Assembly: GCF_019218285.1 (NCBI RefSeq)
Contig: NZ_JAHUZG010000001.1
Span: forward strand, 620,001 to 684,000
Direction: 5' to 3'
DNA: 64,000 nt
Source of the DNA: Antarctobacter sediminis
Lineage (GTDB): Bacteria > Pseudomonadota > Alphaproteobacteria > Rhodobacterales > Rhodobacteraceae
Below, in pieces: positions 1 through 64,000 of the stretch; position 1 is the stretch's first letter, and each line of letters begins with the position of its first letter. The notes under the pieces are model-generated. The model made no database searches, had not been told where the DNA came from, and worked only from the letters and a program-made list of their open reading frames with translations. The position numbers and the translations under genes are program-made.

Positions 1-2
1 TT

Positions 3-1316
3 GATCCCGACCCCGAGGCAGAGCGCAAGATCGGTGAGGTCATGGCCGGTGCGGCCCGCGCCCTGCCCATGCTCTACGAAGCTCCGATGCCCGCCCGTGG
101 CCCCATTGTCTTTTGCAAAACCTTGGCCGAGGCGGTCGAGGGGGCAAGCTATATTCAGGAAAGCGTGCCAGAGCGGTTGGATCTGAAACACAAGGTCTAT
201 GCCCAGATCCAGGCGGCTTGCGATCCGCTGGCGGCGCTTGCCTCGTCGACCAGTGGCTTTACCCCGACGCAACTGCAAGAGGGCTCGGCCCGGCCCGGTC
301 AGATCGTCGTCGCGCATCCATTCAACCCGGTCTACCTCTTGCCGCTGGTCGAACTGGTGCCGGGGCCGGGGGCCGCGCAAGAGACCGTCGAGTCCGCGCG
401 CAAGACGCTGAGCGCGATTGGCATGTACCCGCTGCATGTGCGTGCCGAGATCGACGCGCATATCGCCGACCGCTTTCTTGAGGCGGTCTGGCGTGAGGCA
501 CTGTGGTTGGTCAAGGACGGCATTGCCACCACCGAAGAGATCGACAATGCGATCCGCTATGGTTTTGGGCTGCGTTGGGCGCAGATGGGGCTTTTCGAAA
601 CCTACCGTGTGGCGGGGGGCGAAGCCGGAATGCGGCACTTTATGGCGCAATTCGGCCCTGCGCTGGAGTGGCCCTGGACCAAACTTATGGACGTTCCAGA
701 GTTCACCGATGAGCTGGTTGACCTGATCGCGGATCAATCCGATGCACAATCGGGACACATGTCGATCCGGGAACTGGAACGTTTGCGTGACAATAACTTG
801 GTGGCCATTCTTCGCGCTCTGAAAATGCAGGACGCCGCGGCGGGTAAGCTGATACGGGATCACGATGACAGCCTGCGTGGCCCGTTGGACGAGGCTGTTC
901 CGATGGTCACGGTGCGACGGATCGTGCCGGTGGATTGGACCGACGCCAATGGCCACATGAACGAAGGCCGCTACGGGCAGGTCTTCTCGGACGCATCCGA
1001 GGAACTGATGGCCCATGTCGGCGCGGACCGCGCGTATATCGAGGCTGGCAACAGCTATTTTACCGCGGAAACCAACGTTAAGTATCTTGCGGAAACCCTT
1101 GCAGGCGAAGACATTATTGTCGAAACCAAGGTTCTGTTGGGCGAGGGGAAGAAACTGCGTTTGTGGCATGAGATGAAACGCGCCGAGGACGGCGAGCTTA
1201 TGGCCACATGCGATCAGTTCCTGCTGCATGTATCTTTGGAAAGCCGGAAAAGCTGTCCGCCTCTGGACCATGTACGCGAAAACGTCGAACGGCTGGCCAA
1301 TTTGCACGCCGGTTGA
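3..1316 (+). CDS. lcdH: L-carnitine dehydrogenase fused to a thioesterase domain (5' end missing)
   Basis: The reading frame is open from the window edge, so the start and the N-terminal Rossmann motif lie upstream. The visible part begins with the second half of a 3-hydroxyacyl-CoA dehydrogenase fold (a stretch reading VVAHPFNPVYLLPLVELVPG about 100 residues in, then the helical C-terminal domain with RFLEAVWREAL). This is followed from about residue 300 by a hot-dog thioesterase domain containing the DANGHMN motif. This two-domain arrangement is known for carnitine dehydrogenases of Rhodobacterales and relatives: the first domain oxidises L-carnitine to 3-dehydrocarnitine and the thioesterase acts on the betainyl-CoA made later in the pathway. 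The substrate is inferred from the fusion architecture. A plain 3-hydroxybutyryl-CoA-type dehydrogenase is less likely. It is a soluble cytoplasmic enzyme. Its pathway partners would lie left of the window. Confidence 0.85.
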   Translation, partial: DPDPEAERKIGEVMAGAARALPMLYEAPMPARGPIVFCKTLAEAVEGASYIQESVPERLDLKHKVYAQIQAACDPLAALASSTSGFTPTQLQEGSARPGQIVVAHPFNPVYLLPLVELVPGPGAAQETVESARKTLSAIGMYPLHVRAEIDAHIADRFLEAVWREALWLVKDGIATTEEIDNAIRYGFGLRWAQMGLFETYRVAGGEAGMRHFMAQFGPALEWPWTKLMDVPEFTDELVDLIADQSDAQSGHMSIRELERLRDNNLVAILRALKMQDAAAGKLIRDHDDSLRGPLDEAVPMVTVRRIVPVDWTDANGHMNEGRYGQVFSDASEELMAHVGADRAYIEAGNSYFTAETNVKYLAETLAGEDIIVETKVLLGEGKKLRLWHEMKRAEDGELMATCDQFLLHVSLESRKSCPPLDHVRENVERLANLHAG

Positions 1317-1374
1317 TTGCCTGCGGGGTGAGTTGTTGAAACTCTCCTGCTTACAATCGCTTACAGGTCGACCT

Positions 1375-2124
1375 TCAGTCGTACCGAAAGCCGAGCCGCT
1401 CTTCGGTTTCAAGGTCAAGGGCACCGCGCAAAAACGAAAGATCCTCGGCGGGAAAACTGTCGGGGGTTTGGGGACGTTCATCCACCGAGGGCAGAAACTT
1501 GGACCCCAGCCTTTTGACAATGGGGCGGTAGGGTTTCTCTGGCGTTGGCAGGTCATAGGCCGTCAGCAGTGCCGACAGAAACCCCTGAGGGTCGTGCTGA
1601 ACCGTCTCCATCCGGCACAGGACGACAGCGCAACCTCGGTTCAGGAAGGACAGCAGCCCCGACAACTTGGCCCGTCGCAGGGCAAAGAGGTTGGGGAACA
1701 CCTGTCCGGTGATCGGATGGCGGTCATGCTGCAACGGTTGCCCGACCCCGCCGATGGCCTGAACCTGCGGGAAATATCTTTTGCGATCCGCAATGGTGGC
1801 CCATTCCGCCCGAATGAACCTTGGAAAGGGCAGCACCTGCATCTGCGGCGGACAATGCCAGGGCTTTGAATGCATGGACAGCGCCCAGGCTCGAGCATCG
1901 CGAACGCAACAGACCACCAGAACCTGCGGCGGGATCGCGGTCATATGCGGGAACCCGTGCTTCCAGCCAAGATCCTCTGTCGGGGTCAGACCCGTGTTCC
2001 GGCCGATCAGGCGCTTGACGAAATTTGTGCCCGAGGACCTTTCACCGAAAACCTGAAAGCTGACAGGCCGGGCAGGGCCTCGCACCATCTGCCAGCCGGT
2101 TTCCGCAAACCTGTCTTCGATCAT
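1375..2124 (-). CDS. Sulfotransferase-like P-loop protein, function unknown
   Basis: This is a 249-residue protein. The N-terminal segment FGERSSGTNFVKRLI (about residues 26-40) resembles the 5'-phosphosulfate or phosphate-binding loop of sulfotransferase-like proteins, and VLVVCCVRDARAW further on fits a second core strand. No signal peptide or membrane segment is seen. I chose the ATG at 2124 because AGGAAAGG lies just upstream. The frame is open 49 codons further up, but that stretch would run into the divergent glycosyltransferase start region. The next gene is a family-2-like glycosyltransferase on the other strand, and together they suggest modification of a surface glycan or small molecule. 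The assignment rests on one motif, so substrate and activity are unknown. Confidence 0.55.
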   Translation of the reverse strand: MIEDRFAETGWQMVRGPARPVSFQVFGERSSGTNFVKRLIGRNTGLTPTEDLGWKHGFPHMTAIPPQVLVVCCVRDARAWALSMHSKPWHCPPQMQVLPFPRFIRAEWATIADRKRYFPQVQAIGGVGQPLQHDRHPITGQVFPNLFALRRAKLSGLLSFLNRGCAVVLCRMETVQHDPQGFLSALLTAYDLPTPEKPYRPIVKRLGSKFLPSVDERPQTPDSFPAEDLSFLRGALDLETEERLGFRYD

Positions 2125-2242
2125 GGCTGCCCTTTCCTGCCCGTGGGCACAGACTAGCGGGCCTGTGGCCAGAATGCGATTCTCATAAGCGCCGCAATGC
2201 TGTACCTTGACCGGCAAAACAACGGCGAAGAGGCCAGAGCAG

Positions 2243-3118
2243 ATGCAATCGGTGGCAGCGGCGCTGACCATGGTGCGCGGCGACGCGTTTTTCCTGAAGG
2301 CCTGGGTGCGCCATTACGGCGAGACCTTGGGCCGCGAGAATTGCTATATCGTGAACCACGGTCGCGGAGATGATGTGGCTCGGATCGCAGAAGGCTGTAA
2401 TATCATAGGTATACCGGGCGATCCTCACCCAAATTTCGACATGAAGCGTTGGCGGATGCTGAACAATTTCGTTCAGGGGTTACGTTGTTATTTCACCCAT
2501 GTGATCGTTGGCGACGTGGATGAACTGGTCGTGGTGGATCCGTCCCACGGTGGCAGCCTTTTGGATTACCTCCGCCAGGTAAAGCCGAAGCGGGTGCTGA
2601 CGCCCTTGGGCCTTGAGGTCATTCATCGCATCGACGTTGAACCGGAGGAGATCACAGGGCCGATCATCGGGCCGCGCAGGCATGTCCGGCTGGCACCGCA
2701 TTACTCCAAACCCTGCATCCTGAGCCATGGGGTCAAGATCGCGCGCGGGGGGCATTTTACCCAGTACGATCAACTGATTGCCCCGGAGGAACTGTATCTG
2801 TTCCATCTAAAGTTCTGTGATTTCGGAAACTACGTCGAAACGATGAATGCCCGAAACCGCGTGACTGAAGAAGTGGGCACCAAGGTCGGCGACACGGCAA
2901 TCGGTCGACATTGGTTTGCCGAGGCGCGGGGCGAGGATCGCGCCGTGTTCGAAGGTTTTGCGGAGTTGCCCTTGCAAGAGGGGTTTGATCTGTCCTGGGT
3001 CCGCAAGCGCATGGCCCGCAGTTGGGGCCCCCGAGGCGATACCGGGTTCTTTGCCTTCAAGCGACCGGACTACAATGCGCAGTATCTGCTGCCCGAGCGG
3101 TTTACAGGCATTATTTGA
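2243..3118 (+). CDS. Glycosyltransferase family 2-like protein
   Basis: This is a 291-residue cytoplasmic protein. It begins with a conserved beta strand and loop (SVAAALTMVRGDAFFLKAWVRHY), as in the short family-2-like glycosyltransferases that take nucleotide sugars. The motif VGDVDEL (Asp at about 91 and 93) is a DXD-type metal and nucleotide-sugar site. No transmembrane segment is visible. I chose the ATG at 2243, which has GAAGAGG nine bases upstream; an in-frame TTG lies 12 codons earlier. It stands alone, divergent from a sulfotransferase-like gene, so decoration of an exopolysaccharide, capsule or teichuronic-type polymer is possible. The acceptor and sugar donor cannot be read from the sequence. 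Confidence 0.7.
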   Translation: MQSVAAALTMVRGDAFFLKAWVRHYGETLGRENCYIVNHGRGDDVARIAEGCNIIGIPGDPHPNFDMKRWRMLNNFVQGLRCYFTHVIVGDVDELVVVDPSHGGSLLDYLRQVKPKRVLTPLGLEVIHRIDVEPEEITGPIIGPRRHVRLAPHYSKPCILSHGVKIARGGHFTQYDQLIAPEELYLFHLKFCDFGNYVETMNARNRVTEEVGTKVGDTAIGRHWFAEARGEDRAVFEGFAELPLQEGFDLSWVRKRMARSWGPRGDTGFFAFKRPDYNAQYLLPERFTGII

Positions 3119-3121
3119 CGG

Positions 3122-3661
3122 TCAATAGCCGCGTGACGAGGTAAAGCTGATCTGGTCGATGTTCAGGCCGGGAATGCTGTCTTCGAACAGGGCGCCCGCG
3201 CTGGCGAGGAAATTCTGCGACCGGCCATCCAAAAGGTCAAAGCCAAGGTTCACAACCGCGTCGGGTGTGTAGAACATCGCAAAAGCCAATGTGGCCCCAA
3301 GAAAATAGGCGCGTCCGTTCCGCCGTCCTACTCCGGCTGTCAGCGCCGCGCGGACCACCTGAAAGGTCAGCATAACCAAGGTGGCCGCCAGCGCCGCCGC
3401 CAGTCCTGACAGGATCAGGTTCTGGAACTCGGGGCTAAGCCCCTCTTGCCGCAGGGCAAGCTCGATACGGTCGCGATTGGTAGCGATGGCCGAGGCGGTA
3501 TAGGCGGCACCAAACCCCAACAGGCAAGAGGTAAAGACCTTGGGTTGCGCGCTGCGCCTGACCATGGACCTTTGTGATGCGCCGGCCGGATCGATGCGGC
3601 GCACGCGCTTGCTAAAGTCGCTGTGGTCCTGTTTGCGAAAGACGGTGGGGCGATAAGGCAT
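3122..3661 (-). CDS. Hypothetical integral membrane protein
   Basis: This 179-residue protein has a basic N-terminus of about 40 residues, then three hydrophobic stretches (VFTSCLLGFGAAYTAS, ILSGLAAALAATLVMLTFQV and the segment around YFLGATLAFAMFY), so an inner-membrane location is likely. I recognise no family. ATG, ATG and TTG codons at 3661, 3667 and 3673 are all possible starts and no strong ribosome site decides between them. It ends only three bases from the end of the convergent glycosyltransferase. It reads in the same direction as the upstream dipeptidase, with a 154-base gap that holds a hairpin. Confidence 0.55.
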   Translation of the reverse strand: MPYRPTVFRKQDHSDFSKRVRRIDPAGASQRSMVRRSAQPKVFTSCLLGFGAAYTASAIATNRDRIELALRQEGLSPEFQNLILSGLAAALAATLVMLTFQVVRAALTAGVGRRNGRAYFLGATLAFAMFYTPDAVVNLGFDLLDGRSQNFLASAGALFEDSIPGLNIDQISFTSSRGY

Positions 3662-3773
3662 GGTCATGCCCAAATCGTTAACGCGGCAATTTGGCGGGAA
3701 TGGCGATGAAATGTGGCGGGAAACGGGTTTTCCCGGTCAAAACACGCTGAATTTTATCGGAACAACCCAGGAT

Positions 3774-3800
3774 GGCGGCACGCCCAAAGGGTATGCCGCC
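3774..3800 (-). terminator. Possible hairpin terminator of the dipeptidase gene
   Basis: A 7-bp inverted repeat (GGCGGCA at 3774-3780, TGCCGCC at 3794-3800) lies just past the dipeptidase stop codon in its transcription direction. There is no clear U-tract, so intrinsic termination is uncertain. Confidence 0.3.
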
Positions 3801-3815
3801 GGTCCGGGTCATGGT

Positions 3816-5186
3816 TTAGCGAATTGCGTCGAGGATCCGCGCCCAGCTGCGGATGCCTTTGTGAAAGCTCTCGACGTCGTATTTTTCATTCGGCGAATGG
3901 ATCTGGTCGTCGTCCTTTGCCCAGCCAACCAGCATCGTGTCCATGCCGAGGATGGACTTGAAATAGCCCGCCACGGGGATCGAACCGCCGCAGCCGGTAA
4001 AGGCTGCCTCGTGTCCCCATTCATTGCCAAGCGCCGCACGGGCGGATTCAAACGCAGGGTGCGTGGTCGACATCTGTCCGGCGGGCGAGGCACCGTGGCC
4101 GTGGAATTCGACAGTGACATCCTCGGGCAGTTGTTCCCGTACCCATGCGCGGAAATGTTCGCGCAGGGCGTGAGGGTCCTGCTGGCCGACAAGGCGGAAG
4201 CTGACCTTGGCCGAGGCTTTGGACGGCAGGACCGTCTTGAACCCGTCGCCAGTGTAGCCGCCGATGATGCCGTTGATTTCCGCCGTGGGGCGCGACCAGA
4301 TCATTTCCAGCGCACTGCGGTCCTGTTCCCCGGCGGGTTTGGACAGGCCGACGTCGCCAAGGAAAGTGCCGTGGTCAAATGCCAGCGCGTCCCATTGGTC
4401 CTTGATTTCGGCGGGCAGGTCCGGGACGCCATCGTAGAAATGCGGGACCTGGACGCGGCCCTGGTCGTCGTGCAGGTTGGCAAGGATCTTGGACAGAACG
4501 CGGACCGGGTTCATCGCCACGCCGCCGTACATGCCAGAATGCAGGTCCTTGTTCGGTCCGGTCAGGGTGATCTCTTCGCCCAGCAGGCCGCGCAACTGGG
4601 TCATGATCGCGGGCACGCGGCTTTCGAACAGGCCGGTGTCACAGATCAGGGCAATGTCAGCCTTCAATTCGTCCTTGTTGGCCTCAAGGAAGGGGATCAG
4701 CGAGGGCGAGCCGCTTTCTTCCTCGCCTTCGAAGAAAAAGGTGATGCGGCAGGGCATGGTGCCATGTTCTGCCTTCCATGCGCGGCAGGCCTCGACAAAG
4801 GTCATGAGCTGGCCCTTGTCGTCGGACGAGCCGCGTCCGCGGATTACCTTGCCCTTGGCGGTCTCTTCGATTGCGGGATCAAAAGGGTCACGATCCCAAA
4901 GGTTAAGCGGATCAACGGGTTGCACGTCGTAGTGCCCGTAGAACAGCACATGCGGGCCGTCACCCTCCACGTGGCCGACAACCATTGGGTGACCGGGGGT
5001 CGGGCGGGCTTCGGCGGCGATCCCAAGGCTTTGCAGGTCGGCCACCAGCCAGTCGGCGGCTTGCTGGCATTTGTCGGCATAGGCCGGATCGGTCGAGATC
5101 GAGGGGATGCGCAGCAGGTCCAGCAGCCGGTCGAGGGCGGCGGGCAGGTCGGAATCGATACGGGAAAGCGTTGCGTCGAGAGACAT
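3816..5186 (-). CDS. M20 family dipeptidase (CNDP-like metallopeptidase)
   Basis: This 456-residue cytoplasmic dizinc peptidase cleaves dipeptides or related amides. Visible metal and catalytic residues include HYDVQP (His85, Asp87), SSDDKGQ (bridging Asp at about 122), FEGEEESGS (catalytic and metal Glu at 155-156), DTGLFE and, near the C-terminus, the closing His in DDQIHSPNE. The dimerisation domain lies in the middle, with LHSG conserved in NKDLHSGMYGG. Its length fits the dipeptidase branch (about 450-480 residues) rather than the shorter ArgE/DapE branch. The ATG at 5186 is preceded by AGGAG. It lies downstream of the anti-sigma gene on the same strand with a 57-base gap, so read-through is possible. 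The peptide substrate is not predictable. Confidence 0.9.
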   Translation of the reverse strand: MSLDATLSRIDSDLPAALDRLLDLLRIPSISTDPAYADKCQQAADWLVADLQSLGIAAEARPTPGHPMVVGHVEGDGPHVLFYGHYDVQPVDPLNLWDRDPFDPAIEETAKGKVIRGRGSSDDKGQLMTFVEACRAWKAEHGTMPCRITFFFEGEEESGSPSLIPFLEANKDELKADIALICDTGLFESRVPAIMTQLRGLLGEEITLTGPNKDLHSGMYGGVAMNPVRVLSKILANLHDDQGRVQVPHFYDGVPDLPAEIKDQWDALAFDHGTFLGDVGLSKPAGEQDRSALEMIWSRPTAEINGIIGGYTGDGFKTVLPSKASAKVSFRLVGQQDPHALREHFRAWVREQLPEDVTVEFHGHGASPAGQMSTTHPAFESARAALGNEWGHEAAFTGCGGSIPVAGYFKSILGMDTMLVGWAKDDDQIHSPNEKYDVESFHKGIRSWARILDAIR

Positions 5187-5243
5187 GAGGGCTCCTGAAT
5201 TTTTCGGCGAGGCTAACAGACAGCTTTCCACTGTCCAGCCGGA

Positions 5244-5918
5244 TCAGAGGGCAACCAGCAGAGCCGCGGCGAGAACCTCTCCGGTGGGGGCACCGGTGGG
5301 CGAGCCTCCGGGGGGTTCGTCCGAAACCGCCAGTGTCCCACCGTCCAGCCGCGCGGCAAGGTCGGGCGACAGGGCGATCTCGGCCCGGTCGGCATCGGGT
5401 AGAACGCCAAGCGACACCGGCGCCGGATCGTCCTCGGCAATCAGCCACAACTCCAGCGCGCGCCCGGGACGGGGACCGCCATCAAGACGGGCCAGAACCA
5501 GTTCGGTGCCGGTGATGCTGGCGTCGAATCGTAGCGCTCCGTCGGCAGAAGCGATCTGGGCGCCAAACTGCGGCCCGCGCAGGATCGGGGGCAGGGGCAC
5601 CACCACGGCCAGCACCGCCAGCGCGGCAAGCCCCAGCCCGGCTCCCAGCCACCAACGACGCCCGCGCGATTCGGGCGCGCCGGAAATTTCTTGCAGCAGG
5701 GCGCGACGCACGCGGGGCGAGGCCGGAACATCGTCGAGATCCTCGGCCAGCACGGCCAGCCGGGCCTCCCAGTCGCGGACACGGGCCGCGAAACCGGCAT
5801 CCTCCGAGGCGCGCCGGGCGGCGACACCTTCGAGGTCGGCGGACAGCAGGCGCAGCACGTATTCCGCCGCCAGCAGGTCATCGTCGTCTTCGGGCATTTC
5901 GGGCAGATCGGCGCTCAT
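5244..5918 (-). CDS. Anti-sigma factor, RskA-like, membrane anchored
   Basis: This 224-residue protein begins with a helical sigma-binding domain (LLAAEYVLRLLSADLEGVAARRASEDAGFAARVRDWEARL). A single membrane segment follows at about residues 92-115 (WWLGAGLGLAALAVLAVVV), then a periplasmic anti-sigma-K-type domain with the ELWLIAEDD...SLGVL pattern. The start ATG overlaps the stop of the upstream sigma factor (ATGA), giving translational coupling and fixed stoichiometry. By family analogy it holds the ECF factor at the membrane until an envelope or oxidative signal releases it. The signal is unknown. There is no CHCC zinc motif of the ChrR/RsrA type, so it is not an obvious redox or zinc sensor. 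Confidence 0.85.
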   Translation of the reverse strand: MSADLPEMPEDDDDLLAAEYVLRLLSADLEGVAARRASEDAGFAARVRDWEARLAVLAEDLDDVPASPRVRRALLQEISGAPESRGRRWWLGAGLGLAALAVLAVVVPLPPILRGPQFGAQIASADGALRFDASITGTELVLARLDGGPRPGRALELWLIAEDDPAPVSLGVLPDADRAEIALSPDLAARLDGGTLAVSDEPPGGSPTGAPTGEVLAAALLVAL

Positions 5919-6463
5919 CGGGACATGCACTCCCTCAGGCTTTGCAGGCTGCGGCGCAGCCATGTCCGCATCGTGTTCAGCGGAACTTCGAATTTCACCG
6001 CCAGATCGGCGTAGCTGGCCCCTTCCAGATAGGCCCCCCGGACGGCATTGGCGCGGTCATTGGGCAGCTCACTCAGGCAGGCCACGATGCGGCGGCTTTC
6101 GGATGCGGCGATGGTCGATGCCTCGGGTCCGGGGCGGGAATCGGGCAGGGCGTCGGTTTCCGGCCCGTCCGAGCCGGCCTGCGCCCTTTGTCGGGCGCGC
6201 AACCGGTCGATGGCGATGTTGCGCGCCACCGTGATCAGCCATGTCATCGGGCTGTGGCCGGTTACGGCATAGCGATCTGCCTTGTTCCACACGCGCAAGA
6301 AAACCTCTTGCAAGGTATCCTCGGCCTCTTCCCGATCCTTGAGGACCGACAGGCATATCGCCAGCAGCTTGCCGCTGGTGGCGTCGTAAAGCGCCGAGAA
6401 TGCGTCGCGGTCACGCAGGGCGATGCGCGCAATCATGGCCTCGATGTCGCTTCGGCTTGTCAT
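5915..6463 (-). CDS. ECF-family RNA polymerase sigma factor
   Basis: This 182-residue protein contains only regions 2 and 4. Region 2 is around AFSALYDATSGKLLAICLSVLKDREEAEDTLQEVFLRVW, and region 4 ends with the helix-turn-helix YADLAVKFEVPLNTMRTWLRRSLQSLRE. This is the SigK/RpoE-like ECF plan. GGAG seven bases upstream of the ATG at 6463 supports that start; the frame extends 19 codons further but without a ribosome site. It forms an overlapping operon with the RskA-like anti-sigma gene and is divergent from hemA, sharing a 266-base regulatory region. Target promoters cannot be deduced. Autoregulation is usual for such pairs, but I could not fix an ECF promoter by eye. Confidence 0.9.
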   Translation of the reverse strand: MTSRSDIEAMIARIALRDRDAFSALYDATSGKLLAICLSVLKDREEAEDTLQEVFLRVWNKADRYAVTGHSPMTWLITVARNIAIDRLRARQRAQAGSDGPETDALPDSRPGPEASTIAASESRRIVACLSELPNDRANAVRGAYLEGASYADLAVKFEVPLNTMRTWLRRSLQSLRECMSR

Positions 6464-6582
6464 GCACGCTCCGGTCTGCAAGGACAGGTCGAACCTAGTC
6501 CGGGTCGGCCCCGAGGCCAAGCAATCATGTTTCCGATATGCGTCATTACGTATCGGGTTTCGGCTTTTCCTTGGTCACGGCG

Positions 6583-6596
6583 TTGATTCAGATCAA
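6583..6596. promoter_or_regulatory. FNR/FnrL binding site upstream of hemA
   Basis: TTGATTCAGATCAA is a perfect match to the FNR-family consensus TTGAT-N4-ATCAA. It is centred about 140 bases upstream of the hemA start codon in the sigma/hemA divergent region. In Rhodobacter, hemA is known to be controlled by FnrL through such a site, so the match in both sequence and context is strong. Confidence 0.85.
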
Positions 6597-6729
6597 GGAT
6601 GCGACCGTAAGTCCGGACCTAAACGGTAGACACATGACCTCGTGGGCGATAGTTATTCATGAAATTGAATAAGCTGTGGCCCGCAGCACCGGCCCCTTGG
6701 CAAGGGTCGCTAGTAGAAGGAGGAGCCCG

Positions 6730-7959
6730 GTGGACTACACCGCGAAACTGGATGACGCCCTGAACCGTCTGCACGAAGAAGGCCGTTACCGCACCTTCAT
6801 CGATATCGAACGCAAGAAGGGCCAGTTCCCCCATGCCACCTGGTGCAAGCCGGATGGCGCCGAGGTGCCGATCACCGTCTGGTGCGGCAATGACTACCTT
6901 GGCATGGGGCAGCATCCGGTTGTCCTGAGCGCCATGCACGAGGCGATCGACGCCACCGGGGCGGGCTCGGGCGGCACGCGGAACATTTCGGGCACCACGG
7001 TCTATCATAAGCGTCTTGAGGCCGAGCTGGCCGATCTGCACGGCAAAGAAGCGGCGCTGCTGTTTACCTCGGCCTATATCGCGAATGACGCGACCCTTTC
7101 GACTTTGCCGAAACTCTTTCCGGGTCTCATCATCTATTCCGACGAGTTGAATCACGCCTCGATGATCGAAGGTGTCCGCCGCAACGGTGGCGCCAAGCGG
7201 ATCTTCAAGCACAACGATCTGGCCGATCTGCGCGCCAAGCTGGAGGCGGACGACCCCGCCGCGCCCAAGCTGATCGCCTTCGAATCGATCTACTCGATGG
7301 ACGGCGATTTCGGCCCGATCGAGGAAATCTGCGATCTTGCCGATGAATTTGGCGCTTTGACCTATATCGACGAAGTGCACGCGGTGGGCATGTATGGCCC
7401 GCGCGGCGCAGGCATCTGCGAACGCGACCGCCTGATGCACCGTCTGGACATCATCAACGGTACGCTGGCCAAGGCCTATGGCGTGATGGGCGGCTATATC
7501 GCCGCTTCTGCAAAAATGTGTGATGCTGTGCGGTCTTATGCGCCGGGTTTCATCTTTTCGACCTCGCTGGCCCCGGCATTGGCCGCGGGCGCAACCGCAT
7601 CTGTCGCCTTTCTCAAGACCTCCGAAGGGCAGAAGCTGCGCGAAAAGCATCAGACACAAGCCAAGATCCTGAAAACGCGGCTTAAAGGCATGGGCTTGCC
7701 GATCATCGATCACGGCAGCCACATCGTTCCCGTGATCGTAGGAGATCCGGTCCACACCAAGCAACTGTCGGACATGTTGCTGGACGGCTATGGCATTTAC
7801 GTGCAGCCGATCAACTTCCCGACAGTCCCGCGTGGGACAGAGCGGCTGCGGTTCACGCCATCGCCGGTGCATGGTCCCGATGAAATGGACCGCCTCGTGG
7901 GCGCGATGGACGAATTGTGGAGCCATTGTGCGCTGAATCGCGCTGAATTGGCAGGCTAA
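6730..7959 (+). CDS. hemA: 5-aminolevulinate synthase
   Basis: This 409-residue PLP enzyme condenses glycine and succinyl-CoA to 5-aminolevulinate, the first step of haem (and, where present, bacteriochlorophyll and cobamide) synthesis by the Shemin route of alphaproteobacteria. From memory it closely matches Rhodobacter HemA along its length: the N-terminus [46 protein letters not shown], the PLP-ring Asp in [15 protein letters not shown], and the Schiff-base Lys (about 248) in [14 protein letters not shown]. The start is the GTG at 6730, preceded by AAGGAGG; an upstream in-frame GTG at 6676 has no ribosome site. The upstream region holds a perfect FNR box, so induction at low oxygen is likely. 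The neighbouring ECF sigma operon is divergent. Confidence 0.97.
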
Positions 7960-8082
7960 ACCCCGCCGATACCTGTCAAACTACTTGAGATGTGTTAGCC
8001 TGAACGTAATAACCGACCCCACGAATCGTGCTGGTCGGACAGGGCAGGCACAGAATGATGGGTAGGATGGGGCAGTCTCGCT

Positions 8083-9924
8083 ATGATCGGGCGCAAATCC
8101 CAACACCGTGAAGAGAACGGCGCAGAAGCGCCGCAGCAAAGCTTTGACGATTTCACCCTGAAGCTGGGTGATGTCATGCGCGGTGAACGGGCAACCATGG
8201 GTAAGTCTCTGCTGGATGTGCAGCGCGAGCTGCGCATCAAGGCAAGTTACATCGCGGCGATCGAGAACTGCGATCCCTCTGCCTTTGACACACCGGGGTT
8301 CATTGCCGGCTACGTTCGGTCCTATGCCCGTTACCTCGGGATGGACCCAGACGAAGCCTTTGCACATTTCTGCGCCGAAAGCGGTTTCTCTGTTGCGCAT
8401 GGCATGTCGCAAGAGGCCTCGGTGGTTCGCAAACCCAAGGTCGATGCGCTGAAGGCCCGCAACCGGGATACGATTGCCGAGCCCCGCATGCCCTTTGCCC
8501 CGGCGCGCGACAGCATGTTGTCGCGGATCGAACCGGGCGCGGTTGGCTCGTCCCTTGTTCTGCTGGCGCTGATCGGTGGCATTGGCTACGGCGGATATCG
8601 CGTGTTGCAAGAGGTCCAGCGCGTTCAGGTGACACCGGTCGACCAGACGCCCATCGTGTTAAGCGAACTGGACCCGCTGCAATCCGCCATCGCGCCCAGT
8701 GCGCGCCCCGAGGGTGAAGAGGTCACACAGGCCGGTGTCTTTACGCCGCCGACCACCGAAGCCTTTGACCGGCTCTATCGCCCGCAGGCTTTGGACGTGC
8801 CGGTTCTGGTTGCGCGCGATGCGCCGATCTCGACGCTCGATCCCGAACGTGTGGGCGTCTTTGCCGGGGCCGGGCGGTCGGGCTTGCCCGCGATTCAGGA
8901 CAGCTCTTTGGCGGCTGCGGCTTTGGCCGAACGGCTGGTTGCCGAGGGGGTGATCCCCGAATCCGCCACCGGTGCCGCGCCGGGCCTCAGCCTCGCCGGT
9001 GCCAAAGGGGTGACCGTGGTTGCCGTGCGCCCTGCTTGGGTCGAAATCCGTGCCGAAGGGCGCGGCGTGCTGGTATCCCGCGTGTTGAATGCTGGCGAAA
9101 CCTTTTCCGTGCCCCGCGACGCTTCGAACGCCCGCATCCGGGTGGGCGAATCCGGGGCCGTTTATTTCAACGTCGACGGCCAGACATTTGGTCCGGCCGG
9201 CGCACCCGGTCGCGTGACCAGCAATGTGTCGCTGGCCGCTGCTGACCTTGTGGACCGATATAATCTTGCGGATACAGCCAAGGATCGCGACCTGGCGTCG
9301 GTTCTGGTGGATCTGAACCTGTCCGCGCCGCAAGTGGCGCTTGCAGAAACCGTGGACCGCACCGCGCAATCTCCGATCCTGACGGATCTGGCGCGCAAAG
9401 TGCCCGACACACCGCCGGTGGCGCGCCCGGAAAGCATCGCGCTTGCCGCGGCCATCGCCGCCACCCCTGTTGCCCCGACCCCGACACCGCAGCCGACCCC
9501 GGTTGCCCCGGCAGCGCCTGCTCCGGTGGCTGCTGTCGAGCCGGACCCACAACCGATCGTACCGCAAGTACCGCGCGTGACGGCGGAACCGGCCCCCGGG
9601 ATCACCGTGGTCGCCGTGGCCGAAACATGGGTCGAAATCACGTCACCTTCGGGCAAGAAGCTGTTGGCGCGGTTGCTGAAACCGGGCGACACCTATCAGG
9701 TGCCCCAGACCGATCAGGCCCCGACGATCTTTTCGGGCAACGCCGGTGGCGTCTTTTTCGCGGTGAACGGTCAAACCTATGGTCCTTATGGGGCCAGCGG
9801 GCAGTTCGGACGGGATCTGGCGCTGTCGGCGAACGAGATCCAGCGCGAAATGGCCGTGGCAGATCTGAGCCGCAACCAGACCCTTGCCAAGGTTGTCGCG
9901 GAACTGAACCTGCAAGGTCAGTGA
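8083..9924 (+). CDS. RodZ-like helix-turn-helix membrane protein with two DUF4115 domains
   Basis: This 613-residue protein has an N-terminal RodZ-type helix-turn-helix (LGDVMRGERATMGKSLLDVQRELRIKASYIAAIENCD, about residues 28-65). A single membrane segment follows at about 152-172 (SSLVLLALIGGIGYGGYRVL), then a long periplasmic part. That part carries two copies of the DUF4115/RodZ C-terminal domain: the first around GVTVVAVRPAWVEIRAEGRGVLVS and the second around GITVVAVAETWVEITSPSGKKLLA. A Pro/Ala-rich linker separates them. RodZ links the MreB cytoskeleton to the cell-wall elongation machinery, and ordinary RodZ has one such domain and about 330 residues. It sits directly before ispG, the usual alphaproteobacterial order. 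Whether it acts as RodZ here or as a divergent paralogue is inferred. Confidence 0.85.
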   Translation: MIGRKSQHREENGAEAPQQSFDDFTLKLGDVMRGERATMGKSLLDVQRELRIKASYIAAIENCDPSAFDTPGFIAGYVRSYARYLGMDPDEAFAHFCAESGFSVAHGMSQEASVVRKPKVDALKARNRDTIAEPRMPFAPARDSMLSRIEPGAVGSSLVLLALIGGIGYGGYRVLQEVQRVQVTPVDQTPIVLSELDPLQSAIAPSARPEGEEVTQAGVFTPPTTEAFDRLYRPQALDVPVLVARDAPISTLDPERVGVFAGAGRSGLPAIQDSSLAAAALAERLVAEGVIPESATGAAPGLSLAGAKGVTVVAVRPAWVEIRAEGRGVLVSRVLNAGETFSVPRDASNARIRVGESGAVYFNVDGQTFGPAGAPGRVTSNVSLAAADLVDRYNLADTAKDRDLASVLVDLNLSAPQVALAETVDRTAQSPILTDLARKVPDTPPVARPESIALAAAIAATPVAPTPTPQPTPVAPAAPAPVAAVEPDPQPIVPQVPRVTAEPAPGITVVAVAETWVEITSPSGKKLLARLLKPGDTYQVPQTDQAPTIFSGNAGGVFFAVNGQTYGPYGASGQFGRDLALSANEIQREMAVADLSRNQTLAKVVAELNLQGQ

Positions 9925-10016
9925 CGGCAAGGCGCGGCGCCGGGACGCATGCTCTGGTCTGTCGCCCTGCGAAGGTCTAGGTTCGCCCCAAATCGACCCA
10001 ACACAGGACCGAGCGC

Positions 10017-11141
10017 ATGAGCCTCAATCACGTCCGCCCGTGGCGCAATATCTATCGCCGGAGCTCCCGCCAGATCATGGTTGGCAATGTCCCGGTCGGC
10101 GGGGACGCTCCGATCAGCGTCCAGACCATGACCAATACGGTCACAACCGATATTCCCGGCACAATCGCGCAGGTTCAGGCCGCCGCCGAGGCGGGGGCCG
10201 ATATTGTCCGCGTGTCGGTCCCGGATGAAGACTCGGCCAAGGCGCTGAAAGAGATTGTCCGCGAAAGCCCCGTGCCCATCGTGGCCGATATCCATTTTCA
10301 CTATCTCCGCGGCATCGAAGCGGCCGAGGCCGGGGCCGCCTGCCTCCGGATCAACCCGGGCAATATCGGCAGCCCGGAGCGGGTCCGCGAAGTGATTCAG
10401 GCCGCGCGGGATCACAACTGTTCGATCCGCATCGGCGTGAACGCAGGCAGCCTTGAAAAGCACCTGTTGGAAAAATACGGCGAACCCACCCCCGAGGCCA
10501 TGGTCGAAAGCGGGCTGGACCACATCAAGCTGCTGCAAGACAACGATTTCCACGAGTTCAAGATCAGCTGTAAAGCCTCGGATGTCTTTATGGCGGCTGC
10601 CGCTTATCAGCAATTGGCCGAACAGACGGACGCGCCGATCCACCTTGGCATCACCGAGGCAGGCGGCCTGATGTCTGGCACGATCAAATCGGCCATCGGT
10701 CTTGGCAACCTGTTGTGGATGGGCATCGGCGACACGATCCGCGTGTCGCTGTCGGCGGATCCTGTTGAAGAGGTCAAGGTCGGTTTCGAGATTCTGAAAT
10801 CGCTTGGTTTGCGCCACCGGGGCGTGAACATCATCTCTTGTCCGTCTTGCGCGCGGCAGGGCTTTGACGTCATCAAAACGGTCGAAACCCTTGAAAAGCG
10901 GTTGGAGCACATCAAGACACCGATGAGCCTGTCGATCATTGGCTGTGTGGTGAACGGCCCGGGCGAAGCGCTGATGACCGACGTTGGCTTTACCGGGGGG
11001 GGCGCTGGATCGGGCATGGTCTATCTGGCGGGCAAGGCCAGCCACAAGATGTCCAATGACAAGATGATCGACCACATTGTCGAAGAAGTCGAAAAGCGTG
11101 CCGCCGTGATCGAGGCCGAGAAACCCGAAGCTGCCGAATAG
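10017..11141 (+). CDS. ispG: 4-hydroxy-3-methylbut-2-en-1-yl diphosphate synthase
   Basis: This 374-residue [4Fe-4S] enzyme of the MEP isoprenoid pathway converts 2-C-methyl-D-erythritol 2,4-cyclodiphosphate to HMBPP. The N-terminal TIM barrel includes [17 protein letters not shown] and LRINPGNIG. The C-terminal cluster domain has the three Cys ligands at about 275, 278 ([11 protein letters not shown]) and 310 ([11 protein letters not shown]) with the fourth ligand Glu at about 317. The length equals the short bacterial form of about 372 residues, without the plant-type insert. It follows the RodZ-like gene by 92 bases in the same direction, and co-transcription is likely. Confidence 0.97.
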
Positions 11142-11145
11142 GCGG

Positions 11146-11571
11146 TTATTCCGAAAGGTAACGTGCCAGCACGAAAGCTGGCATGTCACCGCGGATCAAC
11201 CTGTCCTTCATCACATAGGATGGCAGCACGTCCAGCCCGAGCGCCGCCATCAGGTCAGCGACCTTGGGATCGGCGCTGTCATGGATGCGGATGTCCAGCC
11301 CCCGTTCCTTGGCCATGGCGCGAAGGTCTTGGCCTGCATTTGCGCAGGTCGGACAATCGGGACCGATGAACATGGCGATCACCGCGCCTTCGGCCCCGAA
11401 CAAATCGGGCGCGTGGCGGGCAATCAGGGCAAGATCGCTTTGCCGCTCGTCGGCATAGGGATCAACGGGCGCGGGCGCATTCAGCGCCCGCAACCGTTCA
11501 CTCAGCGTTGCCTCTTGTGCCGAAACGGCTCCGGCACAGAGACAGGCCATTAAGAGCGCGGGGCGGATCAA
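11146..11571 (-). CDS. Secreted thioredoxin-fold protein with CPTC motif
   Basis: This 141-residue protein has a short signal peptide (MIRPALLMACLCAGAVSAQ) and a thioredoxin-like segment with the redox pair CPTC (in FIGPDCPTCANAGQDLRAM) and a cis-proline-like site near VLPSYV. It probably acts on disulfides in the periplasm. The start is inferred as a TTG at 11571 whose first two bases precede and overlap the TGA of the upstream dsbA-like gene (TTGA); the alternative ATG at 11550 would give a truncated signal peptide. Translational coupling to the DsbA-like gene supports a shared role, perhaps as its redox partner. The family is not recognised beyond the fold. Confidence 0.65.
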   Translation of the reverse strand: MIRPALLMACLCAGAVSAQEATLSERLRALNAPAPVDPYADERQSDLALIARHAPDLFGAEGAVIAMFIGPDCPTCANAGQDLRAMAKERGLDIRIHDSADPKVADLMAALGLDVLPSYVMKDRLIRGDMPAFVLARYLSE

Positions 11572-12350
11572 TCCGCCTCGGCGCGGATCTCCGCAACGAT
11601 CTGCTGCATGGTCGGCAGCGGCGCGTAACCTCGGACCATCTGGTCTCCAAAGACAAAGCTTGGCGTGCCGTTGATGTTCATCGCCACCGCCAGTGCGCGT
11701 GTTTCAGCGATGCGACGCGACACTTCCTCGCTGCCCATCTCGGCCATAATCAGATCGGCATCCAAACCCAGCGTTTCCGCGATGCGGCGCAGCGGGCCGT
11801 TGCCGGGATTGCCTTCCAGCGTGATCAGTGCGTCATGAACCGCCTTGTAGGCTTCGTCGCCGGCGACGATCTTGGTCGCGATGGCAAATCGCGACGAGGT
11901 CATCGAAGCCTCGCCAAGGATCGGAAATTCCTTAAGGATGAAGCGGATATTGCCATCGCTTTCGATCAGTTCCTGAACTTCGGGATGGGCGCGGCGGCAG
12001 TAGCCACAGCGGTAGTCCGAAAATTCCACGATGGTGATATCGCCCTCGGGGTTGCCGCCGACCCAGGAAAACCCGTCGTCCAGCAAGCGGTCCATGTTGT
12101 TTGCAACCAACGCATCGTCCTGTGCGGCCTGCGCGGCTTTCTCCCGTTCTTCGAGGACGGCGACCGCCTCCATTATGACCTGCGGGTTGTCCAGCAGATA
12201 GGCGCGGACCTGCACACCGAAGGCGGCGCGCTGTTCCGGTGTCATGGCGCCAAAGTCGAAGTCGGGCGCATCCTGTGCCACGGCCATCGGCGCGGCGAGA
12301 AAGCAGAGGGCGGCAGCGGTGCCACGCAGGGCTTTGATGGAGGTGAACAT
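11568..12350 (-). CDS. DsbA/DsbG family thiol-disulfide oxidoreductase
   Basis: This 260-residue periplasmic protein has a signal peptide (ALRGTAAALCFLAAPMAVAQ). A helical N-terminal extension follows with the NPQVIMEAVAVLEERE pattern usual in ScsC/BdbD-like DsbA proteins of this group. The thioredoxin fold carries the active-site CGYC at about 115-118, and the cis-Pro loop reads NGTPSFVFGD. It introduces or shuffles disulfides in exported proteins. AGGAG precedes the ATG at 12350. It lies 27 bases after the M48 protease gene and overlaps the CPTC-protein gene, so the three form an envelope-quality-control operon. Confidence 0.88.
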   Translation of the reverse strand: MFTSIKALRGTAAALCFLAAPMAVAQDAPDFDFGAMTPEQRAAFGVQVRAYLLDNPQVIMEAVAVLEEREKAAQAAQDDALVANNMDRLLDDGFSWVGGNPEGDITIVEFSDYRCGYCRRAHPEVQELIESDGNIRFILKEFPILGEASMTSSRFAIATKIVAGDEAYKAVHDALITLEGNPGNGPLRRIAETLGLDADLIMAEMGSEEVSRRIAETRALAVAMNINGTPSFVFGDQMVRGYAPLPTMQQIVAEIRAEAD

Positions 12351-12376
12351 GGAAACTCCTGGAAATGGGTGTCTGA

Positions 12377-13705
12377 TTATTTCGCCTGTTTTGCCGCACT
12401 TAGCACATCCTGTGCCCGTTGCCACGGGGCAGAGCCGCGCGGCAGGGTCGCGACGGCCCGTTCGGCATGTAGCTTGGCGTCTTTCAACCGCCCCTGTAGG
12501 GCGTAGCGTTCCGCGGTTACAACCGAGGCCATGCCGGTCTGACCCAGTTTGGCATAGGCAACGGCAAGATCGCGCAGGACGCGGGCATCGGTGAAATCGC
12601 GGCCGCGGGCAGCCTCAAGAGACTTGAGCGCCTCTCGGTGATTGCCGGTTGCCAATAGCGCGCGGCCCAGACCGCCAAGGATCAGGGGTTCGCGCGGGGC
12701 ACGACCGGCGGCGGCGCGATAGACCTGTACCGCCGCTCCGAACTGGCGCGATTCCAGCAGGATCTGGCCCTTGAGTTCCAACAGGTAAGGATCGTTGGGC
12801 CGCAGGGCGATGGCCTTGTCGATGGCCGAGACGGCCTTTTTCAGGTTGGATTGCCGGTGGTAGGCCACGGCCTCGCGCATGTAGGCGATGTCCTGACTGC
12901 CGCTGTCCTTGAGCCTGCGCAGGGTCCAGGACGGGGCGCGTTTGAAGGCACTCAGCTTGCCCTGTGCGCGTTTGAACCAATATTGCGCCGTCGGGTTACG
13001 GCCCGGGCTTTTTGTCCCGACCACCAATGCCTCAAGCGCGCGCAGCCGTTCCCGGGACAGGGGGTGGGACCGCATGTATGGGTCCTGCCGTCCGACGGAC
13101 AGCGCCTCTTGTCCCCGGAAAAGCTGTTGGACCTCCAGCGCGCCGCGCGGATCGACGCCCGCGCGCACCATGTACCGGACAGAGGAAATGTCCGCGGCGG
13201 CCTCTTCGGCGCGGGTATGGGCAAGAAACAGGCGCAGCGCCGAACCTTGCGCGCCAAAGGCCACACCGGCGGCGGCCTTGCTGTTGGCACCGGCTGCTGC
13301 TGCGGCGGCGGCCAGAGCCATACCAATGCCCGCAGCCGTGCGCGCGGCCCGCATGTTGCCCAGACGGCGCGAAATATGACCGTTTGCGATATGGGCTGCC
13401 TCATGGGCGATCACGGCCTGCAAGGCCTCGGCGCTGTCCAGTCGCATGATCAGGCCCGAGTGCAGGAAGATATGGCTGGTGTCAGTCACGAAAGCGTTAA
13501 GCGAGCCATCGTCGATGACGATGATCTTGACCTGTTGAGGGCTGAGCCCGGCGGCGCTGAGCAGGGGGGCGGCCAACTGGCGCAGGGCATATTCCATGTC
13601 TGCGTCGCGCAAAAGCGTTGTCGCCGCCCGGGCCTGCGTGGTGGCCATCAGGGAAAAGGCCAGCACCGCCGTCAACAGCCGGGGCAGGATCGTGTCGCGG
13701 ATCAT
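12377..13705 (-). CDS. M48 family metalloprotease with TPR repeats (BepA-like)
   Basis: This 441-residue protein has a signal peptide (TAVLAFSLMATTQARA), a zinc protease domain with HEAAH at about 101-105 and the third ligand Glu in the AHTRAEEAAAD segment. A C-terminal tetratricopeptide region follows (YHRQSNLKKAVSAIDKAIALRPNDPYLLELKGQ and following repeats). This is the plan of BepA/YfgC, a periplasmic protease-chaperone that monitors assembly of outer-membrane proteins such as LptD and BamA. AGGAG is found upstream of the ATG at 13705. It is the first gene of an operon with two disulfide enzymes, which suits LptD maturation since that protein needs disulfide rearrangement. This last link is inference. 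Confidence 0.88.
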   Translation of the reverse strand: MIRDTILPRLLTAVLAFSLMATTQARAATTLLRDADMEYALRQLAAPLLSAAGLSPQQVKIIVIDDGSLNAFVTDTSHIFLHSGLIMRLDSAEALQAVIAHEAAHIANGHISRRLGNMRAARTAAGIGMALAAAAAAAGANSKAAAGVAFGAQGSALRLFLAHTRAEEAAADISSVRYMVRAGVDPRGALEVQQLFRGQEALSVGRQDPYMRSHPLSRERLRALEALVVGTKSPGRNPTAQYWFKRAQGKLSAFKRAPSWTLRRLKDSGSQDIAYMREAVAYHRQSNLKKAVSAIDKAIALRPNDPYLLELKGQILLESRQFGAAVQVYRAAAGRAPREPLILGGLGRALLATGNHREALKSLEAARGRDFTDARVLRDLAVAYAKLGQTGMASVVTAERYALQGRLKDAKLHAERAVATLPRGSAPWQRAQDVLSAAKQAK

Positions 13706-13762
13706 TGACGGGCTGCTCCTTGTCCTCGTAAGCCTCACTGGCGACACAGTAGAGAGGCGGGC

Positions 13763-14920
13763 ATGCGAAGTTCAACCCGGGGCGCGGTCGATCCCTTTAT
13801 CGTGATGGACGTGATGGAGGCCGCGCGGCAGGCCGAAGCCGCAGGTCGGCGCATCATCCACATGGAAGTGGGCCAGCCCAGCACACCCGCACCGGCCGCC
13901 GCGCGTGCGGCGCTGGCCCGTGACATGGAGCGTGATCCGCTGGGCTATACCGTGGCGCTTGGACTGCCGGAATTGCGGGCGCGGATCGCGAAACTCTATC
14001 AGGAATGGTATGGGTTGACGCTTGATCCGGCGCGGGTGGTGGTGACGCCCGGTTCCTCGGGCGGGTTCATTCTTGCCTTTACAGCGCTGTTCGATGCCGG
14101 GGAAAAGGTGGCGCTTGGGGCGCCCGGCTATCCTTCCTACCGGCAGATCCTACGGGCGCTGGACCTTGTACCGGTCGAGGTGCAGACCTCGGCGGAAAAC
14201 CGCCTTCAACCAGTCCCCGCCGATCTGCAAGATGTCGATTTCGACGGGTTGCTGGTGGCCAGTCCCGCGAATCCCAGCGGCACGATGCTGGACAAACCGG
14301 CGCTTGCCGCATTGATCGAGGCCGCGCAGTCTCGTGGCGCGGCCTTCTTGTCGGACGAGATCTACCACGGCATCGAATACGACCAGCGGGCGGTATCCGC
14401 GCTGGAGATCAGCGACGACGTCATCGTGATCAATTCCTTTTCCAAGTATTTCTCGATGACCGGTTGGCGTGTCGGCTGGCTGGTGGTGCCCGAGGATATG
14501 GTGCGACAGGTGGAGCGGCTGGCGCAGAACCTGTTCATCTGTCCACCGCACGCGGCACAGGTGGCCGCATTGGCCGCTCTGGACGCGCGCGATGAGCTGG
14601 AAGGCAATCTTGCCGTCTATGCCCGCAACCGGACCCTGATGATGGACGGGCTGCCCAAAGCGGGGTTCGACCGGATCGCGCCGCCCGATGGGGCGTTTTA
14701 TGTCTATGCCGATGTCAGCCACCTGACCGGGGACAGCCGTGCCTTTGCGCGCGAGATTCTCGACAAGGCAGGCGTGGCCGTGACGCCGGGTCTGGATTTC
14801 GATCCGGTGCGCGGGGCAGGGACGCTGCGGTTTTCCTATGCCCGGTCGACCGAGGACATCGAGGAAGGCCTGGCGCGGCTGAAGACCTTCATGCAAGCGC
14901 GCGGACAGGAGCTGCCTTGA
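13763..14920 (+). CDS. Class I/II PLP-dependent aminotransferase
   Basis: This 385-residue fold-type I enzyme has the usual aspartate aminotransferase family signatures: VGQPSTPAP at the N-terminus, YTVALGLPELR, SPANPSGTM (the PLP-phosphate Asn), LSDEIYHGIEYD, the Schiff-base Lys at about 228 in INSFSKYFSMTGWRVGW, and a C-terminal LRFSYARS with the substrate-carboxylate Arg. The amino-acid specificity cannot be read; AspC/PatA-like enzymes of this type often act on aromatic amino acids or aspartate. GAGAGG lies upstream of the ATG. It is divergent from the M48 operon by 57 bases and co-directional with the amidase downstream. Confidence 0.9.
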   Translation: MRSSTRGAVDPFIVMDVMEAARQAEAAGRRIIHMEVGQPSTPAPAAARAALARDMERDPLGYTVALGLPELRARIAKLYQEWYGLTLDPARVVVTPGSSGGFILAFTALFDAGEKVALGAPGYPSYRQILRALDLVPVEVQTSAENRLQPVPADLQDVDFDGLLVASPANPSGTMLDKPALAALIEAAQSRGAAFLSDEIYHGIEYDQRAVSALEISDDVIVINSFSKYFSMTGWRVGWLVVPEDMVRQVERLAQNLFICPPHAAQVAALAALDARDELEGNLAVYARNRTLMMDGLPKAGFDRIAPPDGAFYVYADVSHLTGDSRAFAREILDKAGVAVTPGLDFDPVRGAGTLRFSYARSTEDIEEGLARLKTFMQARGQELP

Positions 14921-14971
14921 AACGCCAAAGACGCAGGCCCTAGGATGGCCCAAAAACCGGAACCGGGGCAG

Positions 14972-16177
14972 ATGAGCAGATTTCTTACCTTCCTGATAGG
15001 GCTGTGCCTGTGGGCCAGTGGGACCATGGCGCAGGACGCGGGCCTGGCGCGTTTGATCGAGGGGCGCATCGAGGACCGACGCTTTGGCGGGACGGAACTG
15101 GTGCTGTCATTGTCGCAAGGCGTGCCGTGGCGGGTTTTCACCCTGACAGAGCCGGACCGGCTGGTGCTGGACTTCGCCGAGGTCGACTGGCAAGGCGCGG
15201 ATCCGCGAAAACTGAACAACAGCGCCCGGATCAAGACCCTGCGTATGGGACTTTTCCGTCCCGGCTGGTCCCGGCTGGTGGCCGAACTGGCCGAACCGCT
15301 GAGCATCACCCGCGCAGGCATGACCGTTGCCCCGGACGGAAGCGGGGCCGAACTGGTCCTGCGGCTCTCGGAAAGCGACGCGGACAGCTTTGCCGCCAGT
15401 GCCGGGCCGCCTGCCGATCCCTCTTGGGTGCAGACGCGGCCGCAGGCACGGCGCATCGATCCTGATCCGGACCGTCCGCTGACCATCGTGCTGGATCCGG
15501 GGCACGGCGGCATCGACCCCGGAGCGCAGCGGGATGGCGTCAACGAGGCCGACCTTGTGCTGACCTTCGCGCTTGAACTGCGCGAGTTGCTGTTGCGGTC
15601 GGGGGACTACCGCGTTCTGCTGACCCGGCAGGAGGACCACTTTGTCTCGCTCGAGGGGCGGGTGAAATTCGCGCATGACGTGGGCGCGGACCTGTTCATT
15701 TCGCTCCATGCCGACGCGCTGGAGGATGGCGTGGCGCATGGTGCCGCCGTCTATACGCTGGCCGAAGAGGCGTCGGACGCGGCGTCGATGGCGCTGGCCG
15801 AACGGCATGACCGCGACGACCTTTTGGCCGGGCTGGATCTGACAGGGACCGATGATCGGGTGGCGCAGATCCTGATGGATCTTGCGCGGCTGGACAACAC
15901 GCCGCGCAGTCAGGCGCTGGCCCGGCACGTGGTTGTGGGGATAGAGGACGCGCTGGGGCATGTTCACAAGGATCCGTTGCGGCAGGCGGCGTTTTCGGTG
16001 CTGAAATCTGCGGACATCCCGTCGATCCTGCTGGAACTGGGTTTTCTTTCGACCGAGGCGGACCTGCGCAACCTTCAGGATCCGGTCTGGCGTTCGGGCA
16101 TGGCCCGTGGCATCCGCGACGGTCTGAACGCCTGGGCGCTGGAGGATGAGGCCCTGTCGCGGTTGCGCCGCCGATAG
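14972..16177 (+). CDS. amiC: N-acetylmuramoyl-L-alanine amidase (AmiC-like)
   Basis: This 401-residue periplasmic enzyme cleaves the amide between MurNAc and the stem peptide during cell separation. It has a signal peptide (FLTFLIGLCLWASGTMAQ), an N-terminal AMIN domain that targets septal peptidoglycan (about residues 30-130), and a C-terminal Amidase_3 domain with zinc ligands in LDPGHGGIDPG, NEADLVL and ISLHADA and the catalytic Glu in LLELGFLS. I chose the ATG at 14972 because the signal peptide follows directly; an in-frame ATG nine codons upstream is also possible. It is followed 99 bases later by the PBP1A gene, a sensible cell-wall pairing. Confidence 0.92.
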   Translation: MSRFLTFLIGLCLWASGTMAQDAGLARLIEGRIEDRRFGGTELVLSLSQGVPWRVFTLTEPDRLVLDFAEVDWQGADPRKLNNSARIKTLRMGLFRPGWSRLVAELAEPLSITRAGMTVAPDGSGAELVLRLSESDADSFAASAGPPADPSWVQTRPQARRIDPDPDRPLTIVLDPGHGGIDPGAQRDGVNEADLVLTFALELRELLLRSGDYRVLLTRQEDHFVSLEGRVKFAHDVGADLFISLHADALEDGVAHGAAVYTLAEEASDAASMALAERHDRDDLLAGLDLTGTDDRVAQILMDLARLDNTPRSQALARHVVVGIEDALGHVHKDPLRQAAFSVLKSADIPSILLELGFLSTEADLRNLQDPVWRSGMARGIRDGLNAWALEDEALSRLRRR

Positions 16178-16276
16178 GCAAAGCCCCGCGCCCCGCGCCG
16201 CCCTTGCGGCGATGTGTTTTGACCCGTGCAGTCTTGCGTTATATGCACGGGTTCAATCGGGCAACGGGAGCCGCCA

Positions 16277-18814
16277 GTGCTGCGTTTCATCTTTTCCTTC
16301 TTCGGGGGCATCTTTTCCGTCGTGACCATGGGCACCATGATGGTGGCCCTGACGGTGGGGGCCGTTTTCTGGATGTATGGACGGGACCTGCCCAGCCATG
16401 AACATCTTGCCCAATACTCTCCGCCCACGATCAGCCGGATCTATTCCGCCGAAGGCCGTGTCATCGACGAATTCGCGCAGGAACGGCGGTTGTTCACCCC
16501 GGCGCGGGAAATTCCCGACCTTGTGAAACACGCTTTCATTTCTGCCGAAGACAAGAACTTTTATGTCCATCAGGGCTATGACGTTCGCGGGATCGTGGCC
16601 GCGGGCGTGCAGGCGGTGCAATCGCGCGGTGACAGTGTGCGCGGGGCGTCGACCATCACGCAGCAGGTGATGAAGAACTTTCTGCTGTCCGGCGACCGCC
16701 GGGTGGAACGCAAGATCAAGGAAATCATCCTTGCCGCCCGTGTCGAAGGCGCCCTGTCCAAGGAGAAGATCCTTGAGCTGTACCTGAACGAGATCTTTCT
16801 GGGTCAGAACGCCTATGGTGTCACCGCCGCCGCGCAGGTCTATTTCAACAAGTCGCTGGGCGAACTTGCCCCGCATGAGGCGGCGACACTGGCCTCGCTG
16901 CCCAAGGCCCCGTCGGATTTCCACCCGGTTCGCCGCAAGGAGCGCCTGAAGGAACGGCGGGACTTTGTGCTGAAAGAGATGCTGGAAAACGGCTATATCG
17001 ATCAGGCAACGTATGAGGCCGAGGTCGCTTTGCCGCTGCGGTCGGTACAAAATGGCGATTTCGAGCCGTACCAGCGGTCGCTGCCGCCGCGCGACTACTT
17101 CACCGATGAAATTCGCCGTCAGCTAAGCCGCGACTTTGGCGAGGAACAGTTCTTTTCGGGCGGCTATTCGGTGCGCGCCACGCTGGATCCGGAAATGCAG
17201 GAAAAGGCGGCCGCCGCCTTGCGCGCCGCGCTGGAACGGTATGACCGCTCGCGGGGGGAATGGCGCGGCACGGGCAAGACGCTCCCGGCGGAAACCCTGA
17301 GTGACGAGACAGAATGGCGGGCCGCTCTGGCGGACCTGCGAATTGCGCGTGACATCGTGCTGGAAAACACGTGGCATGTGGCCGTTGTGCGCGAGGTGCG
17401 GGACAACGAACTGGTCCTCGGGATCGAGGACGTGGCGCTGGACGATGCACGTGGGACCAGCGTGCCGCGTTCGGACACCGATTGGTTCAAGGGCAGCCTG
17501 CGGGACAATTTCGCGCCCGGCGACGTGGTGCATGTGCGCGAAGTGACCAAGGACAGCGACGGTTCTTTCGTGCGCTGGTCGTTGCGGCAGGTGCCCGAGG
17601 TGCAAGGCGGGTTCATGGCCATGGACGCCCATACCGGGCGTGTGATTTCGATGCAGGGCGGGTTTTCCTACCAGCATTCGGTGTTCAACCGGGCAACGCA
17701 GGCGATGCGTCAGCCGGGCTCCAGCTTTAAACCCTTCGTTTATGCCTCGGCGCTGGACAGCGGGTATACGCCCGCAACCATCGTGGTCGACGCCCCGATC
17801 GAGATCGACACCGGCGGCGGCGTCTGGCGGCCCAAGAACGCCTCGAACCAGTTTTACGGCCCGACACCGCTGCGCACGGGGATCGAACGGTCGCGGAACC
17901 TGATGACGATCCGCCTTGCCCAAGAGGTTGGCATGGATATCGTCGCCAGCTACGCCGAGAAATTCGGTGTCTATGATCGGATGGGGCTGGCGCTTGCGAA
18001 CTCTCTGGGGGCAGATGAAACCACGCTGTTCCGGATGGTTGCGGCCTATGCGATGTTCGCAAATGGCGGTGAGCGTGTAGAGCCCACGCTGGTTGACCGT
18101 GTGCAGGATCGCTATGGCGCGACCGTTTATTCGCACGAGGCGGTCTATGGCAACAAACGGGTCTGCGTGGATTGCGACAATCCCGATCTGCCCGAGGGCG
18201 AGGCGCCGAGGATCGTTGATGAACGCGAACGGGTGATGAACGCCGTCACCGCCTATCAGCTGACCTCGATGATGCGAGGCGTGGTCGATCGCGGCACCGC
18301 CAGCGGCACGGTCAAACTGAGCGTGCCGACGGCCGGCAAGACCGGCACCACCAACGATGCCAAGGACGTGTGGTTCGTGGGCTTTACCTCGAACATCGTG
18401 GCCGGGTGCTATATTGGCTATGACACGCCGCGCCCTCTGGGCCGCGGGGCCTCTGGCGGGGGCATGTGCGGGCCGGTGTTCAACGAGTTCATGAAGGAAG
18501 CGGTCAAGAAATATGGCGGCGGTTCTTTCAAGGTTCCCGAGGAATGCCAGTTCATCAAGATCGACCGGTTTTCGGGCGCGCGCCTGCCAAACGATGCCAG
18601 CGGGCCGAACGTGGTTTCGGAATGTTTCCGCGCTGGCGAAGAGCCGATCTTTGGCATCATGTTCGACGGTGGTTTCGCGATTTCCGGCACGTTTGACGTG
18701 ATTCAGCCGGACGGTTCGACCGTCGCCCAAGAGGTCACCACCTCGACCGGTGACAAGGCCATCGTCGGCCCCAAGGCGGGGTTTGGCACGCTGTCCTCGG
18801 GCGGCCTGTACTAA
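16277..18814 (+). CDS. mrcA: Penicillin-binding protein 1A, bifunctional transglycosylase/transpeptidase
   Basis: This 845-residue inner-membrane protein polymerises and cross-links peptidoglycan. It has an N-terminal membrane anchor (VVTMGTMMVALTVGAVFWMYG), a GT51 transglycosylase domain with the catalytic Glu in ISAEDKNFYVHQGYD and GASTITQQVMKN, an OB-like insert, and a transpeptidase domain with the nucleophile motif SSFKPFVY (in RQPGSSFKP), SRN (IERSRNLMT) and KTGTT. I chose the GTG at 16277, preceded by CGGGAG. The frame is open 17 codons further upstream without a ribosome site. The length matches alphaproteobacterial PBP1A of about 820-850 residues. It follows the AmiC-like amidase in the same direction. 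Confidence 0.95.
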   Translation: MLRFIFSFFGGIFSVVTMGTMMVALTVGAVFWMYGRDLPSHEHLAQYSPPTISRIYSAEGRVIDEFAQERRLFTPAREIPDLVKHAFISAEDKNFYVHQGYDVRGIVAAGVQAVQSRGDSVRGASTITQQVMKNFLLSGDRRVERKIKEIILAARVEGALSKEKILELYLNEIFLGQNAYGVTAAAQVYFNKSLGELAPHEAATLASLPKAPSDFHPVRRKERLKERRDFVLKEMLENGYIDQATYEAEVALPLRSVQNGDFEPYQRSLPPRDYFTDEIRRQLSRDFGEEQFFSGGYSVRATLDPEMQEKAAAALRAALERYDRSRGEWRGTGKTLPAETLSDETEWRAALADLRIARDIVLENTWHVAVVREVRDNELVLGIEDVALDDARGTSVPRSDTDWFKGSLRDNFAPGDVVHVREVTKDSDGSFVRWSLRQVPEVQGGFMAMDAHTGRVISMQGGFSYQHSVFNRATQAMRQPGSSFKPFVYASALDSGYTPATIVVDAPIEIDTGGGVWRPKNASNQFYGPTPLRTGIERSRNLMTIRLAQEVGMDIVASYAEKFGVYDRMGLALANSLGADETTLFRMVAAYAMFANGGERVEPTLVDRVQDRYGATVYSHEAVYGNKRVCVDCDNPDLPEGEAPRIVDERERVMNAVTAYQLTSMMRGVVDRGTASGTVKLSVPTAGKTGTTNDAKDVWFVGFTSNIVAGCYIGYDTPRPLGRGASGGGMCGPVFNEFMKEAVKKYGGGSFKVPEECQFIKIDRFSGARLPNDASGPNVVSECFRAGEEPIFGIMFDGGFAISGTFDVIQPDGSTVAQEVTTSTGDKAIVGPKAGFGTLSSGGLY

Positions 18815-18825
18815 GCCTGTACTAA
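18804..18825 (+). repeat. 11-bp tandem duplication across the PBP1A stop codon
   Basis: GCCTGTACTAA occurs twice head to tail. The first copy holds the TAA stop codon of the PBP1A gene at 18812-18814 and the second repeats it just downstream. It looks like a recent slippage or duplication with no effect on the protein. Confidence 0.8.
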
Positions 18826-18831
18826 ACCCCT

Positions 18832-18851
18832 GGCCGCCCGAAGGGGCGGCC
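18832..18851 (+). terminator. Hairpin downstream of the PBP1A gene
   Basis: A perfect 8-bp GC-rich stem (GGCCGCCC with GGGCGGCC) closed by a GAAG loop lies 17 bases after the PBP1A stop codon. There is no U-tract, so it may act as a weak terminator or an RNA-stabilising 3' end before prfB. Confidence 0.45.
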
Positions 18852-18989
18852 CGACAGCCCTTTGGGTCACATTTGGGCGGGCAGGGCGTTCGGACGGCCC
18901 GTTTCAGGCGGGGCGAAATGCATTCGCCGTCTTGCCGCCTCCCTTGGCCCTTGGTATCACGCAGGGCCTGAGAGACTAAGGATATTCCC

Positions 18990-20114
18990 ATGCGCGCAGA
19001 GACCCAGAACCAAGCCGAGAAGATCGAGAAATCGCTCGAGCTGCTGGCGCAACGCATGGATTGGGAAACCGCCCCGCACCGGCTTGAGGAATTCAACGCC
19101 CGCGTCGAGGACCCGAACCTCTGGGATGACCCGGCAGCGGCGCAAAAGCTGATGCGCGAGCGTCAGCAGCTTGTCGATGCGATGGAGACCTACACCTCGA
19201 TGAAGCAGGATCTGGCCGACCAGATCGAGCTGATCGAACTGGGCGAAATGGAAGAAGACGCCGAAGTTGTGGCCGAGGCCGAGGCCGCCATTGCCGCACT
19301 GGTCGGCAAGGCTGCCAAGAAAGAACTGGAGGCGCTGCTGAACGGTGAGACCGACGGCAACGATGCCTTCCTCGAAATCAAGGCCGGGGCCGGTGGCACC
19401 GAGGCCTGTGACTGGGCGCAGATGCTGGCGCGGATGTATGTCCGCTGGGCCGAAAAGCGCGGATTCGAGGTTGACCTGCAAGAAGAACAGGCCGGTGCCG
19501 AGGCCGGCATCAAATCGGCCACTTACCAGATCAAGGGGCCGAACGCCTATGGCTGGCTGAAGTCCGAAAGCGGCACGCACCGGTTGGTGCGGATTTCACC
19601 CTTTGGCAAGGGCACGCGCGAAACATCCTTTGCCGCCGTGGGCGCTTATCCGGTGATCGACGACAATATCGAGATCGAGGTGAACCCCGCCGATATCCGC
19701 ATCGACACCTTCCGATCCTCGGGCGCGGGCGGTCAGCACGTGAACACCACCGACTCGGCAGTGCGGATCACGCACATGCCCACCGGCATCGTCGTGACCA
19801 GTTCCGAGAAGTCGCAGCACCAGAACCGCGACATTGCCATGAAGGCCCTGAAATCGCGTCTGTACCAGATGGAACTGGACCGCCGGAACGCCGAGGTCAA
19901 CGCCCTGCACGAGGCCAAGGGTGACGCGGGTTGGGGTAACCAGATCCGGTCTTATGTCCTGCAACCCTACCAGATGGTAAAGGACCTGCGGACCAACCAT
20001 GAGACCGCCGATACCTCTGGCGTTCTGGACGGCGACCTTGATCCCTTCATGGCGGCGACGCTGGCGATGAACGTGGCGGGCAAGAGCCGCGCCGACGCCC
20101 AGTCCGAGGATTGA
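18990..20114 (+). CDS. prfB: Peptide chain release factor 2
   Basis: This 374-residue class-1 release factor recognises UGA and UAA. The codon-reading tripeptide SPF is at about 203-205 (LVRISPFGKG) and the catalytic GGQ at about 247-249 (SSGAGGQHVNTTDSAVR). The N-terminal domain 1 helices begin directly after the ATG at 18990, which has TAAGGA upstream. The reading frame is continuous: the in-frame UGA and +1 programmed frameshift known from the E. coli gene are absent. It reads in the same direction as the cell-wall genes upstream and is separated from them by a hairpin. Confidence 0.97.
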   Translation: MRAETQNQAEKIEKSLELLAQRMDWETAPHRLEEFNARVEDPNLWDDPAAAQKLMRERQQLVDAMETYTSMKQDLADQIELIELGEMEEDAEVVAEAEAAIAALVGKAAKKELEALLNGETDGNDAFLEIKAGAGGTEACDWAQMLARMYVRWAEKRGFEVDLQEEQAGAEAGIKSATYQIKGPNAYGWLKSESGTHRLVRISPFGKGTRETSFAAVGAYPVIDDNIEIEVNPADIRIDTFRSSGAGGQHVNTTDSAVRITHMPTGIVVTSSEKSQHQNRDIAMKALKSRLYQMELDRRNAEVNALHEAKGDAGWGNQIRSYVLQPYQMVKDLRTNHETADTSGVLDGDLDPFMAATLAMNVAGKSRADAQSED

Positions 20115-20129
20115 TCGCCGGTCCCGCGC

Positions 20130-20537
20130 CTAGCGCAGGACGGTCCCGCTGGTGCAACAACTGCCGACATAGCCATCGGGGATCTGCGACTTGATCCAGC
20201 AGTTGGGTGTTGGTCCCTGCACCCCGGCATTGACATAGGTCCAAGCGACGCAGCCTGCGTTGTCAACGCAGGCCGTCCGGCATTCATCGGGATCGCTGAC
20301 CGCAAAGCCGGGCCGCAGGTCGCTGCCGGGGATATCGACATTGACGACGGATCGATAGCCGGACAGCAGGTCGCGGATCTGGACAACCGTCAACTGACCG
20401 GCTTGAACGATGTGCCGCTCTGACCGGGGGTCGGTATCATAGGCCCTGCCCGCAGAGGCGTCGCCCGGGGGACTCTCCTGTCCGGTCGCGAGGGTGGGGG
20501 CAAGCAACAAGACAACGCTCAGGCACAGGCGGAACAT
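20130..20537 (-). CDS. Small secreted PAN/Apple-like domain protein
   Basis: This is a 135-residue protein with a signal peptide (LCLSVVLLLAPTLATG) and a Cys-rich C-terminal part: CRTACVDNAGCVAWTYVN...NCWIKSQIP...SCC. The order and spacing resemble PAN/Apple domains, which bind proteins or carbohydrates through a disulfide-held fold. The mature protein would be extracytoplasmic. The ATG at 20537 has GAGG seven bases upstream; an in-frame ATG four codons earlier is possible. It lies convergent to prfB with a 15-base gap. The ligand is unknown. Confidence 0.7.
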   Translation of the reverse strand: MFRLCLSVVLLLAPTLATGQESPPGDASAGRAYDTDPRSERHIVQAGQLTVVQIRDLLSGYRSVVNVDIPGSDLRPGFAVSDPDECRTACVDNAGCVAWTYVNAGVQGPTPNCWIKSQIPDGYVGSCCTSGTVLR

Positions 20538-20684
20538 GGCAAACCTCATGGCAGCGGGGTGTCAACCAGAGTGTCCTACACTGGAACACCTGTCCAGTTT
20601 TGCGAGGTGAACGGCGGTTGACGCTGGCAAGTCACATATCGTTTACTGAATGCTGAACGAAGGGCTGAGCATGGGAGGAGAGCC

Positions 20685-21488
20685 GTGCCCGATACCCCCA
20701 AACCCGGTGTCCCGGATCTGGGGCCGGTCAATCCGGCCATGCTGAAAGAAGCCTTGCGCCGGGGGTGGAGCGACTTGCGGCGCGCGCCCGGCTTCGCCGT
20801 GCTTTTCGCCTCGGTCTACGTGCTGGGTGGCTGGTTCATGGCGTGGGTGACCTGGATCACCGGCCAGAGTTACTGGCTGGTCTTTGCCGCCATCGGCTTT
20901 CCGCTGATCGCGCCATTTGCGGCCGTTGGGTTCTACGATGTCAGCCGAAGGATCGAACAGGACCGGCCGCTGGACTGGATGCAGATCCTGACCGTCGTGA
21001 AACGGTCCGGCGGGGGGCAATTGCCGTGGCTGGGGGCCGTGGTTCTGGTGATCTTCCTGTTCTGGTTCTTCCTTGCGCATATGATCTTTGCGCTGTTCCT
21101 CGGGCTGTCGACGATGACCAATGTCTCGACCTCGCTGGACGTCTATTTCACCGCCAACGGGCTGACCATGCTGGCGGTTGGTACAGGCGTGGGGGCCGTG
21201 TTTTCGGTCGTGCTGTACATGATCTCGGTGCTGTCGTTGCCGATGTTGCTGGACCGCGACATAGATTTCGTCACCGGCATGATCACCTCATTCACCTACG
21301 TGCAGAAACACCCTCTGCCGATGTTCGCATGGGCGCTTTTCGTGGCTGTCTTTACCTTGGTGTCGATGCTGCCGGGATTTCTGGGGCTGTTCATTTCGCT
21401 GCCGCTGTTGGGGCATGCCACGTGGCACCTGTACGACATGATCGCCTATGGCACCCGGCACGAGGCCGGGGCGCATGTTGCGGCCTGA
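20685..21488 (+). CDS. DUF2189 family integral membrane protein
   Basis: This 267-residue protein has about six hydrophobic segments (for example [60 protein letters not shown] and [17 protein letters not shown]). A conserved C-terminus reads [18 protein letters not shown], as in the DUF2189 family. The start is the GTG at 20685, preceded by GGGAGGAG. The family has no assigned biochemical role that I know of. It stands alone, divergent from the PAN-like gene and convergent with the small gene at 21513. Confidence 0.82.
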
Positions 21489-21512
21489 GCAACGGCCCAG
21501 ACCGCCAAGGAT

Positions 21513-21725
21513 TCAGGCCTCACGCCCTTCGGCCATCAGCCGGGCGTGAAGCGGCGCGGCGCGGGGGTCGCCCAGTTCCAGCGCAAATATATAGGCGTGG
21601 GTGAGGTAGAAACAGGCCGCATCCAGATCGTTCGCCGTATCCGCTGCCTGTTCGTATAGCCCGACGAGCGCTGGCCTGTCGTCTGCGTCATGCGCCGACA
21701 GCAGCAGATCGTCGAGAGCCCTCAT
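21513..21725 (-). CDS. Small protein coupled to the Rieske oxygenase gene
   Basis: This 70-residue acidic helical protein (RALDDLLLSAHDADDRPALVGLYEQAADTANDLDAACFYLTHAYIFALELGD) resembles a single helical repeat unit. Its ATG overlaps the stop codon of the Rieske oxygenase gene (ATGA), so it is translated with it. I do not recognise a family. The coupling suggests a partner or chaperone role for the oxygenase, which is inference. Confidence 0.65.
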   Translation of the reverse strand: MRALDDLLLSAHDADDRPALVGLYEQAADTANDLDAACFYLTHAYIFALELGDPRAAPLHARLMAEGREA

Positions 21726-22882
21726 TCCGCGGCCTCGGCCATTGCGCGATGGTTCTGGACCTGCGTCGCCACCCAGTCGTGGAAGCAATGCGTCGGGCTG
21801 TCCATCGCGGGCGAAAAACGGCCACCGTCAAAGCCGGCGGCATAGCGCCCCCGCTGCATGCCTTCGACCACAAAGATGTCTTCTTCGAACACGGTCTTCC
21901 ACAGTTGGGTGTTGCGCTGGCGCAGGCCGCTGTCGGTCTGGGGTTGCGCATAATAAAGATGGATGTTCTCGACAGTCTTTTCCGGCCCTTCAGGCAGCAG
22001 CACGATCGCAAAGGCATGGTCGCGATGCACCCCCAACAGGACGTTGGGATAAACGGCGATATATTCGGCTGCCGTATCCCATTTTTTCGACAAACCGTCG
22101 AAATCCGGGAAGGGGTCGCCGTTTTCATTGGTCACCTGGCGATAGACTTCGGTCCCCTGACCGGAGAATTTGCCGGGCTGTTCGATGTTATAGTGATCTT
22201 CGAGCCGCGAGTAGGAGTTCAGGCCGGGGTGAACCCATGGCAGGTGATAGCTTTCGCAATAGTTTTCGACCGCCAGTTTCCAGTTGGTCGCCACTTCGAG
22301 CGCGAACGAACTGTCGGACCCGCCGTGATAGACCGGCTGCTCGAACTCTGCCCAACGGGCAATGACATCGGCCATGGCCTCTTCAAAGGCGGGCGCTGTG
22401 CCCGAGACGTTGACCCAGACCACGTCGCGCCAGATGTGGCTGCGGACCTCGATCAAGCCCAGCGTGGCCCGGTCGATGGCGTCATGTGTGTTGTGACCGG
22501 GGCCGCCCACATGTGGCGTGCTGACAAGACGACCGTCGGTCCCATAGCACCACGAATGATAGGGGCAGCGGATCGCACCTTCGATCTTGCGGGCTTCCTC
22601 GACGAGGATCATGCCACGGTGGCGGCAGATGTTCTGGAACACACGCACGGAATCGTCACGGCCACGGACCAGCAGCAACGGCATTCCGAGGAACGTGATC
22701 GGCTTGGCATCACCCGCTTCGGGCACATCGGCCGCAACGGCAAGGCCGGCCCATTGGCCGAACAGCAGGGCCTCGCGTTCCTCGGCAAAAACGGTGGGGT
22801 CAATGTAATGCGCATTCGGCAGACCGTTGGCCTGCGCAACGGGACGGCGAACGCTGTCAAGATCGGTCGGGGGAAGGGTCAT
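21722..22882 (-). CDS. Rieske non-haem iron oxygenase alpha subunit
   Basis: This 386-residue oxygenase has a Rieske [2Fe-2S] centre with Cys86 and His88 (NICRHRGM) and Cys106 and His109 (CPYHSWCYG). The mononuclear iron site has His213 and His218 in ESYHLPWVHPG and a probable Asp at about 335 in EEDIFVVEGMQRG. The overall type is close to choline/carnitine/glycine-betaine oxygenases and other quaternary-amine or small-substrate Rieske enzymes rather than classical biphenyl dioxygenases. AGGAGG precedes the ATG. No ferredoxin or flavin reductase gene is next to it, so electrons must come from elsewhere. A divergent substrate such as a methylated amine is plausible given the carnitine gene at the left edge, but this is not demonstrated. 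Confidence 0.85.
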   Translation of the reverse strand: MTLPPTDLDSVRRPVAQANGLPNAHYIDPTVFAEEREALLFGQWAGLAVAADVPEAGDAKPITFLGMPLLLVRGRDDSVRVFQNICRHRGMILVEEARKIEGAIRCPYHSWCYGTDGRLVSTPHVGGPGHNTHDAIDRATLGLIEVRSHIWRDVVWVNVSGTAPAFEEAMADVIARWAEFEQPVYHGGSDSSFALEVATNWKLAVENYCESYHLPWVHPGLNSYSRLEDHYNIEQPGKFSGQGTEVYRQVTNENGDPFPDFDGLSKKWDTAAEYIAVYPNVLLGVHRDHAFAIVLLPEGPEKTVENIHLYYAQPQTDSGLRQRNTQLWKTVFEEDIFVVEGMQRGRYAAGFDGGRFSPAMDSPTHCFHDWVATQVQNHRAMAEAAE

Positions 22883-22998
22883 GGCTGCGGGCCTCCTGCT
22901 GACGTGTGACAGCTTCCCCGGTAGTCCCGAATTGTGCCCTTGTCCTGACCAATCCCGACACAGTTTGTATCACAGCGACCTAAGGGGTCTGCACCGCG

Positions 22999-23823
22999 TC
23001 AGACGAAGGTCTCGCCCGGTTTCAGCAGGTTGCGTTGATAAGGAAGCAGATCGCCCTCTGCGCAGAAGCCCGCGCTGCGGGCGGCAGGCAGGACATCCTC
23101 CATGTCACGCCCGAGGTATTCGTAGACAAGTCGTTCAACCCGTCGACCGGCGACGTTTTCGCGGACCGTGCGCGTGACGTAGCCAACCCAGAAGTTGTTT
23201 TCGAACGACGGGATCCGCGCCAGAAAATTGAACGAAGAGGTGATTGATCCGCGCCGGCTGACCAGTGCGGCAATGCCGTCCTCCTGCGGGATGACGGCGC
23301 CCCGAAACTCACGCGTGGCGGGATCCGTGGGCAATCCCTGCTGGCGCATGGCTTCCTTGGCCTCAAACCCCTTGAGGAATGTGCCCTCGCGGTTGCGAAA
23401 CACGTAGATCAGCCCGCGCACAAACATGCCTTCGTCCAGAAAGCTCCGGCGGGCAAAACGGTAAAAGCCGCTGGGAAAGTCATCCTCGGAGACAGGACGT
23501 GTCGCGCCACCGAGGTAATCCGAGATCGCCGGGTTGTTGAAGATGCTGACGTCGCCGCCGGAAATCTGCCCCACTGGTTCCAGCAGGATCCGTGCATCGA
23601 CATTGAAATAGGTACAGATGCGGTGGAGCACGTCCGGTCGCGGAAAGCTCTCTCCCGCGAGGTAGCGGTTGTACTGTGTGCGGTTGATCCCCAACTCCCG
23701 GCACAGGGCCGAGATGGAGGGCGCGCGCTGGGACAATTGCCTCAAATTCGCACCAAGCATACTGCGAAGTTCGGCCGGGCTGGGACTTCTGCTGGTCGAT
23801 TTTGTGGCAAGGTTCTCGGCCAT
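22999..23823 (-). CDS. XRE-family transcriptional regulator with large C-terminal domain
   Basis: This 274-residue protein has an N-terminal helix-turn-helix (SISALCRELGINRTQYNRYLAGESFPRPDVLHRICTYFNVDARILLEPV, about residues 34-85). A 180-residue C-terminal domain of unknown fold follows (GFYRFARRSFLDEGMFVRGLIYVFR...EYLGRDMEDVLPAARSAGF). It lacks known ligand signatures. The ATG at 23823 is my choice; another ATG 14 codons upstream (23865) cannot be excluded, as neither has a clear ribosome site. It reads in the same direction as the Rieske oxygenase gene, 116 bases upstream of it, so it may regulate that gene. Confidence 0.75.
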   Translation of the reverse strand: MAENLATKSTSRSPSPAELRSMLGANLRQLSQRAPSISALCRELGINRTQYNRYLAGESFPRPDVLHRICTYFNVDARILLEPVGQISGGDVSIFNNPAISDYLGGATRPVSEDDFPSGFYRFARRSFLDEGMFVRGLIYVFRNREGTFLKGFEAKEAMRQQGLPTDPATREFRGAVIPQEDGIAALVSRRGSITSSFNFLARIPSFENNFWVGYVTRTVRENVAGRRVERLVYEYLGRDMEDVLPAARSAGFCAEGDLLPYQRNLLKPGETFV

Positions 23824-24045
23824 GGTGTCCCGATCCTGTCCTGTAGGGCCCTTCAGATGCAGCATTTTCGTCGTTTGATCCAGCTAGATGGCCATGGTTG
23901 ATGCTGATCGGCGTCACGCCTGATGCTCTTTGGCGACAAAACTGGACTGTTGCGCCACAAAAATCAAGGAGGCGACACGGAAATTAATCTGTCGAACAGG
24001 TAAGGTTTCGTTCACGCTGATCGGACAATCATCAGCGGGTGTCTT

Positions 24046-24369
24046 ATGCAGGATCAGATGTTTGGCGTTGTTTTGTGGGCGGATGCCAGTGACCGCAAGG
24101 CCGTGATCTGGTGCGAAGATCACGGAAACCTCGCCTATTACACGGCAGCGGAACAAACTGTTCACGAGGGTATCAATCTGGATGCGGGCGACCTGATCCA
24201 GTTTGATCTGCGCGAAGAGCGCGATGTGCGGCGGGCCCGCAACTTGCGGCGCGTCGACGCGGGTTTCGCCCCGTCCATAGCGCATGAACTGCGCAGCCGT
24301 GGTCCCGGTCGCGGCAGCAGCGTGGCTGGAAATGTGGTGAATTTTCCCGAAACCCGTCGCGCCGGGTAA
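24046..24369 (+). CDS. Hypothetical 107-residue protein
   Basis: This is a small soluble protein. The N-terminal half reads as beta strands (FGVVLWADASDRKAVIWCEDHGNLAYY) followed by DAGDLIQFDLREERDVRRARNLRRVD, a pattern like a small beta-barrel or nucleic-acid-binding fold, and the C-terminus is basic. I do not recognise a family. The start could be 24046 or the ATG at 24058, which has AGGA close upstream. It is divergent from the XRE gene across a 222-base region and convergent with ilvN, with a hairpin between. Confidence 0.55.
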   Translation: MQDQMFGVVLWADASDRKAVIWCEDHGNLAYYTAAEQTVHEGINLDAGDLIQFDLREERDVRRARNLRRVDAGFAPSIAHELRSRGPGRGSSVAGNVVNFPETRRAG

Positions 24370-24379
24370 TAGGGTGGCT

Positions 24380-24404
24380 CACGGCCCCGGATCGTGGGGC
24401 CGTG
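24380..24404. terminator. Hairpin between convergent genes
   Basis: A 9-bp perfect stem (CACGGCCCC with GGGGCCGTG, 7-base loop) lies between the 107-residue gene and the end of ilvN. It lacks a U-tract on either strand but is well placed to end transcription from both sides. Confidence 0.5.
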
Positions 24405-24420
24405 TCGTCTTGTCGGTGGG

Positions 24421-24981
24421 TCAGGCGCCGCGCGCCAAAGCAGCCACACCGGTACGCGCAATTTCGATCAGGCCCAGCGGACGCATCAGATCGGCGAAAG
24501 CGTCGATTTTGTCCGGCGTGCCGGTCAGTTGAAAGACAAAGCTTTCCAGCGTCGAATCCACGACATTGGCGCGGAAGATATCCGCAAGGCGCAGTGCTTC
24601 GACGCGCTTGTCGCCGGTCCCGGACACTTTCAGCAGCGCCAGCTCACGCTCAACGGATTTACCCTCGACGGTCAGGTCATGCACGTCGCGCACGCTGACG
24701 ATCCGGCCCAGTTGAGCCTTTATCTGGTTGATCACCTGCGGTGTGCCGCTGGTGACGATGGTAATGCGGCTCAGATGGCCCTCATGATCGACCTCGGCCA
24801 CGGTCAGGCTGTCGATGTTGTAGCCCCGGCCAGAAAACAACCCGATGACCCGCGCCAGCACACCCGGTTCGTTCTCTACCAATACCGCGATGGTATGGGT
24901 TTCCTGCACGTCCGAGAAGTTGGGACGCAGGTTATAGGCGGAGTGTTTGCTCGAGCCTTTCTTGATCTTGAGTGCTGACAT
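24421..24981 (-). CDS. ilvN: Acetolactate synthase small (regulatory) subunit
   Basis: This 186-residue protein has an N-terminal ACT domain (HTIAVLVENEPGVLARVIGLFSGRGYNIDSLTVAEVDHEGHLSRITIVTSG) that binds valine for feedback inhibition, and the conserved C-terminal ALS-ss domain (ELALLKVSG...FRANVVDSTLESFVFQLTGTPDKIDAFADLMRPLGLIEIARTGVAALARG). It activates and regulates the catalytic subunit encoded by ilvI at 28415. AAAGG precedes the ATG at 24981. Unlike the compact enteric operon, here it is separated from ilvI by a hybrid kinase gene on the opposite strand and an acyltransferase gene, so it probably has its own promoter and is not governed by the ilvI attenuator. Confidence 0.96.
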   Translation of the reverse strand: MSALKIKKGSSKHSAYNLRPNFSDVQETHTIAVLVENEPGVLARVIGLFSGRGYNIDSLTVAEVDHEGHLSRITIVTSGTPQVINQIKAQLGRIVSVRDVHDLTVEGKSVERELALLKVSGTGDKRVEALRLADIFRANVVDSTLESFVFQLTGTPDKIDAFADLMRPLGLIEIARTGVAALARGA

Positions 24982-25171
24982 CTCGAAGCCTTTCTGAGGA
25001 GTGCCGACCCGCCGACAGACGGACCGCAAACGGGTTTAATCAAGATCAATCTGTTTGACCAGCGCGCAGCAACGCAATTCCCCTCGATCTCGACATTTAA
25101 TGGCCTGTCAACGGTTTCGCGATACTCCGGGCTCATAACGACCGCCCATTTTCGGAGGAACTGCCGCCCCG

Positions 25172-27199
25172 ATGTCCGACAAGGAAAAAGACGCCAGGAT
25201 CTGGTCGGACGTCATCCATCTCATGCCTGCATGGACGTGGGAGGCGGACGCCGACTTTCGGCTTAATTATGTCAATATCCAACATTCCGGCCTGCAAATG
25301 ACCAGCGATCAGCTGATCGGGCTGCGCATCCTTGGGTCCAGCGCGCCGGATGGGGATGAGGCCGGTCTGGACCGTTTGCTGAACGCGATGCGCGCCCATG
25401 AGGAAATTCGGAGTCTCAGCTATGAACGGGTGATGGTGAATGGCCGCCGTGCCGTTCTGATGGATACCGCCGTGCCGCTGAGAGATGAACAGGGGGCTTT
25501 TGCGGGATACCACGGGATCACCATGAATATCAGCGATGTGCTGCAAAAGGCCGAGGTGGCGGATACCCTGATTGCAGGGCTTAACCGCAGGACAGCCGCG
25601 CTGGAGCAAAGCCTTGTGTCCAAGGCCGCGGAACTGACGGAAACCAACCGCCTTTTGACCGAAATCGTCGAGGGGATGGGCGAGGGCCTGGTCGTGACCA
25701 GCGGGACGCGGCTGGATGACCATGAAAACCGCATCTTGCAGGTCAATCCCGCCTATCTTCGCCTGATGGGCCTGTCACCGGCAGACATCCCCGAGGGGAT
25801 GGCGTTCCGAGATCATCTTCAGTTCCTTGTTGAAAACGGGAAGGCCGTAGACGACCCCGAAGTGCACCGCGAGATCGAAGAACTGGTGTCGTCGGGTGAA
25901 AAAGTGACAATTCGCATCCCGGACAGCGGGCGCAGTTTCTACCTGCAAGCCACGCCGCGCCCTTCGGGTGGGCATGTTCTGGTCCATACCGACATCACCG
26001 ACCTGCGCAACCAGAACGCAGCGCTGCGTGCGGCACGGGATGCGGCGGATGTGGCCAACAAGGCCAAGTCGAGCTTTCTGGCAAATATGAGCCATGAGAT
26101 CCGCACGCCGATGAATGGGATCGTTGGTATGGCGGACCTGCTGACGGAAACCGATCTGGATGCCGATCAGGCGGATTACGTAGCAACGATCCGCAGTGCG
26201 GCGCTTGCTCTGACCTCGTTGATCTCGGACATCCTCGATTTCTCCAAGGTCGAGGCGGGGCGGCTTGAGATCGAAGAGGCCCCCTTTGAACTGGACACGC
26301 TGGTAGAGGAGGTCAGCGATCTGCTGACACCGCTTGCGGCGCAAAAGGGGCTGGAAATGCAGATTACCGTTGACCCCGACGTGCCGCGACTTGTCGAAGG
26401 GGATGCGCTGCGCATCCGGCAGGTTCTGATGAACCTCATGGGCAACGCCATCAAGTTCACAATCCTCGGGCGGGTCAGCCTGCATCTGTCCCGCAAGCAC
26501 GCACGCGGGAACGAGATTCGCTTTGCTGTTACCGACTCCGGGATCGGCATCCCGGCCGAACGATTGGCGCAGATCTTTGACCCTTTCGAACAGGTGCACA
26601 CCGGACGGGAAAAGGAATTCGAAGGCACGGGGCTGGGCCTGACCATCAGCAAAAGGCTTGTGGATGCCATGGGTGGCAGCATCGCCGCGCAATCCACCAT
26701 GGGCGAAGGCACACAGTTTCATGTCGATCTGCCGCTACCTGCAGTGGCGGCTGGCGTGCCTCAGAACGCCGAGGTTTCCATGGCGGACATGCGGCTTGAC
26801 GGGATTTCGGTTCTCGTGGTCGAGGACAACCTGACCAATCAGGCGGTTGCCCGCAAGATGCTGGAACGGCGGGGCGCCGCCGTGGTTTTGGCCGAGAACG
26901 GGCTGCGCGCGGTAGAGTTGTATGACCCTGAATGCTTTGACATCGTTCTGATGGACATTTCGATGCCGGTCATGAACGGGTTGGAGGCGACACGCCTGAT
27001 CCGGGAACACCAGCGCCAACGAGGCTGGGCCCATCGGCCGATCGTCGCGCTGACCGGCAACGCCTTCGACAAGGACCGGGACGAGGCCGAAGCCGTGGGC
27101 ATGGACGGTTTTCTCAGCAAACCGGTGCGGCGGGACGCGCTGTTGCTGACCATCGCAACGCATCTGCAATCGGTTCAATTGCGCGCGGCGGCTTCGTAG
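25172..27199 (+). CDS. Cytoplasmic PAS-PAS hybrid histidine kinase
   Basis: This 675-residue protein has no membrane segment. Two PAS-like domains come first (about 10-125 and 160-280), joined by a short coiled coil. A HisKA domain follows with phospho-acceptor His308 in FLANMSHEIRTPMNGIVGM. The HATPase domain has an N-box around RIRQVLMNLMGNAIKFT and G-boxes DSGIGIP and GTGLGLTISKRLV. The C-terminal receiver has acidic residues at about 551, phospho-Asp595 (IVLMDISMPVMNG), and Lys in FLSKPVRR. It would sense an intracellular cue through PAS and pass phosphate to an unlinked Hpt protein; no Hpt or output gene is adjacent. GGAGG lies 12 bases upstream of the ATG. It is inserted on the plus strand between ilvN and ilvI. 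Confidence 0.92.
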   Translation: MSDKEKDARIWSDVIHLMPAWTWEADADFRLNYVNIQHSGLQMTSDQLIGLRILGSSAPDGDEAGLDRLLNAMRAHEEIRSLSYERVMVNGRRAVLMDTAVPLRDEQGAFAGYHGITMNISDVLQKAEVADTLIAGLNRRTAALEQSLVSKAAELTETNRLLTEIVEGMGEGLVVTSGTRLDDHENRILQVNPAYLRLMGLSPADIPEGMAFRDHLQFLVENGKAVDDPEVHREIEELVSSGEKVTIRIPDSGRSFYLQATPRPSGGHVLVHTDITDLRNQNAALRAARDAADVANKAKSSFLANMSHEIRTPMNGIVGMADLLTETDLDADQADYVATIRSAALALTSLISDILDFSKVEAGRLEIEEAPFELDTLVEEVSDLLTPLAAQKGLEMQITVDPDVPRLVEGDALRIRQVLMNLMGNAIKFTILGRVSLHLSRKHARGNEIRFAVTDSGIGIPAERLAQIFDPFEQVHTGREKEFEGTGLGLTISKRLVDAMGGSIAAQSTMGEGTQFHVDLPLPAVAAGVPQNAEVSMADMRLDGISVLVVEDNLTNQAVARKMLERRGAAVVLAENGLRAVELYDPECFDIVLMDISMPVMNGLEATRLIREHQRQRGWAHRPIVALTGNAFDKDRDEAEAVGMDGFLSKPVRRDALLLTIATHLQSVQLRAAAS

Positions 27200-27205
27200 T
27201 TCAGG

Positions 27206-28207
27206 TCAGAACCCCAAAAGGCGCGGCGAGGCGACGGAACGAACGGCGAAATACAGCAGGACCGGCCCGACCAACCCGGCCACTGTACCGACCGCAAGGT
27301 GGATCACCGGATCTGTTGTGACCTTGAACAGTGCAATCCGGCTGGCCGCTGTGAACAGTGTATGCGCCAGATAGATCGGCATCGACAACTGGCCCAAGCG
27401 GACAAGAAGCCGTGCAACCGCCCCCCCGGTTCCCGACCACGGCGGCATCAACAGAATGAAGGACAGTGACAGCAGCGCGGCAACCAGCTGAAAGGCCCAA
27501 ACGCTTTCGGGCAGCGCAAAACTGACCAGTTGCACCACCACGAAGACCGTCAGTGCCTTCAGCGCGGTGGAGGGGCCAGAGGGCAACCTGCCAGCCCGAG
27601 CCAGCCAGATACCCAGAAAGAAGAGACCCATGTGCAGCGCCGCGTTCACGGTCAGCGGGCCCAGCGGCAACCCGGGCAGCGAAACCACCGCCATGGCCAA
27701 AAGCGCCAGCGCCAGCCATGCCCAACCTGGGCGGGGGGTCTTGCCCGGAACGGCAATCAGCAAGCCCGCGATCTGGATCAGGAACAGCGCCCAAAGGAAC
27801 CACAGGTGGTCGCGTGGCGGCAGCGGCCAAGAAAATAGATCCGTCAGGGCCTCGGGCGAATTCGCAGCCCCGCCCGCAAGGTAGCGGAAACCGGCAAAGA
27901 CATAGGTCCAAAGCAACAGCGGCCAGAGCAGCCGGATCGCCTTGTCCCTTGCGCCGCGCACCAACGGTTTGCGCCGCGCCGAGGCTTCGAAGGTGACACC
28001 GGACAACAGGAAGAAAAGCGGCATATGGAAGTTGTAGATCAGCTTTTCCACAACAGAAAACAGCCGGTCCGCCGGGATCAGCCCTGCCGCTTGCGCGCCC
28101 AGCCATGCATGACCAAAGACAACAAGGACGATGCCCGCCCCCTTGGCCCGGTCAAGCCAGTGAACCCGGCTTGACGAACCGGTGATGTCCTTGATGTCAC
28201 GGCCCAA
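27206..28207 (-). CDS. Acyltransferase 3 family membrane protein
   Basis: This 333-residue protein has about ten hydrophobic segments and the acyltransferase-3 hallmarks: WLDRAKGAGIVLVVFGHAW at the N-terminus (family R/K...G..H motif), then HMPLFFLLSGVTFEAS, and LWFLWALFLIQIAGLL further on. Such enzymes O-acylate surface sugars or glycans (for example OafA-like or succinyl transfer). The start appears to be a TTG at 28207 with AAAGGG nine bases upstream; no good ATG exists nearby. It ends seven bases from the end of the convergent kinase gene. The acceptor is unknown and no polysaccharide genes are adjacent. Confidence 0.8.
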   Translation of the reverse strand: MGRDIKDITGSSSRVHWLDRAKGAGIVLVVFGHAWLGAQAAGLIPADRLFSVVEKLIYNFHMPLFFLLSGVTFEASARRKPLVRGARDKAIRLLWPLLLWTYVFAGFRYLAGGAANSPEALTDLFSWPLPPRDHLWFLWALFLIQIAGLLIAVPGKTPRPGWAWLALALLAMAVVSLPGLPLGPLTVNAALHMGLFFLGIWLARAGRLPSGPSTALKALTVFVVVQLVSFALPESVWAFQLVAALLSLSFILLMPPWSGTGGAVARLLVRLGQLSMPIYLAHTLFTAASRIALFKVTTDPVIHLAVGTVAGLVGPVLLYFAVRSVASPRLLGF

Positions 28208-28312
28208 ATCCGCTGGCCCTTTTGGATTACTGTCGTCGCACTATCGGCATTGCAGCCTTGCCTGTCCAGCCGCATGGGCGCGGTTGCACGGTCACAACGG
28301 CAGGGGCAAAGG

Positions 28313-28346
28313 AAAAAGGCACGATGACCATTCTGGCCACCGTGCC
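28313..28346 (-). terminator. Intrinsic terminator of ilvI
   Basis: On the minus strand a 12-bp stem (GGCACGGTGGCC with GGTCATCGTGCC, two G-U pairs, loop AGAAT) is followed by five U. It lies about 70 bases after the ilvI stop codon. It separates ilvI from the acyltransferase and ilvN genes further downstream. Confidence 0.85.
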
Positions 28347-28414
28347 CTTTTTTCAATGTCGTGCGTTTCCGGCTATTTCACCCTCCCGCCAGATCCGGCG
28401 GGCAGGGCGACGCA

Positions 28415-30169
28415 TCACACCAGAACGGCACCTTTGCCGGCAATGGCGTTGGTGGCCTTGGCGTCCCCCAGCAGCATCTTGTTGTGCGGCTCGCCCGAGG
28501 GGATCATCGGGAAGCAGTTTTCGTGCTTTTCAACGAGGCAATCAAAGATCACCGGGCCGTCATGGTCCAGCATTTCCATAATCGCATCGTCAAGATCCGC
28601 GGGATCCTTGCAGATGATGCCTTTGGCACCAAAGGCCTCGGCCAGCTTGACGAAATCGGGCAGCGCCTCGGACCAGGAGTGCGAATACCGCTCACCATGC
28701 AGAAGCTGCTGCCACTGACGCACCATGCCAAGGCGTTCGTTGTTCAGGATGAACTGCTTGACCGGCAGGCGGTACTGAACCGCGGTTCCCATTTCCTGCA
28801 TGTTCATCAGCCAAGAAGCCTCGCCCGCGACATTGATGACCAAGGCTTCGGGGTGGGCAATCTGCACGCCGATGGAAGCAGGGAAACCATAGCCCATGGT
28901 GCCAAGGCCACCGGAGGTCATCCAGCGGTTCGGATCTTCAAAGCCAAGGTATTGCGCCGCCCACATCTGGTGCTGTCCGACCTCGGTGGTGATGTACCGG
29001 TCTCGGCCCTTGGTCAGGGCCTCAAGGCGGGCAAGCGCGTGCTGCGGCTTGATCGAACCTTCGGAAGGTTTGAACTTGAGGCAGTCGACCTTTTTCCACT
29101 CTTCGATCTGCGCCCACCACTTGGCCAGCGCCTCGCGGTTGACCTTGCGGCCGCGGGCCTTCCAAAGGTTCAGCACGTCTTCCAGCACATGGCCCACATC
29201 GCCGATGATCGGCGTGTCGGTCTTGATGACCTTGTTGATCGACGACGGGTCGATATCAATATGCGCCTTGTGCGAGTTCGGGCTGAAGGCATCAAGCCGA
29301 CCGGTGATCCGGTCATCGAAACGTGCGCCAATGTTGATCAGCAGATCGCAGCCATGCATGGCAAGGTTGGCCTCGTAAAGACCATGCATCCCGAGCATGC
29401 CCAGCCACTGCCGGCCCGAGGCCGGGTAGGCACCAAGACCCATCAGCGTCGAGGTGATCGGAAAACCGGTGGCATCCACCAGTTCGCGCAACAACTGGCT
29501 GGCTGCGGGGCCAGAGTTGATAACGCCGCCGCCGGTGTAGAAAATCGGCTTTTCCGCGGTTTCGATCTCTTCGACCAGCGCCTCGATCATCGCCATGTCG
29601 CCTTTGACTTGCGGCTGGTAATGGCTGGTCACGGTCTTGGGGATGCCCTGATACTGCGCGCTGGCGAATTGGACGTCCTTGGGAATGTCGATCAGCACCG
29701 GACCGGGACGGCCCGACGTCGCAACATGGAACGCCTCGTGGATGGTCGAAGACAGCCGCGCAGTGTCCTTCACCAGCCAGTTGTGCTTGGTGCAGGGGCG
29801 GGTGATGCCCACGGTATCTGCCTCCTGAAAGGCGTCCGAGCCAATCATGAAGGTTGGCACCTGTCCGGTGAGGACGACAATCGGGATCGAGTCCATCAGC
29901 GCGTCGGTCAGGCCGGTGACGGCGTTGGTCGCACCGGGCCCCGAGGTCACAAGGACAACGCCGGGCTTGCCGGTCGAGCGCGCATACCCTTCGGCGGCGT
30001 GAACCGCACCCTGTTCGTGGCGAACAAGGATGTGGCGAATGTCATTCTGCTGAAAGACCTCGTCGTAAATCGGTAGTACAGCGCCGCCAGGGTAGCCGAA
30101 TACCGTGTCCACACCCTGGTCCTTGAGGGCCTGAACCACCATTTTCGCTCCGGTCATCTGACGTGTCAT
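28415..30169 (-). CDS. ilvI: Acetolactate synthase large (catalytic) subunit
   Basis: This 584-residue ThDP and FAD enzyme makes 2-acetolactate or 2-aceto-2-hydroxybutyrate, the first common step of valine, leucine and isoleucine synthesis. The N-terminal pyrimidine-binding domain has the catalytic Glu in VRHEQGAVHAAEGYARS, preceded by FGYPGGAVLPIYDEV. The FAD-binding middle domain includes IGARFDDRITGRLD. The C-terminal ThDP-diphosphate domain is present, though the GDG position reads NVAGEASWLMNMQE here rather than GDG-S. The ATG at 30169 has GGAGA upstream; an in-frame start six codons earlier is possible. Expression is controlled by the leader peptide and attenuator directly upstream, and a strong terminator follows the gene. 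Confidence 0.96.
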   Translation of the reverse strand: MTRQMTGAKMVVQALKDQGVDTVFGYPGGAVLPIYDEVFQQNDIRHILVRHEQGAVHAAEGYARSTGKPGVVLVTSGPGATNAVTGLTDALMDSIPIVVLTGQVPTFMIGSDAFQEADTVGITRPCTKHNWLVKDTARLSSTIHEAFHVATSGRPGPVLIDIPKDVQFASAQYQGIPKTVTSHYQPQVKGDMAMIEALVEEIETAEKPIFYTGGGVINSGPAASQLLRELVDATGFPITSTLMGLGAYPASGRQWLGMLGMHGLYEANLAMHGCDLLINIGARFDDRITGRLDAFSPNSHKAHIDIDPSSINKVIKTDTPIIGDVGHVLEDVLNLWKARGRKVNREALAKWWAQIEEWKKVDCLKFKPSEGSIKPQHALARLEALTKGRDRYITTEVGQHQMWAAQYLGFEDPNRWMTSGGLGTMGYGFPASIGVQIAHPEALVINVAGEASWLMNMQEMGTAVQYRLPVKQFILNNERLGMVRQWQQLLHGERYSHSWSEALPDFVKLAEAFGAKGIICKDPADLDDAIMEMLDHDGPVIFDCLVEKHENCFPMIPSGEPHNKMLLGDAKATNAIAGKGAVLV

Positions 30170-30207
30170 CGCTGTTTCTCCGTTCACGACACTTAACGTT
30201 TGCGTAC

Positions 30208-30243
30208 AAAAAAGCCCCCGAGGGTCAGTCGGGGGCGCATGGG
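30208..30243 (-). promoter_or_regulatory. ilv attenuator: terminator and competing antiterminator arm
   Basis: On the minus strand an 8-bp terminator stem (GCCCCCGA at 30236-30229 with TCGGGGGC at 30221-30214, 7-base loop) is followed by six U at 30213-30208. A second, mutually exclusive pairing is possible: GGCGCATGGG, inside the end of the leader peptide at 30279-30270, pairs perfectly (10 bp) with CCCATGCGCC at 30243-30234, which overlaps the first arm of the terminator by three bases. A ribosome stalled at the Leu/Val/Ile codons would leave the antiterminator free. One that reaches the stop codon would cover it and let the terminator form. The mechanism is inferred from the layout. Confidence 0.85.
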
Positions 30244-30262
30244 GACCTTTAGGGTTTCCGGG

Positions 30263-30310
30263 TTACCGGCCCATGCGCCTTGTTCCTACGATTACCACTA
30301 GCGTGGACAT
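30263..30310 (-). CDS. ilvL: ilv leader peptide (attenuation sensor)
   Basis: This is a 15-residue open frame, MSTLVVIVGTRRMGR, with an ideal ribosome site (AAAGGAG nine bases before the ATG). It carries five consecutive branched-chain codons (CTA GTG GTA ATC GTA, that is Leu-Val-Val-Ile-Val) and a TAA stop just before the antiterminator/terminator region. It lies about 95 bases upstream of the ilvI start and behind a promoter-like sequence. This is the classical arrangement of amino-acid biosynthetic attenuators: low levels of charged Leu, Val or Ile tRNA stall the ribosome and permit transcription into ilvI. The peptide itself probably has no function. It is much shorter than the 32-residue enteric ilvL. 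Confidence 0.92.
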   Translation of the reverse strand: MSTLVVIVGTRRMGR

Positions 30311-30338
30311 GCCCGAGGCTCCTTTGTATCGCGCGGGG

Positions 30339-30367
30339 ACACTATGGCGCGAGTCACGGGGCGTCAA
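30339..30367 (-). promoter_or_regulatory. Probable sigma-70 promoter of the ilvL-ilvI unit
   Basis: On the minus strand TTGACG (30367-30362) and TAGTGT (30344-30339) are 17 bases apart. They would start transcription around 30332, about 20 bases before the leader ATG. The -35 box is strong and the -10 box weak. Confidence 0.55.
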
Positions 30368-30552
30368 CCGTTGATGTGGCAGAAAGCAAATTTCGTGGCA
30401 GCCGTCGGCGGCTTTGCGAAAATTTCCGCGAGTCGGATCGGGGCGATCCATGCAGAAATGCTGTGCAGCCATGCGCATATCCATGATTGCGGAGATGAGG
30501 CATTGTCTGGCAAGTGCTGAACCAAACAGTTCAGTTCGCAACGGAGGCCATC

Positions 30553-30705
30553 ATGCTGCGATCCCGACATAACCGCGAGTTCACCCGCTTCAAGGCCATC
30601 TCTCTGATGGCGCTGATCCTTCTGGCCTTTACGCTTGGCGGCGGCGGCCAGACAGCCGGGGCCGGCACGGTTCCCGCCGCGGTGGCCGTTCACTGGTATC
30701 CTTGA
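30553..30705 (+). CDS. Small hydrophobic protein, paralogue of the next gene
   Basis: This 50-residue protein has a basic N-terminus (LRSRHNREFTRFKA), one hydrophobic helix (SLMALILLAFTLGGGG), then a short tail ending in VPAAVAVHWYP. GGAGG lies five bases before the ATG. It could be a cleaved signal peptide with a roughly 20-residue mature peptide or a single-span membrane protein. It aligns with the small protein at 30801 in the pattern R-F-T-K-A-L-A-L-L-A-LGG-G-A-T...PA.V..W. No database family is recognised. An inverted repeat (CTGAAC-N6-GTTCAG at 30517-30534) lies just upstream and could be an operator. Confidence 0.5.
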   Translation: MLRSRHNREFTRFKAISLMALILLAFTLGGGGQTAGAGTVPAAVAVHWYP

Positions 30706-30800
30706 CGGTTCTGCAACAATCACGCGCGGCAACGTGAATTGTGCGAAGGGGCAGGTTGGGCGATGCTAAAGGCGTAGCAATAGGAGACGAGGGTCTCGAC

Positions 30801-31010
30801 ATGACAAAAAATGTATTTTTCCGCGACTTCACGATCTGCAAGGCGGTGGCGCTGGTTGCGTTGATGGGTCTTGCAGCGGCGCTTGGCGGCGTGCCCAAGG
30901 GCGGGACGGCGCTGGCCGAAACGGCAACATCCGAGGCCAAGCTGATCCCGGCGACGGTCTACAAATTCTGGGACGAGTGCGACACCGAAAAGACCGGCGT
31001 CGACCTCTGA
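30801..31010 (+). CDS. Small secreted or membrane protein, paralogue of the previous gene
   Basis: This 69-residue protein has a basic start (TKNVFFRDFTICKA), a hydrophobic core (VALVALMGLAAALGG) and a possible signal-peptidase site near ALAETA. A mature acidic tail of about 35 residues follows, ending IPATVYKFWDECDTEKTGVDL. Its start region is unusual: GAGAC and GTCTC pair around a GAGG loop at 30784-30797, so one candidate ribosome site sits in a hairpin loop directly before the ATG, with AGGAGA just upstream as the other candidate. It is co-directional with the related 50-residue gene, 95 bases downstream of it. Its role is unknown. Confidence 0.6.
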   Translation: MTKNVFFRDFTICKAVALVALMGLAAALGGVPKGGTALAETATSEAKLIPATVYKFWDECDTEKTGVDL

Positions 31011-31043
31011 GGCGCGATCACACGGCCGGACCGGCGCGCCGCA

Positions 31044-31688
31044 TTACAGGTTGGCGCCGGTCCCCTGCAACACGCCGTGTTCCAGCGCATAGCGCATCAG
31101 GGCGGCGGTGCTGCTGACCCCCAGTTTGCGGCGGATGTTCTTACGGTGGGTTTCGACCGTACGCACCGAGATATCCAGCGCAATCGCCACCTCTTTGTTG
31201 GACTTTCCCTGCGCCAGTTGTAGCAGGACCATCTGTTCGCGGTTGGTCAACTGTTCGCGCTCCTGCCCGCCGGGGGCCAGCGCGCCTTCGGCACCGGTGC
31301 ACAGGTAACGTTCCCCCGTCATGACCGTGTCGATGGCTGTCTTGATCTCTTCGGTCGGCACATCCTTGAGGACATAGCCACAAGCACCGTGGCTGAGCGC
31401 GGTCGAGATATATTCGGGCGTGTCATGCATCGACAGGATCAGCACGCGAGTGGCCGGGCGGCGTTCGAGGATCATCTCGGTCGCGCTGAGACCGCCCAGT
31501 CCGGGCATGTTTAGATCCATCAGGATCACGTCCGGCGACAACTCGTCCAATCTGTCGATCATGGTCTGACCGTCCGACAAGGTCGCGATCACGGTGATGT
31601 CGTCATAGCCGTCGAGGATCGCTTCGATCCCTTCGGCGACCATGGGGTGATCATCGACAACAACGACTCGGGTGGGGGCAGGGGTCAT
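31044..31688 (-). CDS. NarL/LuxR-family response regulator
   Basis: This 214-residue protein has an N-terminal receiver domain with acidic pair Asp12-Asp13, phospho-acceptor Asp58 (VILMDLNMPGLGG) and the conserved Lys in YVLKDVPTEE. A C-terminal LuxR helix-turn-helix follows (LTNREQMVLLQLAQGKSNKEVAIALDISVRTVETHRKNIRRKLG). Its ATG overlaps the stop codon of the sensor kinase gene (ATGA), so the two are translated together. The pair is divergent from the TRAP operon, its most likely target. Which metabolite triggers it is unknown. Confidence 0.93.
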   Translation of the reverse strand: MTPAPTRVVVVDDHPMVAEGIEAILDGYDDITVIATLSDGQTMIDRLDELSPDVILMDLNMPGLGGLSATEMILERRPATRVLILSMHDTPEYISTALSHGACGYVLKDVPTEEIKTAIDTVMTGERYLCTGAEGALAPGGQEREQLTNREQMVLLQLAQGKSNKEVAIALDISVRTVETHRKNIRRKLGVSSTAALMRYALEHGVLQGTGANL

Positions 31689-33094
31689 GCGCGGACTTTC
31701 GGTTTCGGGATTGCGCCCTCTTCGGGCGGCAACAGATGCGTCAGCGGCACCTGCGCCTCGATAACGGTGCCGCCGCGTGACGACAAGACGCGCAGGGTGC
31801 CATCCAGCTGTTCCATACGTTCCTGCATGTTGCGCAGACCGATCCCGCGGGTCGCGCCGCCGGTTTCACGCATGCCGGTGCCATTGTCGGCAATACGCAG
31901 GGTCGCCCCGGCCCGGTGGCCGCGCAGGTCGATGTCAACATGGGTCGCGCCGGCGTGGCGTTCGATGTTGGTCAGAGCCTCTTGCGCAATACGGAACAGC
32001 GCGATCTTGGCCTCGGGGTCCAGACGGTTGCGAAAGACAACGGTGTTGAACTCGGTTTCGATGCCGGTGCGTTGGCGGAACTCTTCGGCCAGCGCCTTGA
32101 TCGCAGGACCAAGACCAAGATCATCCAGAACACCGGGTCGAAGGTCCCGGCTTATCCGGCGGACCTCGTTGATGGCCTGCCCCAGATTGTCAGCCCCTTT
32201 GGCGAGGGTTTCCTCGGCCTTGGGATCGCCCGCGACCACCCGGCGCCGCGCAATTTCCAGCGCGTATTTCACGCCGACAAGGATCTGGCTGATCCCGTCG
32301 TGCAATTCCCGCGCGACGCGGCCGCGTTCTTCTTCCTGAGCGTCCAGAACGCGTTGGGTCAGCTCCTTGAGCTTGGCATCCGCAAGACGCCTTTCCCGCA
32401 GGTTCAGCACCACCCCAGAGAAAAAGACCATCAAGAGCGCCCCGAGGGTGATTGCACCGATGTAGATAAAGTTGCGCTGAACACGCGCCTCGACCTCGGC
32501 CCTTGAGGCCGCGACCGTTGCCAGCACATCGTCGATGAACACACCGGTGCCGATGGCCCAACGCCAGCTTTGCAACCCAAGAACATATGTCACCATCCGC
32601 GCCTCTTCGCCGGTCGATGGTTTCGGCCAGAGGTGTTCGACATAACCCGCGCCTTGCCGGGCGGTTTCGATGTATTCGCGAATGACATAGGTGCCTTCGC
32701 TGTCGGTCAGGTCCAGATGATCGTGATTGATCAGGTCCGTCTGACGAGGCGAGACAAGGTTCTTGCCGTCGTAATCATAGACAAAGAAGAAACCTTCTTC
32801 GCCATAGATCATCGCGGCGAGGATCTGGAGGATCTGCTGTTTTGCATCCTCGTCATCCGGCGCGGCAGAACCATAGACGAAATAGAATCCGTTGCGGGCC
32901 TGAGTGACGTAATTGCGCAACTCGCGCTTCTTGGCCTCAAGCAGTTGGGTTTCCAGCCCCCGGATTTCGCGCTCGGCAAGGCTACGTGCCTGATTGGCCA
33001 CCAACAGCGCGATGGCCGAAACCGCCAGAACCAGCGGCACGCTGGCCAGCAGAAACAGTTTCTGCCCGTAGGTGATGCGAAACCGCGCGAACAT
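31685..33094 (-). CDS. Cache-domain sensor histidine kinase (HisKA_3/NarX-like)
   Basis: This 469-residue inner-membrane kinase has membrane segments at about 12-33 and 210-231 flanking a periplasmic single-Cache domain (EEGFFFVYDYDGKNLVSPRQTDLINHDHLDLTDSEGTYVIREYIE), typical of sensors for small carboxylates. The cytoplasmic HisKA_3 region has phospho-His265 (EEERGRVARELHDGISQ), and the HATPase domain ends with DNGTGM and GIGLRNMQERM. The final residues are Pro- and Lys-rich. It is co-operonic with the NarL-type regulator and divergent from the TRAP transporter across 243 bases, which suggests it senses the transported carboxylate. I see no clear operator in that gap. Confidence 0.92.
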   Translation of the reverse strand: MFARFRITYGQKLFLLASVPLVLAVSAIALLVANQARSLAEREIRGLETQLLEAKKRELRNYVTQARNGFYFVYGSAAPDDEDAKQQILQILAAMIYGEEGFFFVYDYDGKNLVSPRQTDLINHDHLDLTDSEGTYVIREYIETARQGAGYVEHLWPKPSTGEEARMVTYVLGLQSWRWAIGTGVFIDDVLATVAASRAEVEARVQRNFIYIGAITLGALLMVFFSGVVLNLRERRLADAKLKELTQRVLDAQEEERGRVARELHDGISQILVGVKYALEIARRRVVAGDPKAEETLAKGADNLGQAINEVRRISRDLRPGVLDDLGLGPAIKALAEEFRQRTGIETEFNTVVFRNRLDPEAKIALFRIAQEALTNIERHAGATHVDIDLRGHRAGATLRIADNGTGMRETGGATRGIGLRNMQERMEQLDGTLRVLSSRGGTVIEAQVPLTHLLPPEEGAIPKPKVRA

Positions 33095-33337
33095 GGGCGT
33101 CAGGAAACCACAAACAGGCGCACCGGGGAAAGCCCCGCCGATGCGTCAACTGTGCGTGACGCCCGGGAAAGCGCGTTCGCGAAGCGCTCAAAAACCGTCC
33201 GGAAGGTCAAAAATCCCGCCCATCTCCGTAGCACTGGGTATTTTCAACTCGGAATCGACCTCCTAGTGTTCGGGCACTCAACCCGATCCGCGCGAGGTGG
33301 GGAGCCTTGCGCACAGACAAAATCTGGGAGGATTTAC

Positions 33338-34426
33338 ATGGATCGTCGTTCTTTCCTTCGCAACTCGACACTGGGTGCCGGCGCTGCCGCTGCCGCCTCG
33401 ACGCTGGCCGCACCGGCCTATGCGCAGGGCAAGCGGACCCTGACCATGGTCACCTCGTGGCCGCGCGGCTTTGCCGTTCTGGATGATGCCGCCAGCTACC
33501 TTGAGAAAATGGTTGGCGAAATGTCCGATGGCATGCTGACCATCGACAAGAAAGCGCCGGGCGAACTGGTGGGTGCGCTGGAAGTGTTTGACGCCGTGTC
33601 GTCCGGTCAGGCCGACATGTATCACTCGGCGGACTACTACTTCATCAACAACCACCCGGGCTATGCGTTCTACACCGCGGTTCCCTTCGGTGGCACCGCT
33701 CAGGAAATCACCAACTGGTACTACAACGACGGCGGCGAAGAGCTGCACGACGAACTGGGCCTGATCTTCAACATGAAGGGCTTGATCGCCGGCAACTCCG
33801 GTTCGCAGTCCGGTGGCTGGTTCCGCAAGGAAATCACCTCGGCCGATGACTTCAACGGTCTCAAGTTCCGTATGCCGGGTCTTGGCGGCAAGGTGCTAGG
33901 CGAACTGGGCGCATCGGTTCAGAACATCCCCGGCGGCGAACTGTATCAGGCGCTGTCCTCGGGTGCCCTCGACGGTCTGGAGTGGGTCGGCCCGATGGCC
34001 GACGAGCGCGCCGGCTTCCAGGAAGTGGCGAAGGTCTACTACGCAGCGGGCTTCCACGAGCCGGGTTCGGCGCTGGCGGCCAACGTCAACCTTGACGTCT
34101 GGAACGACCTGACCCCGCAGCAGCAGGCAATCCTGCGCTATGCCTCGATGGCAACCACGCATCTTCAGCTGTCGGAAACGCTGGCCAACAACGGTGCGGC
34201 GCTGGAGCGTCTTAAGGCACAGGGCGTCAAGGTCCTGCAATTCCCCGATGACGTTTGGGATGCCTTCGGTGCGGCCTCGAAGAAGGTCAAGGACGAGAAC
34301 ATGAGCGACGAACTCTACGCTCGCATCCGCGAAAGCTTTGAAGCCTCGCTGTTCTCCTCGTCGGAGTGGATCAACCAGTCGGACGGCTTCTACGTGCAGC
34401 AGCGGAACCGCGTGCTGGGCGGCTGA
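33338..34426 (+). CDS. TRAP transporter substrate-binding protein, TakP-like
   Basis: This 362-residue periplasmic protein has a twin-arginine-type signal peptide (DRRSFLRNSTLGAGAAAAASTLAAPAYAQ). The DctP fold has the conserved WFRKEITSADDFNGLKFRMPGLGGKVLGELGA segment (with the carboxylate-binding Arg), and GALDGLEWVGPMADE. The family form is that of TakP (2-oxo acid binding in Rhodobacter) and related mannitol/chloroaromatic-type TRAP receptors. A carboxylate such as pyruvate or another 2-oxo acid is likely but the ligand is inferred. The start is the ATG at 33338, after GGGAGG. The frame is open for 256 codons further upstream but that stretch is the antisense of the sensor kinase gene. First gene of a three-gene TRAP operon. 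Confidence 0.92.
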   Translation: MDRRSFLRNSTLGAGAAAAASTLAAPAYAQGKRTLTMVTSWPRGFAVLDDAASYLEKMVGEMSDGMLTIDKKAPGELVGALEVFDAVSSGQADMYHSADYYFINNHPGYAFYTAVPFGGTAQEITNWYYNDGGEELHDELGLIFNMKGLIAGNSGSQSGGWFRKEITSADDFNGLKFRMPGLGGKVLGELGASVQNIPGGELYQALSSGALDGLEWVGPMADERAGFQEVAKVYYAAGFHEPGSALAANVNLDVWNDLTPQQQAILRYASMATTHLQLSETLANNGAALERLKAQGVKVLQFPDDVWDAFGAASKKVKDENMSDELYARIRESFEASLFSSSEWINQSDGFYVQQRNRVLGG

Positions 34427-34447
34427 TCCACAAAACTTGAAAACCGG

Positions 34448-34472
34448 GGTCCCTGCGCAAGGTGCAGGGGCC
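34448..34472 (+). terminator. Intercistronic hairpin between the TRAP binding-protein and DctQ genes
   Basis: A 9-bp stem (GGTCCCTGC with GCAGGGGCC, one G-U pair, 7-base loop) followed by CUCUUU lies 21 bases after the binding-protein stop. Such hairpins commonly leave more binding-protein mRNA than permease mRNA by partial termination or 3'-end protection. Confidence 0.6.
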
Positions 34473-34536
34473 TCTTTCGGCGTATCCCGCGGCGCAAGCC
34501 TCCGCGTTGGGCCGACCTGGGGAGCAGGGGGACATC

Positions 34537-35496
34537 ATGGAACAGAGCGAATCTGCCGGCTTTGGGCAGATCATGGCCGCACTGGGGGACGGGATCGCAT
34601 GGATCCTTCAACACCTCGGGCTGGCGTTCTACAATTTCGGCTATGCGGTTCTACATCCGCAGTCGTGGCTGAGCTGGACCGGTGGTCTGGAAACCTTGGA
34701 AGACAAGCAGGCGCTGATGCGCTTCGTCTACTACGGTGCCTCGGTCGAATTCTTCTTCATCGCATTCATGGTCTTCCTGCTGATCTTCGCTGTCGGCCTG
34801 TGGAAGAATGCCTTTCTCTGGGGCGTGGTGCGGGTGCTGGAAGGTTTTGCAAATACCGTGGGCCGGTTCGCGGCCTGGGCCGGTCTGCTGATGGTCATTC
34901 AGCAGGTCATCATCGTTTTCATGCAGCGGATCTTTACCCGGCCGGACATCGTCTTTGGTTTTGGCGTGCCGCTGCAATTCGACATCTCGTGGTACGCCGA
35001 AGAGCTGAAGCTTTATAACGCGATGGTGGTGGCGCTGTGCCTGACCTACACCTTCGTGCAGGGCGGTCACGTGCGGGTCGATCTTGTTTATGCCGCTGTG
35101 TCGCATCGGGCCAAACGTGTCATCGACATGTTCGGGTCGCTGTTCTTCATGCTGCCGATGGCGGTTCTGATCTGGATGTATTCGTGGTCCTTCATGTGGC
35201 GGTCGCTGATCGTGCCCCCAGTGAATGCGACCGACCCGCTGAACCGGCTTGAGGCGAAGGCCCGCGCGCTGCGCTGGAACGTCGAGACAATCGGCTTTTC
35301 GCCGAACGGGTTCAACGGCTACTTCCTGTTCAAGATCCTGATGATCATCATGGTGGGCATGATCTTCATCCACGCCTGGGCCTTCTTCTACCGTTCCTTC
35401 CTGGAATGGCGCGAAGGACCCGAGAGCGAAGGCAAATATCTCGACAAGGACGTGATCGAGGCGGGCGAAGAGCCCTACGATCACGCCGAATTCTAA
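34537..35496 (+). CDS. dctQ: TRAP transporter small permease subunit (DctQ)
   Basis: This 319-residue integral membrane protein is larger than the usual 160-200 residues for DctQ. It has an amphipathic N-terminal extension, then hydrophobic segments including FFFIAFMVFLLIFAVGLW, TVGRFAAWAGLLMVIQQVIIVFMQRIF, LFFMLPMAVLIWMYSWSF and ILMIIMVGMIFIHAWAFFY. The conserved DctQ portion reads VVALCLTYTFVQGGHVRVDLVYAAVSHRAKRVIDMFG. It pairs with DctM in Na+-coupled uptake of the substrate captured by the binding protein. GGGGGA precedes the ATG at 34537. It is separated from dctM by 15 bases. Confidence 0.9.
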   Translation: MEQSESAGFGQIMAALGDGIAWILQHLGLAFYNFGYAVLHPQSWLSWTGGLETLEDKQALMRFVYYGASVEFFFIAFMVFLLIFAVGLWKNAFLWGVVRVLEGFANTVGRFAAWAGLLMVIQQVIIVFMQRIFTRPDIVFGFGVPLQFDISWYAEELKLYNAMVVALCLTYTFVQGGHVRVDLVYAAVSHRAKRVIDMFGSLFFMLPMAVLIWMYSWSFMWRSLIVPPVNATDPLNRLEAKARALRWNVETIGFSPNGFNGYFLFKILMIIMVGMIFIHAWAFFYRSFLEWREGPESEGKYLDKDVIEAGEEPYDHAEF

Positions 35497-35511
35497 AGGG
35501 GCAGCAAGACA

Positions 35512-37872
35512 ATGCTATTCGGATTGGACGGCGTCGAGATCGGCCTGATCATCGTCTTTCTCGCGCTTTTTTCGGCCATCCTGTCGGGCTTTCCGGTGGC
35601 CTTTGCCATCGGTGGCGCCGGGGTGATTTCCTTCGGGATCATCGCCGCTCTGGACAGTGCCGGCATCCTGGTTCACCAGGCCATCGACACCTCATCGGAC
35701 GCCTATGCGGCTCTTGTGGCCTCGGGCGTCCCGGAAAAGGGGATCTCGATTTTCCGCTATCCCGATCTGCCAAGGATCGCGACGGACTCGATCTTCCCGG
35801 CCGGCGACTATGAAGGCGCGCTCAAGCGCGTGGTTGCAGGCATCACCAACCGCATCAACGAACGTGTGATCGCGGGGCAATCCATCGAAACCCTGCTGGC
35901 CGTGCTGATGTTCGTCCTCATGGGCATCGTGCTGGAACGCTCGAAGATCGCAAACGACCTGCTGACCACCATGGCGCGCGTCTTTGGCCCGCTGCCGGGC
36001 GGTCTGGCCGTGTCGATCGTGGTCGTGGGTGCGTTTCTTGCTGCATCGACGGGGATCGTGGGCGCAACCGTGGTGACCATGGGCCTTCTGGCCTTGCCGA
36101 CAATGCTGCGCAACAACTATGCGCCGGAACTGGCCACGGGTGTGATCGCGGCCTCGGGGACGCTTGGGCAGATCATCCCGCCTTCGATCGTGATCGTTCT
36201 GCTGGGCACTCTGGCGGGCGATCTCTATTCGGCGGCACAGGAGTCTCGGGCGCAGCTTGCGGGCTGTACCGACGCGCTGACCTATCTGGGCAGCCCTGCG
36301 GTGGTCTCGGTGGGTACGCTGTTCCAGGCCGCTTTGTTGCCCGGCATCATGCTTGCCGGTCTCTATGCGGCTTATGCCTTTGGATTTGCCATGCTGAACC
36401 CCTCCAAGGCGCCTGCCGTCGAGATGGGGGATTCCACCGGCGAACCCGTGACCCGGGGCGAGGCCTTTACCTGGTTCGTCGGCGTGCCGGTCCTTCTGGT
36501 GGTTGGCACGATCGTTCTGGGGCAGGTCGGGCTGGTCGGCTCGCAATCGACCCAGGTCGACACGTTCTCGGACACCGGTGAGGCGGCAAGCCTGCGGACC
36601 AATGTCTCGGACCAGTGTAAGGCTTCGATGATTGACCTGCACGGTCAGGCAGCCTGGGATAAGGCCGTGGCCGAACAGGCCGAGATCGACGCATCGGGCG
36701 GTGCTCAATCCAGCACCCGTCTGACACCGGAAGAGATCGCCGAACGCCGCGCAGCCAAGATCGAAAACGCAGCCCCCGTGGGCACCGGCATCGCGACTTT
36801 GGCTGTGATCTTTGGCCTGATCCTTGCGGTGGCACGGGGCGTTTCGCCTTCGTCCAACCCGCGTCCGCTTCAAATTGGGGCGGCCGGTCTGGTGCTGGGT
36901 CTGCTGGTCGACATCTTCCTGCTGTCGCCGACGACCTCGTCCATGGTGACCGTTCTGCTGATGGCGCTGCCTTGGGCGATCACGATCTATGGCTGTGTCT
37001 ACGCGATGGGGCTGTTGTCCAAGAACGAACTGTTGCGCGTGGTCTTCCCGCCGCTGGTTCTAATCGTCGCGGTTCTTGGGTCGATCCTTGGCGGCATCAC
37101 CAACCCGACACCCGCCGCGGCGCTTGGGGCGGCAGGGGCCATCATGCTGGCAGCTTACCGCAAACTGGGGGACGAGGATAAATCACCTAAAATCATCATC
37201 TGGTCGACGCTTGCCGTCGTCCTGATGATCCTGACGGGGATCAACTTCGACCTTCGGATCAACACCGAGGTTGTCAGCTTCGAGACATGGGTGGCCTTCT
37301 TCTTTGCCTATGCCTGCTGGCTTTACGCGCTGTTCGGCCTGCTGTTCAGCTGCTGGGTGCTGTATCGGTCCGGTGTCCTGAGCCCCGCGGTGCGGGAAAC
37401 AGCCAAGGTGACCTCGATGGTCTTTACCATCCTGATCGCCTCGCAGCTGTTGAACCTTGTGGTGATCTCTTTCGGTGGCGAACACTACATTCAGGACTTC
37501 CTGCGCAGCTTTGACGATCCGCGGACGGCCTTCATCATCGTGATGATCATCCTGTTCATCCTTGGCTTCGTGCTGGATTTCCTCGAGATCATCTACATCG
37601 TGGTGCCGATCGTGGGACCGGTGATCTATGGCGCACATTTCGATCCGAAATGGGTGACGATCATGATCGCGGTCAACTTGCAGACATCGTTCCTGACACC
37701 GCCCTTCGGTTTTGCGCTGTTCTACCTGCGTGGCGTGGCACCGAAAGAAGTTACCACCGGTCACATTTACCGTGGCGTGATCCCCTTTGTGCTGATCCAG
37801 GTGGTCGGTCTAGCGATCCTTGCGCTGTTCCCGGGAATCGTGACCATCGTGCCGGATATCCTTGGCCACTAA
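35512..37872 (+). CDS. dctM: TRAP transporter large permease subunit (DctM), extended form
   Basis: This 786-residue integral membrane protein is the Na+-coupled transporter core. Family hallmarks include the N-terminal FSAILSGFPVAFAIGGAG, ASTGIVGATVVTMGLLALPTML, GVIAASGTLGQIIPPSIVIVLLG and the C-terminal LDFLEIIYIVVPIVGPVIY...TIMIAVNLQTSFLTPPFGFALFYLRGVAP. It is far longer than the usual 425-440 residues: a soluble loop after helix 1 (about 60-120) and a hydrophilic insert of about 85 residues (around 340-425, rich in Ala, Glu and Gln) followed by additional membrane segments split the usual fold. This enlarged type is known among mannitol/chloroaromatic-type TRAP systems. A strong terminator follows, so it is the last gene of the operon. 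Confidence 0.93.
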   Translation: MLFGLDGVEIGLIIVFLALFSAILSGFPVAFAIGGAGVISFGIIAALDSAGILVHQAIDTSSDAYAALVASGVPEKGISIFRYPDLPRIATDSIFPAGDYEGALKRVVAGITNRINERVIAGQSIETLLAVLMFVLMGIVLERSKIANDLLTTMARVFGPLPGGLAVSIVVVGAFLAASTGIVGATVVTMGLLALPTMLRNNYAPELATGVIAASGTLGQIIPPSIVIVLLGTLAGDLYSAAQESRAQLAGCTDALTYLGSPAVVSVGTLFQAALLPGIMLAGLYAAYAFGFAMLNPSKAPAVEMGDSTGEPVTRGEAFTWFVGVPVLLVVGTIVLGQVGLVGSQSTQVDTFSDTGEAASLRTNVSDQCKASMIDLHGQAAWDKAVAEQAEIDASGGAQSSTRLTPEEIAERRAAKIENAAPVGTGIATLAVIFGLILAVARGVSPSSNPRPLQIGAAGLVLGLLVDIFLLSPTTSSMVTVLLMALPWAITIYGCVYAMGLLSKNELLRVVFPPLVLIVAVLGSILGGITNPTPAAALGAAGAIMLAAYRKLGDEDKSPKIIIWSTLAVVLMILTGINFDLRINTEVVSFETWVAFFFAYACWLYALFGLLFSCWVLYRSGVLSPAVRETAKVTSMVFTILIASQLLNLVVISFGGEHYIQDFLRSFDDPRTAFIIVMIILFILGFVLDFLEIIYIVVPIVGPVIYGAHFDPKWVTIMIAVNLQTSFLTPPFGFALFYLRGVAPKEVTTGHIYRGVIPFVLIQVVGLAILALFPGIVTIVPDILGH

Positions 37873-37898
37873 GGCCCGGGACACCGGTAGACAAAACA

Positions 37899-37926
37899 AA
37901 AACGCCCCGCATCAGTGGGGCGTTTT
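37899..37926. terminator. Intrinsic terminator of the TRAP operon
   Basis: A 10-bp stem (AAAACGCCCC with GGGGCGTTTT, 8-base loop) with A and T flanks works on both strands. It would end the TRAP operon from the left and the small minus-strand gene from the right. Confidence 0.9.
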
Positions 37927-37927
37927 C

Positions 37928-38164
37928 TTATGAATCGTTGGTTTCAAAGACCGCTTGTTCCAGCTTCAGCAGTCGTTTTTCGACATCGGTCGCAAGGACA
38001 AAGGTGGAAGAAGCCACCGAGTCCTTAGGCGTATGGGCCAAGGCGTAGCCAAGATATTCGATCAGGGGCACCACGATATCCCGGAGGTAGGTGATCCGAT
38101 CCTCTACGGCCATGCTGTCCGCGTCGGCGATGACTTCCGCCAGATAGTCTTGTGCAGATTTCAT
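37928..38164 (-). CDS. Hypothetical 78-residue helical protein
   Basis: This small acidic and largely helical protein reads KSAQDYLAEVIADADSMAVEDRITYLRDIVVPLIEYLGYALAHTPKDS at its start and ends in a helix (ATDVEKRLLKLEQAVFETNDS). No signal peptide. CAGGAG lies about nine bases before the ATG at 38164; 41 further in-frame codons upstream lack support. I do not recognise it. An 18-bp palindrome sits about 30 bases upstream of the start, so it is likely to be regulated. Confidence 0.6.
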   Translation of the reverse strand: MKSAQDYLAEVIADADSMAVEDRITYLRDIVVPLIEYLGYALAHTPKDSVASSTFVLATDVEKRLLKLEQAVFETNDS

Positions 38165-38192
38165 GATCGGATCGCTCCTGCTCAGGTTGTAT

Positions 38193-38210
38193 TTTGACCA
38201 CATGGTCAAA
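38193..38210. promoter_or_regulatory. Perfect 18-bp palindrome upstream of the 78-residue gene
   Basis: TTTGACCACATGGTCAAA has two 8-base arms around a CA centre. It is placed about 30 bases before the gene start at 38164, where a repressor would block transcription or initiation. The regulator is unknown; the TGGTC half-sites recall GntR-family operators without matching one I can name. Confidence 0.55.
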
Positions 38211-38399
38211 TTAGCAGTTGGAACGATATAGTGGATTCGGCAACCACCACTTCTCGACGTAATCCCAAGGTGTTGCACCGAGAACAAAGGTATTGGCCCG
38301 ACGGATTATTTCAACCCATCAGGTCAGTCGAATTTAGGGACACACAACCCTAGCGGTGCAGCGCTTGGTTCAGTCCGTTGTCACCTCCGGTCTGTCTGG

Positions 38400-39212
38400 T
38401 CAGGCGCGGGTGTCGGGAAAGGAAATATTGGCGACCTGTTCGGCAATGGGATCGGTCGACAACGGGTGCATTTCGGCCGAAAAATCATCGGCATTCTCAA
38501 GCCGTTCCCATTTACCCCGACGATAGATCTCCAGCGCGTTGAATTGCGCCTTGTAGCCCATCTTGTCGCTGCCGGGCACCCAATAGCCAAGGTAGACATA
38601 GGGCAAGCCAGCCTCTTTCGCGATCTGGATGTGGTCGAGAACCATCCATTTCCCAAGGGACTGCCGTGGCATGTCTGGTTCGTAGAAAGAATAGACCATG
38701 GACAGCCCGTCATCCAGCATGTCGGTCAGACATGTGGCGACAAGCCGGTCGCTCTCGCGATCAAAGTATTCGATCACGCGGCTGCGGATCGGTGTTTCTT
38801 CGATCATGGCCGCGAATTCGAAAACATCCATATCGGCCATGCCGCCATCAGCGTGGCGGGCATCCAGATAGCGGCGGAACAGATCGTACTGCTCTTCGGT
38901 GGCCCAAGGGCTGGTCGCGCGCCGTTCCAGATTCGCGTTGCGGTTCATCACCTTGCGCTGGTTTCTCGAAGGTTCGAACCGCCTCACGTCGATCCGCGCC
39001 GACAGACAAGCCGCGCAATCGGCACAAGAGGGGCGGTACAACACGTTCTGCGACCGACGGAACCCTTGCTTGGACAGAGAGTCGTTCAGCTTTTGCGCCG
39101 AGTCGCCCTGAAGGGCGGTAAACAGCTTCCGTTCCATCCGGTCTGCCAGATAGGGGCAGGGCTGGGGGGCGGTGACATAAAACTGAGGTGCAAGCGGCAG
39201 CGCGTGACGCAT
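38400..39212 (-). CDS. bpt: Aspartate/glutamate leucyltransferase (Bpt-type aminoacyl-tRNA protein transferase)
   Basis: This 270-residue cytoplasmic enzyme of the N-degron pathway adds leucine from Leu-tRNA to proteins with N-terminal Asp or Glu, marking them for ClpS-ClpAP. It has the N-terminal CPYL motif ([21 protein letters not shown]), the Cys-rich [14 protein letters not shown], and the C-terminal GNAT-like domain ([59 protein letters not shown]). The ATG at 39212 follows AAAGG; a TTG seven codons upstream is an alternative. Annotation pipelines may call it arginyltransferase. The bacterial length and context favour Bpt. Confidence 0.93.
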
Positions 39213-39287
39213 CAGGACGAAACCTTTCGGCAATTTAACGAAACGGTAACAACGATCCTGCCGCGCGCCAAGCCCCCCAAAGGCAGG

Positions 39288-39309
39288 AGGCCCCGCAATG
39301 GCGGAGCCT
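39288..39309 (-). terminator. Hairpin downstream of the RDD gene
   Basis: A 9-bp stem (AGGCTCCGC with GCGGGGCCT, one G-U pair, 4-base loop) lies between the RDD gene end and the bpt start on the minus strand. The U-tract is weak (CCUGCCUUU). Confidence 0.45.
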
Positions 39310-39376
39310 TTCCGATAACAGCGTAAACAAGCCGCGAGGCAGGAACAAATCCGTCCGTTTCAAGGCCTCTGTTGCC

Positions 39377-39820
39377 TCATGCGCGACGGTTGAGCGCTAC
39401 CGTCCCCAGAACCATGTCATGCAGGCCCTGTCCGCGTTCGCTTAGAAACATCAACACGATAGAGGCCAGTTGAAGAATCACGGTGGTCGCAATCAGGGTG
39501 TAACCCAGCGTGTGAAGAAAAGCCTGACCGCCGTCGAACCGTTCGCCCCAGGCGTTACGGAACTCGATGTTCATAAAGCGCATCCCGGGCGTCGCAGAAC
39601 GGCCCGCTATCGTCATCCAGCGATAAAGAAACCCGATCACAAGGAACAAAAGCGGGATCATGAACAACCCCACAATCGAAAATATGGCAATCGGCAGGGT
39701 AATCAGGGAAATCAGCAACGTGTCCAGCACCCATGCGACGCCGCGCTTGATCGTCACGCCGTCATAAAAAGCGGCCTGTCGGTCTGGATCGGGCAGGTGG
39801 GACATTGTCTCGGAATACAT
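39377..39820 (-). CDS. RDD family membrane protein
   Basis: This 147-residue protein has the RDD-family pattern: GVTIKRGVAWVLDTLLISLITLPIA (Arg and Asp in the first membrane segment), FLYRWMTIAGRSATPGMRFMNIEFRNAWGERF, and LHTLGYTLIATTVILQLASIVLMFLSERGQGLHDMVLGT. It has about four membrane segments. RDD proteins are of uncertain function; some act as ion exchangers. AGGAG lies seven bases before the ATG at 39820, supporting that start over the internal ATG at 39805. It lies 58 bases after the DUF2852 gene on the same strand. Confidence 0.85.
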   Translation of the reverse strand: MYSETMSHLPDPDRQAAFYDGVTIKRGVAWVLDTLLISLITLPIAIFSIVGLFMIPLLFLVIGFLYRWMTIAGRSATPGMRFMNIEFRNAWGERFDGGQAFLHTLGYTLIATTVILQLASIVLMFLSERGQGLHDMVLGTVALNRRA

Positions 39821-39878
39821 TTATTGCTCCTGGCAGAAAAGGGGGAAGGCGCCCCCGGAACAGGGGCGCCCGTCGTCA

Positions 39879-40313
39879 TCAGGCGTTTTCGGTTTCGTCG
39901 GCCTCGGTCCGTGCGCGGCGTTCGCGTTCGTCCATGAACTGGTCGAATTCCGATTTATCCTTTGCTTCGCGCAGGCGCTCGAGGAACTGCTCAAAGGCGT
40001 CCTGTTCGGCCTCAAGGCGGCGCAGCGTGTCAGCCTTGTACGCGTCAAAGGCGCGGTTGCCCGAAGGTTTCATAGCGGCCCAGGCAGCCTTTCGGCCTTC
40101 GTGGTTACGGCCGGTGCGGCAGGATTTGCTGAACATACGTTTGCTCCAGATCATATAGGCGAGAAGGGCCAGCCCAACAGGCCAGAAGAAGATGAACCCA
40201 AGAACCATGGCCGCGATCCAGGCGCCTTTGCCTTTGTGATCCAGCCAAGCCTCGGCCCGCGCGAACCAGCCAGCATTGGCAGGAAGCGTGGATGTGTAAG
40301 CGGCGGTGGTCAT
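39879..40313 (-). CDS. DUF2852 domain protein
   Basis: This 143-residue protein has one or two closely spaced membrane segments (WIAAMVLGFIFFWPVGLALLAYMIWSKRMF). A basic loop follows (SCRTGRNHEGRKAAW), then a long charged coiled coil (FDAYKADTLRRLEAEQDAFEQFLERLREAKDKSEFDQFMDERERRARTE). This is the DUF2852 plan, common in alphaproteobacteria and without a known function. GGAGA precedes the ATG at 40313. Two palindromic sites of related sequence lie 23-41 and 83-105 bases upstream, so the gene is probably regulated. RDD follows in the same direction. Confidence 0.85.
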   Translation of the reverse strand: MTTAAYTSTLPANAGWFARAEAWLDHKGKGAWIAAMVLGFIFFWPVGLALLAYMIWSKRMFSKSCRTGRNHEGRKAAWAAMKPSGNRAFDAYKADTLRRLEAEQDAFEQFLERLREAKDKSEFDQFMDERERRARTEADETENA

Positions 40314-40335
40314 GTCTCTCTCCGTTTGAATGTTT

Positions 40336-40354
40336 ATGTGAATGCCTTTCACAT
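40336..40354. promoter_or_regulatory. Palindromic site 1 upstream of the DUF2852 gene
   Basis: ATGTGAA-TGCCT-TTCACAT has two perfect 7-base arms. Together with a second similar site 42 bases away it forms an operator-like pair. The half-site recalls CRP-like TGTGA but the spacing is seven, not six. Confidence 0.5.
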
Positions 40355-40395
40355 TGAAGTAGATCGGAAGACAGAAGGGGTCTTTCAAGTGTCGA

Positions 40396-40418
40396 TGTGA
40401 ATGTTTTTTACATTTACA
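40396..40418. promoter_or_regulatory. Palindromic site 2 upstream of the DUF2852 gene
   Basis: TGTGAATGT-N5-ACATTTACA has 9-base arms with one mismatch. It shares the ATGTGAATG core with site 1, so both may bind the same regulator. Confidence 0.5.
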
Positions 40419-40452
40419 CTGTGATCGATCGGCAAGCCACTGATAATAATAT

Positions 40453-40485
40453 AAAAGGCGCGACCCCTCTTTGGGCGCGCCTTTT
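40453..40485. terminator. Intrinsic terminator of the ybaK-like gene
   Basis: A 10-bp stem (AAAAGGCGCG with CGCGCCTTTT, 13-base loop) ends in U-runs on both strands. It lies about 75 bases past the end of the minus-strand YbaK-like gene. Confidence 0.85.
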
Positions 40486-40558
40486 ACTTTCCGGCATATT
40501 CGGTTGCGAATTTCGGTTGAAATGAGGGGTCTTCGCCCCCGGCTCCCAGAATCGCCGT

Positions 40559-41026
40559 CTACCTCGTGAAATCATCCACCACAGCGCCCGTCAGGGCCGG
40601 CAGGGCCCTGGGATCGATGGGAAAGACATGGCGCGGCGTTCCGGCAGCGGCCCAGACTTCGGAAAATTCCAACAGGCGCGGGTCGATCCACGCCCGGATC
40701 GGATTCAGATGACCGACGGGGGCAACGCCTCCGATGGCGAAACCGGTCTGCTCCCGGATCAGCGCCGCATCTGCCTTGCCCAAAGGTTCGCCCGCCAATC
40801 GGGTGGCTTTGTCGGAGCAGACCTGATTGCCGCCAGCGGTCAGGAAGAGCACCGCCTCACCGCTGGTTTCCGCACGAAAGATGATGGATTTGGCAATCTG
40901 GTCCAGTGTGCAACCGACGCTGTCAGCGGCCTCTTGAGCGGTCCGGGCCTGTCCGACTTCGCGGATCTCGGAGGACTGGCCCGCTTCTTCCAGCGCGGTG
41001 CGGACACGTTTCAGGCTTTTGCTCAT
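40559..41026 (-). CDS. YbaK/EbsC family aminoacyl-tRNA deacylase
   Basis: This 155-residue protein matches the YbaK/ProX editing domain: SLKRVRTALEEAGQSSEIREV, then AADSVGCTLDQIAKSIIFRAE with the conserved Lys in the IAKSIIF strand, and GFAIGGVAPVGHLNPIRAWID. Family members hydrolyse mischarged Cys-tRNAPro or Ala-tRNAPro in trans; the exact substrate of this copy is not readable. The ATG at 41026 follows GGGGAAC. It is divergent from glnE; the two ATGs are 95 bases apart. Confidence 0.88.
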   Translation of the reverse strand: MSKSLKRVRTALEEAGQSSEIREVGQARTAQEAADSVGCTLDQIAKSIIFRAETSGEAVLFLTAGGNQVCSDKATRLAGEPLGKADAALIREQTGFAIGGVAPVGHLNPIRAWIDPRLLEFSEVWAAAGTPRHVFPIDPRALPALTGAVVDDFTR

Positions 41027-41121
41027 CTCTGTTCCCCATAACTCTGCGCGGCAAACTGGGCCAATGTCGCACCGGCCGCAAGAGAGTTGCGCTTGCCCGC
41101 GAATGGTGGCCATCTGCCGTC

Positions 41122-43899
41122 ATGACGCTGGAAGACCGCACCACCCGACTGCCGCATGCCTTTGAACCCGATCGGGGACGCGAGGCACTGGACGCCTGCC
41201 CATGGGCCACCGGCCAAACCGCCCAACTGATCGAAGGCACGGGCGGATCCAGCCCCTATTTGCGCGGGCTGTTGTTGCGCGAGGGCGGTTGGCTGGAAAC
41301 CGCCGTCGATGATCCGGAAGCCGCGATTTCATCGGTTTATGAAAGCCTTGAACAGCATTCGCCCACCGAGATCGGCGCGGCACTGCGACAGGCCAAGCGC
41401 CGGATCGCCCTGTTAAGCGCCCTTTGCGATCTGGCCGGGGCATGGCCGTTGGAGCAAGTCACCGGCACACTCAGCGATTTTGCCGACTTGTCTGTCTCGC
41501 TGGCCCTGCGCGCGGCCATCACGCCCGAAGTGTCCCGCGGCAAGCTGCCCGGCGCGACCGAGGACGATATTGCCACAGCCGGAGGCATGGTTGCCTTGGC
41601 CATGGGCAAGATGGGGGCGGGGGAGTTGAACTACTCCTCGGATATCGACCTGATCTGCCTGTTTGATGAAACGCGCTATGACCCGTCCGATTACCACGAG
41701 GCGCGCGCCTCGCTGGTGCGGGCCACGCGCAAGATGGCGGCGACGCTGAACGACCTGACAGGCGAAGGCTATGTGTTCCGCACCGATCTGCGGCTGCGCC
41801 CGGACCCGGCGGTCACACCGGTCTGTATGGCGATGGAGGCGGCGGAACGCTATTACGAAAGCGTTGGCCGAACATGGGAGCGGGCAGCCTATATCAAGGC
41901 GCGCCCGGCGGCGGGCGATCTGGATGCCGGGGCACGTTTCCTCAAGACGCTGACGCCATTCGTCTGGCGCAAGCACCTTGATTTCGCGGCCATTCAGGAC
42001 GCCCATGACATGCGCCTCAGGATCCGCGAACACAAAGGCTTTCACGGCAAGGTCGCCTTGCCGGGACATAATATGAAACTGGGACGTGGCGGTATCCGCG
42101 AGATCGAATTCTTTACCCAGACGCGTCAGTTGATTGCCGGCGGGCGCGACCCGGAACTGCGCGTGCGCGGCACGGTCGAAGGGCTGCATCGGCTGGCGGA
42201 AAAAGGCTGGATTCCGACCGAAGCGGCCGAAACACTGTCAGATCATTACCGCGCACACCGCGAGGTGGAACATCGCATCCAGATGATCGGCGACGCCCAG
42301 ACACACGACCTTCCGAAATCGCCCGAAGGGATGCAGCGGCTGGCTTGCCTCATGGGGTCCGAGTTGAATGCGCTTGAAGCGGATCTGGTGGCCCGCCTGA
42401 CCGAAGTCCACGAACTGACCGAAGGGTTCTTTGCTCCCGGTGCAGGCGCTTCGCCTCAGATCCCGGAAATTTTTGCCAACAGTCAGTTGCCCGCGCGCTG
42501 GGTCAACTACCCGTGTTTGCGGTCGGAACGTGCGGTCACGATCTTCGAGAGGCTCCAGCCCGAAATCCTGCGACGACTGAGCGAAACCGATCGCCCTGAC
42601 GAAGCGCTGATGGCGTTTGACAGTTTCCTTGCGGGGCTGCCTGCGGGGGTGCAGCTGTTTTCCCTATTCGAGGCCAATCACCAGTTGATCGATCTGCTGG
42701 TCGACATCGTTGGCACCTCGCCTGATCTGGCCCGCTACCTCTCGCGCAACGCGAGCGTTTTTGACGCAGTGATCGCCGGGGATTTCTTTAGCGCGTGGCC
42801 CGGTGCAGATGCGCTGCGGCTGTCGTTGATGGATCAATTGGAACGGGCCGGGGATTACGAACACAAGCTGGACGCGGCCCGCCGATGGGCGAAAGACTGG
42901 CATTTTCGCATAGGGGTTCACCTGCTGCGCGGGCTGATGGGCCCCGAAGAGGCAGGCAAGGCCTATGCGGACCTTGCCGGGGCGGCGCTTGCGGCGGTCT
43001 TTCCACAGGTCCAGACCATGTTCGCTGAGAAACACGGCCCGCCTCCGGGCCGTGGTGCGGTCGTTCTGGGCATGGGGTCTCTGGGGTCGCGCCGACAACA
43101 TGCCCGGTCGGATCTGGACGTGATCGTGATTTACGATGCCGAAGGCGTCGAGGCCTCGGAGGGACGCAAACCCTTGGCCAGCCGCACATACTACGCCCGC
43201 CTGACTCAGGCCTTGATCACCGCGATGAGCGCACCGATGGCGCAGGGGCGGCTTTATGAAATCGACATGCGGCTGCGTCCGTCGGGCAATCAGGGGCCGG
43301 TGGCGACGTCCTGGGCTTCTTTCCAAAGCTACCAGCGCGACGAAGCGTGGGTCTGGGAACACTTGGCGCTGACGCGCGCCCGCGTCGTGGCGGGTCCCGG
43401 CGATCTGGCCGCGGATGTCGAGGCATTGCGCCGCGAGGTCATCGGCACGCCCGGTGACCGGTCCGAGGTCTTGCAAGCTGTGGCCAAGATGCGCGCCCGC
43501 ATCGCGGCGGCCAAGGCACCAGCAGGGCCTTTGGACGCCAAGATCGGCCCGGGGCGATTGCAGGATATCGAACTGTTTGCCCAGATGTGCGCGTTGATGG
43601 CAGGCCGGCCCGTTCGCGAAACGCCGCGCGCCCTGCGTTTGGCGGATTGGCTGGCCGAAGACGACCGCAAGGCATTGATCGAAGCCTACGAGCTGTTTTG
43701 GACCTTGCAGATCGGTGCCCGACTGGTCAGCGAAGAGGCGCTGGATCCGGAAAAACTGGGTTCGGGGGGCTGTGGTTTCCTGTTGAGGCTGATCGGTGCG
43801 GCGTGCATGGACACGTTGCGGTCGCAACTGGAAGCGCAGGCCGGGCGCGCTGAGGCGATCATCGACAAGGTATTGCCCGAACCGGAGGAAGAGACATGA
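41122..43899 (+). CDS. glnE: Bifunctional glutamine synthetase adenylyltransferase/deadenylylase
   Basis: This 925-residue cytoplasmic enzyme attaches AMP to glutamine synthetase under nitrogen excess and removes it under limitation, under PII control. Two nucleotidyltransferase domains are visible: the N-terminal one with LAMGKMGAGELNYSSDIDLICLFD (deadenylylase, SD.D metal site), and the C-terminal one with LGMGSLGSRRQHARSDLDVIVIYD (adenylyltransferase). GlnD/PII-uridylyltransferase-like helical domains follow each (for example MKLGRGGIREIEFFTQTRQLI). I chose the ATG at 41122, where the family similarity begins; 72 upstream codons in the same frame run antisense through the ybaK-like gene. 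The stop overlaps the start of a small downstream gene. Confidence 0.95.
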   Translation: MTLEDRTTRLPHAFEPDRGREALDACPWATGQTAQLIEGTGGSSPYLRGLLLREGGWLETAVDDPEAAISSVYESLEQHSPTEIGAALRQAKRRIALLSALCDLAGAWPLEQVTGTLSDFADLSVSLALRAAITPEVSRGKLPGATEDDIATAGGMVALAMGKMGAGELNYSSDIDLICLFDETRYDPSDYHEARASLVRATRKMAATLNDLTGEGYVFRTDLRLRPDPAVTPVCMAMEAAERYYESVGRTWERAAYIKARPAAGDLDAGARFLKTLTPFVWRKHLDFAAIQDAHDMRLRIREHKGFHGKVALPGHNMKLGRGGIREIEFFTQTRQLIAGGRDPELRVRGTVEGLHRLAEKGWIPTEAAETLSDHYRAHREVEHRIQMIGDAQTHDLPKSPEGMQRLACLMGSELNALEADLVARLTEVHELTEGFFAPGAGASPQIPEIFANSQLPARWVNYPCLRSERAVTIFERLQPEILRRLSETDRPDEALMAFDSFLAGLPAGVQLFSLFEANHQLIDLLVDIVGTSPDLARYLSRNASVFDAVIAGDFFSAWPGADALRLSLMDQLERAGDYEHKLDAARRWAKDWHFRIGVHLLRGLMGPEEAGKAYADLAGAALAAVFPQVQTMFAEKHGPPPGRGAVVLGMGSLGSRRQHARSDLDVIVIYDAEGVEASEGRKPLASRTYYARLTQALITAMSAPMAQGRLYEIDMRLRPSGNQGPVATSWASFQSYQRDEAWVWEHLALTRARVVAGPGDLAADVEALRREVIGTPGDRSEVLQAVAKMRARIAAAKAPAGPLDAKIGPGRLQDIELFAQMCALMAGRPVRETPRALRLADWLAEDDRKALIEAYELFWTLQIGARLVSEEALDPEKLGSGGCGFLLRLIGAACMDTLRSQLEAQAGRAEAIIDKVLPEPEEET

Positions 43900-44177
43900 A
43901 ACACGGTGATCCGATGGACCCGAAGGGCTTGATTGCCGACGCCTATGACATGCCGGAACTGACGATCGGGGAATGCCGTTCGATCTTTCTGGACTGGGCC
44001 TTGTCGGCCCCCGATGGCGAGGACATGCAGGTTATGTTGGGGGCGCTTTTGTCCCGCTATGGCGAAGGTAAGACGCATCCGATGACCGAGGTGCTTCGGG
44101 AAGGTCTTGAAAAGGCGCAGGCCCCACGTCGGCGCGGCGGGTGGAAATCGCGGCCACGGAACACGAACCTCAACTGA
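43896..44177 (+). CDS. Small glnE-coupled protein, unknown function
   Basis: This is a 93-residue protein. The N-terminal part is mixed (LIADAYDMPELTIGECRSIFLDWALSAPDGEDMQVMLGALLSRYGEG) and the C-terminal tail is basic (RRRGGWKSRPRNTN). Its ATG overlaps the glnE stop (ATGA), so it is translated after glnE. I recognise no family, but the tight coupling suggests a conserved partner of glutamine synthetase control or merely convenient placement. A strong hairpin follows. Confidence 0.7.
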   Translation: MKHGDPMDPKGLIADAYDMPELTIGECRSIFLDWALSAPDGEDMQVMLGALLSRYGEGKTHPMTEVLREGLEKAQAPRRRGGWKSRPRNTNLN

Positions 44178-44178
44178 A

Positions 44179-44211
44179 TTTCCCCGCCCGCGGAAGTCCG
44201 GAGCGGGGAAA
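44179..44211. terminator. Hairpin between the convergent glnE and eda units
   Basis: A 9-bp perfect stem (TTTCCCCGC with GCGGGGAAA) around a 15-base loop that can itself fold lies between the two convergent transcription units. It probably acts for both. Confidence 0.65.
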
Positions 44212-44223
44212 CGTGGCGGGGTT

Positions 44224-44868
44224 TCAGGTCCGGGGCAGGGCGGCCGCAGCGCGGGCCAGCTCCTCGATCCGGGCCCAATCGCCTGCCAGTACCGCGTCTT
44301 TGGGGGCAACCCAGCTGCCGCCGACACAGAGCGTGTTCGACAGCGCAAGATAGTCGGGCGCGTTATGGGGGCTGACGCCGCCTGTGGGGCAGAAGCGGAC
44401 CTGCGGAATCGGTGCACCAATGGATTTCAACGCGGGCACACCGCCATTGGCCTCGGCGGGAAAGAATTTCTGCACGGTATAGCCGCGTTCCAGCAGGCGC
44501 ATCGCCTCGGAGGAGGTCGCAGCCCCCGGCAGCAGTGGCAGGTCTGCGGCCTCGCAAGCGTCCAGCAGTTTATCGGTTGCTCCGGGCGAAACACCGAATT
44601 TCGCACCGGCTGCCACGGCGGCCTCGACATCCGCCGGGGTCAGCAAGGTGCCGGCACCCACAACCCCACCGTCGACCTTGGCCATCTCGCGGATCACGTC
44701 CAGTGCAACAGGCGTGCGCAGGGTCACTTCGAGAACCGGTAGACCACCGGCAACCAGCGCCTCGGCCAGAGGGCGGGCATGGGCGACGTCATCGACCACC
44801 AGAACCGGAATGACGGGGGCAAGGCGGCAGAGCGCCTCGTTGCTTGTGCTGGCGTCCTGGGGAGTCAT
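44224..44868 (-). CDS. eda: 2-keto-3-deoxy-6-phosphogluconate aldolase
   Basis: This 214-residue class I aldolase splits KDPG into pyruvate and glyceraldehyde-3-phosphate, the second step of the Entner-Doudoroff pathway. It has the catalytic Glu at about 47 (PVLEVTLRT), Arg51 and the TLRT loop, GAGTLLTPADV, LLPGAATSSE, and the Schiff-base Lys134 in YTVQKFFPAEANGG, plus FCPTGGVSPHN and CVGGSW. It lies 54 bases downstream of edd in the same direction and is almost certainly co-transcribed. It could also split 4-hydroxy-2-oxoglutarate, as many of this family do. Confidence 0.96.
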   Translation of the reverse strand: MTPQDASTSNEALCRLAPVIPVLVVDDVAHARPLAEALVAGGLPVLEVTLRTPVALDVIREMAKVDGGVVGAGTLLTPADVEAAVAAGAKFGVSPGATDKLLDACEAADLPLLPGAATSSEAMRLLERGYTVQKFFPAEANGGVPALKSIGAPIPQVRFCPTGGVSPHNAPDYLALSNTLCVGGSWVAPKDAVLAGDWARIEELARAAAALPRT

Positions 44869-44922
44869 GGATGGGGTCTCGCTTTGTATAGATCGTAAGT
44901 TTTGCTCGGGGCAGAATCGGCG

Positions 44923-46728
44923 TCACACCACCACGGCGGCACCGTTGGAGGCAAGGCCGACATTCTGGCGGAAGGCTTCGAACAGTTCGCGCCCGACGCC
45001 GTGGCCGTTCCCGGTCAGGTCGGCAGTGACGGGATCACGGCTGTCGAAATCCGCCGCAAGGGTTTCAATCGTACCGTTGACCGCATCCACGCGCACCACG
45101 TCACCATCGCGCAGGCGCGCCAGCGGCCCACCGTTCGCCGCCTCGGGTGAAATATGGATCGCGGCGGGCACCTTGCCCGAGGCACCGGACATGCGCCCAT
45201 CGGTGACCAGCGCCACCTTTAGACCGCGATCCTGAAGGACCGCCAGCGTCGGCAGCAAACCGTGCAGCTCTGGCATCCCGTTGGACTTCGGCCCCTGAAA
45301 ACGCACCACAACAACGGTGTCCGAGGTGAACTCGCCCGCCTTGAAGGCGGTCTTTACGCTTTCCTGATCGTGGAAAATCCGCGCCGGTGCCTCGATCACA
45401 TGGCGTTCGGGGGCGACAGCGGAAACCTTGATCATGCCGTGGCCAAGGTTGCCGTAGAGCTGTTTCAAGCCGCCGGTCGACTGAAAGGGATCGCGCGCGG
45501 GACGCAGGATCTTGTCATTCTGGCTTTCACGCGGACCGTCGCGATAGGTGACTTCGCCGTCTGTCAAAACCGGTTCGCGGGTGTAAAGTGACAGACCATC
45601 GCCAGCGACGGTCTTTACCTCGTCATGCAGAAGGCCCGCATCCAGCAGATCCCCGATCATGTATTGCAGCCCGCCCGCCGCGTGGAAATGGTTCACATCC
45701 GCAAGGCCGTTTGGATACACCTTGGCCATCAGCGGCGTGACCGAACTGATCTCGTCGAAATCTTCCAGTTCCAGCACGACACCGGCGGCGCGGGCCATGG
45801 CAGGCAGGTGCAGCACGAGGTTGGTAGAGCCGCCCGTCGCCATCAGGCCGACGATCCCGTTCACAAAAGCCTTGGCGTCCAGAACGTCGCAGACAGGACG
45901 ATAGGCATTGCCCAGTTGGGTGATCGACAACGCATGTTTTGCCGCTTCGGCGGTCAGTGCTTCGCGCAGCGGAGTGCCCGGGTTGATAAAGCTGGTGCCC
46001 GGCAGGTGCAGGCCCATGAACTCCATCAGCATCTGGTTGGAATTGGCGGTGCCGTAGAAGGTACAGGTGCCCGGCCCGTGGTACGAGGCCATCTCGGCCT
46101 CCATCAGCTTGTCGCGCCCGACTTCGCCGGTGGCGAATTGCTGACGTACCTTGGCTTTCTGGTCATTGGGCAGACCGCTGGTCATGGGACCGGCGGGAAT
46201 GAACAGGCCCGGCAAATACCCAAAGGTGGCTGCCGCGATAACCAGCCCCGGCACGATCTTGTCGCAGACGCCCAGATAGACCGCCGCGTCGAAGGTATTG
46301 TGCGACAGCGCCACACCGGCGGCCAGCGCGATCACATCGCGTGAAAACAGCGACAATTCCATGCCGACCTGGCCCTGGGTCACGCCGTCACACATGGCGG
46401 GCACGCCACCGGCCACCTGCGCGGTGCCGCCAGCGGCGCGGGCTGCACGACGGATCACCTCGGGGTAGGTTTCGAACGGCTGGTGGGCGGACAGCATGTC
46501 ATTGTAAGCGGTGACAATGCCAAGGTTCGGCGCGCGCCCTTCGGCAAGCGCCCCCTTGTCCGCGCCCATGGCAGCATAGGCATGGGCCTGATTTCCGCAG
46601 GTTAGATGCGCCCGCCGGGGACCTTCTTCTGCGGCGCGACGCATCCGGTCCAGATAGGTGGCACGCAATGTTTCAGAGCGGGCTTCGATACGGGCAGTGA
46701 CTCGGGCGATCGTGGCGTCAAGCGGCAT
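44923..46728 (-). CDS. edd: 6-phosphogluconate dehydratase
   Basis: This 601-residue [4Fe-4S] enzyme of the IlvD/Edd family converts 6-phosphogluconate to KDPG. Its first 70 residues include [18 protein letters not shown], followed by [66 protein letters not shown] (cluster Cys residues) and [22 protein letters not shown]. The length, and the ED context with eda downstream, distinguish it from dihydroxy-acid dehydratase (about 560-620 residues). The ATG at 46728 follows AGGGAGA. A 12-bp LacI-type palindrome lies about 70-85 bases upstream, the likely control site of edd-eda. Confidence 0.96.
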
Positions 46729-46799
46729 TCGTGTCTCCCTTCGGGATCGGCTATGGCCTGGCTTTGGCCGTTCCATGCGGTTGCGCGTTGCATACGATA

Positions 46800-46811
46800 G
46801 TTAGCGCTAAC
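46800..46811. promoter_or_regulatory. LacI-type operator upstream of edd-eda
   Basis: GTTAGCGCTAAC is a perfect palindrome with the central CG step typical of LacI-family operators such as those of gluconate and carbon regulators. It lies 72 bases upstream of the edd start in the edd/methyltransferase gap. No LacI-type gene is nearby. Confidence 0.65.
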
Positions 46812-46895
46812 GGTAAAGGCCCGATTGTGGCGGCCCGCTGCTGCGGCTATGTGGGGACGCTTCCGCACTCCGTGTTTTCCAGCTAAGCGAAACCC

Positions 46896-48104
46896 ATGAT
46901 GGATTCCAATACCCCAACGGCCCGCGCCGTACTGCGCATGAAACCCAAGGCGAACGCCCGCGCTATCCGGCGTGGTGCGCCGTGGGTCTTTGACAATGAA
47001 CTGGTTCTCGACCGGCGGACCAAGGGGCTGGCCCCCGGCAGCATCGCGACGCTGGAAGATGGCGAACGCAAACCGCTGGCGACCGTCGCGGTGAACCCCG
47101 GATCGCGGATCGTGGCCCGGGTGCTGGACCGTGACGCCGATGCCCGGATCGACGGAGCATGGTTCACCAAACGTCTGCGCAAGGCGCTTTCGCTGCGCGA
47201 GGCCGTCTATGATGCGCCGTTTTATCGGCTGGTTCACGCCGAGGGTGATGGACTGCCCGGGCTGGTGATCGACCGGTTTGGCGACACCTGCGTGGTTCAA
47301 CCCAATGCCGCATGGGCCGAGGCGCATCTGGACCTTCTGACACAGGCTCTTGTCGATGTGACAGGCGTTGCCAATGTGCTGAAGAACGCCGGCGGGCGCG
47401 GGCGCGCGCTGGAGGGGCTGGACGATGTAGATGCCGTCCTGCGCGGCGCGGCACCCGAAGGGGCGCTGCCCGTTGTCATGAACGGTGCCACCTACATGGC
47501 GGACCTGACCGGGGGCCAGAAAACCGGGCTGTTCTTTGACCAACGGGATAACCACGGGTTTGTCGCCCGGCTGGCCAAAGACCGCTCGGTTCTGGACGTG
47601 TTTTCCCATGTCGGCGGCTTTGCCCTGGCGGCCTTGGCCGGAGGGGCCTCCAACGCGCTGGCGGTCGATGGTTCGGCTCCCGCACTGACCCTGGCCGAAG
47701 AAGGTGCCGCGCGCATGGGCGCCGCGGAACGTTTTGCCACGCGCCAAGGCGACGCTTTTGACACGCTGGATGCGCTTGCGACGGAAAACGCGGCCTTCGA
47801 TCTAGTGGTTTGCGACCCGCCTGCCTTTGCGCCCAACAAACCCGCGTTGGAAAAGGGATTGCGCGCCTATGAACGTGTCGCACGGCTTGCCGCGCCGCTG
47901 GTGCAGACCGATGGCTTCCTTGCGCTCTGCTCTTGTTCTCATGCCGCGGACCTGAACGCCTTCACGGGGGCTTGCCTGCGTGGCATCGGGCGTTCTGGAC
48001 GACGGGCGCAACTGATACACACCGGGTATGCCGGGCCGGATCACCCCCTGTTGCCGCAACTGGCCGAGTCAGGCTACCTCAAGGCTCTGGTCTTTCGCCT
48101 GTGA
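46896..48104 (+). CDS. RlmI-like class I SAM-dependent rRNA methyltransferase
   Basis: This 402-residue protein has an N-terminal PUA-like RNA-binding region (VLRMKPKANARAIRRGAPWVFDNELVL), a central part with VHAEGDGLPGLVIDRFG and QKTGLFFDQRDNHG, the SAM-binding motif I VLDVFSHVGGFALAALAGGA, and the catalytic-type CDPPAFAPNK followed by LALCSCSHA. This matches RlmI/YccW, which makes 5-methylcytosine in 23S rRNA (C1962 in E. coli). The exact target here is inferred. It is co-directional with the PIN gene, whose GTG overlaps its stop (GTGA). Confidence 0.9.
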   Translation: MMDSNTPTARAVLRMKPKANARAIRRGAPWVFDNELVLDRRTKGLAPGSIATLEDGERKPLATVAVNPGSRIVARVLDRDADARIDGAWFTKRLRKALSLREAVYDAPFYRLVHAEGDGLPGLVIDRFGDTCVVQPNAAWAEAHLDLLTQALVDVTGVANVLKNAGGRGRALEGLDDVDAVLRGAAPEGALPVVMNGATYMADLTGGQKTGLFFDQRDNHGFVARLAKDRSVLDVFSHVGGFALAALAGGASNALAVDGSAPALTLAEEGAARMGAAERFATRQGDAFDTLDALATENAAFDLVVCDPPAFAPNKPALEKGLRAYERVARLAAPLVQTDGFLALCSCSHAADLNAFTGACLRGIGRSGRRAQLIHTGYAGPDHPLLPQLAESGYLKALVFRL

Positions 48105-48643
48105 AGGTTCTGCTGGACACCTGCGTTCTGTACCCGACGGTTATGCGCGAGGTGCTGCTGGGGGCGGCGCGGGCGGGGTTTTACACACCGCTCTGGTCCG
48201 CCCGTATCCTCGAAGAATGGGCCCGCGCCGCCCGCAAGATCGGCCCCGGCGGCGAGGAACAGGCACGCGGAGAAATCGCGCTGACCCGCGCCGCGTGGCC
48301 TGCCGCCGAGGTGACATGCAAGCCTTCGCTAGAGGCGCGGCTTTGGCTGCCTGATCCCAACGACCTGCATGTGCTGGCCGCCGCCATTGCCGGGAATGCC
48401 GATGTGATCGTCACCATGAACGCCGGGGATTTCCCGCGCGGCACCCTTGCCGAAGAGGGCCTGTCCCGTGCCGATCCCGACGGGTTTCTGCTGGGGTTCT
48501 ACCAGAGCCGCCCAGAGGTCATGGCAGAGGTCGCCGACAAGGTTCGCGCCAAGGCCGAAACGCTGTCCGGCGCCCCATGGAGCGTGCGGAACCTGTTGAA
48601 AAAGGCCCGCCTGCCGCGTCTGGGAAAGGCGCTGGCCACCTGA
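48101..48643 (+). CDS. PIN domain protein
   Basis: This 180-residue protein has the PIN nuclease plan: KVLLDTCVLYPTVMREVL with the first Asp, LWSARILEEWARA, LPDPNDLHVLAAAIAGNADVIVTMNAGDFP with the Asp and Asn-Asp pair, and a C-terminal basic tail (KKARLPRLGKALAT). Such proteins are Mg-dependent RNases and often toxins, but there is no antitoxin gene adjacent: the upstream partner is a rRNA methyltransferase with an overlapping stop (GTGA). The protein resembles a PIN family I remember as conserved in Rhodobacterales, which argues for an RNA-processing role rather than a classical toxin. Confidence 0.8.
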   Translation: MKVLLDTCVLYPTVMREVLLGAARAGFYTPLWSARILEEWARAARKIGPGGEEQARGEIALTRAAWPAAEVTCKPSLEARLWLPDPNDLHVLAAAIAGNADVIVTMNAGDFPRGTLAEEGLSRADPDGFLLGFYQSRPEVMAEVADKVRAKAETLSGAPWSVRNLLKKARLPRLGKALAT

Positions 48644-48688
48644 CCTTGCAGGGCGGGGGCGGGCGCTTTATCTGTCGCAGGAAACCCG

Positions 48689-49798
48689 ATGAATTCCGTC
48701 GGACACCACGAAGGACGATCCGTGCAACCACCCCGCCTTGAAATCCGTGACATCATTCGACGCTACGACGGCAAGCCGGTGGTCAACAATGTCTCTCTGG
48801 CGATCCAACCCGGCCGGGTGACCTGCCTGCTGGGGCCGTCCGGTTGCGGCAAATCCACCACCCTGCGGATCATCGCCGGGGTCGAGATGCAGGATTCCGG
48901 CACGATCCATATCGATGGCAAACTGATCTGCGACACGGTCTATCGTGTGCCGCCGGAACGTCGGTCGGTTGGGTTGATGTTTCAGGATTTTGCCCTGTTC
49001 CCGCACCTCAGTGTCGGCGAAAACGTTGCCTTTGGCCTGAAAGGCCCCGGCGCCGAAAAGAAAGACCGCGCGCGGGAATATCTCGAACGGGTCGGGCTCG
49101 CGGGTTACATCGACGATTATCCCCACCAATTGTCCGGCGGCGAACAACAACGCGTGGCACTCGCGCGGGCACTGGCCCCCAAGCCGCGCCTCATGCTCAT
49201 GGACGAACCGTTTTCGGGGTTGGACAACCGCCTGCGCGACGGCATCCGGGACGAAACTCTGGAACTTCTGAAAGAGGAAGGCACATCGGTTCTGCTCGTC
49301 ACGCACGAACCCGAAGAGGCCATGCGCATGGCCGATGAAATTGCCCTGATGCGCAAGGGCAATATCGTCCAGCTTGGCGCACCTTACAACGTCTATAACG
49401 CGCCCGTAGATCGTGAGGCTGTCGCCTTTTTCAGCGATATCAATACGCTGCGGGGCAAAGTTCAGGGCGCGCTGGTCGCCACCCCCTTTGGCCAGTTCCT
49501 CGCCCCGGGTTATGCCGATGGCACAGAGGTCGAGATCGTGTTCCGCCCGCAGCACGTCAGCATTGATTTCGACCGCGCCGGCAAGGGGCCAAGCCCCTCG
49601 GCCAAGACCGGCGCTCCGGCGCGCGGCGTGGTCCAGCGTGCGCGCTTCATGGGGTCGGAAAGCCTTGTCGAATTCCGAATGGATCACGACGGCGAGAAAC
49701 TGCGCGCCACGGTGCCCAATGTCTTTCTGCCCAAACCGGGCACGCCGATGTGGCTCAGCATCCGCCGCGACCGCTGTTTCGTTTTCCCGGCCAGCTAG
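48689..49798 (+). CDS. ABC transporter ATP-binding protein, FbpC/PotA-like, orphan
   Basis: This 369-residue ATPase has Walker A GPSGCGKST at about 49-57, Q-loop FQDFALFPH, signature LSGGEQQRVALARAL at about 148-162, Walker B LMLMDEP, D-loop SGLDN and switch His in LLVTHEPEEAM. A C-terminal TOBE-like domain follows (GRKVQGALV...VRFMGSESLVEFRMDHDGEKLRATVP), as in iron(III), polyamine or sugar import ATPases. No binding protein or permease is adjacent, so it must energise a transporter encoded elsewhere. AGGAAA precedes the ATG at 48689. Its stop codon overlaps the convergent RHH stop. Confidence 0.9.
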   Translation: MNSVGHHEGRSVQPPRLEIRDIIRRYDGKPVVNNVSLAIQPGRVTCLLGPSGCGKSTTLRIIAGVEMQDSGTIHIDGKLICDTVYRVPPERRSVGLMFQDFALFPHLSVGENVAFGLKGPGAEKKDRAREYLERVGLAGYIDDYPHQLSGGEQQRVALARALAPKPRLMLMDEPFSGLDNRLRDGIRDETLELLKEEGTSVLLVTHEPEEAMRMADEIALMRKGNIVQLGAPYNVYNAPVDREAVAFFSDINTLRGKVQGALVATPFGQFLAPGYADGTEVEIVFRPQHVSIDFDRAGKGPSPSAKTGAPARGVVQRARFMGSESLVEFRMDHDGEKLRATVPNVFLPKPGTPMWLSIRRDRCFVFPAS

Positions 49799-50031
49799 AA
49801 AGACCCTGCGTCCCGGGCGGACAGCGCCTCTTGCAGCACATACACGCGGATGGAAGAGGCCAACCCCACCTCCGGATCGCGCGTTACGTCAATTTCGCTG
49901 GCCAGCGCATTGATTGTCATGCCTTTTTCTCGCGCGATCCGTCGAAATTCGCGCCAGAACACATCCTCCAGAGACACCGAGGTACGGTGCCCTTTCAAGG
50001 TCAAAGAATGTTTGACCGGACGGCCGCTCAT
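49795..50031 (-). CDS. Ribbon-helix-helix domain protein
   Basis: This 78-residue protein has a beta strand and two helices of the RHH type: HRTSVSLEDVFWREFRRIAREKGMTINALASEIDV. It is likely a small DNA-binding regulator or an antitoxin-type protein. It begins with an ATG overlapping the DUF4169 stop (ATGA) and ends overlapping the convergent ABC ATPase stop. No toxin gene is seen beside it. DNA targets are unknown. Confidence 0.75.
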   Translation of the reverse strand: MSGRPVKHSLTLKGHRTSVSLEDVFWREFRRIAREKGMTINALASEIDVTRDPEVGLASSIRVYVLQEALSARDAGSF

Positions 50032-50201
50032 TCGAGTTCGTGGCCGTCAAGATCCCGCCGAGCCTTGTCGGCTTTTGCCTTGGTCAACTCTTTTTCGGCC
50101 TTGCTCTGACCATGGCGCAAGGCGTTTTGCGCGCCTTCCCGACGCTTGTCGGTGCGGGCCTTCTGTTTGCGAAAACGGTTGAGATTCACGATCTGGGACA
50201 T
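50028..50201 (-). CDS. DUF4169 small basic protein
   Basis: This 57-residue highly charged helical protein (IVNLNRFRKQKARTDKRREGAQNALRHGQSKAEKELTKAKADKARRDLDGHELE) matches the DUF4169 family of short alphaproteobacterial proteins. It is upstream of and overlaps the RHH gene. Its function is unknown; the charge pattern suggests nucleic-acid or protein binding. Confidence 0.75.
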   Translation of the reverse strand: MSQIVNLNRFRKQKARTDKRREGAQNALRHGQSKAEKELTKAKADKARRDLDGHELE

Positions 50202-50259
50202 GCCATGATGATGCCCCGCCCAAGGGGGCAAGGCCAAGGGGTTTCTGCATATCCGGCGA

Positions 50260-50856
50260 TCAGGCAGCCGCCTGCCCGCGGGGCCGCAAATACCAGTACC
50301 ATACCCGATAGGCCTCCAGTGCGATCAAAGGCCCGAAATGCACCAGCGCCGCCGCAGGATGCCCCCAGTCGTGCAGCGCCGCCCAATGAACAAGGGTCAG
50401 GGCCGCCGCCGGATAGGTCCAGCGTTGCAGTGCCTTCCATGCCGGACCCATTTTTCGGACGAAATAATCCATAGAGGTCACCGCAAGCGGAATAAAAATC
50501 ACAAAGGCCAGCCATCCCGTCCAGATGTAAAGCCGCGGCAAGTCGGTCAGGACACGGTCCAGAACGGCCTTGTCGATCAAATAAAACACCGTGTGTGCCA
50601 GAGCATAGACAAAGGCCGCCACACCGAAATACCGCCGGTTCCGTTTCAGCCAGCGCGGCCCACGCCAACCTTTGAAAACCAGCATCAGGGGCGATGCCAA
50701 CATGGCAACAATCATGAACCGTGCGGCGAACTCGCCGGTCGGATGCACAAGGATGTGATAGATGGATGGGTTCGTGCTGCCCACCAATTCAAAGGCCATA
50801 CCGAAACCGGGCAGGGCAAGGACAAGCCACAACCAATAGGGAGACAGGCGGGACAT
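50260..50856 (-). CDS. msrQ: Ferric-reductase-like haem membrane protein (MsrQ/YedZ-type)
   Basis: This 198-residue inner-membrane protein has about six hydrophobic segments and the conserved haem-ligand His residues of the ferric reductase-like domain (ILVHPTGEFAARFMI, YGLAHTVFYL-type His at AFVYALAHTVFYLIDKAVL, and ALTLVHWAALHDWGH). MsrQ passes electrons from the quinone pool to the periplasmic methionine sulfoxide reductase MsrP. No msrP is adjacent, which is unusual, so a separate msrP or another electron acceptor is possible. GGAGAG precedes the ATG at 50856. Confidence 0.8.
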   Translation of the reverse strand: MSRLSPYWLWLVLALPGFGMAFELVGSTNPSIYHILVHPTGEFAARFMIVAMLASPLMLVFKGWRGPRWLKRNRRYFGVAAFVYALAHTVFYLIDKAVLDRVLTDLPRLYIWTGWLAFVIFIPLAVTSMDYFVRKMGPAWKALQRWTYPAAALTLVHWAALHDWGHPAAALVHFGPLIALEAYRVWYWYLRPRGQAAA

Positions 50857-50922
50857 GGGACTCTCCGTCGAAATTGCTCCCCTCTGATACGCCGCCATCG
50901 CAACATCACGTCGCTGGACATG

Positions 50923-50952
50923 AAAAAAACGCGCCCCGTTACAGAGCGCGTT
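50923..50952 (-). terminator. Intrinsic terminator of fumC
   Basis: On the minus strand a 7-bp stem (AACGCGC with GCGCGTT, 11-base loop) is followed by a run of seven T at 50929-50923. It lies about 90 bases past the fumC stop. Confidence 0.8.
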
Positions 50953-50957
50953 CCATG

Positions 50958-51015
50958 TTTCTTCTGTCCAAAAATATCCCGGGGAGCGCGAGGGGCTGGC
51001 CCCTCGCATTTTTTG
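50958..51015. repeat. Dispersed intergenic repeat, copy 1
   Basis: The unit has a conserved box CAAAAATATCCCGGGGAG (50969-50986) followed by a hairpin GCGAGGGG-CTGG-CCCCTCGC (50988-51007) and a T-run. A second copy with the same box-plus-GC-hairpin plan is at 63667-63735. Similar units are, as I recall, common in intergenic regions of Rhodobacterales. Confidence 0.6.
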
Positions 51016-51040
51016 TGCCGCGCCTGTGGCGCGAGAAACC

Positions 51041-52435
51041 TCAGCCCTTGGGGCCGATCATCTGCTCGGGGCGGACCACGGCGTCAAAAGTCTCGGCATC
51101 CACGAATCCAAGGGCAATGGCCTCTTCCTTCAGCGTGGTGCCGTTCTTATGCGCGGTCTTGGCAACCTTGGTGGCATTGTCATAGCCAATGGTCGGTGCC
51201 AGCGCGGTCACAAGCATCAGCGATTCCTGCATCAGTTTCTGGATGCGAGGCTTGTTTGCCTCGATGCCCAGCAGCATCCGCTCGGTAAAGCTGTCGGCCA
51301 CGTCGCCCAGCAACTGCATGCTTTGCAGCAGGTTGTAGCTCATCATCGGGTTGTAGACGTTCAGTTCGAAATGGCCCTGGCTGCCGGCGAATTTCATCGC
51401 GGCGTCATTGCCCATCACATGGGCGGCCACCTGGGTCATGGCCTCTGCCTGCGTCGGGTTTACCTTGCCCGGCATGATGGATGAGCCGGGCTCGTTTTCC
51501 GGCAGGATCAGTTCGCCCAGACCTGACCGCGGGCCGGAACCCAGAAAACGGATGTCATTGGCGATCTTGTACATGCTGCCCGCCACCGTAGCGAGCGCAC
51601 CGGACATAAAGACCATGGCATCATGCGCCGAAAGCGCCTCGAACTTGTTGGGCGCGGTGACGAAGGGCAGGCCGGTGATCTCTGCCATGTTGGCGGCAAC
51701 GGCCTTGTCCCAGCCCACCTGCGTGTTCAGCCCGGTGCCGACGGCAGTACCGCCCTGCGCCAGTTCATAGATACCGGGCAGCGCCGCTTCGATCCGGGTG
51801 ATGCCCTGCCGGATCATATGCGCATAGCCGGAAAACTCCTGACCAAGGGTCAGCGGCGTTGCGTCCTGCGTGTGGGTGCGGCCGATCTTGATGATGTCCT
51901 TGAACTCTTCAGCCTTCTGCTCCAGCCCAGCCAAAAGCTTGTTCAACCCCGGCAGCAACACGTCGCGCACGGTCATTGCGGCGGCGATATGCATGGCCGT
52001 GGGGAAGGTGTCGTTGGACGACTGGCCCATGTTGCAGTGATCGTTCGGGTGCACCGGATCCTTGGAACCGATCACGCCGCCGAGGATTTCGATCGCACGG
52101 TTGGCGATCACCTCGTTCGAGTTCATGTTCGACTGGGTGCCGGACCCGGTCTGCCAGACCACCAGCGGAAAGTTGTCGTCGAACTTGCCGTCGACCACTT
52201 CGCCAGCCGCTTCGATGATCGCATCGGCGATCCGGGCCTCAAGGTTGCCGGTCGCCTTGTTCTGCATGGCGCAGGCCTTCTTGATCACGCCAAGCGCGCG
52301 CACGATGGCCACAGGCTGTTTTTCCCAACCGATCGGGAAGTTCATGATCGAACGTTGGGTCTGGGCGCCCCAATACTTGTCGGCGGGAACTTCGAGCGGG
52401 CCGAAGCTGTCGGATTCGGTGCGGGTCGCGGTCAT
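51041..52435 (-). CDS. fumC: Class II fumarate hydratase
   Basis: This 464-residue iron-independent fumarase interconverts fumarate and malate in the TCA cycle. It has the family hallmarks: [26 protein letters not shown] at the N-terminus, [62 protein letters not shown], and the SS loop [17 protein letters not shown] at about 318-330 with the catalytic Ser and the Lys/Asn pair. AGGAGG precedes the ATG. It stands in the same direction as the MsrQ-like gene downstream, with a terminator between. Confidence 0.97.
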
Positions 52436-52543
52436 GGCATGCCTCCTTCACGAGTTGCCTTCTCATACCCCAGAAGCGGCGAAAGACAAGGCGGCATACC
52501 ACGGGATACCGTTAACATGCGTCAGAATGCCAAGGCTGCGGTG

Positions 52544-53011
52544 TTATTTCCGGAACCGATCCAGACTGACGACCTCTGCATCGTGATGCACCTCTTCTTC
52601 CGGACCGTCGGGACCGGGGCCTTCGGGCGGGGTCGGATCGTCGTCTTCTTCGTCTTCATCCTGGGATTCAAACCGCAGGCCGAATTCGACCGAAGGATCG
52701 ACAAAGGTTTTGATCGCGTCATAGGGAATATACAGACGCTCCGGCGCATCACCAAAGTTCAGCGTGACCGCGAAACCATCGTCACCCACGTCCAGATCGT
52801 CATACCAATGCTGCATGACGACGGTCATTTCCTCGGGATAGCGGTCGGACAGCCAATCGGCCAGTTCCGCATCGGGATGGCCGGTGTCGAAGGTGATGAA
52901 GAAATGATGCTCTCCGGGCAGCCCGTCACGCTGCACGTCCTCCAGTACCTGCTGGATCAACCCGCGCATGGCGCGGTGCATGAGCTTGCCGTAATCAATG
53001 CCTTCGGACAT
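52544..53011 (-). CDS. sspB: SspB-like ClpXP adaptor (alpha type)
   Basis: This 155-residue protein has the SspB fold (IDYGKLMHRAMRGLIQQVLEDVQRDGLPGEHHFFITFDTGHPDAELADWLSDRYPEEMTVVMQHWYDDLDVGDDGFAVTLNFGDAPERLYIPYDAIKTFVDPSVEFGLRF). It then has an acidic flexible linker (EDEEDDDPTPPEGPGPDGPEEE) and a short C-terminal motif (AEVVSLDRFRK) that docks on ClpX. It delivers ssrA-tagged proteins made by tmRNA to ClpXP for degradation. The ssrA locus is at 56157-56460 in the same window. AAGGA precedes the ATG. Confidence 0.93.
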   Translation of the reverse strand: MSEGIDYGKLMHRAMRGLIQQVLEDVQRDGLPGEHHFFITFDTGHPDAELADWLSDRYPEEMTVVMQHWYDDLDVGDDGFAVTLNFGDAPERLYIPYDAIKTFVDPSVEFGLRFESQDEDEEDDDPTPPEGPGPDGPEEEVHHDAEVVSLDRFRK

Positions 53012-53075
53012 ATTGGGATCCTTCTGCGCGTAGCCTCAGCATATTGCTTTTGACGTGGAACGAAAGGGGCGATTG

Positions 53076-54323
53076 TCAGAGTTGTGACAGGCCCCAGCCC
53101 AACGCCGCACAAAGTGCCAGTGTCACCGGAATGCCGCGCCGCCCGGCAAAGATCAACAGTGCCGCCAGCCCGATCAGAGGCAGCACCTGCCAACGCAGTG
53201 ACCCGAGGACCGGCAGGTCCAGCGACAGAGGCCCGACAGTAACCGGCAACAGCTTGGCAAACAGCACGTGCAGCGCGAACCACAGGGACAGGTTCAGAAT
53301 CACGCCGACCACCGCAGCGGTGATTCCGGACAGGGCCGATTGCAGGCGCGGGCGCGCCAGCAGGTTTTCGACGTAAGGTGCCCCGGCAAAAATCCACAAG
53401 AAGCAAGGCACGAAGGTCATCCACAATGTCAGAGCACCGGCCGCGATGGCCAGACCCGGCCCGCCTTGCACGTGTCCGGTCAGCTGGCCCACGAATTGCG
53501 TCACTAGGATCAGCGGGCCGGGGGTGGTTTCCGCAAGCCCCAATGCATCGACCATCTGTGCCGCATCCAGCCAGCCACGGGTTTCGACCACCTCTTGTGC
53601 CATGTAGGCCAGTACCGCGTAGGCTCCGCCGAATGTCACGACCGCCAGCTTGGCGAAAAAGGCCGCAAGGTCGAACAACAGGGTCTGACCGGTGATCCAC
53701 AATAGCGGCAAGGGCAGCAACCAGAGCACCGCCCAAAGGATGATCGTAACCGGAGAGGTCCGCCGCCTGTCCGGTTCCGGTGGCGGTGCTTCGCTGCCCT
53801 GCGCGCGCAGGGCGCCCCAAAGCGCAGCAAGCGCGATGATCAACGGGAAGGGCAGACCCAGAGCGTAGATCCCAAGAAAGGACAATCCGGCCACAATGTA
53901 TTCGCCGCGGCCCTTCAGCGCTTTTTGCGAAAGCTTTACCAAAGCCTGCGCCACGATCACCACGACACAGGCCTTGACCCCCATCAACAGGGCCTCTGTT
54001 TCGGGACGGGCGCCGAATTGTGCATATAGCAGCGCCAGCACCATGATCACCAACGCACCGGGCAGAACGAACAAACCGCCCGCGATCAGACCGCCCGGTA
54101 CCCCGCGCAGACGCCACCCGGTGTAGGTGGCCAGTTGCATCGCCTCGGGACCGGGCAGCAACATGCAGAAACTCAGCGCCCGCAGGAATTGCTGCTCGGT
54201 CAGCCATGGCCGCTCTTCGACCAGTTCGCGGTGCATCAACGCGATCTGCGCAGCAGGACCACCGAAAGAAAGCAGACCGATCCGCCCGAAAACACGGATC
54301 AATTCGCCGATGCTTGCCGTCAT
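53076..54323 (-). CDS. chrA: Chromate efflux transporter (ChrA, long form)
   Basis: This 415-residue membrane protein is a fused two-domain CHR transporter. Both halves carry the family motif: FGRIGLLSFGGPAAQIALMHRELVEERPWLTEQQFLRALSFCMLLPGPEAMQLATYTG near the N-terminus, and the second copy AKLAVVTFGGAYAVLAYMAQEVVETRGWLDAAQMVDALGLAETTPGPLILVTQFVGQLTGH. It exports chromate by sulfate-coupled or proton-motive antiport. The ATG at 54323 is the best start, with GGTGGGCGG upstream. It is convergent with nothing and divergent from the halogenase gene. Confidence 0.9.
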   Translation of the reverse strand: MTASIGELIRVFGRIGLLSFGGPAAQIALMHRELVEERPWLTEQQFLRALSFCMLLPGPEAMQLATYTGWRLRGVPGGLIAGGLFVLPGALVIMVLALLYAQFGARPETEALLMGVKACVVVIVAQALVKLSQKALKGRGEYIVAGLSFLGIYALGLPFPLIIALAALWGALRAQGSEAPPPEPDRRRTSPVTIILWAVLWLLPLPLLWITGQTLLFDLAAFFAKLAVVTFGGAYAVLAYMAQEVVETRGWLDAAQMVDALGLAETTPGPLILVTQFVGQLTGHVQGGPGLAIAAGALTLWMTFVPCFLWIFAGAPYVENLLARPRLQSALSGITAAVVGVILNLSLWFALHVLFAKLLPVTVGPLSLDLPVLGSLRWQVLPLIGLAALLIFAGRRGIPVTLALCAALGWGLSQL

Positions 54324-54488
54324 GATCCGCCCACCTTTGTCGCCCGTCACGCAGGCGTTCCGTTGTCGGTGTCATAGCCAGTCCGCATCGGACGGTACAG
54401 GCCCGCAGGCCGCAAAGAACCGCGCCAGGGACTTGCTTGCCGTTGGGTCACCTGTAACACTGATGCAAAACCCGGGGGACAGCACGAC

Positions 54489-56132
54489 ATGCCGGATTTC
54501 ATCACCAAGGTCACCATCGTTGGCGGCGGCACGGCAGGCTGGATGTCGGCGCTGATCCTGTCCTCTCTGCTGAGCCGAAACCCTGAAACCGGCGAAAAGA
54601 TCGAAATCACGCTGATCGAGTCCCCGGATATTCCCACTGTCGGCGTTGGCGAGGCCACGGTGCCGGGCATGCCGCGCACCCTGCGCGAGGCCGGAATCTC
54701 AGAAGAGCGGTTTATGAAAACCTGCAACGCCTCGTTCAAGCTGGGCGTGATGTTCGACAACTGGAACCAGCACCCTGACGGCACGCCGATCCGATTTGCC
54801 ACGCCCTTCGAACGTCCGCCGACGATCCGGGGCGTCGACATGGCCCGCTATTTCCTGCGCTACGGGGCAGGTGACCTTGAATATCTGCACCTTGTCGCGC
54901 CCAGCCTCGACCTGCGCGAACGGATGCGCGGGCCGAGGCCGTTCCGTGCTTCGGAATACAACAACGATGTCGGTTTCGCCTATCACCTCGACGCAGGGCT
55001 TTTCGCAAAGATGATGCAAGAGGCCTGTACCGAACGGGGCGTCATTCACGTGATGGACAACCTCCGCAATGTGGAACTGAACGAGGACGGATTTGTTGCC
55101 GCGCTGCATCTGGAAAAGACCGGGCGGCAAGAGGTGGAACTGGTGCTTGATTGCACAGGATTCCGCGGCCTCATCATCAATCAGGCCCTAGGAGGGGAAT
55201 TCGTCAGCTATTCCAAGTACCTTGCCAATGATCGCGCCATGGCGGTGCAGGTCCAGCATCCGAACCACCTGATCGAACCGATGACCCGGTCCACGGCCTT
55301 GGGCGCCGGTTGGACGTGGCGGGTGCCGCTGTATAACCGGATCGGCACCGGATATGTCTATTCCAGTGCCCATCGCACCGACGAAGAAGCACGCGCCGAA
55401 TTCCTTGAATGGCTGGGACCGTTGGGCAAAGGGGCCGAACCGCGTGTGATCCCCATGCGGATCGGCCGCAACAAAGAGCAATGGGTCAAGAACTGTGTTG
55501 CGGTCGGCCTGTCGTCGGGGTTCATCGAACCTCTGGAATCCACCGCGATCCACATGATCGAGATGACGGCCCGGATGCTGGCGACCTACTTCCCGGACAA
55601 AAGCTATGACCCCGCCCTGCGCGGGCGTTTCAACAAGCAGATGCGCAAGATGTACGACGAAGTACGCGATTTCATCTGTTTTCACTATGCTCTGGGAAAC
55701 CGGACGGACAGCCCATACTGGATCGATGCCCGCGAGGCTCTGGAAACGCCCGACAGCCTTGCCGAGAACCTCGACCTATGGCGGCACGTTCTGCCAGGCC
55801 CCTATGATCTGGAGTTCTCAAGCCTGTTTTCGCATTACCTTTATCAGGCCGTTCTGGTTGGCAAACGGGTCTATGAAACCGACTATGCCGCCCCGAATTT
55901 CAATCGGGGTATCGAACTGGATGAAAATGCATGGTGGGATTACGTCGCCCAGATGCGCGCGCGGTTTGACGGTTTCATTGAACGTGCCGCCGATCACCGC
56001 CTGTTGCTTCGGGACATGCGGGGCGATCTGACCCGGCGCGAGATCCGGCACATCGAGCGCGGCGAACTGGATCCCGCAACGCTCTACGCCGGAGCGCAGA
56101 CGCAACCAGCCAGCGCCAGCAGCCTGCTATAA
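54489..56132 (+). CDS. Flavin-dependent tryptophan halogenase family protein
   Basis: This 547-residue protein has the FAD-binding GGGTAGW at about 12-18, GVGEATVPG (52-60), the halide-delivery Lys at about 84 (ASFKLGVMFDNW), WTWRVP at about 275-280 (the WxWxIP halogenase signature, with V for I), and the catalytic Glu in FIEPLESTAIHM (about 350). All catalytic elements are present, so it should make HOCl or HOBr-type intermediate from FADH2, oxygen and halide. The substrate may be free or peptidyl tryptophan or another indole. No NRPS, PKS, or flavin reductase gene is adjacent, so it is a stand-alone halogenase. GGGGGA precedes the ATG at 54489. Confidence 0.88.
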   Translation: MPDFITKVTIVGGGTAGWMSALILSSLLSRNPETGEKIEITLIESPDIPTVGVGEATVPGMPRTLREAGISEERFMKTCNASFKLGVMFDNWNQHPDGTPIRFATPFERPPTIRGVDMARYFLRYGAGDLEYLHLVAPSLDLRERMRGPRPFRASEYNNDVGFAYHLDAGLFAKMMQEACTERGVIHVMDNLRNVELNEDGFVAALHLEKTGRQEVELVLDCTGFRGLIINQALGGEFVSYSKYLANDRAMAVQVQHPNHLIEPMTRSTALGAGWTWRVPLYNRIGTGYVYSSAHRTDEEARAEFLEWLGPLGKGAEPRVIPMRIGRNKEQWVKNCVAVGLSSGFIEPLESTAIHMIEMTARMLATYFPDKSYDPALRGRFNKQMRKMYDEVRDFICFHYALGNRTDSPYWIDAREALETPDSLAENLDLWRHVLPGPYDLEFSSLFSHYLYQAVLVGKRVYETDYAAPNFNRGIELDENAWWDYVAQMRARFDGFIERAADHRLLLRDMRGDLTRREIRHIERGELDPATLYAGAQTQPASASSLL

Positions 56133-56156
56133 TGGTATCTGGTAATTGATTGAAAG

Positions 56157-56460
56157 TGCAGGCTTCTGTTGCCAGGTGCCTGCGAACCCCGCCTTACGCT
56201 GCTAGGCGCAAGGGCTTAGATTTCGGTATTTCTAACTGCTTACGCAGCCAGAGCAACCGGAGCACGATTGTTGTTGGCAATTGTACTTAGCGAACCGATA
56301 ACGGTGGTATCTCACCGGGACAAAGCTACATCTTTACGCGTTCGTCGATCCTGTTTCGGCCCCATGATCCCCCAACAAAGGATATATGGTGGAGCCGCCG
56401 GGTACCGCCCCCGGGTCCGATCCGTTTATTACATGCGCGTTTATGCCCATAGTTCCCGAG
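56157..56460 (-). ncRNA. ssrA: Two-piece permuted transfer-messenger RNA
   Basis: The 430-base gap after the halogenase gene is filled on the minus strand by a circularly permuted tmRNA. The acceptor piece comes first and ends with ACCA at 56390-56387, preceded by CGGCTCC (56397-56391) and a 5-bp T-stem with 7-base loop GGCGGTA. A spacer of 23 bases (56386-56364) is removed. The coding piece starts at 56363 with GGGGCCG, which pairs fully with CGGCTCC and gives the G3-U70 alanine identity pair. The tag frame at 56278-56240 reads GCC AAC AAC AAT CGT ... TAA, that is ANNNRAPVALAA, plus the Ala carried by the RNA. It rescues stalled ribosomes with SmpB. The outer ends are approximate. Confidence 0.93.
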
Positions 56461-56471
56461 GGAACGAACCG

Positions 56472-56499
56472 AATATAGGCAGTTGTTCGGCCATTGCAA
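56472..56499 (-). promoter_or_regulatory. Probable promoter of ssrA
   Basis: On the minus strand TTGCAA (56499-56494) and TATATT (56477-56472) are 16 bases apart and would start transcription near 56465, just before the acceptor piece. Confidence 0.55.
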
Positions 56500-56561
56500 A
56501 GAGGCAGTTCACCGTCTGCGGGCCATCGGGCCCAGATTTTTTGTTCTCGCGTGGCGAAAAT

Positions 56562-57452
56562 TCAGCTGAGCCGCCGAAGATAGCGCGTGGTGAACCGGCG
56601 ATACCCGCGTTCCGTTTCTTTCAGATGGGGTGAAAGATAACGGTGCAATTCGGGCAGTTTGTGGAACGGTACAGTCGGAAAACTGTGGTGTTCCGCATGA
56701 TAGGGCATGTTCCACGCCAGCCACCGGATGATCCGGTTGGTAAAGGTCGTGCGCGTGTTTTCCAACATGTTCGCCACGTAGGGGCAAAACCCATGTTCGG
56801 CCAAAAGATACAGTCGCAAAAAGGGTTGCCCCAGCGCCATCGGAATCAGCCAGACCCAAAGCAAAAACGCACTGCCGCTGGCAAGGCTCGCCAAACTTGC
56901 GATCGCGTAGATGGCCAACATGATACGCGCTTCACGCCGGACATCCGCGCGACGGGCCTTTGGCACAAAACCATCAGTGCATCTGTAAAAGGCATTGAGG
57001 ATGACACCTCGCAGCGATGCGATCCAGACCGGCACCCCGGAGACGTGCAAAACCCATTGCGGCAAGGTCTCGGGCTTGGCGCTGGCCAGTTCCGGATCGC
57101 GTTTCGGATCTTGGGTGTAGCGATGATGGGCGAAATGGAACCAACGAAACCAGACCGGCGGCAAAAACAGGACCAGGCCACAAAAAGCGCCGGCCCAACG
57201 GTTCAGCCATGTGGTTCGGAACGGCGTATCATGCACGGTCTCATGCAGCAGCGTGAACAGAAAGACCAACAACACTCCCTGCGGAAGCAACAAAAGGGGC
57301 CACCCCGGAACACCGATCGCGATCAGGCCACCAAGCGTCAGGATGCCCCCCAGATGCCCGGCCAAATGCCACAAGCCCGGAGCATCGCTGCGCTCTGTCA
57401 GCGCGGAACGCGCTTGTGGCGAGAGCGCCGACAGGGCCTCACGATGGTCCAC
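56562..57452 (-). CDS. Fatty acid desaturase family membrane protein
   Basis: This 296-residue diiron membrane enzyme has the three His boxes: HETVH at 70-74, HFAHH at 106-110, and HAEHH at about 252-256. About four hydrophobic segments surround them. Desaturases of this size act on acyl lipids, carotenoids or, in the related CrtW/alkane branch, on terpenoids; the exact substrate is not readable. Its GTG start lies two bases after the SbcC-like stop codon, so it is translated with the DNA repair pair, an odd partnership. Downstream of it is ssrA. Confidence 0.82.
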   Translation of the reverse strand: MDHREALSALSPQARSALTERSDAPGLWHLAGHLGGILTLGGLIAIGVPGWPLLLLPQGVLLVFLFTLLHETVHDTPFRTTWLNRWAGAFCGLVLFLPPVWFRWFHFAHHRYTQDPKRDPELASAKPETLPQWVLHVSGVPVWIASLRGVILNAFYRCTDGFVPKARRADVRREARIMLAIYAIASLASLASGSAFLLWVWLIPMALGQPFLRLYLLAEHGFCPYVANMLENTRTTFTNRIIRWLAWNMPYHAEHHSFPTVPFHKLPELHRYLSPHLKETERGYRRFTTRYLRRLS

Positions 57453-57454
57453 CG

Positions 57455-60070
57455 TCAGAGATCCAACAAACTGTCCGGTGCCGGCGACAGCGGACGGATC
57501 TGCAATTGCTGTCCACCCAGATCCCGAAAGGCGCGCTGGCGACAGGTCAGGACAAGGATCTGCACGTCAGAGGCCTGACGGTGCAGGGCGTCGAACATCT
57601 TTTCGATGCGGTCGTCGTCGGTATAGACCAGCGCGTCATCAAGGATCACGGGTGCCGCGCGTCCATCCTGCGCCAGCAACCGGGCAAAGGCCAGCCGGAC
57701 CAGCAGCGCCAGTTGCTCCTGAGTTCCGCCAGAGAGGATATCCATGGCTTCCTCCTGCCCGTGCCGGATCAACCGGCGCGGCAGCAAGTCCGCATCATCC
57801 CAATCCAGTTGGGCCTCTGGCCACAAAAGATGAAGAAGCGGACGCAAGGCATTGGCAACGGGCGTAAAATACTTGTCACGCGCGGCAATTCTGGCCGCTT
57901 CCAAAACCGTTTCCAGCCGCTTCAGAACCGCCACGTCCCGGGTGATCCGGGCGAGGTCGGTCTGCGCAATAGCCAGATCCTGCCGCAGTTCTTCCAGTCG
58001 CTCTTCGACAGCCCCCTCGGCGCTGCGGCGGACCCGTTCATCCAGCCGCGCAAGATCAAGGTTCAACTGCGCTATCCGTTGTTCCGCCGCTTCATGAGCA
58101 GAGCGCGCACGGGTCAGGGCGGCCTGAGTCAAAGCCAGATCCGGCGCATCGGCCTGAGCGGCGGATTGCTCAGCTTCTGCCGTAGCCAAAGCCTGCCTTG
58201 CGGCCTCCAATTCTGCCTCCGATGTTTCGGCCGTCTGGGCAAGCGCTGCTCCGGCCCGGTCCAGCCGGTCTGCGGCCGCAAGTGCATCGGATTGGCTGCG
58301 GGCCTGCGCGGTGCGGGCTGCCTCCAGCCGGTCGCGCGCGGTTTCAAACCGGATTTCGGCGGCTTGCCGGGCGGCTTCGGCCTTGCTGCGCTGCGCTTCG
58401 GCCTCGGGCAACGGCAAGGGGGTGGGCGCATCCTCGGACGCCGGCGCGGGCAGGGCGGCCAGCCGCGAGCGCAGATCCTCTAGCCCGTCCGGAGCAAGGG
58501 CACGCAGGCCCGCGGTGGTTTCGGACAGCCGCCGTTCCGCATCGGCACGTTGGCGCGCAGCGCCCCGCGCGGCATCGACATCGGGCAGGTTCAAGGCGGC
58601 CAAGGCAGCGGCCAGCGCCTCTTCGGCCTCGGCTGTTGCACCTTCCTGATCGGTGCCACCCGGCGTGAAACGAAGGTGCCCGACACCGGCAACCTCAAGC
58701 ACTTCGGCCTGCAACAGCGGCACAGCGGTGCCGCCGGGCAGCGCATGTCCTTGCCGGATGACCGTACCGTCACGGCCCGCTTCATAAGTGATCTCCAGCC
58801 GCGCCGCGCTGGCGGCCTGCAAGGCACGTGCCTGATCGCGGGCCTGAACCAGCCGGTCGATCCGCGTCATCGCCTCGGGCGCAGGCCCTTTGGCCACGTC
58901 CCGGCGCGCTGCATCCGCTTGCGCCTGCAATGCCTCGGCCTGCGCAATGCGGCGGTCGAGCTCCTGTCGTTGCTGTGCGGCTTCAAGAGCGCGCTCCGCG
59001 GTTTGCGCGGCGCGCAGCGCGGTTTCCGCCTCTGTCAAAGCTTTGCGCGCCTGTTGCAGCGTGGTCCGCGCCTCTGCGGCTTCGGTCTCGGCGTGCCGCT
59101 GCGCGGTTTCCGCCTCTGTCTTGACCGCTTCGGCAGAAGCGACCGATTGCGCCGCCGTGTCACGTTCGACCAAAGCCGCCGCGCGAGTCTTGCGGCGCGT
59201 TTCCAGCCCTTCCAACCGCAAGCGCGCGGTTTCCGTGGCCCGGGTCAGCCGGTCCAGCTCCAGAGCATGACGTTCGGCCGCCACCTGTGCTGCGGTTGCC
59301 GCCTCCAACCGCGCCTTGCGGTGTTGCTGGCCCTCGGGATCGGTCAGATCCTTCAGTTCATTGCGGGCGCGGTTGCGGGCCGACAGGTCGCTCTGTAGCT
59401 CGGCAACGATTTGTTCATGGGTTTCCAGCGCGGCCTGCAATTCCTCGACACGGTCCTGCACAGCCTTCCACGGGCCTGTCTTTAATGGACGCCCGGTTGC
59501 GGTGACATAACGGCCGAGTTCTTCGCGGCAAAGTTTGAGGGCCGCATCCATGCGGGCACCGCCGGTCATCGTATCGACCTCACCCGCAATTGAAGACAAC
59601 AGATCACGCCGCGCCTCGCGCGCCATATCCTGCGCCTTCTTGCCGCTTTCATCGAAACCGGTCAGCCCCTGCCGCACCCATAGCAAACCCGCCGGGCCGC
59701 CAGCGTCCGCAGCGGCCAATCGGGTGATCCATTCTTCGGCGGCATCCGCCTGCGCGATCAGTCGCCCGTTCTGAAGGATCTGCGCGCGGGGTTTGGACAG
59801 CCAACGTTTGGCCACTGTGAATTGGCCCTGATCCGTTTCTACCTCGGCCAGCACTTCCGGAGCGCCGCCCGCATGTGGTTTCAAGGCGTTTATTTCCTTA
59901 GGTTTCTGATTGTGCGCGGTGAAGAAAAGCGCCTGCAATCCATCGAACAGCGTGGATTTTCCCTGTTCATTCGGAGCACTGAGAACGTTCAAGCCATCAG
60001 CCAGATCGGTGATTTCCACCGGGGCGGTAAAACGGCGCAGGTTCTGAACGGCAATACGGCGCAGTTTCAC
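57455..60070 (-). CDS. SMC-like DNA repair ATPase (SbcC/YhaN-type), no zinc hook
   Basis: This 871-residue protein has Walker A APNEQGKST at about 32-40 close to the N-terminus. Two very long Ala/Glu/Arg-rich coiled coils (about 200-430 and 470-740) follow, separated by a short beta-rich middle part (YEAGRDGTVIRQGHALPGGTAVPLLQAEVLEVAGVGHLRF). The C-terminal half of the ATPase head has the signature LSGGTQEQLALL at about 779-790 and Walker B VILDDALV at about 808-815. The CxxC zinc hook of Rad50/SbcC is absent. Its start overlaps the end of the SbcD-like nuclease gene (ATGA), so the two act together as an Mre11/Rad50-type complex for DNA end processing. Confidence 0.88.
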   Translation of the reverse strand: MKLRRIAVQNLRRFTAPVEITDLADGLNVLSAPNEQGKSTLFDGLQALFFTAHNQKPKEINALKPHAGGAPEVLAEVETDQGQFTVAKRWLSKPRAQILQNGRLIAQADAAEEWITRLAAADAGGPAGLLWVRQGLTGFDESGKKAQDMAREARRDLLSSIAGEVDTMTGGARMDAALKLCREELGRYVTATGRPLKTGPWKAVQDRVEELQAALETHEQIVAELQSDLSARNRARNELKDLTDPEGQQHRKARLEAATAAQVAAERHALELDRLTRATETARLRLEGLETRRKTRAAALVERDTAAQSVASAEAVKTEAETAQRHAETEAAEARTTLQQARKALTEAETALRAAQTAERALEAAQQRQELDRRIAQAEALQAQADAARRDVAKGPAPEAMTRIDRLVQARDQARALQAASAARLEITYEAGRDGTVIRQGHALPGGTAVPLLQAEVLEVAGVGHLRFTPGGTDQEGATAEAEEALAAALAALNLPDVDAARGAARQRADAERRLSETTAGLRALAPDGLEDLRSRLAALPAPASEDAPTPLPLPEAEAQRSKAEAARQAAEIRFETARDRLEAARTAQARSQSDALAAADRLDRAGAALAQTAETSEAELEAARQALATAEAEQSAAQADAPDLALTQAALTRARSAHEAAEQRIAQLNLDLARLDERVRRSAEGAVEERLEELRQDLAIAQTDLARITRDVAVLKRLETVLEAARIAARDKYFTPVANALRPLLHLLWPEAQLDWDDADLLPRRLIRHGQEEAMDILSGGTQEQLALLVRLAFARLLAQDGRAAPVILDDALVYTDDDRIEKMFDALHRQASDVQILVLTCRQRAFRDLGGQQLQIRPLSPAPDSLLDL

Positions 60071-61200
60071 GATGCGGGCTCCGTCACATAGGCATACAGG
60101 CGCGCCAGTGCCTCCGCGGCGACACCACGGTCCTCCGCCGACAGATCCGGGTCTTCGGCTTCGGCCCTGAGGGTCTCTGCCGCCTGCCGAAGCGCACCCG
60201 CGTGGTCGATCGTGTCCAGATCCACCGTTTCCAGCAGCGTTCCCAGCGTGTCGGTCCGCACTTCGAAAAAGGCGAAATCCGGTGCGGTCCGGGCCGCGGC
60301 GCGGATCAACTCGGTGCGTTGGGCAAGGCTGGCCCAGCCGGTGGCCCGCAGGCGCATCAGAATGTCCCGTCGTCCGCTGTCGGGCAGGTACGGGGCAAGC
60401 GCCTCTGTCCCATCCATACCGGGCTGAACTGGAAGTTCTTGGTCGGTCCAGAAGAACTGTCCGGTTTCAATTTCGGCCACTTTTGGCACGGCACCGGGGC
60501 CGGATAGGGTCACGGCAAGACAGATCCCGCGCCGCCCATGTTTGAACCTGTCCTGTTCAGGGCAACCGGGATAATGAGTGCGTGCGTCCACCGAAAGGCG
60601 GCCATGCCAGTCGCCCAGCGCGAGGTAGTCCAGCCGGGCGCGCGCCGCCCGGTCAGGCGCGATATGCGCGCCGCTTTCGTCGAAATCGGTCACACCGCCA
60701 TGGGCAAGTCCGATGCGCAGCGCACCATCGGGCGACGGCATATCATCCAGCACATCCGTCACGTCGCGCCCCGGCGCGCGATGGCTGATCGGTACGGGCA
60801 GCAGGCAGGCGTTTTCGGACATCATCGTCGGCGCCGAAACGGTCAGTGGCCGAACATTGGCCGGTGCGTCCTTGGCCAGATGTTCCCACAGCGGCTCCGC
60901 GTTGGTCAGATTGTCGTGGTTGCCGGGCAAAAGCCACCACGTCAGCGACGGGTCTTCGGCCATGACACCAAGAGCCTGCCGCAGCACGGTTGGCGACGGG
61001 GTTGCCGTGTCGAAACTGTCGCCGGCCAGAAGGACATGGGTCGCTCCCTGATCCCGGGCGACCTGTGCCAACCGTCCGATGGCCGCGTGGCGGGCTTCCA
61101 TCAGGCGACCGCGGATATTTCCGTCCTCGGGCTGCGGGATGTTGGCAAAACGCCGCCCCAGGTGAAGGTCTGACGAATGGATGAAACGGAAACTGGTCAT
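60067..61200 (-). CDS. SbcD/YhaO-like DNA repair metallophosphoesterase
   Basis: This 377-residue nuclease has the calcineurin-like metal motifs: DLHLGRR at about 11-17 (SSDLHLG), GDSFD (LLAGDSFDTATPS), GNHDN (LLPGNHDNLTN), and the later GLAHGG and GDWHG His ligands. This is the Mre11/SbcD plan. It is the first gene of an overlapping pair with the SbcC-like ATPase, which it needs for activity. Members of the YhaO branch are sometimes annotated as DNA repair exonucleases. A ribosome site is not strong before the ATG at 61200. Confidence 0.9.
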   Translation of the reverse strand: MTSFRFIHSSDLHLGRRFANIPQPEDGNIRGRLMEARHAAIGRLAQVARDQGATHVLLAGDSFDTATPSPTVLRQALGVMAEDPSLTWWLLPGNHDNLTNAEPLWEHLAKDAPANVRPLTVSAPTMMSENACLLPVPISHRAPGRDVTDVLDDMPSPDGALRIGLAHGGVTDFDESGAHIAPDRAARARLDYLALGDWHGRLSVDARTHYPGCPEQDRFKHGRRGICLAVTLSGPGAVPKVAEIETGQFFWTDQELPVQPGMDGTEALAPYLPDSGRRDILMRLRATGWASLAQRTELIRAAARTAPDFAFFEVRTDTLGTLLETVDLDTIDHAGALRQAAETLRAEAEDPDLSAEDRGVAAEALARLYAYVTEPAS

Positions 61201-61252
61201 GGCGCTCTCTTTGCGGCCACTCTTTCAGCCGCATGCGCAGAGTGCAATCGTT

Positions 61253-61639
61253 TCAGGGCCGCAGCGCCATGACTTCGATTTCGACCAGAAACTCGGGCCG
61301 GGTAAAGCCCGACACGATCATCAGGGTGGAGGCGGGCAGAACCTTGGCATCGGCCAGCCAGGCGTCGCGCGCCGCCATGTAGCCCTGCATATCCGCCCGG
61401 TCCGTGACAAAGGCATTGATGCGCAGGACGTGATCCTTGGATGTGCCGCCCTCGGCAAGGATCGCCTCGATGTTGGCAAAGCAAAGGTGGGCTTGTGCCT
61501 CGGCGCCCACGGGAATGCTTCCATCCTTGGCCAACGGCAGCTGCCCGGAGGTCAGGACAAGGTTTTCCGTTGCAACGCCATGGGCATAGCGTGCAAAGGG
61601 CGGGGCGATGGTATCAGGGATAAGGCTGTCGATGGGCAT
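61253..61639 (-). CDS. Rid (YjgF/YER057c/UK114) family protein
   Basis: This 128-residue protein has the Rid fold: HGVATENLVLTSGQLPLAKDGSIPVGAEAQAHLCFANIEAILAEGGTSKDHVLRINAFVTDRADM, then PASTLMIVSGFTRPEFLVEIEVMALRP. RidA hydrolyses reactive enamines made by PLP enzymes, but here the key Arg (usually PARxxVEV) is a Ser-Thr pair (PASTLMIV), as in several Rid subgroups that do not have this activity. GGAG precedes the ATG. It is near an amidohydrolase and an oxidoreductase gene, suggesting a sugar or amide degradation context. Confidence 0.85.
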   Translation of the reverse strand: MPIDSLIPDTIAPPFARYAHGVATENLVLTSGQLPLAKDGSIPVGAEAQAHLCFANIEAILAEGGTSKDHVLRINAFVTDRADMQGYMAARDAWLADAKVLPASTLMIVSGFTRPEFLVEIEVMALRP

Positions 61640-61723
61640 GGGCTTACTCCGCTCTTGGCCAATGGGCCACCCGCAGACGTGTCGCGCGCCCGGCCCCCGG
61701 TTGTCAATGCAAGGACATGCGCC

Positions 61724-62560
61724 TCAGAGCCGATAGAACCCTTCGGCCGTCCTGCCAAAAACCCGGTCGCGGTCCTCGGGCGACAGCCGCGCGGTCAGCC
61801 GCTGCGCCATGTCGTGCCATTCCGCATAGTCGCAGCGCAACCGCGCCACGGGCCAGTCTGATCCCCACATGACCCGGTCGGGGCCAAAGACATCCAGCAC
61901 ATGGTCGGTATAGGGCCGCAGCAACTGCTCCGATGGCATCTGATCCGCTTCGGTCACCAATCCGGACAGCTTGCAGAAAACGCCGGTATCTTGCGCCAGC
62001 CGCGTCATGCCCTCGGCCCAGCCGGCAAGGTTTTCTGCCGAATGGTCGCGCAACTGTGGCTTAAGGCAGTGATCCAGCACCGCCCGCATCTGCGGATAGC
62101 GGCGCAGCAGTTTCAGAAATGGATCAAGGTGGCGCGGGAACCCCAGACAATCAAAACTCAGATCCAGCGAGATGATCTCTTCATAGGCCCACTGCACCTC
62201 GGGTTTCAGCATCCAGTTGCTGTCGGGAATATCCTGTATCATCGGACGGACGCCCGCGAATTTCGGATGCCGGGCCAGTCGCCTCAGAACATCCCGCTGA
62301 CCGGGATCCTCGAAATTGATCCATCCGACAACCTTCGCCACATGCGGCGTGCAATCGGCGATCCCCAACAGATAATCCGTTTCCTGCACCGAAGGCGCCG
62401 CCTGCACCAGAATCGTGCGTGTGACCCCGGTGGCGGCCAGGCCGGGCCCAAGGTCAACCGGGTGGTAGGGGCGCGTCAGAACCGGATGATCCACCGGCAT
62501 CCATCCATAATCTCCACGCGCGGGATGCCAAAAGTGATGATGCGCATCAACTTGTGCCAT
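61724..62560 (-). CDS. Amidohydrolase family 2 protein (lactonase-like)
   Basis: This 278-residue protein has the amidohydrolase-2 metal site: VDAHHHFWHP at the N-terminus, the middle HCLKP His, and SDWPVAR near the C-terminus (MWGSDWPVARL, Asp at about 236). This group includes L-fuconolactonase and related sugar-lactone hydrolases. Together with the Gfo/Idh dehydrogenase 12 bases upstream it is likely a dehydrogenase-lactonase pair of a sugar oxidation pathway; the sugar is unknown. GGAGG precedes the ATG. Confidence 0.85.
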   Translation of the reverse strand: MAQVDAHHHFWHPARGDYGWMPVDHPVLTRPYHPVDLGPGLAATGVTRTILVQAAPSVQETDYLLGIADCTPHVAKVVGWINFEDPGQRDVLRRLARHPKFAGVRPMIQDIPDSNWMLKPEVQWAYEEIISLDLSFDCLGFPRHLDPFLKLLRRYPQMRAVLDHCLKPQLRDHSAENLAGWAEGMTRLAQDTGVFCKLSGLVTEADQMPSEQLLRPYTDHVLDVFGPDRVMWGSDWPVARLRCDYAEWHDMAQRLTARLSPEDRDRVFGRTAEGFYRL

Positions 62561-62572
62561 ACAATCCTCCGT

Positions 62573-63652
62573 CTAAAGCACCAGCCGCCGGTTCGTGCGC
62601 GGCAGATGGCGCGCCGTCCCGGGACCGGGATGAGAGGGACGCGCGGGCAAGGCAATCTCCTGCGAACGGCCGCTTGCCATCGCGGCCTCGATGGCGCGCA
62701 TGATCGCCACATCCGCCATCCCTTCGGCGCCGTCATCCTCGGGCGGGGATCCGCAGAGGATACAATCGCTGAAATAGGCCAGCTGCGCCGCGAAATGATC
62801 GCAGTCCTGTCCCACACCGCTCCCGGTTTTCGCACCATCGGAGTATTGGCGAAACATCACATCGGTTTCAAAACGAAACCCCGGGTCCACCTCGATCGTG
62901 CCCTTGGTTCCCAGAACCATATAGCTGTCGCGCGCATCCGCGCCGAAACTGGCAACGAACTGCGCCAGCCGCCCCTTCGGAAAGCGCAAGGTCACCGCCA
63001 CGCTTTCCTCGACTTCCGTGAACCGCGGATCATCATCGCCGAGGGATCCCATCGCGGCAACCTCGACCGGTTCGGCAGCAAAGACATGCCGCGCGGCGTT
63101 CAGGCAATAGACACCGATATCCTGCAAGGGCCCGCCCCAGTGCCGCGCCTTCAACCGGTGATTGCCCGCATCCGACTGGAAGGCAAAGACCGAACTGAAC
63201 ACCCGGGGATCGCCAATCACACCCTCCCGAATGCGCGCCAGCACTTCGCATGTGCCCGGATCATGATGCAGCCGATAGGCCGTCATCAAAAACGCGCCAC
63301 TGGCCTGCGCGGCGGCGATCATCGCCTTGCATTCGGCCAATGTCGGGGCCAGCGGCTTTTCAACCAATGCATGTTTTCCCGCCTTCAAGGCACGGATCGC
63401 GAAATCCGCATGCAGCGAATTGGGCAAGGCGATATAGACGGCGTCGATCCTGTCGGAAGCCAGCAGCGCGTCGTAATCCGCATATTCCAGCACCTCGGGG
63501 ATGCCGTGAAACCCCGCCAGCCGCCCGGCCGCATCCCGGTTGCCGCTGACAATGGTGGCAACCTCTGCCTGGCGGACCTGCGCGACCGCCGGTAAAAAGG
63601 CAATCTGCGAAATCCAGCCAGCCCCGACCACCGCATAACGTACCCGTTCCAA
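62573..63652 (-). CDS. Gfo/Idh/MocA family oxidoreductase
   Basis: This 359-residue NAD(P)-dependent dehydrogenase has a Rossmann fold (RYAVVGAGWISQIAFLPAV), the family motif EKPLA (HALVEKPLAPT, at about 96), and the GGPLQDIGVYCLNAARHVF pattern of the C-terminal domain. It oxidises a sugar or polyol; the next gene, a lactonase-type amidohydrolase, would hydrolyse the product. I chose the TTG at 63652, six bases after GGGAGG. An open frame continues 41 codons upstream but runs through the dispersed repeat at 63667-63735, so it is not coding. The partial binding protein upstream could import the sugar. Confidence 0.88.
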   Translation of the reverse strand: MERVRYAVVGAGWISQIAFLPAVAQVRQAEVATIVSGNRDAAGRLAGFHGIPEVLEYADYDALLASDRIDAVYIALPNSLHADFAIRALKAGKHALVEKPLAPTLAECKAMIAAAQASGAFLMTAYRLHHDPGTCEVLARIREGVIGDPRVFSSVFAFQSDAGNHRLKARHWGGPLQDIGVYCLNAARHVFAAEPVEVAAMGSLGDDDPRFTEVEESVAVTLRFPKGRLAQFVASFGADARDSYMVLGTKGTIEVDPGFRFETDVMFRQYSDGAKTGSGVGQDCDHFAAQLAYFSDCILCGSPPEDDGAEGMADVAIMRAIEAAMASGRSQEIALPARPSHPGPGTARHLPRTNRRLVL

Positions 63653-63666
63653 TAGCGGCCTCCCTG

Positions 63667-63735
63667 CTTCCTCTTGGCAAAAATACTCCGGGGGAGGCCG
63701 CAGGCCGGGGGCAGCGCCCCCTTGCCCGGCCTCAC
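63667..63735. repeat. Dispersed intergenic repeat, copy 2
   Basis: The unit has CAAAAATACTCCGGGGGAG (63678-63696), then a nested hairpin: outer arms GAGGCC (63694-63699) and GGCCTC (63728-63733), inner arms GGGGGC (63707-63712) and GCCCCC (63716-63721). It matches copy 1 at 50958-51015 in box and plan. It lies between the binding-protein gene and the Gfo/Idh gene. Confidence 0.6.
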
Positions 63736-63789
63736 CATGCAAACGGCGACACATTGCAGCGCCGCCGTTCTCCACCTCTGCCTTGCGCC

Positions 63790-64000
63790 TTACTTCACGC
63801 AGGTGTCGATGTTGTCGTTGTTGCAGACATCCAGACCGGTAAAGATCGGATCCTCAACATCTTTGCCCTCGGCAATCTCCTTGAGGATATACATGGCCTT
63901 ATAGCCCATCTCATAGGGGCGCTGTCCGACCAGCCCGTTGCCAAGACCATCCTTGGTCTGTGCCAGCTGCATTGGCAATGTGTCGGCCACGACAATTGTC
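63790..64000 (-). CDS. Sugar-type ABC transporter substrate-binding protein, C-terminal end only
   Basis: The frame continues past the right edge, so only the last 70 residues are seen. They read VVADTLPMQLAQTKDGLGNGLVGQRPYEMGYKAMYILKEIAEGKD, then DPIFTGLDVCNNDNIDTC, and the C-terminus is VK. This is the end of a LacI/RbsB-type periplasmic sugar-binding protein (the GLVGQRPYEMGYKAM motif is typical), with two Cys that could form a disulfide. It precedes the Gfo/Idh-lactonase pair in the same direction and probably supplies its sugar. The apparent GTG at 63990 is internal to the domain, not the start. Confidence 0.75.
   Translation of the reverse strand, partial: TIVVADTLPMQLAQTKDGLGNGLVGQRPYEMGYKAMYILKEIAEGKDVEDPIFTGLDVCNNDNIDTCVK

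Follow-up and report, generated by a model that had tools for sequence, protein, structure and literature searches.

A candidate ribosome-mediated attenuator upstream of ilvI in Rhodobacteraceae and its relatives upstream of Bcr/CflA-type transporter genes

Attenuation of ilv operons is classical in enteric bacteria, and the region upstream of ilvI in Antarctobacter sediminis raises the question whether this gene is controlled in a comparable manner and where its leader comes from. The locus lies in a window of 64,000 nucleotides, by which we mean the whole stretch of DNA that was analyzed. A sequence-only reading had proposed a leader attenuator with promoter-like boxes, an AAAGGAG motif, a 15-residue frame and a U-tailed terminator in front of ilvI: all of these elements were located, on the minus strand between 30367 and 30208, with ilvI as the next gene downstream.

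Anatomy and conservation of the ilvI leader

The element follows the 5′→3′ order promoter boxes, Shine–Dalgarno sequence, leader ORF, antiterminator arms, terminator and ilvI (Table 1), and an intrinsic terminator thus lies between leader and gene. As had been claimed, the antiterminator starts inside the leader end, its 5′ arm GGCGCATGGG lying within codons 11–14. The ilvI product carries three TPP-enzyme domains in a Pfam scan, and its nearest named IlvI relatives belong to Rhodobacteraceae, e.g., Alloyangia and Salipiger. In the genome of origin (5.1 Mb), a single site has the exact hairpin pattern, and a search of the whole window against Rfam at the gathering score returned tmRNA models and nothing else.

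Table 1. Features of the ilvI leader region in the window, in 5′→3′ order of the minus strand.
Feature	Position	Strand	Details and basis
Sigma-70-like promoter	30339..30367	-	TTGACG 30367-30362, 17-nt spacer, TAGTGT 30344-30339; sequence
Shine–Dalgarno sequence AAAGGAG of the leader	30319..30325	-	sequence
Leader ORF MSTLVVIVGTRRMGR with TAA stop	30263..30310	-	sequence; frame recurs in relatives
Control codons 4–8, CTA GTG GTA ATC GTA (Leu Val Val Ile Val)	30287..30301	-	sequence, codon bias, mask folding
Antiterminator 5′ arm GGCGCATGGG, within leader codons 11–14	30270..30279	-	folding, alignment
Small apical hairpin CCGG-UAAC-CCGG, stop codon at loop	30258..30269	-	MFE fold of the window leader
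Second small apical hairpin ACC-CUAAA-GGU	30245..30255	-	MFE fold of the window leader
Antiterminator 3′ arm CCCATGCGCC	30234..30243	-	folding, alignment
GCC common to antiterminator 3′ arm and terminator	30236-30234	-	sequence
Intrinsic terminator GCCCCCGA-loop-TCGGGGGC-TTTTTT (six T)	30208..30236	-	sequence, covariation
ilvI, acetolactate synthase large subunit, 584 aa and stop	28415..30169	-	ATG at 30169; presumed controlled gene

Two further observations concern the surroundings of the element. The ilvH gene (TIGR00119; 24427-24900, minus strand) is found about 3.5 kb downstream of ilvI, from which it is separated by an acyltransferase gene and a histidine-kinase-like gene on the opposite strand (25172-27199, plus strand); co-transcription of ilvI and ilvH in the window looks unlikely. 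Of 78 named relatives, 74 have ilvH downstream of ilvI in the same orientation, with a gap of 94–2776 nt. Moreover, two small plus-strand ORFs just upstream of the promoter (30514-30705 and 30741-31010) contain alike hydrophobic stretches, FTRFKAISLMALILLAFTLGGG and FTICKAVALVALMGLAAALGG, and are possibly duplicated small genes.

Taken by itself, the fold of the window leader is unexceptional: its z-score is −1.74, and 9 of 200 shuffled sequences fold equally well. This single-sequence value is what could be held in favor of chance hairpins accompanied by the ordinary terminator of an upstream transcript, with a peptide that is never translated. We consider such an explanation vanishingly improbable, since relatives throughout the family share the frame, the codon bias, the position of the stop and the placement; it is this conservation of leader, hairpin and terminator in the compared sequences, and not the folding of one of them, that excludes chance.

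The recurrence was assessed with two covariance models, R1 built from ilvI leaders only and R2 built from 25 sequences that comprise ilvI-type leaders and the transporter-type leaders described below; the window leader scores 92.9 bits with R2, to which it contributed itself. R2 matches 171 of 198 evenly drawn family genomes at E≤0.001, in a draw whose strict filters lose weak matches; seven of these matches are weak (E 6e-6 to 5e-4), and at least one of the 171 lies at the MFS transporter gene. Among the 150 matches listed, all 133 that could be compared lie 23–99 nt upstream of the ilvI match on the same strand, the ilvI places of the other 17 not being among those listed. A second set consists of 110 ilvI upstream regions, which include the window and some near-duplicates; its named loci (L006-L085) were chosen as the best IlvI matches and are therefore close relatives. 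The exact arms CGCATGGG...CCCATGCG are present in 92 of the 110 regions, and both arms, exact or changed, together with a T run in 107, by patterns that were widened after misses had been seen; the three dropped regions have an interrupted T run (L062), lack the leader (L084) or are cut by a contig end (L085). Filtering at 85% identity kept 84 of the 107 leaders for the alignment and the codon counts. Within the roughly 75 nt that precede the aligned leader, all 84 non-redundant relatives contain a TTGAC motif, compared with 6% in shuffled sequence, and in 78 of them a loosely defined −10-like hexamer follows after 16–19 nt; from such conserved promoter-like boxes, transcription may start upstream of the leader.

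The leader itself consists of a short ORF in which codons for the products of the pathway stand in a row, Leu-Val-Val-Ile-Val. When the peptide sequence was left unconstrained, a start preceded by a Shine–Dalgarno sequence opened a frame of 15 codons in 63 of 74 leaders, of 16 codons in six and of 14 codons in two. The three leaders without such a frame are L048, whose start at 15 has no Shine–Dalgarno-like match, L052 and L070. The commonest pattern is M-x-x-L-V-V-I-V-G-x-x-R-M-G-R-stop, and the C-terminal RMGR is present in 65 of the 74 relatives' leaders. The comparison proposed in the sequence-only reading hence turned out in its favor as regards the 15-codon frame and both stems, which recur across Rhodobacteraceae. 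A codon parse that required 14–17 codons and R-M-like endings succeeded for 82 of 84 leaders and assigned 15 codons to 74 of these 82, a count that is partly a consequence of its construction. In the parsed leaders, leucine is encoded by CTA in 49 of 109 cases compared with 2.2% in flanking ORFs (Fisher p 4e-49), and valine by GTA in 123 of 225 cases compared with 8.1% (Fisher p 6e-70), both tests ignoring relatedness. That control codons should be rare was proposed long ago for the leu leader and has been described as an oversimplification in other cases (PMC1183508).

Two of the deviating leaders deserve description. L070 (2226-2342) retains the hairpin, in which one pair is compensated, but neither the 15-codon frame nor the branched-chain run. 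In L052 (4843-4962) the leader reads MATLVVIVGT and then meets an in-frame TAG at codon 11; judging from the folding of the other leaders, a ribosome at this codon would still mask the arm.

Paired arms and modeled ribosome positions

The antiterminator had been described as a 10-bp pairing that overlaps the terminator by three bases. The pairing itself was recovered, at a shorter length: its core comprises 9 bp, and a tenth pair is formed in 47 of 84 sequences only, for which reason the shared stretch, GCC in the window as stated, amounts to 2–3 nt across the relatives. The nine core pairs are nearly invariant, both-sided changes being found in 2 of 840 cells (one in L066, one in L070; 1 of 500 shuffles), and the 94% of cells that are paired equal the shuffled mean of 93.9%, so that column composition alone suffices. 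As the arms hardly vary, covariation is thin here. The search for compensatory changes, likewise suggested by the sequence-only reading, gave fair support for the terminator: 21 of 672 cells are changed on both sides, a number reached by none of 500 shuffles, although sliding the terminator by one column still yields 17 two-sided changes, the C-rich and G-rich arms still pairing. Such changes occur somewhere in five of the eight pairs, and all 84 leaders have the bottom pair intact.

The invariance of the nine antiterminator core pairs in the 84 non-redundant relatives could also mean that hairpin and terminator mainly yield a small RNA or peptide acting on a target in trans, an activity that would be compatible with attenuation in cis. 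A distant relative is listed in Rfam as a small RNA (see below), and the trp attenuator of Sinorhizobium meliloti gives rise to a trans-acting peptide (PMC7298713). We nevertheless regard this as rather unlikely: the 5′ arm serves at once as coding sequence for the peptide end and as pairing partner of the 3′ arm, a double duty that may explain the constraint, and the arms do vary, with compensation in L066 and L070 and frequent changes in the transporter-type leaders.

An outer helix of at least six pairs is predicted for 74 of 74 ilvI-type leaders compared with 10 of 14 transporter-type leaders. In the MFE folds the apical hairpins are common, not universal: the first appears in 41 of 74 ilvI-type and 4 of 14 transporter-type leaders, the second in 34 of 74 and 0 of 14, respectively. 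All 88 aligned leaders, among them the 25 from which the model was built, have a stop triplet 13 nt beyond the first position of the 9-bp core in the 5′ arm, and consequently a terminating ribosome would cover this arm.

We then modeled the ribosome as a mask that extends from 12 nt behind to 15 nt ahead of the first nucleotide in the P site; pairing was calculated for each A-site codon by equilibrium folding, which ignores kinetics. With Leu4, Val5, Val6 or Ile7 in the A site, the probability of the terminator base in the window leader is 0.00–0.04; from Val8 to the stop it is 0.73–1.00. The proposition that stalling at the control codons prevents the terminator is thereby reproduced in the model, in which the terminator is lost at codons 4–7 and regained from codon 8 or 9. 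A 12-nt mask results in antitermination at all five control codons including Val8 and at no later one (Gly9 not), a 16–18-nt mask shifts the border to Ile7, and mask-dependent outliers are seen at the stop codon (0.42 at 14 nt) and at Arg15 (0.40 at 17 nt). Over 74 leaders, the mean is 0.27–0.39 at the control codons compared with 0.89–0.95 later; the terminator exceeds 0.5 at a given control codon 4–7 in 24–42% of them. With codons 2–3 in the A site the model likewise favors the terminator. The control codons thus coincide with those positions at which stalling can matter: in silico, the antiterminator is freed at the control codons and masked at the stop, with the exceptions given above.

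In the enteric scheme an untranslated leader terminates. The sequence-only reading had missed that the opposite is predicted here: without a ribosome, the terminator-base probability is 0.02 in the window leader (mean 0.37 over 74 leaders), so that the untranslated window leader favors the antiterminator, read-through is predicted and an enteric-type protector is absent from the model.

Anatomy, conservation, codon bias and thermodynamic feasibility of the ilvI switch being established, leader translation, the response to starvation and read-through may be envisaged as follows. A ribosome would translate the 15-codon peptide while RNA polymerase transcribes the leader. If tRNA-Leu, tRNA-Val and tRNA-Ile are charged, the ribosome would reach the stop codon and cover GGCGCATGGG, which is encoded by the last codons of the peptide, thereby allowing the terminator to close. 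If branched-chain aminoacyl-tRNAs are scarce, it would stall at codons 4–8 and leave this arm free to pair with CCCATGCGCC, which would take the bottom 2–3 nt of the terminator stem and let transcription proceed into ilvI. We assume that the 5–6 bp of terminator stem left after this loss do not suffice for termination. That anatomy can mislead is illustrated by Streptomyces ilvB, where changed candidate control codons had no effect (PMC1262725). On the strength of conservation and modeling, we hold it to be very probable that the element is a ribosome-mediated transcription attenuator of ilvI. The small overlap would make it a clean case in which to ask how little competition suffices for antitermination.

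Relatives upstream of transporter genes

A finding that the sequence-only reading had missed emerges from the comparison beyond the family, where relatives of the leader precede a transporter gene. R1 matches 22 of 385 evenly drawn class genomes at E≤0.01, again after strict filters by which weak matches are lost, and five of the 22 lie within the family. No ilvI occurs within 1.5 kb on either side of the eleven strong matches outside it, L130-L140, which come from ten families and have E values of 3e-15 to 8e-5; in all eleven, a frame for an MFS transporter follows the leader, its first codon lying 135–186 nt beyond the beginning of the leader match in ten loci and having been set by hand in L138. 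The MFS proteins of L131-L140 are 45–68% identical to that of L130, and four of five scanned proteins pass the cut-off of TIGR00710 (Bcr/CflA family), L140 falling just short. The leader peptides, among them MHILIVVVGERRLDR, MTVTTVVVGAWRLDR, MNTGVVLVGSRRMDR and MHLLNTVVVGARRPGR, contain mostly valine with mixed codons, and the 5′ arm is often altered (RRMGR to RRLDR). R2 matches 26 of the same 385 genomes, its strong matches outside the family being in the same eleven genomes; class matches of 26–30 bits were left out of the counts. By eye, the weak R1 matches L141-L147 contain no leader of this type. The window leader thus belongs, by sequence comparison, to a family that is also found outside Rhodobacteraceae upstream of a Bcr/CflA-type MFS gene.

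Within Rhodobacteraceae, MFS homologues are encoded in 56 of 61 genomes, and a leader precedes the MFS gene in 3 of 30 inspected loci (L168, L169, L171), that of L169 encoding a peptide without a branched-chain run. The respective genomes (G197, G193, G190) have a single R2 match each, which was assigned to the MFS gene by coordinates in G197 and by score in G193 (near a listed row) and G190 (extrapolated). Their ilvI, which is present in all three, therefore seems to be without a leader.

Mask folding of 13 MFS leaders gave terminator values mostly above about 0.9 from the valine run on, with dips at valine codons in L135, L137 and L168 (0.37–0.49) and low values throughout in L171 (0.28–0.66). 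In the absence of a clear switch, the same equilibrium mechanism is unsupported for these leaders. An element whose relatives precede an efflux-type transporter gene might mainly sense slow translation of any cause, e.g., by ribosome-targeting antibiotics, for which sensing uORFs exist (PMC12121999; PMC12218461), the branched-chain codons being a legacy. This appears improbable to us for the ilvI leader: its target in the family is ilvI, and a run that usually reads Leu-Val-Val-Ile-Val and is rich in the rare CTA and GTA codons fits amino-acid sensing, whereas MFS leaders have mostly valine in mixed codons.

A still more distant form may be represented by Atu_C8 ("Rhizobiales sRNA", RF02502), the Rfam family that the window leader matches best. 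The two align from end to end at 28.6 bits (E 0.0006 when 271 nt are searched), which falls short of the gathering score of 50. In 36 genomes of one family, six exceed this cut-off (near 1500 in loci L002, L118, L119, L120, L121 and L122); over 190 class genomes, three reach E≤0.001 and one lies above the cut-off. All six loci encode valine-rich peptides such as MRMMQVSVVVGRRMGKAA, which have R-M-G or R-V-G close to the C-terminus, and are followed by a homologous MFS gene (identified by tblastn at 55% identity in L120), and R2 scores five of them at E≤0.0008 and L120 at 0.024. On reading, no Atu_C8-type leader was found in L003 and L004; L005 overlaps L004. Two features set Atu_C8 apart: about 7 nt lie between its hairpin and its terminator, and its ORF starts at or near the presumed transcript start as judged from promoter-like boxes, which suggests a leaderless ORF. 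There is precedent for the latter in the trp attenuator of S. meliloti (PMC10117765). Sequence and gene order considered, Atu_C8 looks like a distant form of the window leader and probably acts as an attenuator, not as an independent sRNA; a search for the origin of its name found nothing.

We also scanned 84 ilvI loci of other families (from 19 genomes and from 65 of those 129 genomes of other families that had a match; L267 provides only 83 nt upstream) with R2 and obtained no convincing match, the best E being 0.065. On the basis of these 84 loci, we rejected the view that the element is an ancient ilvI leader of Alphaproteobacteria. A simple ORF search found a branched-chain run upstream of ilvI in seven of these 84 loci. 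Four of the seven (L278, L288, L298, L316) look plausible, with short ORFs 195–229 nt upstream of ilvI whose peptides differ from that of the window; they are possibly independent ilv leaders.

The gene neighborhood differs as well: in eight of nine other-family loci checked, a frame with a C-terminal motif that we take to be that of miaA ends 105–200 nt upstream of ilvI, and the upstream frame of L255 matches Pfam IPPT, whereas none of 78 family loci, some on short contigs, has a match. The ilvI neighborhood has thus changed in Rhodobacteraceae. The simplest reading of this distribution, from which the direction is deduced, is that ilvI co-opted the leader from a transporter gene. In its full form, the scenario would be that the leader first served a Bcr/CflA-type MFS gene in Alphaproteobacteria, where its valine-rich run sensed valine shortage or slowed translation and where it seems to be leaderless in the lineage known to Rfam as Atu_C8, was moved in front of ilvI in Rhodobacteraceae as a promoter–leader–terminator cassette and was re-tuned there to Leu-Val-Val-Ile-Val; the three family genomes with a leader at the transporter gene, which have no second match, would then have kept the earlier arrangement. 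We judge the case for and against this scenario to be evenly balanced. Should the move have taken place, the origin of an attenuator control run and its re-tuning become directly testable, and a branched-chain-related or translation-stress role is hinted at for the MFS transporter clade.

Comparison with known systems

Attenuation of ilv in Caulobacter is reportedly the subject of a 1994 study by Tarleton et al. A later paper mentions attenuation of Caulobacter ilvBN/ilvIH with a leader peptide and a terminator (PMC4117421), and the resemblance extends to Ile/Val codons in this peptide and an acetolactate synthase gene downstream. Furthermore, an alphaproteobacterial "ilvB leader peptide" (PMC1273637) and an "ilvIH cis regulatory" element of S. 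meliloti (PMC2573895) are cited from Vitreschak et al. 2004. What distinguishes the window leader is that none of the 84 other-family ilvI loci matches it. With enteric ilvGMEDA and ilvBN it would share the principle that the choice between antiterminator and terminator depends on ribosomes stalled at branched-chain codons. It differs in the length of the peptide (15 aa vs 32 aa in E. coli; PMC6123439), in the position of an antiterminator arm inside the ORF end, in the terminator overlap of 2–3 nt and, in the model, in lacking a protector hairpin. A computed candidate for ribosome-mediated attenuation from the same taxonomic order, the uORFC-8-2 motif of cysS in Rhodobacterales, is set apart through Cys codons and its target cysS (PMC8632094). 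A literature search by titles and abstract beginnings, with most subscription journals outside its coverage, found neither a Rhodobacterales ilvI leader nor an attenuator of a Bcr/CflA transporter in Alphaproteobacteria.

Ribosome-mediated attenuation and alphaproteobacterial ilv leaders are therefore already in print, and the ilvI switch represents a known type in a compact and well-conserved form. New is the homology of this leader to a valine-rich leader before a Bcr/CflA-type MFS gene, together with its lack of a match at the 84 other-family ilvI loci. The part worth following is a leader that, as its sequence indicates, is shared by two unrelated target genes: down to the peptide ending and the hairpin, it would serve a gene for biosynthesis in Rhodobacteraceae and one for a transporter in other families.
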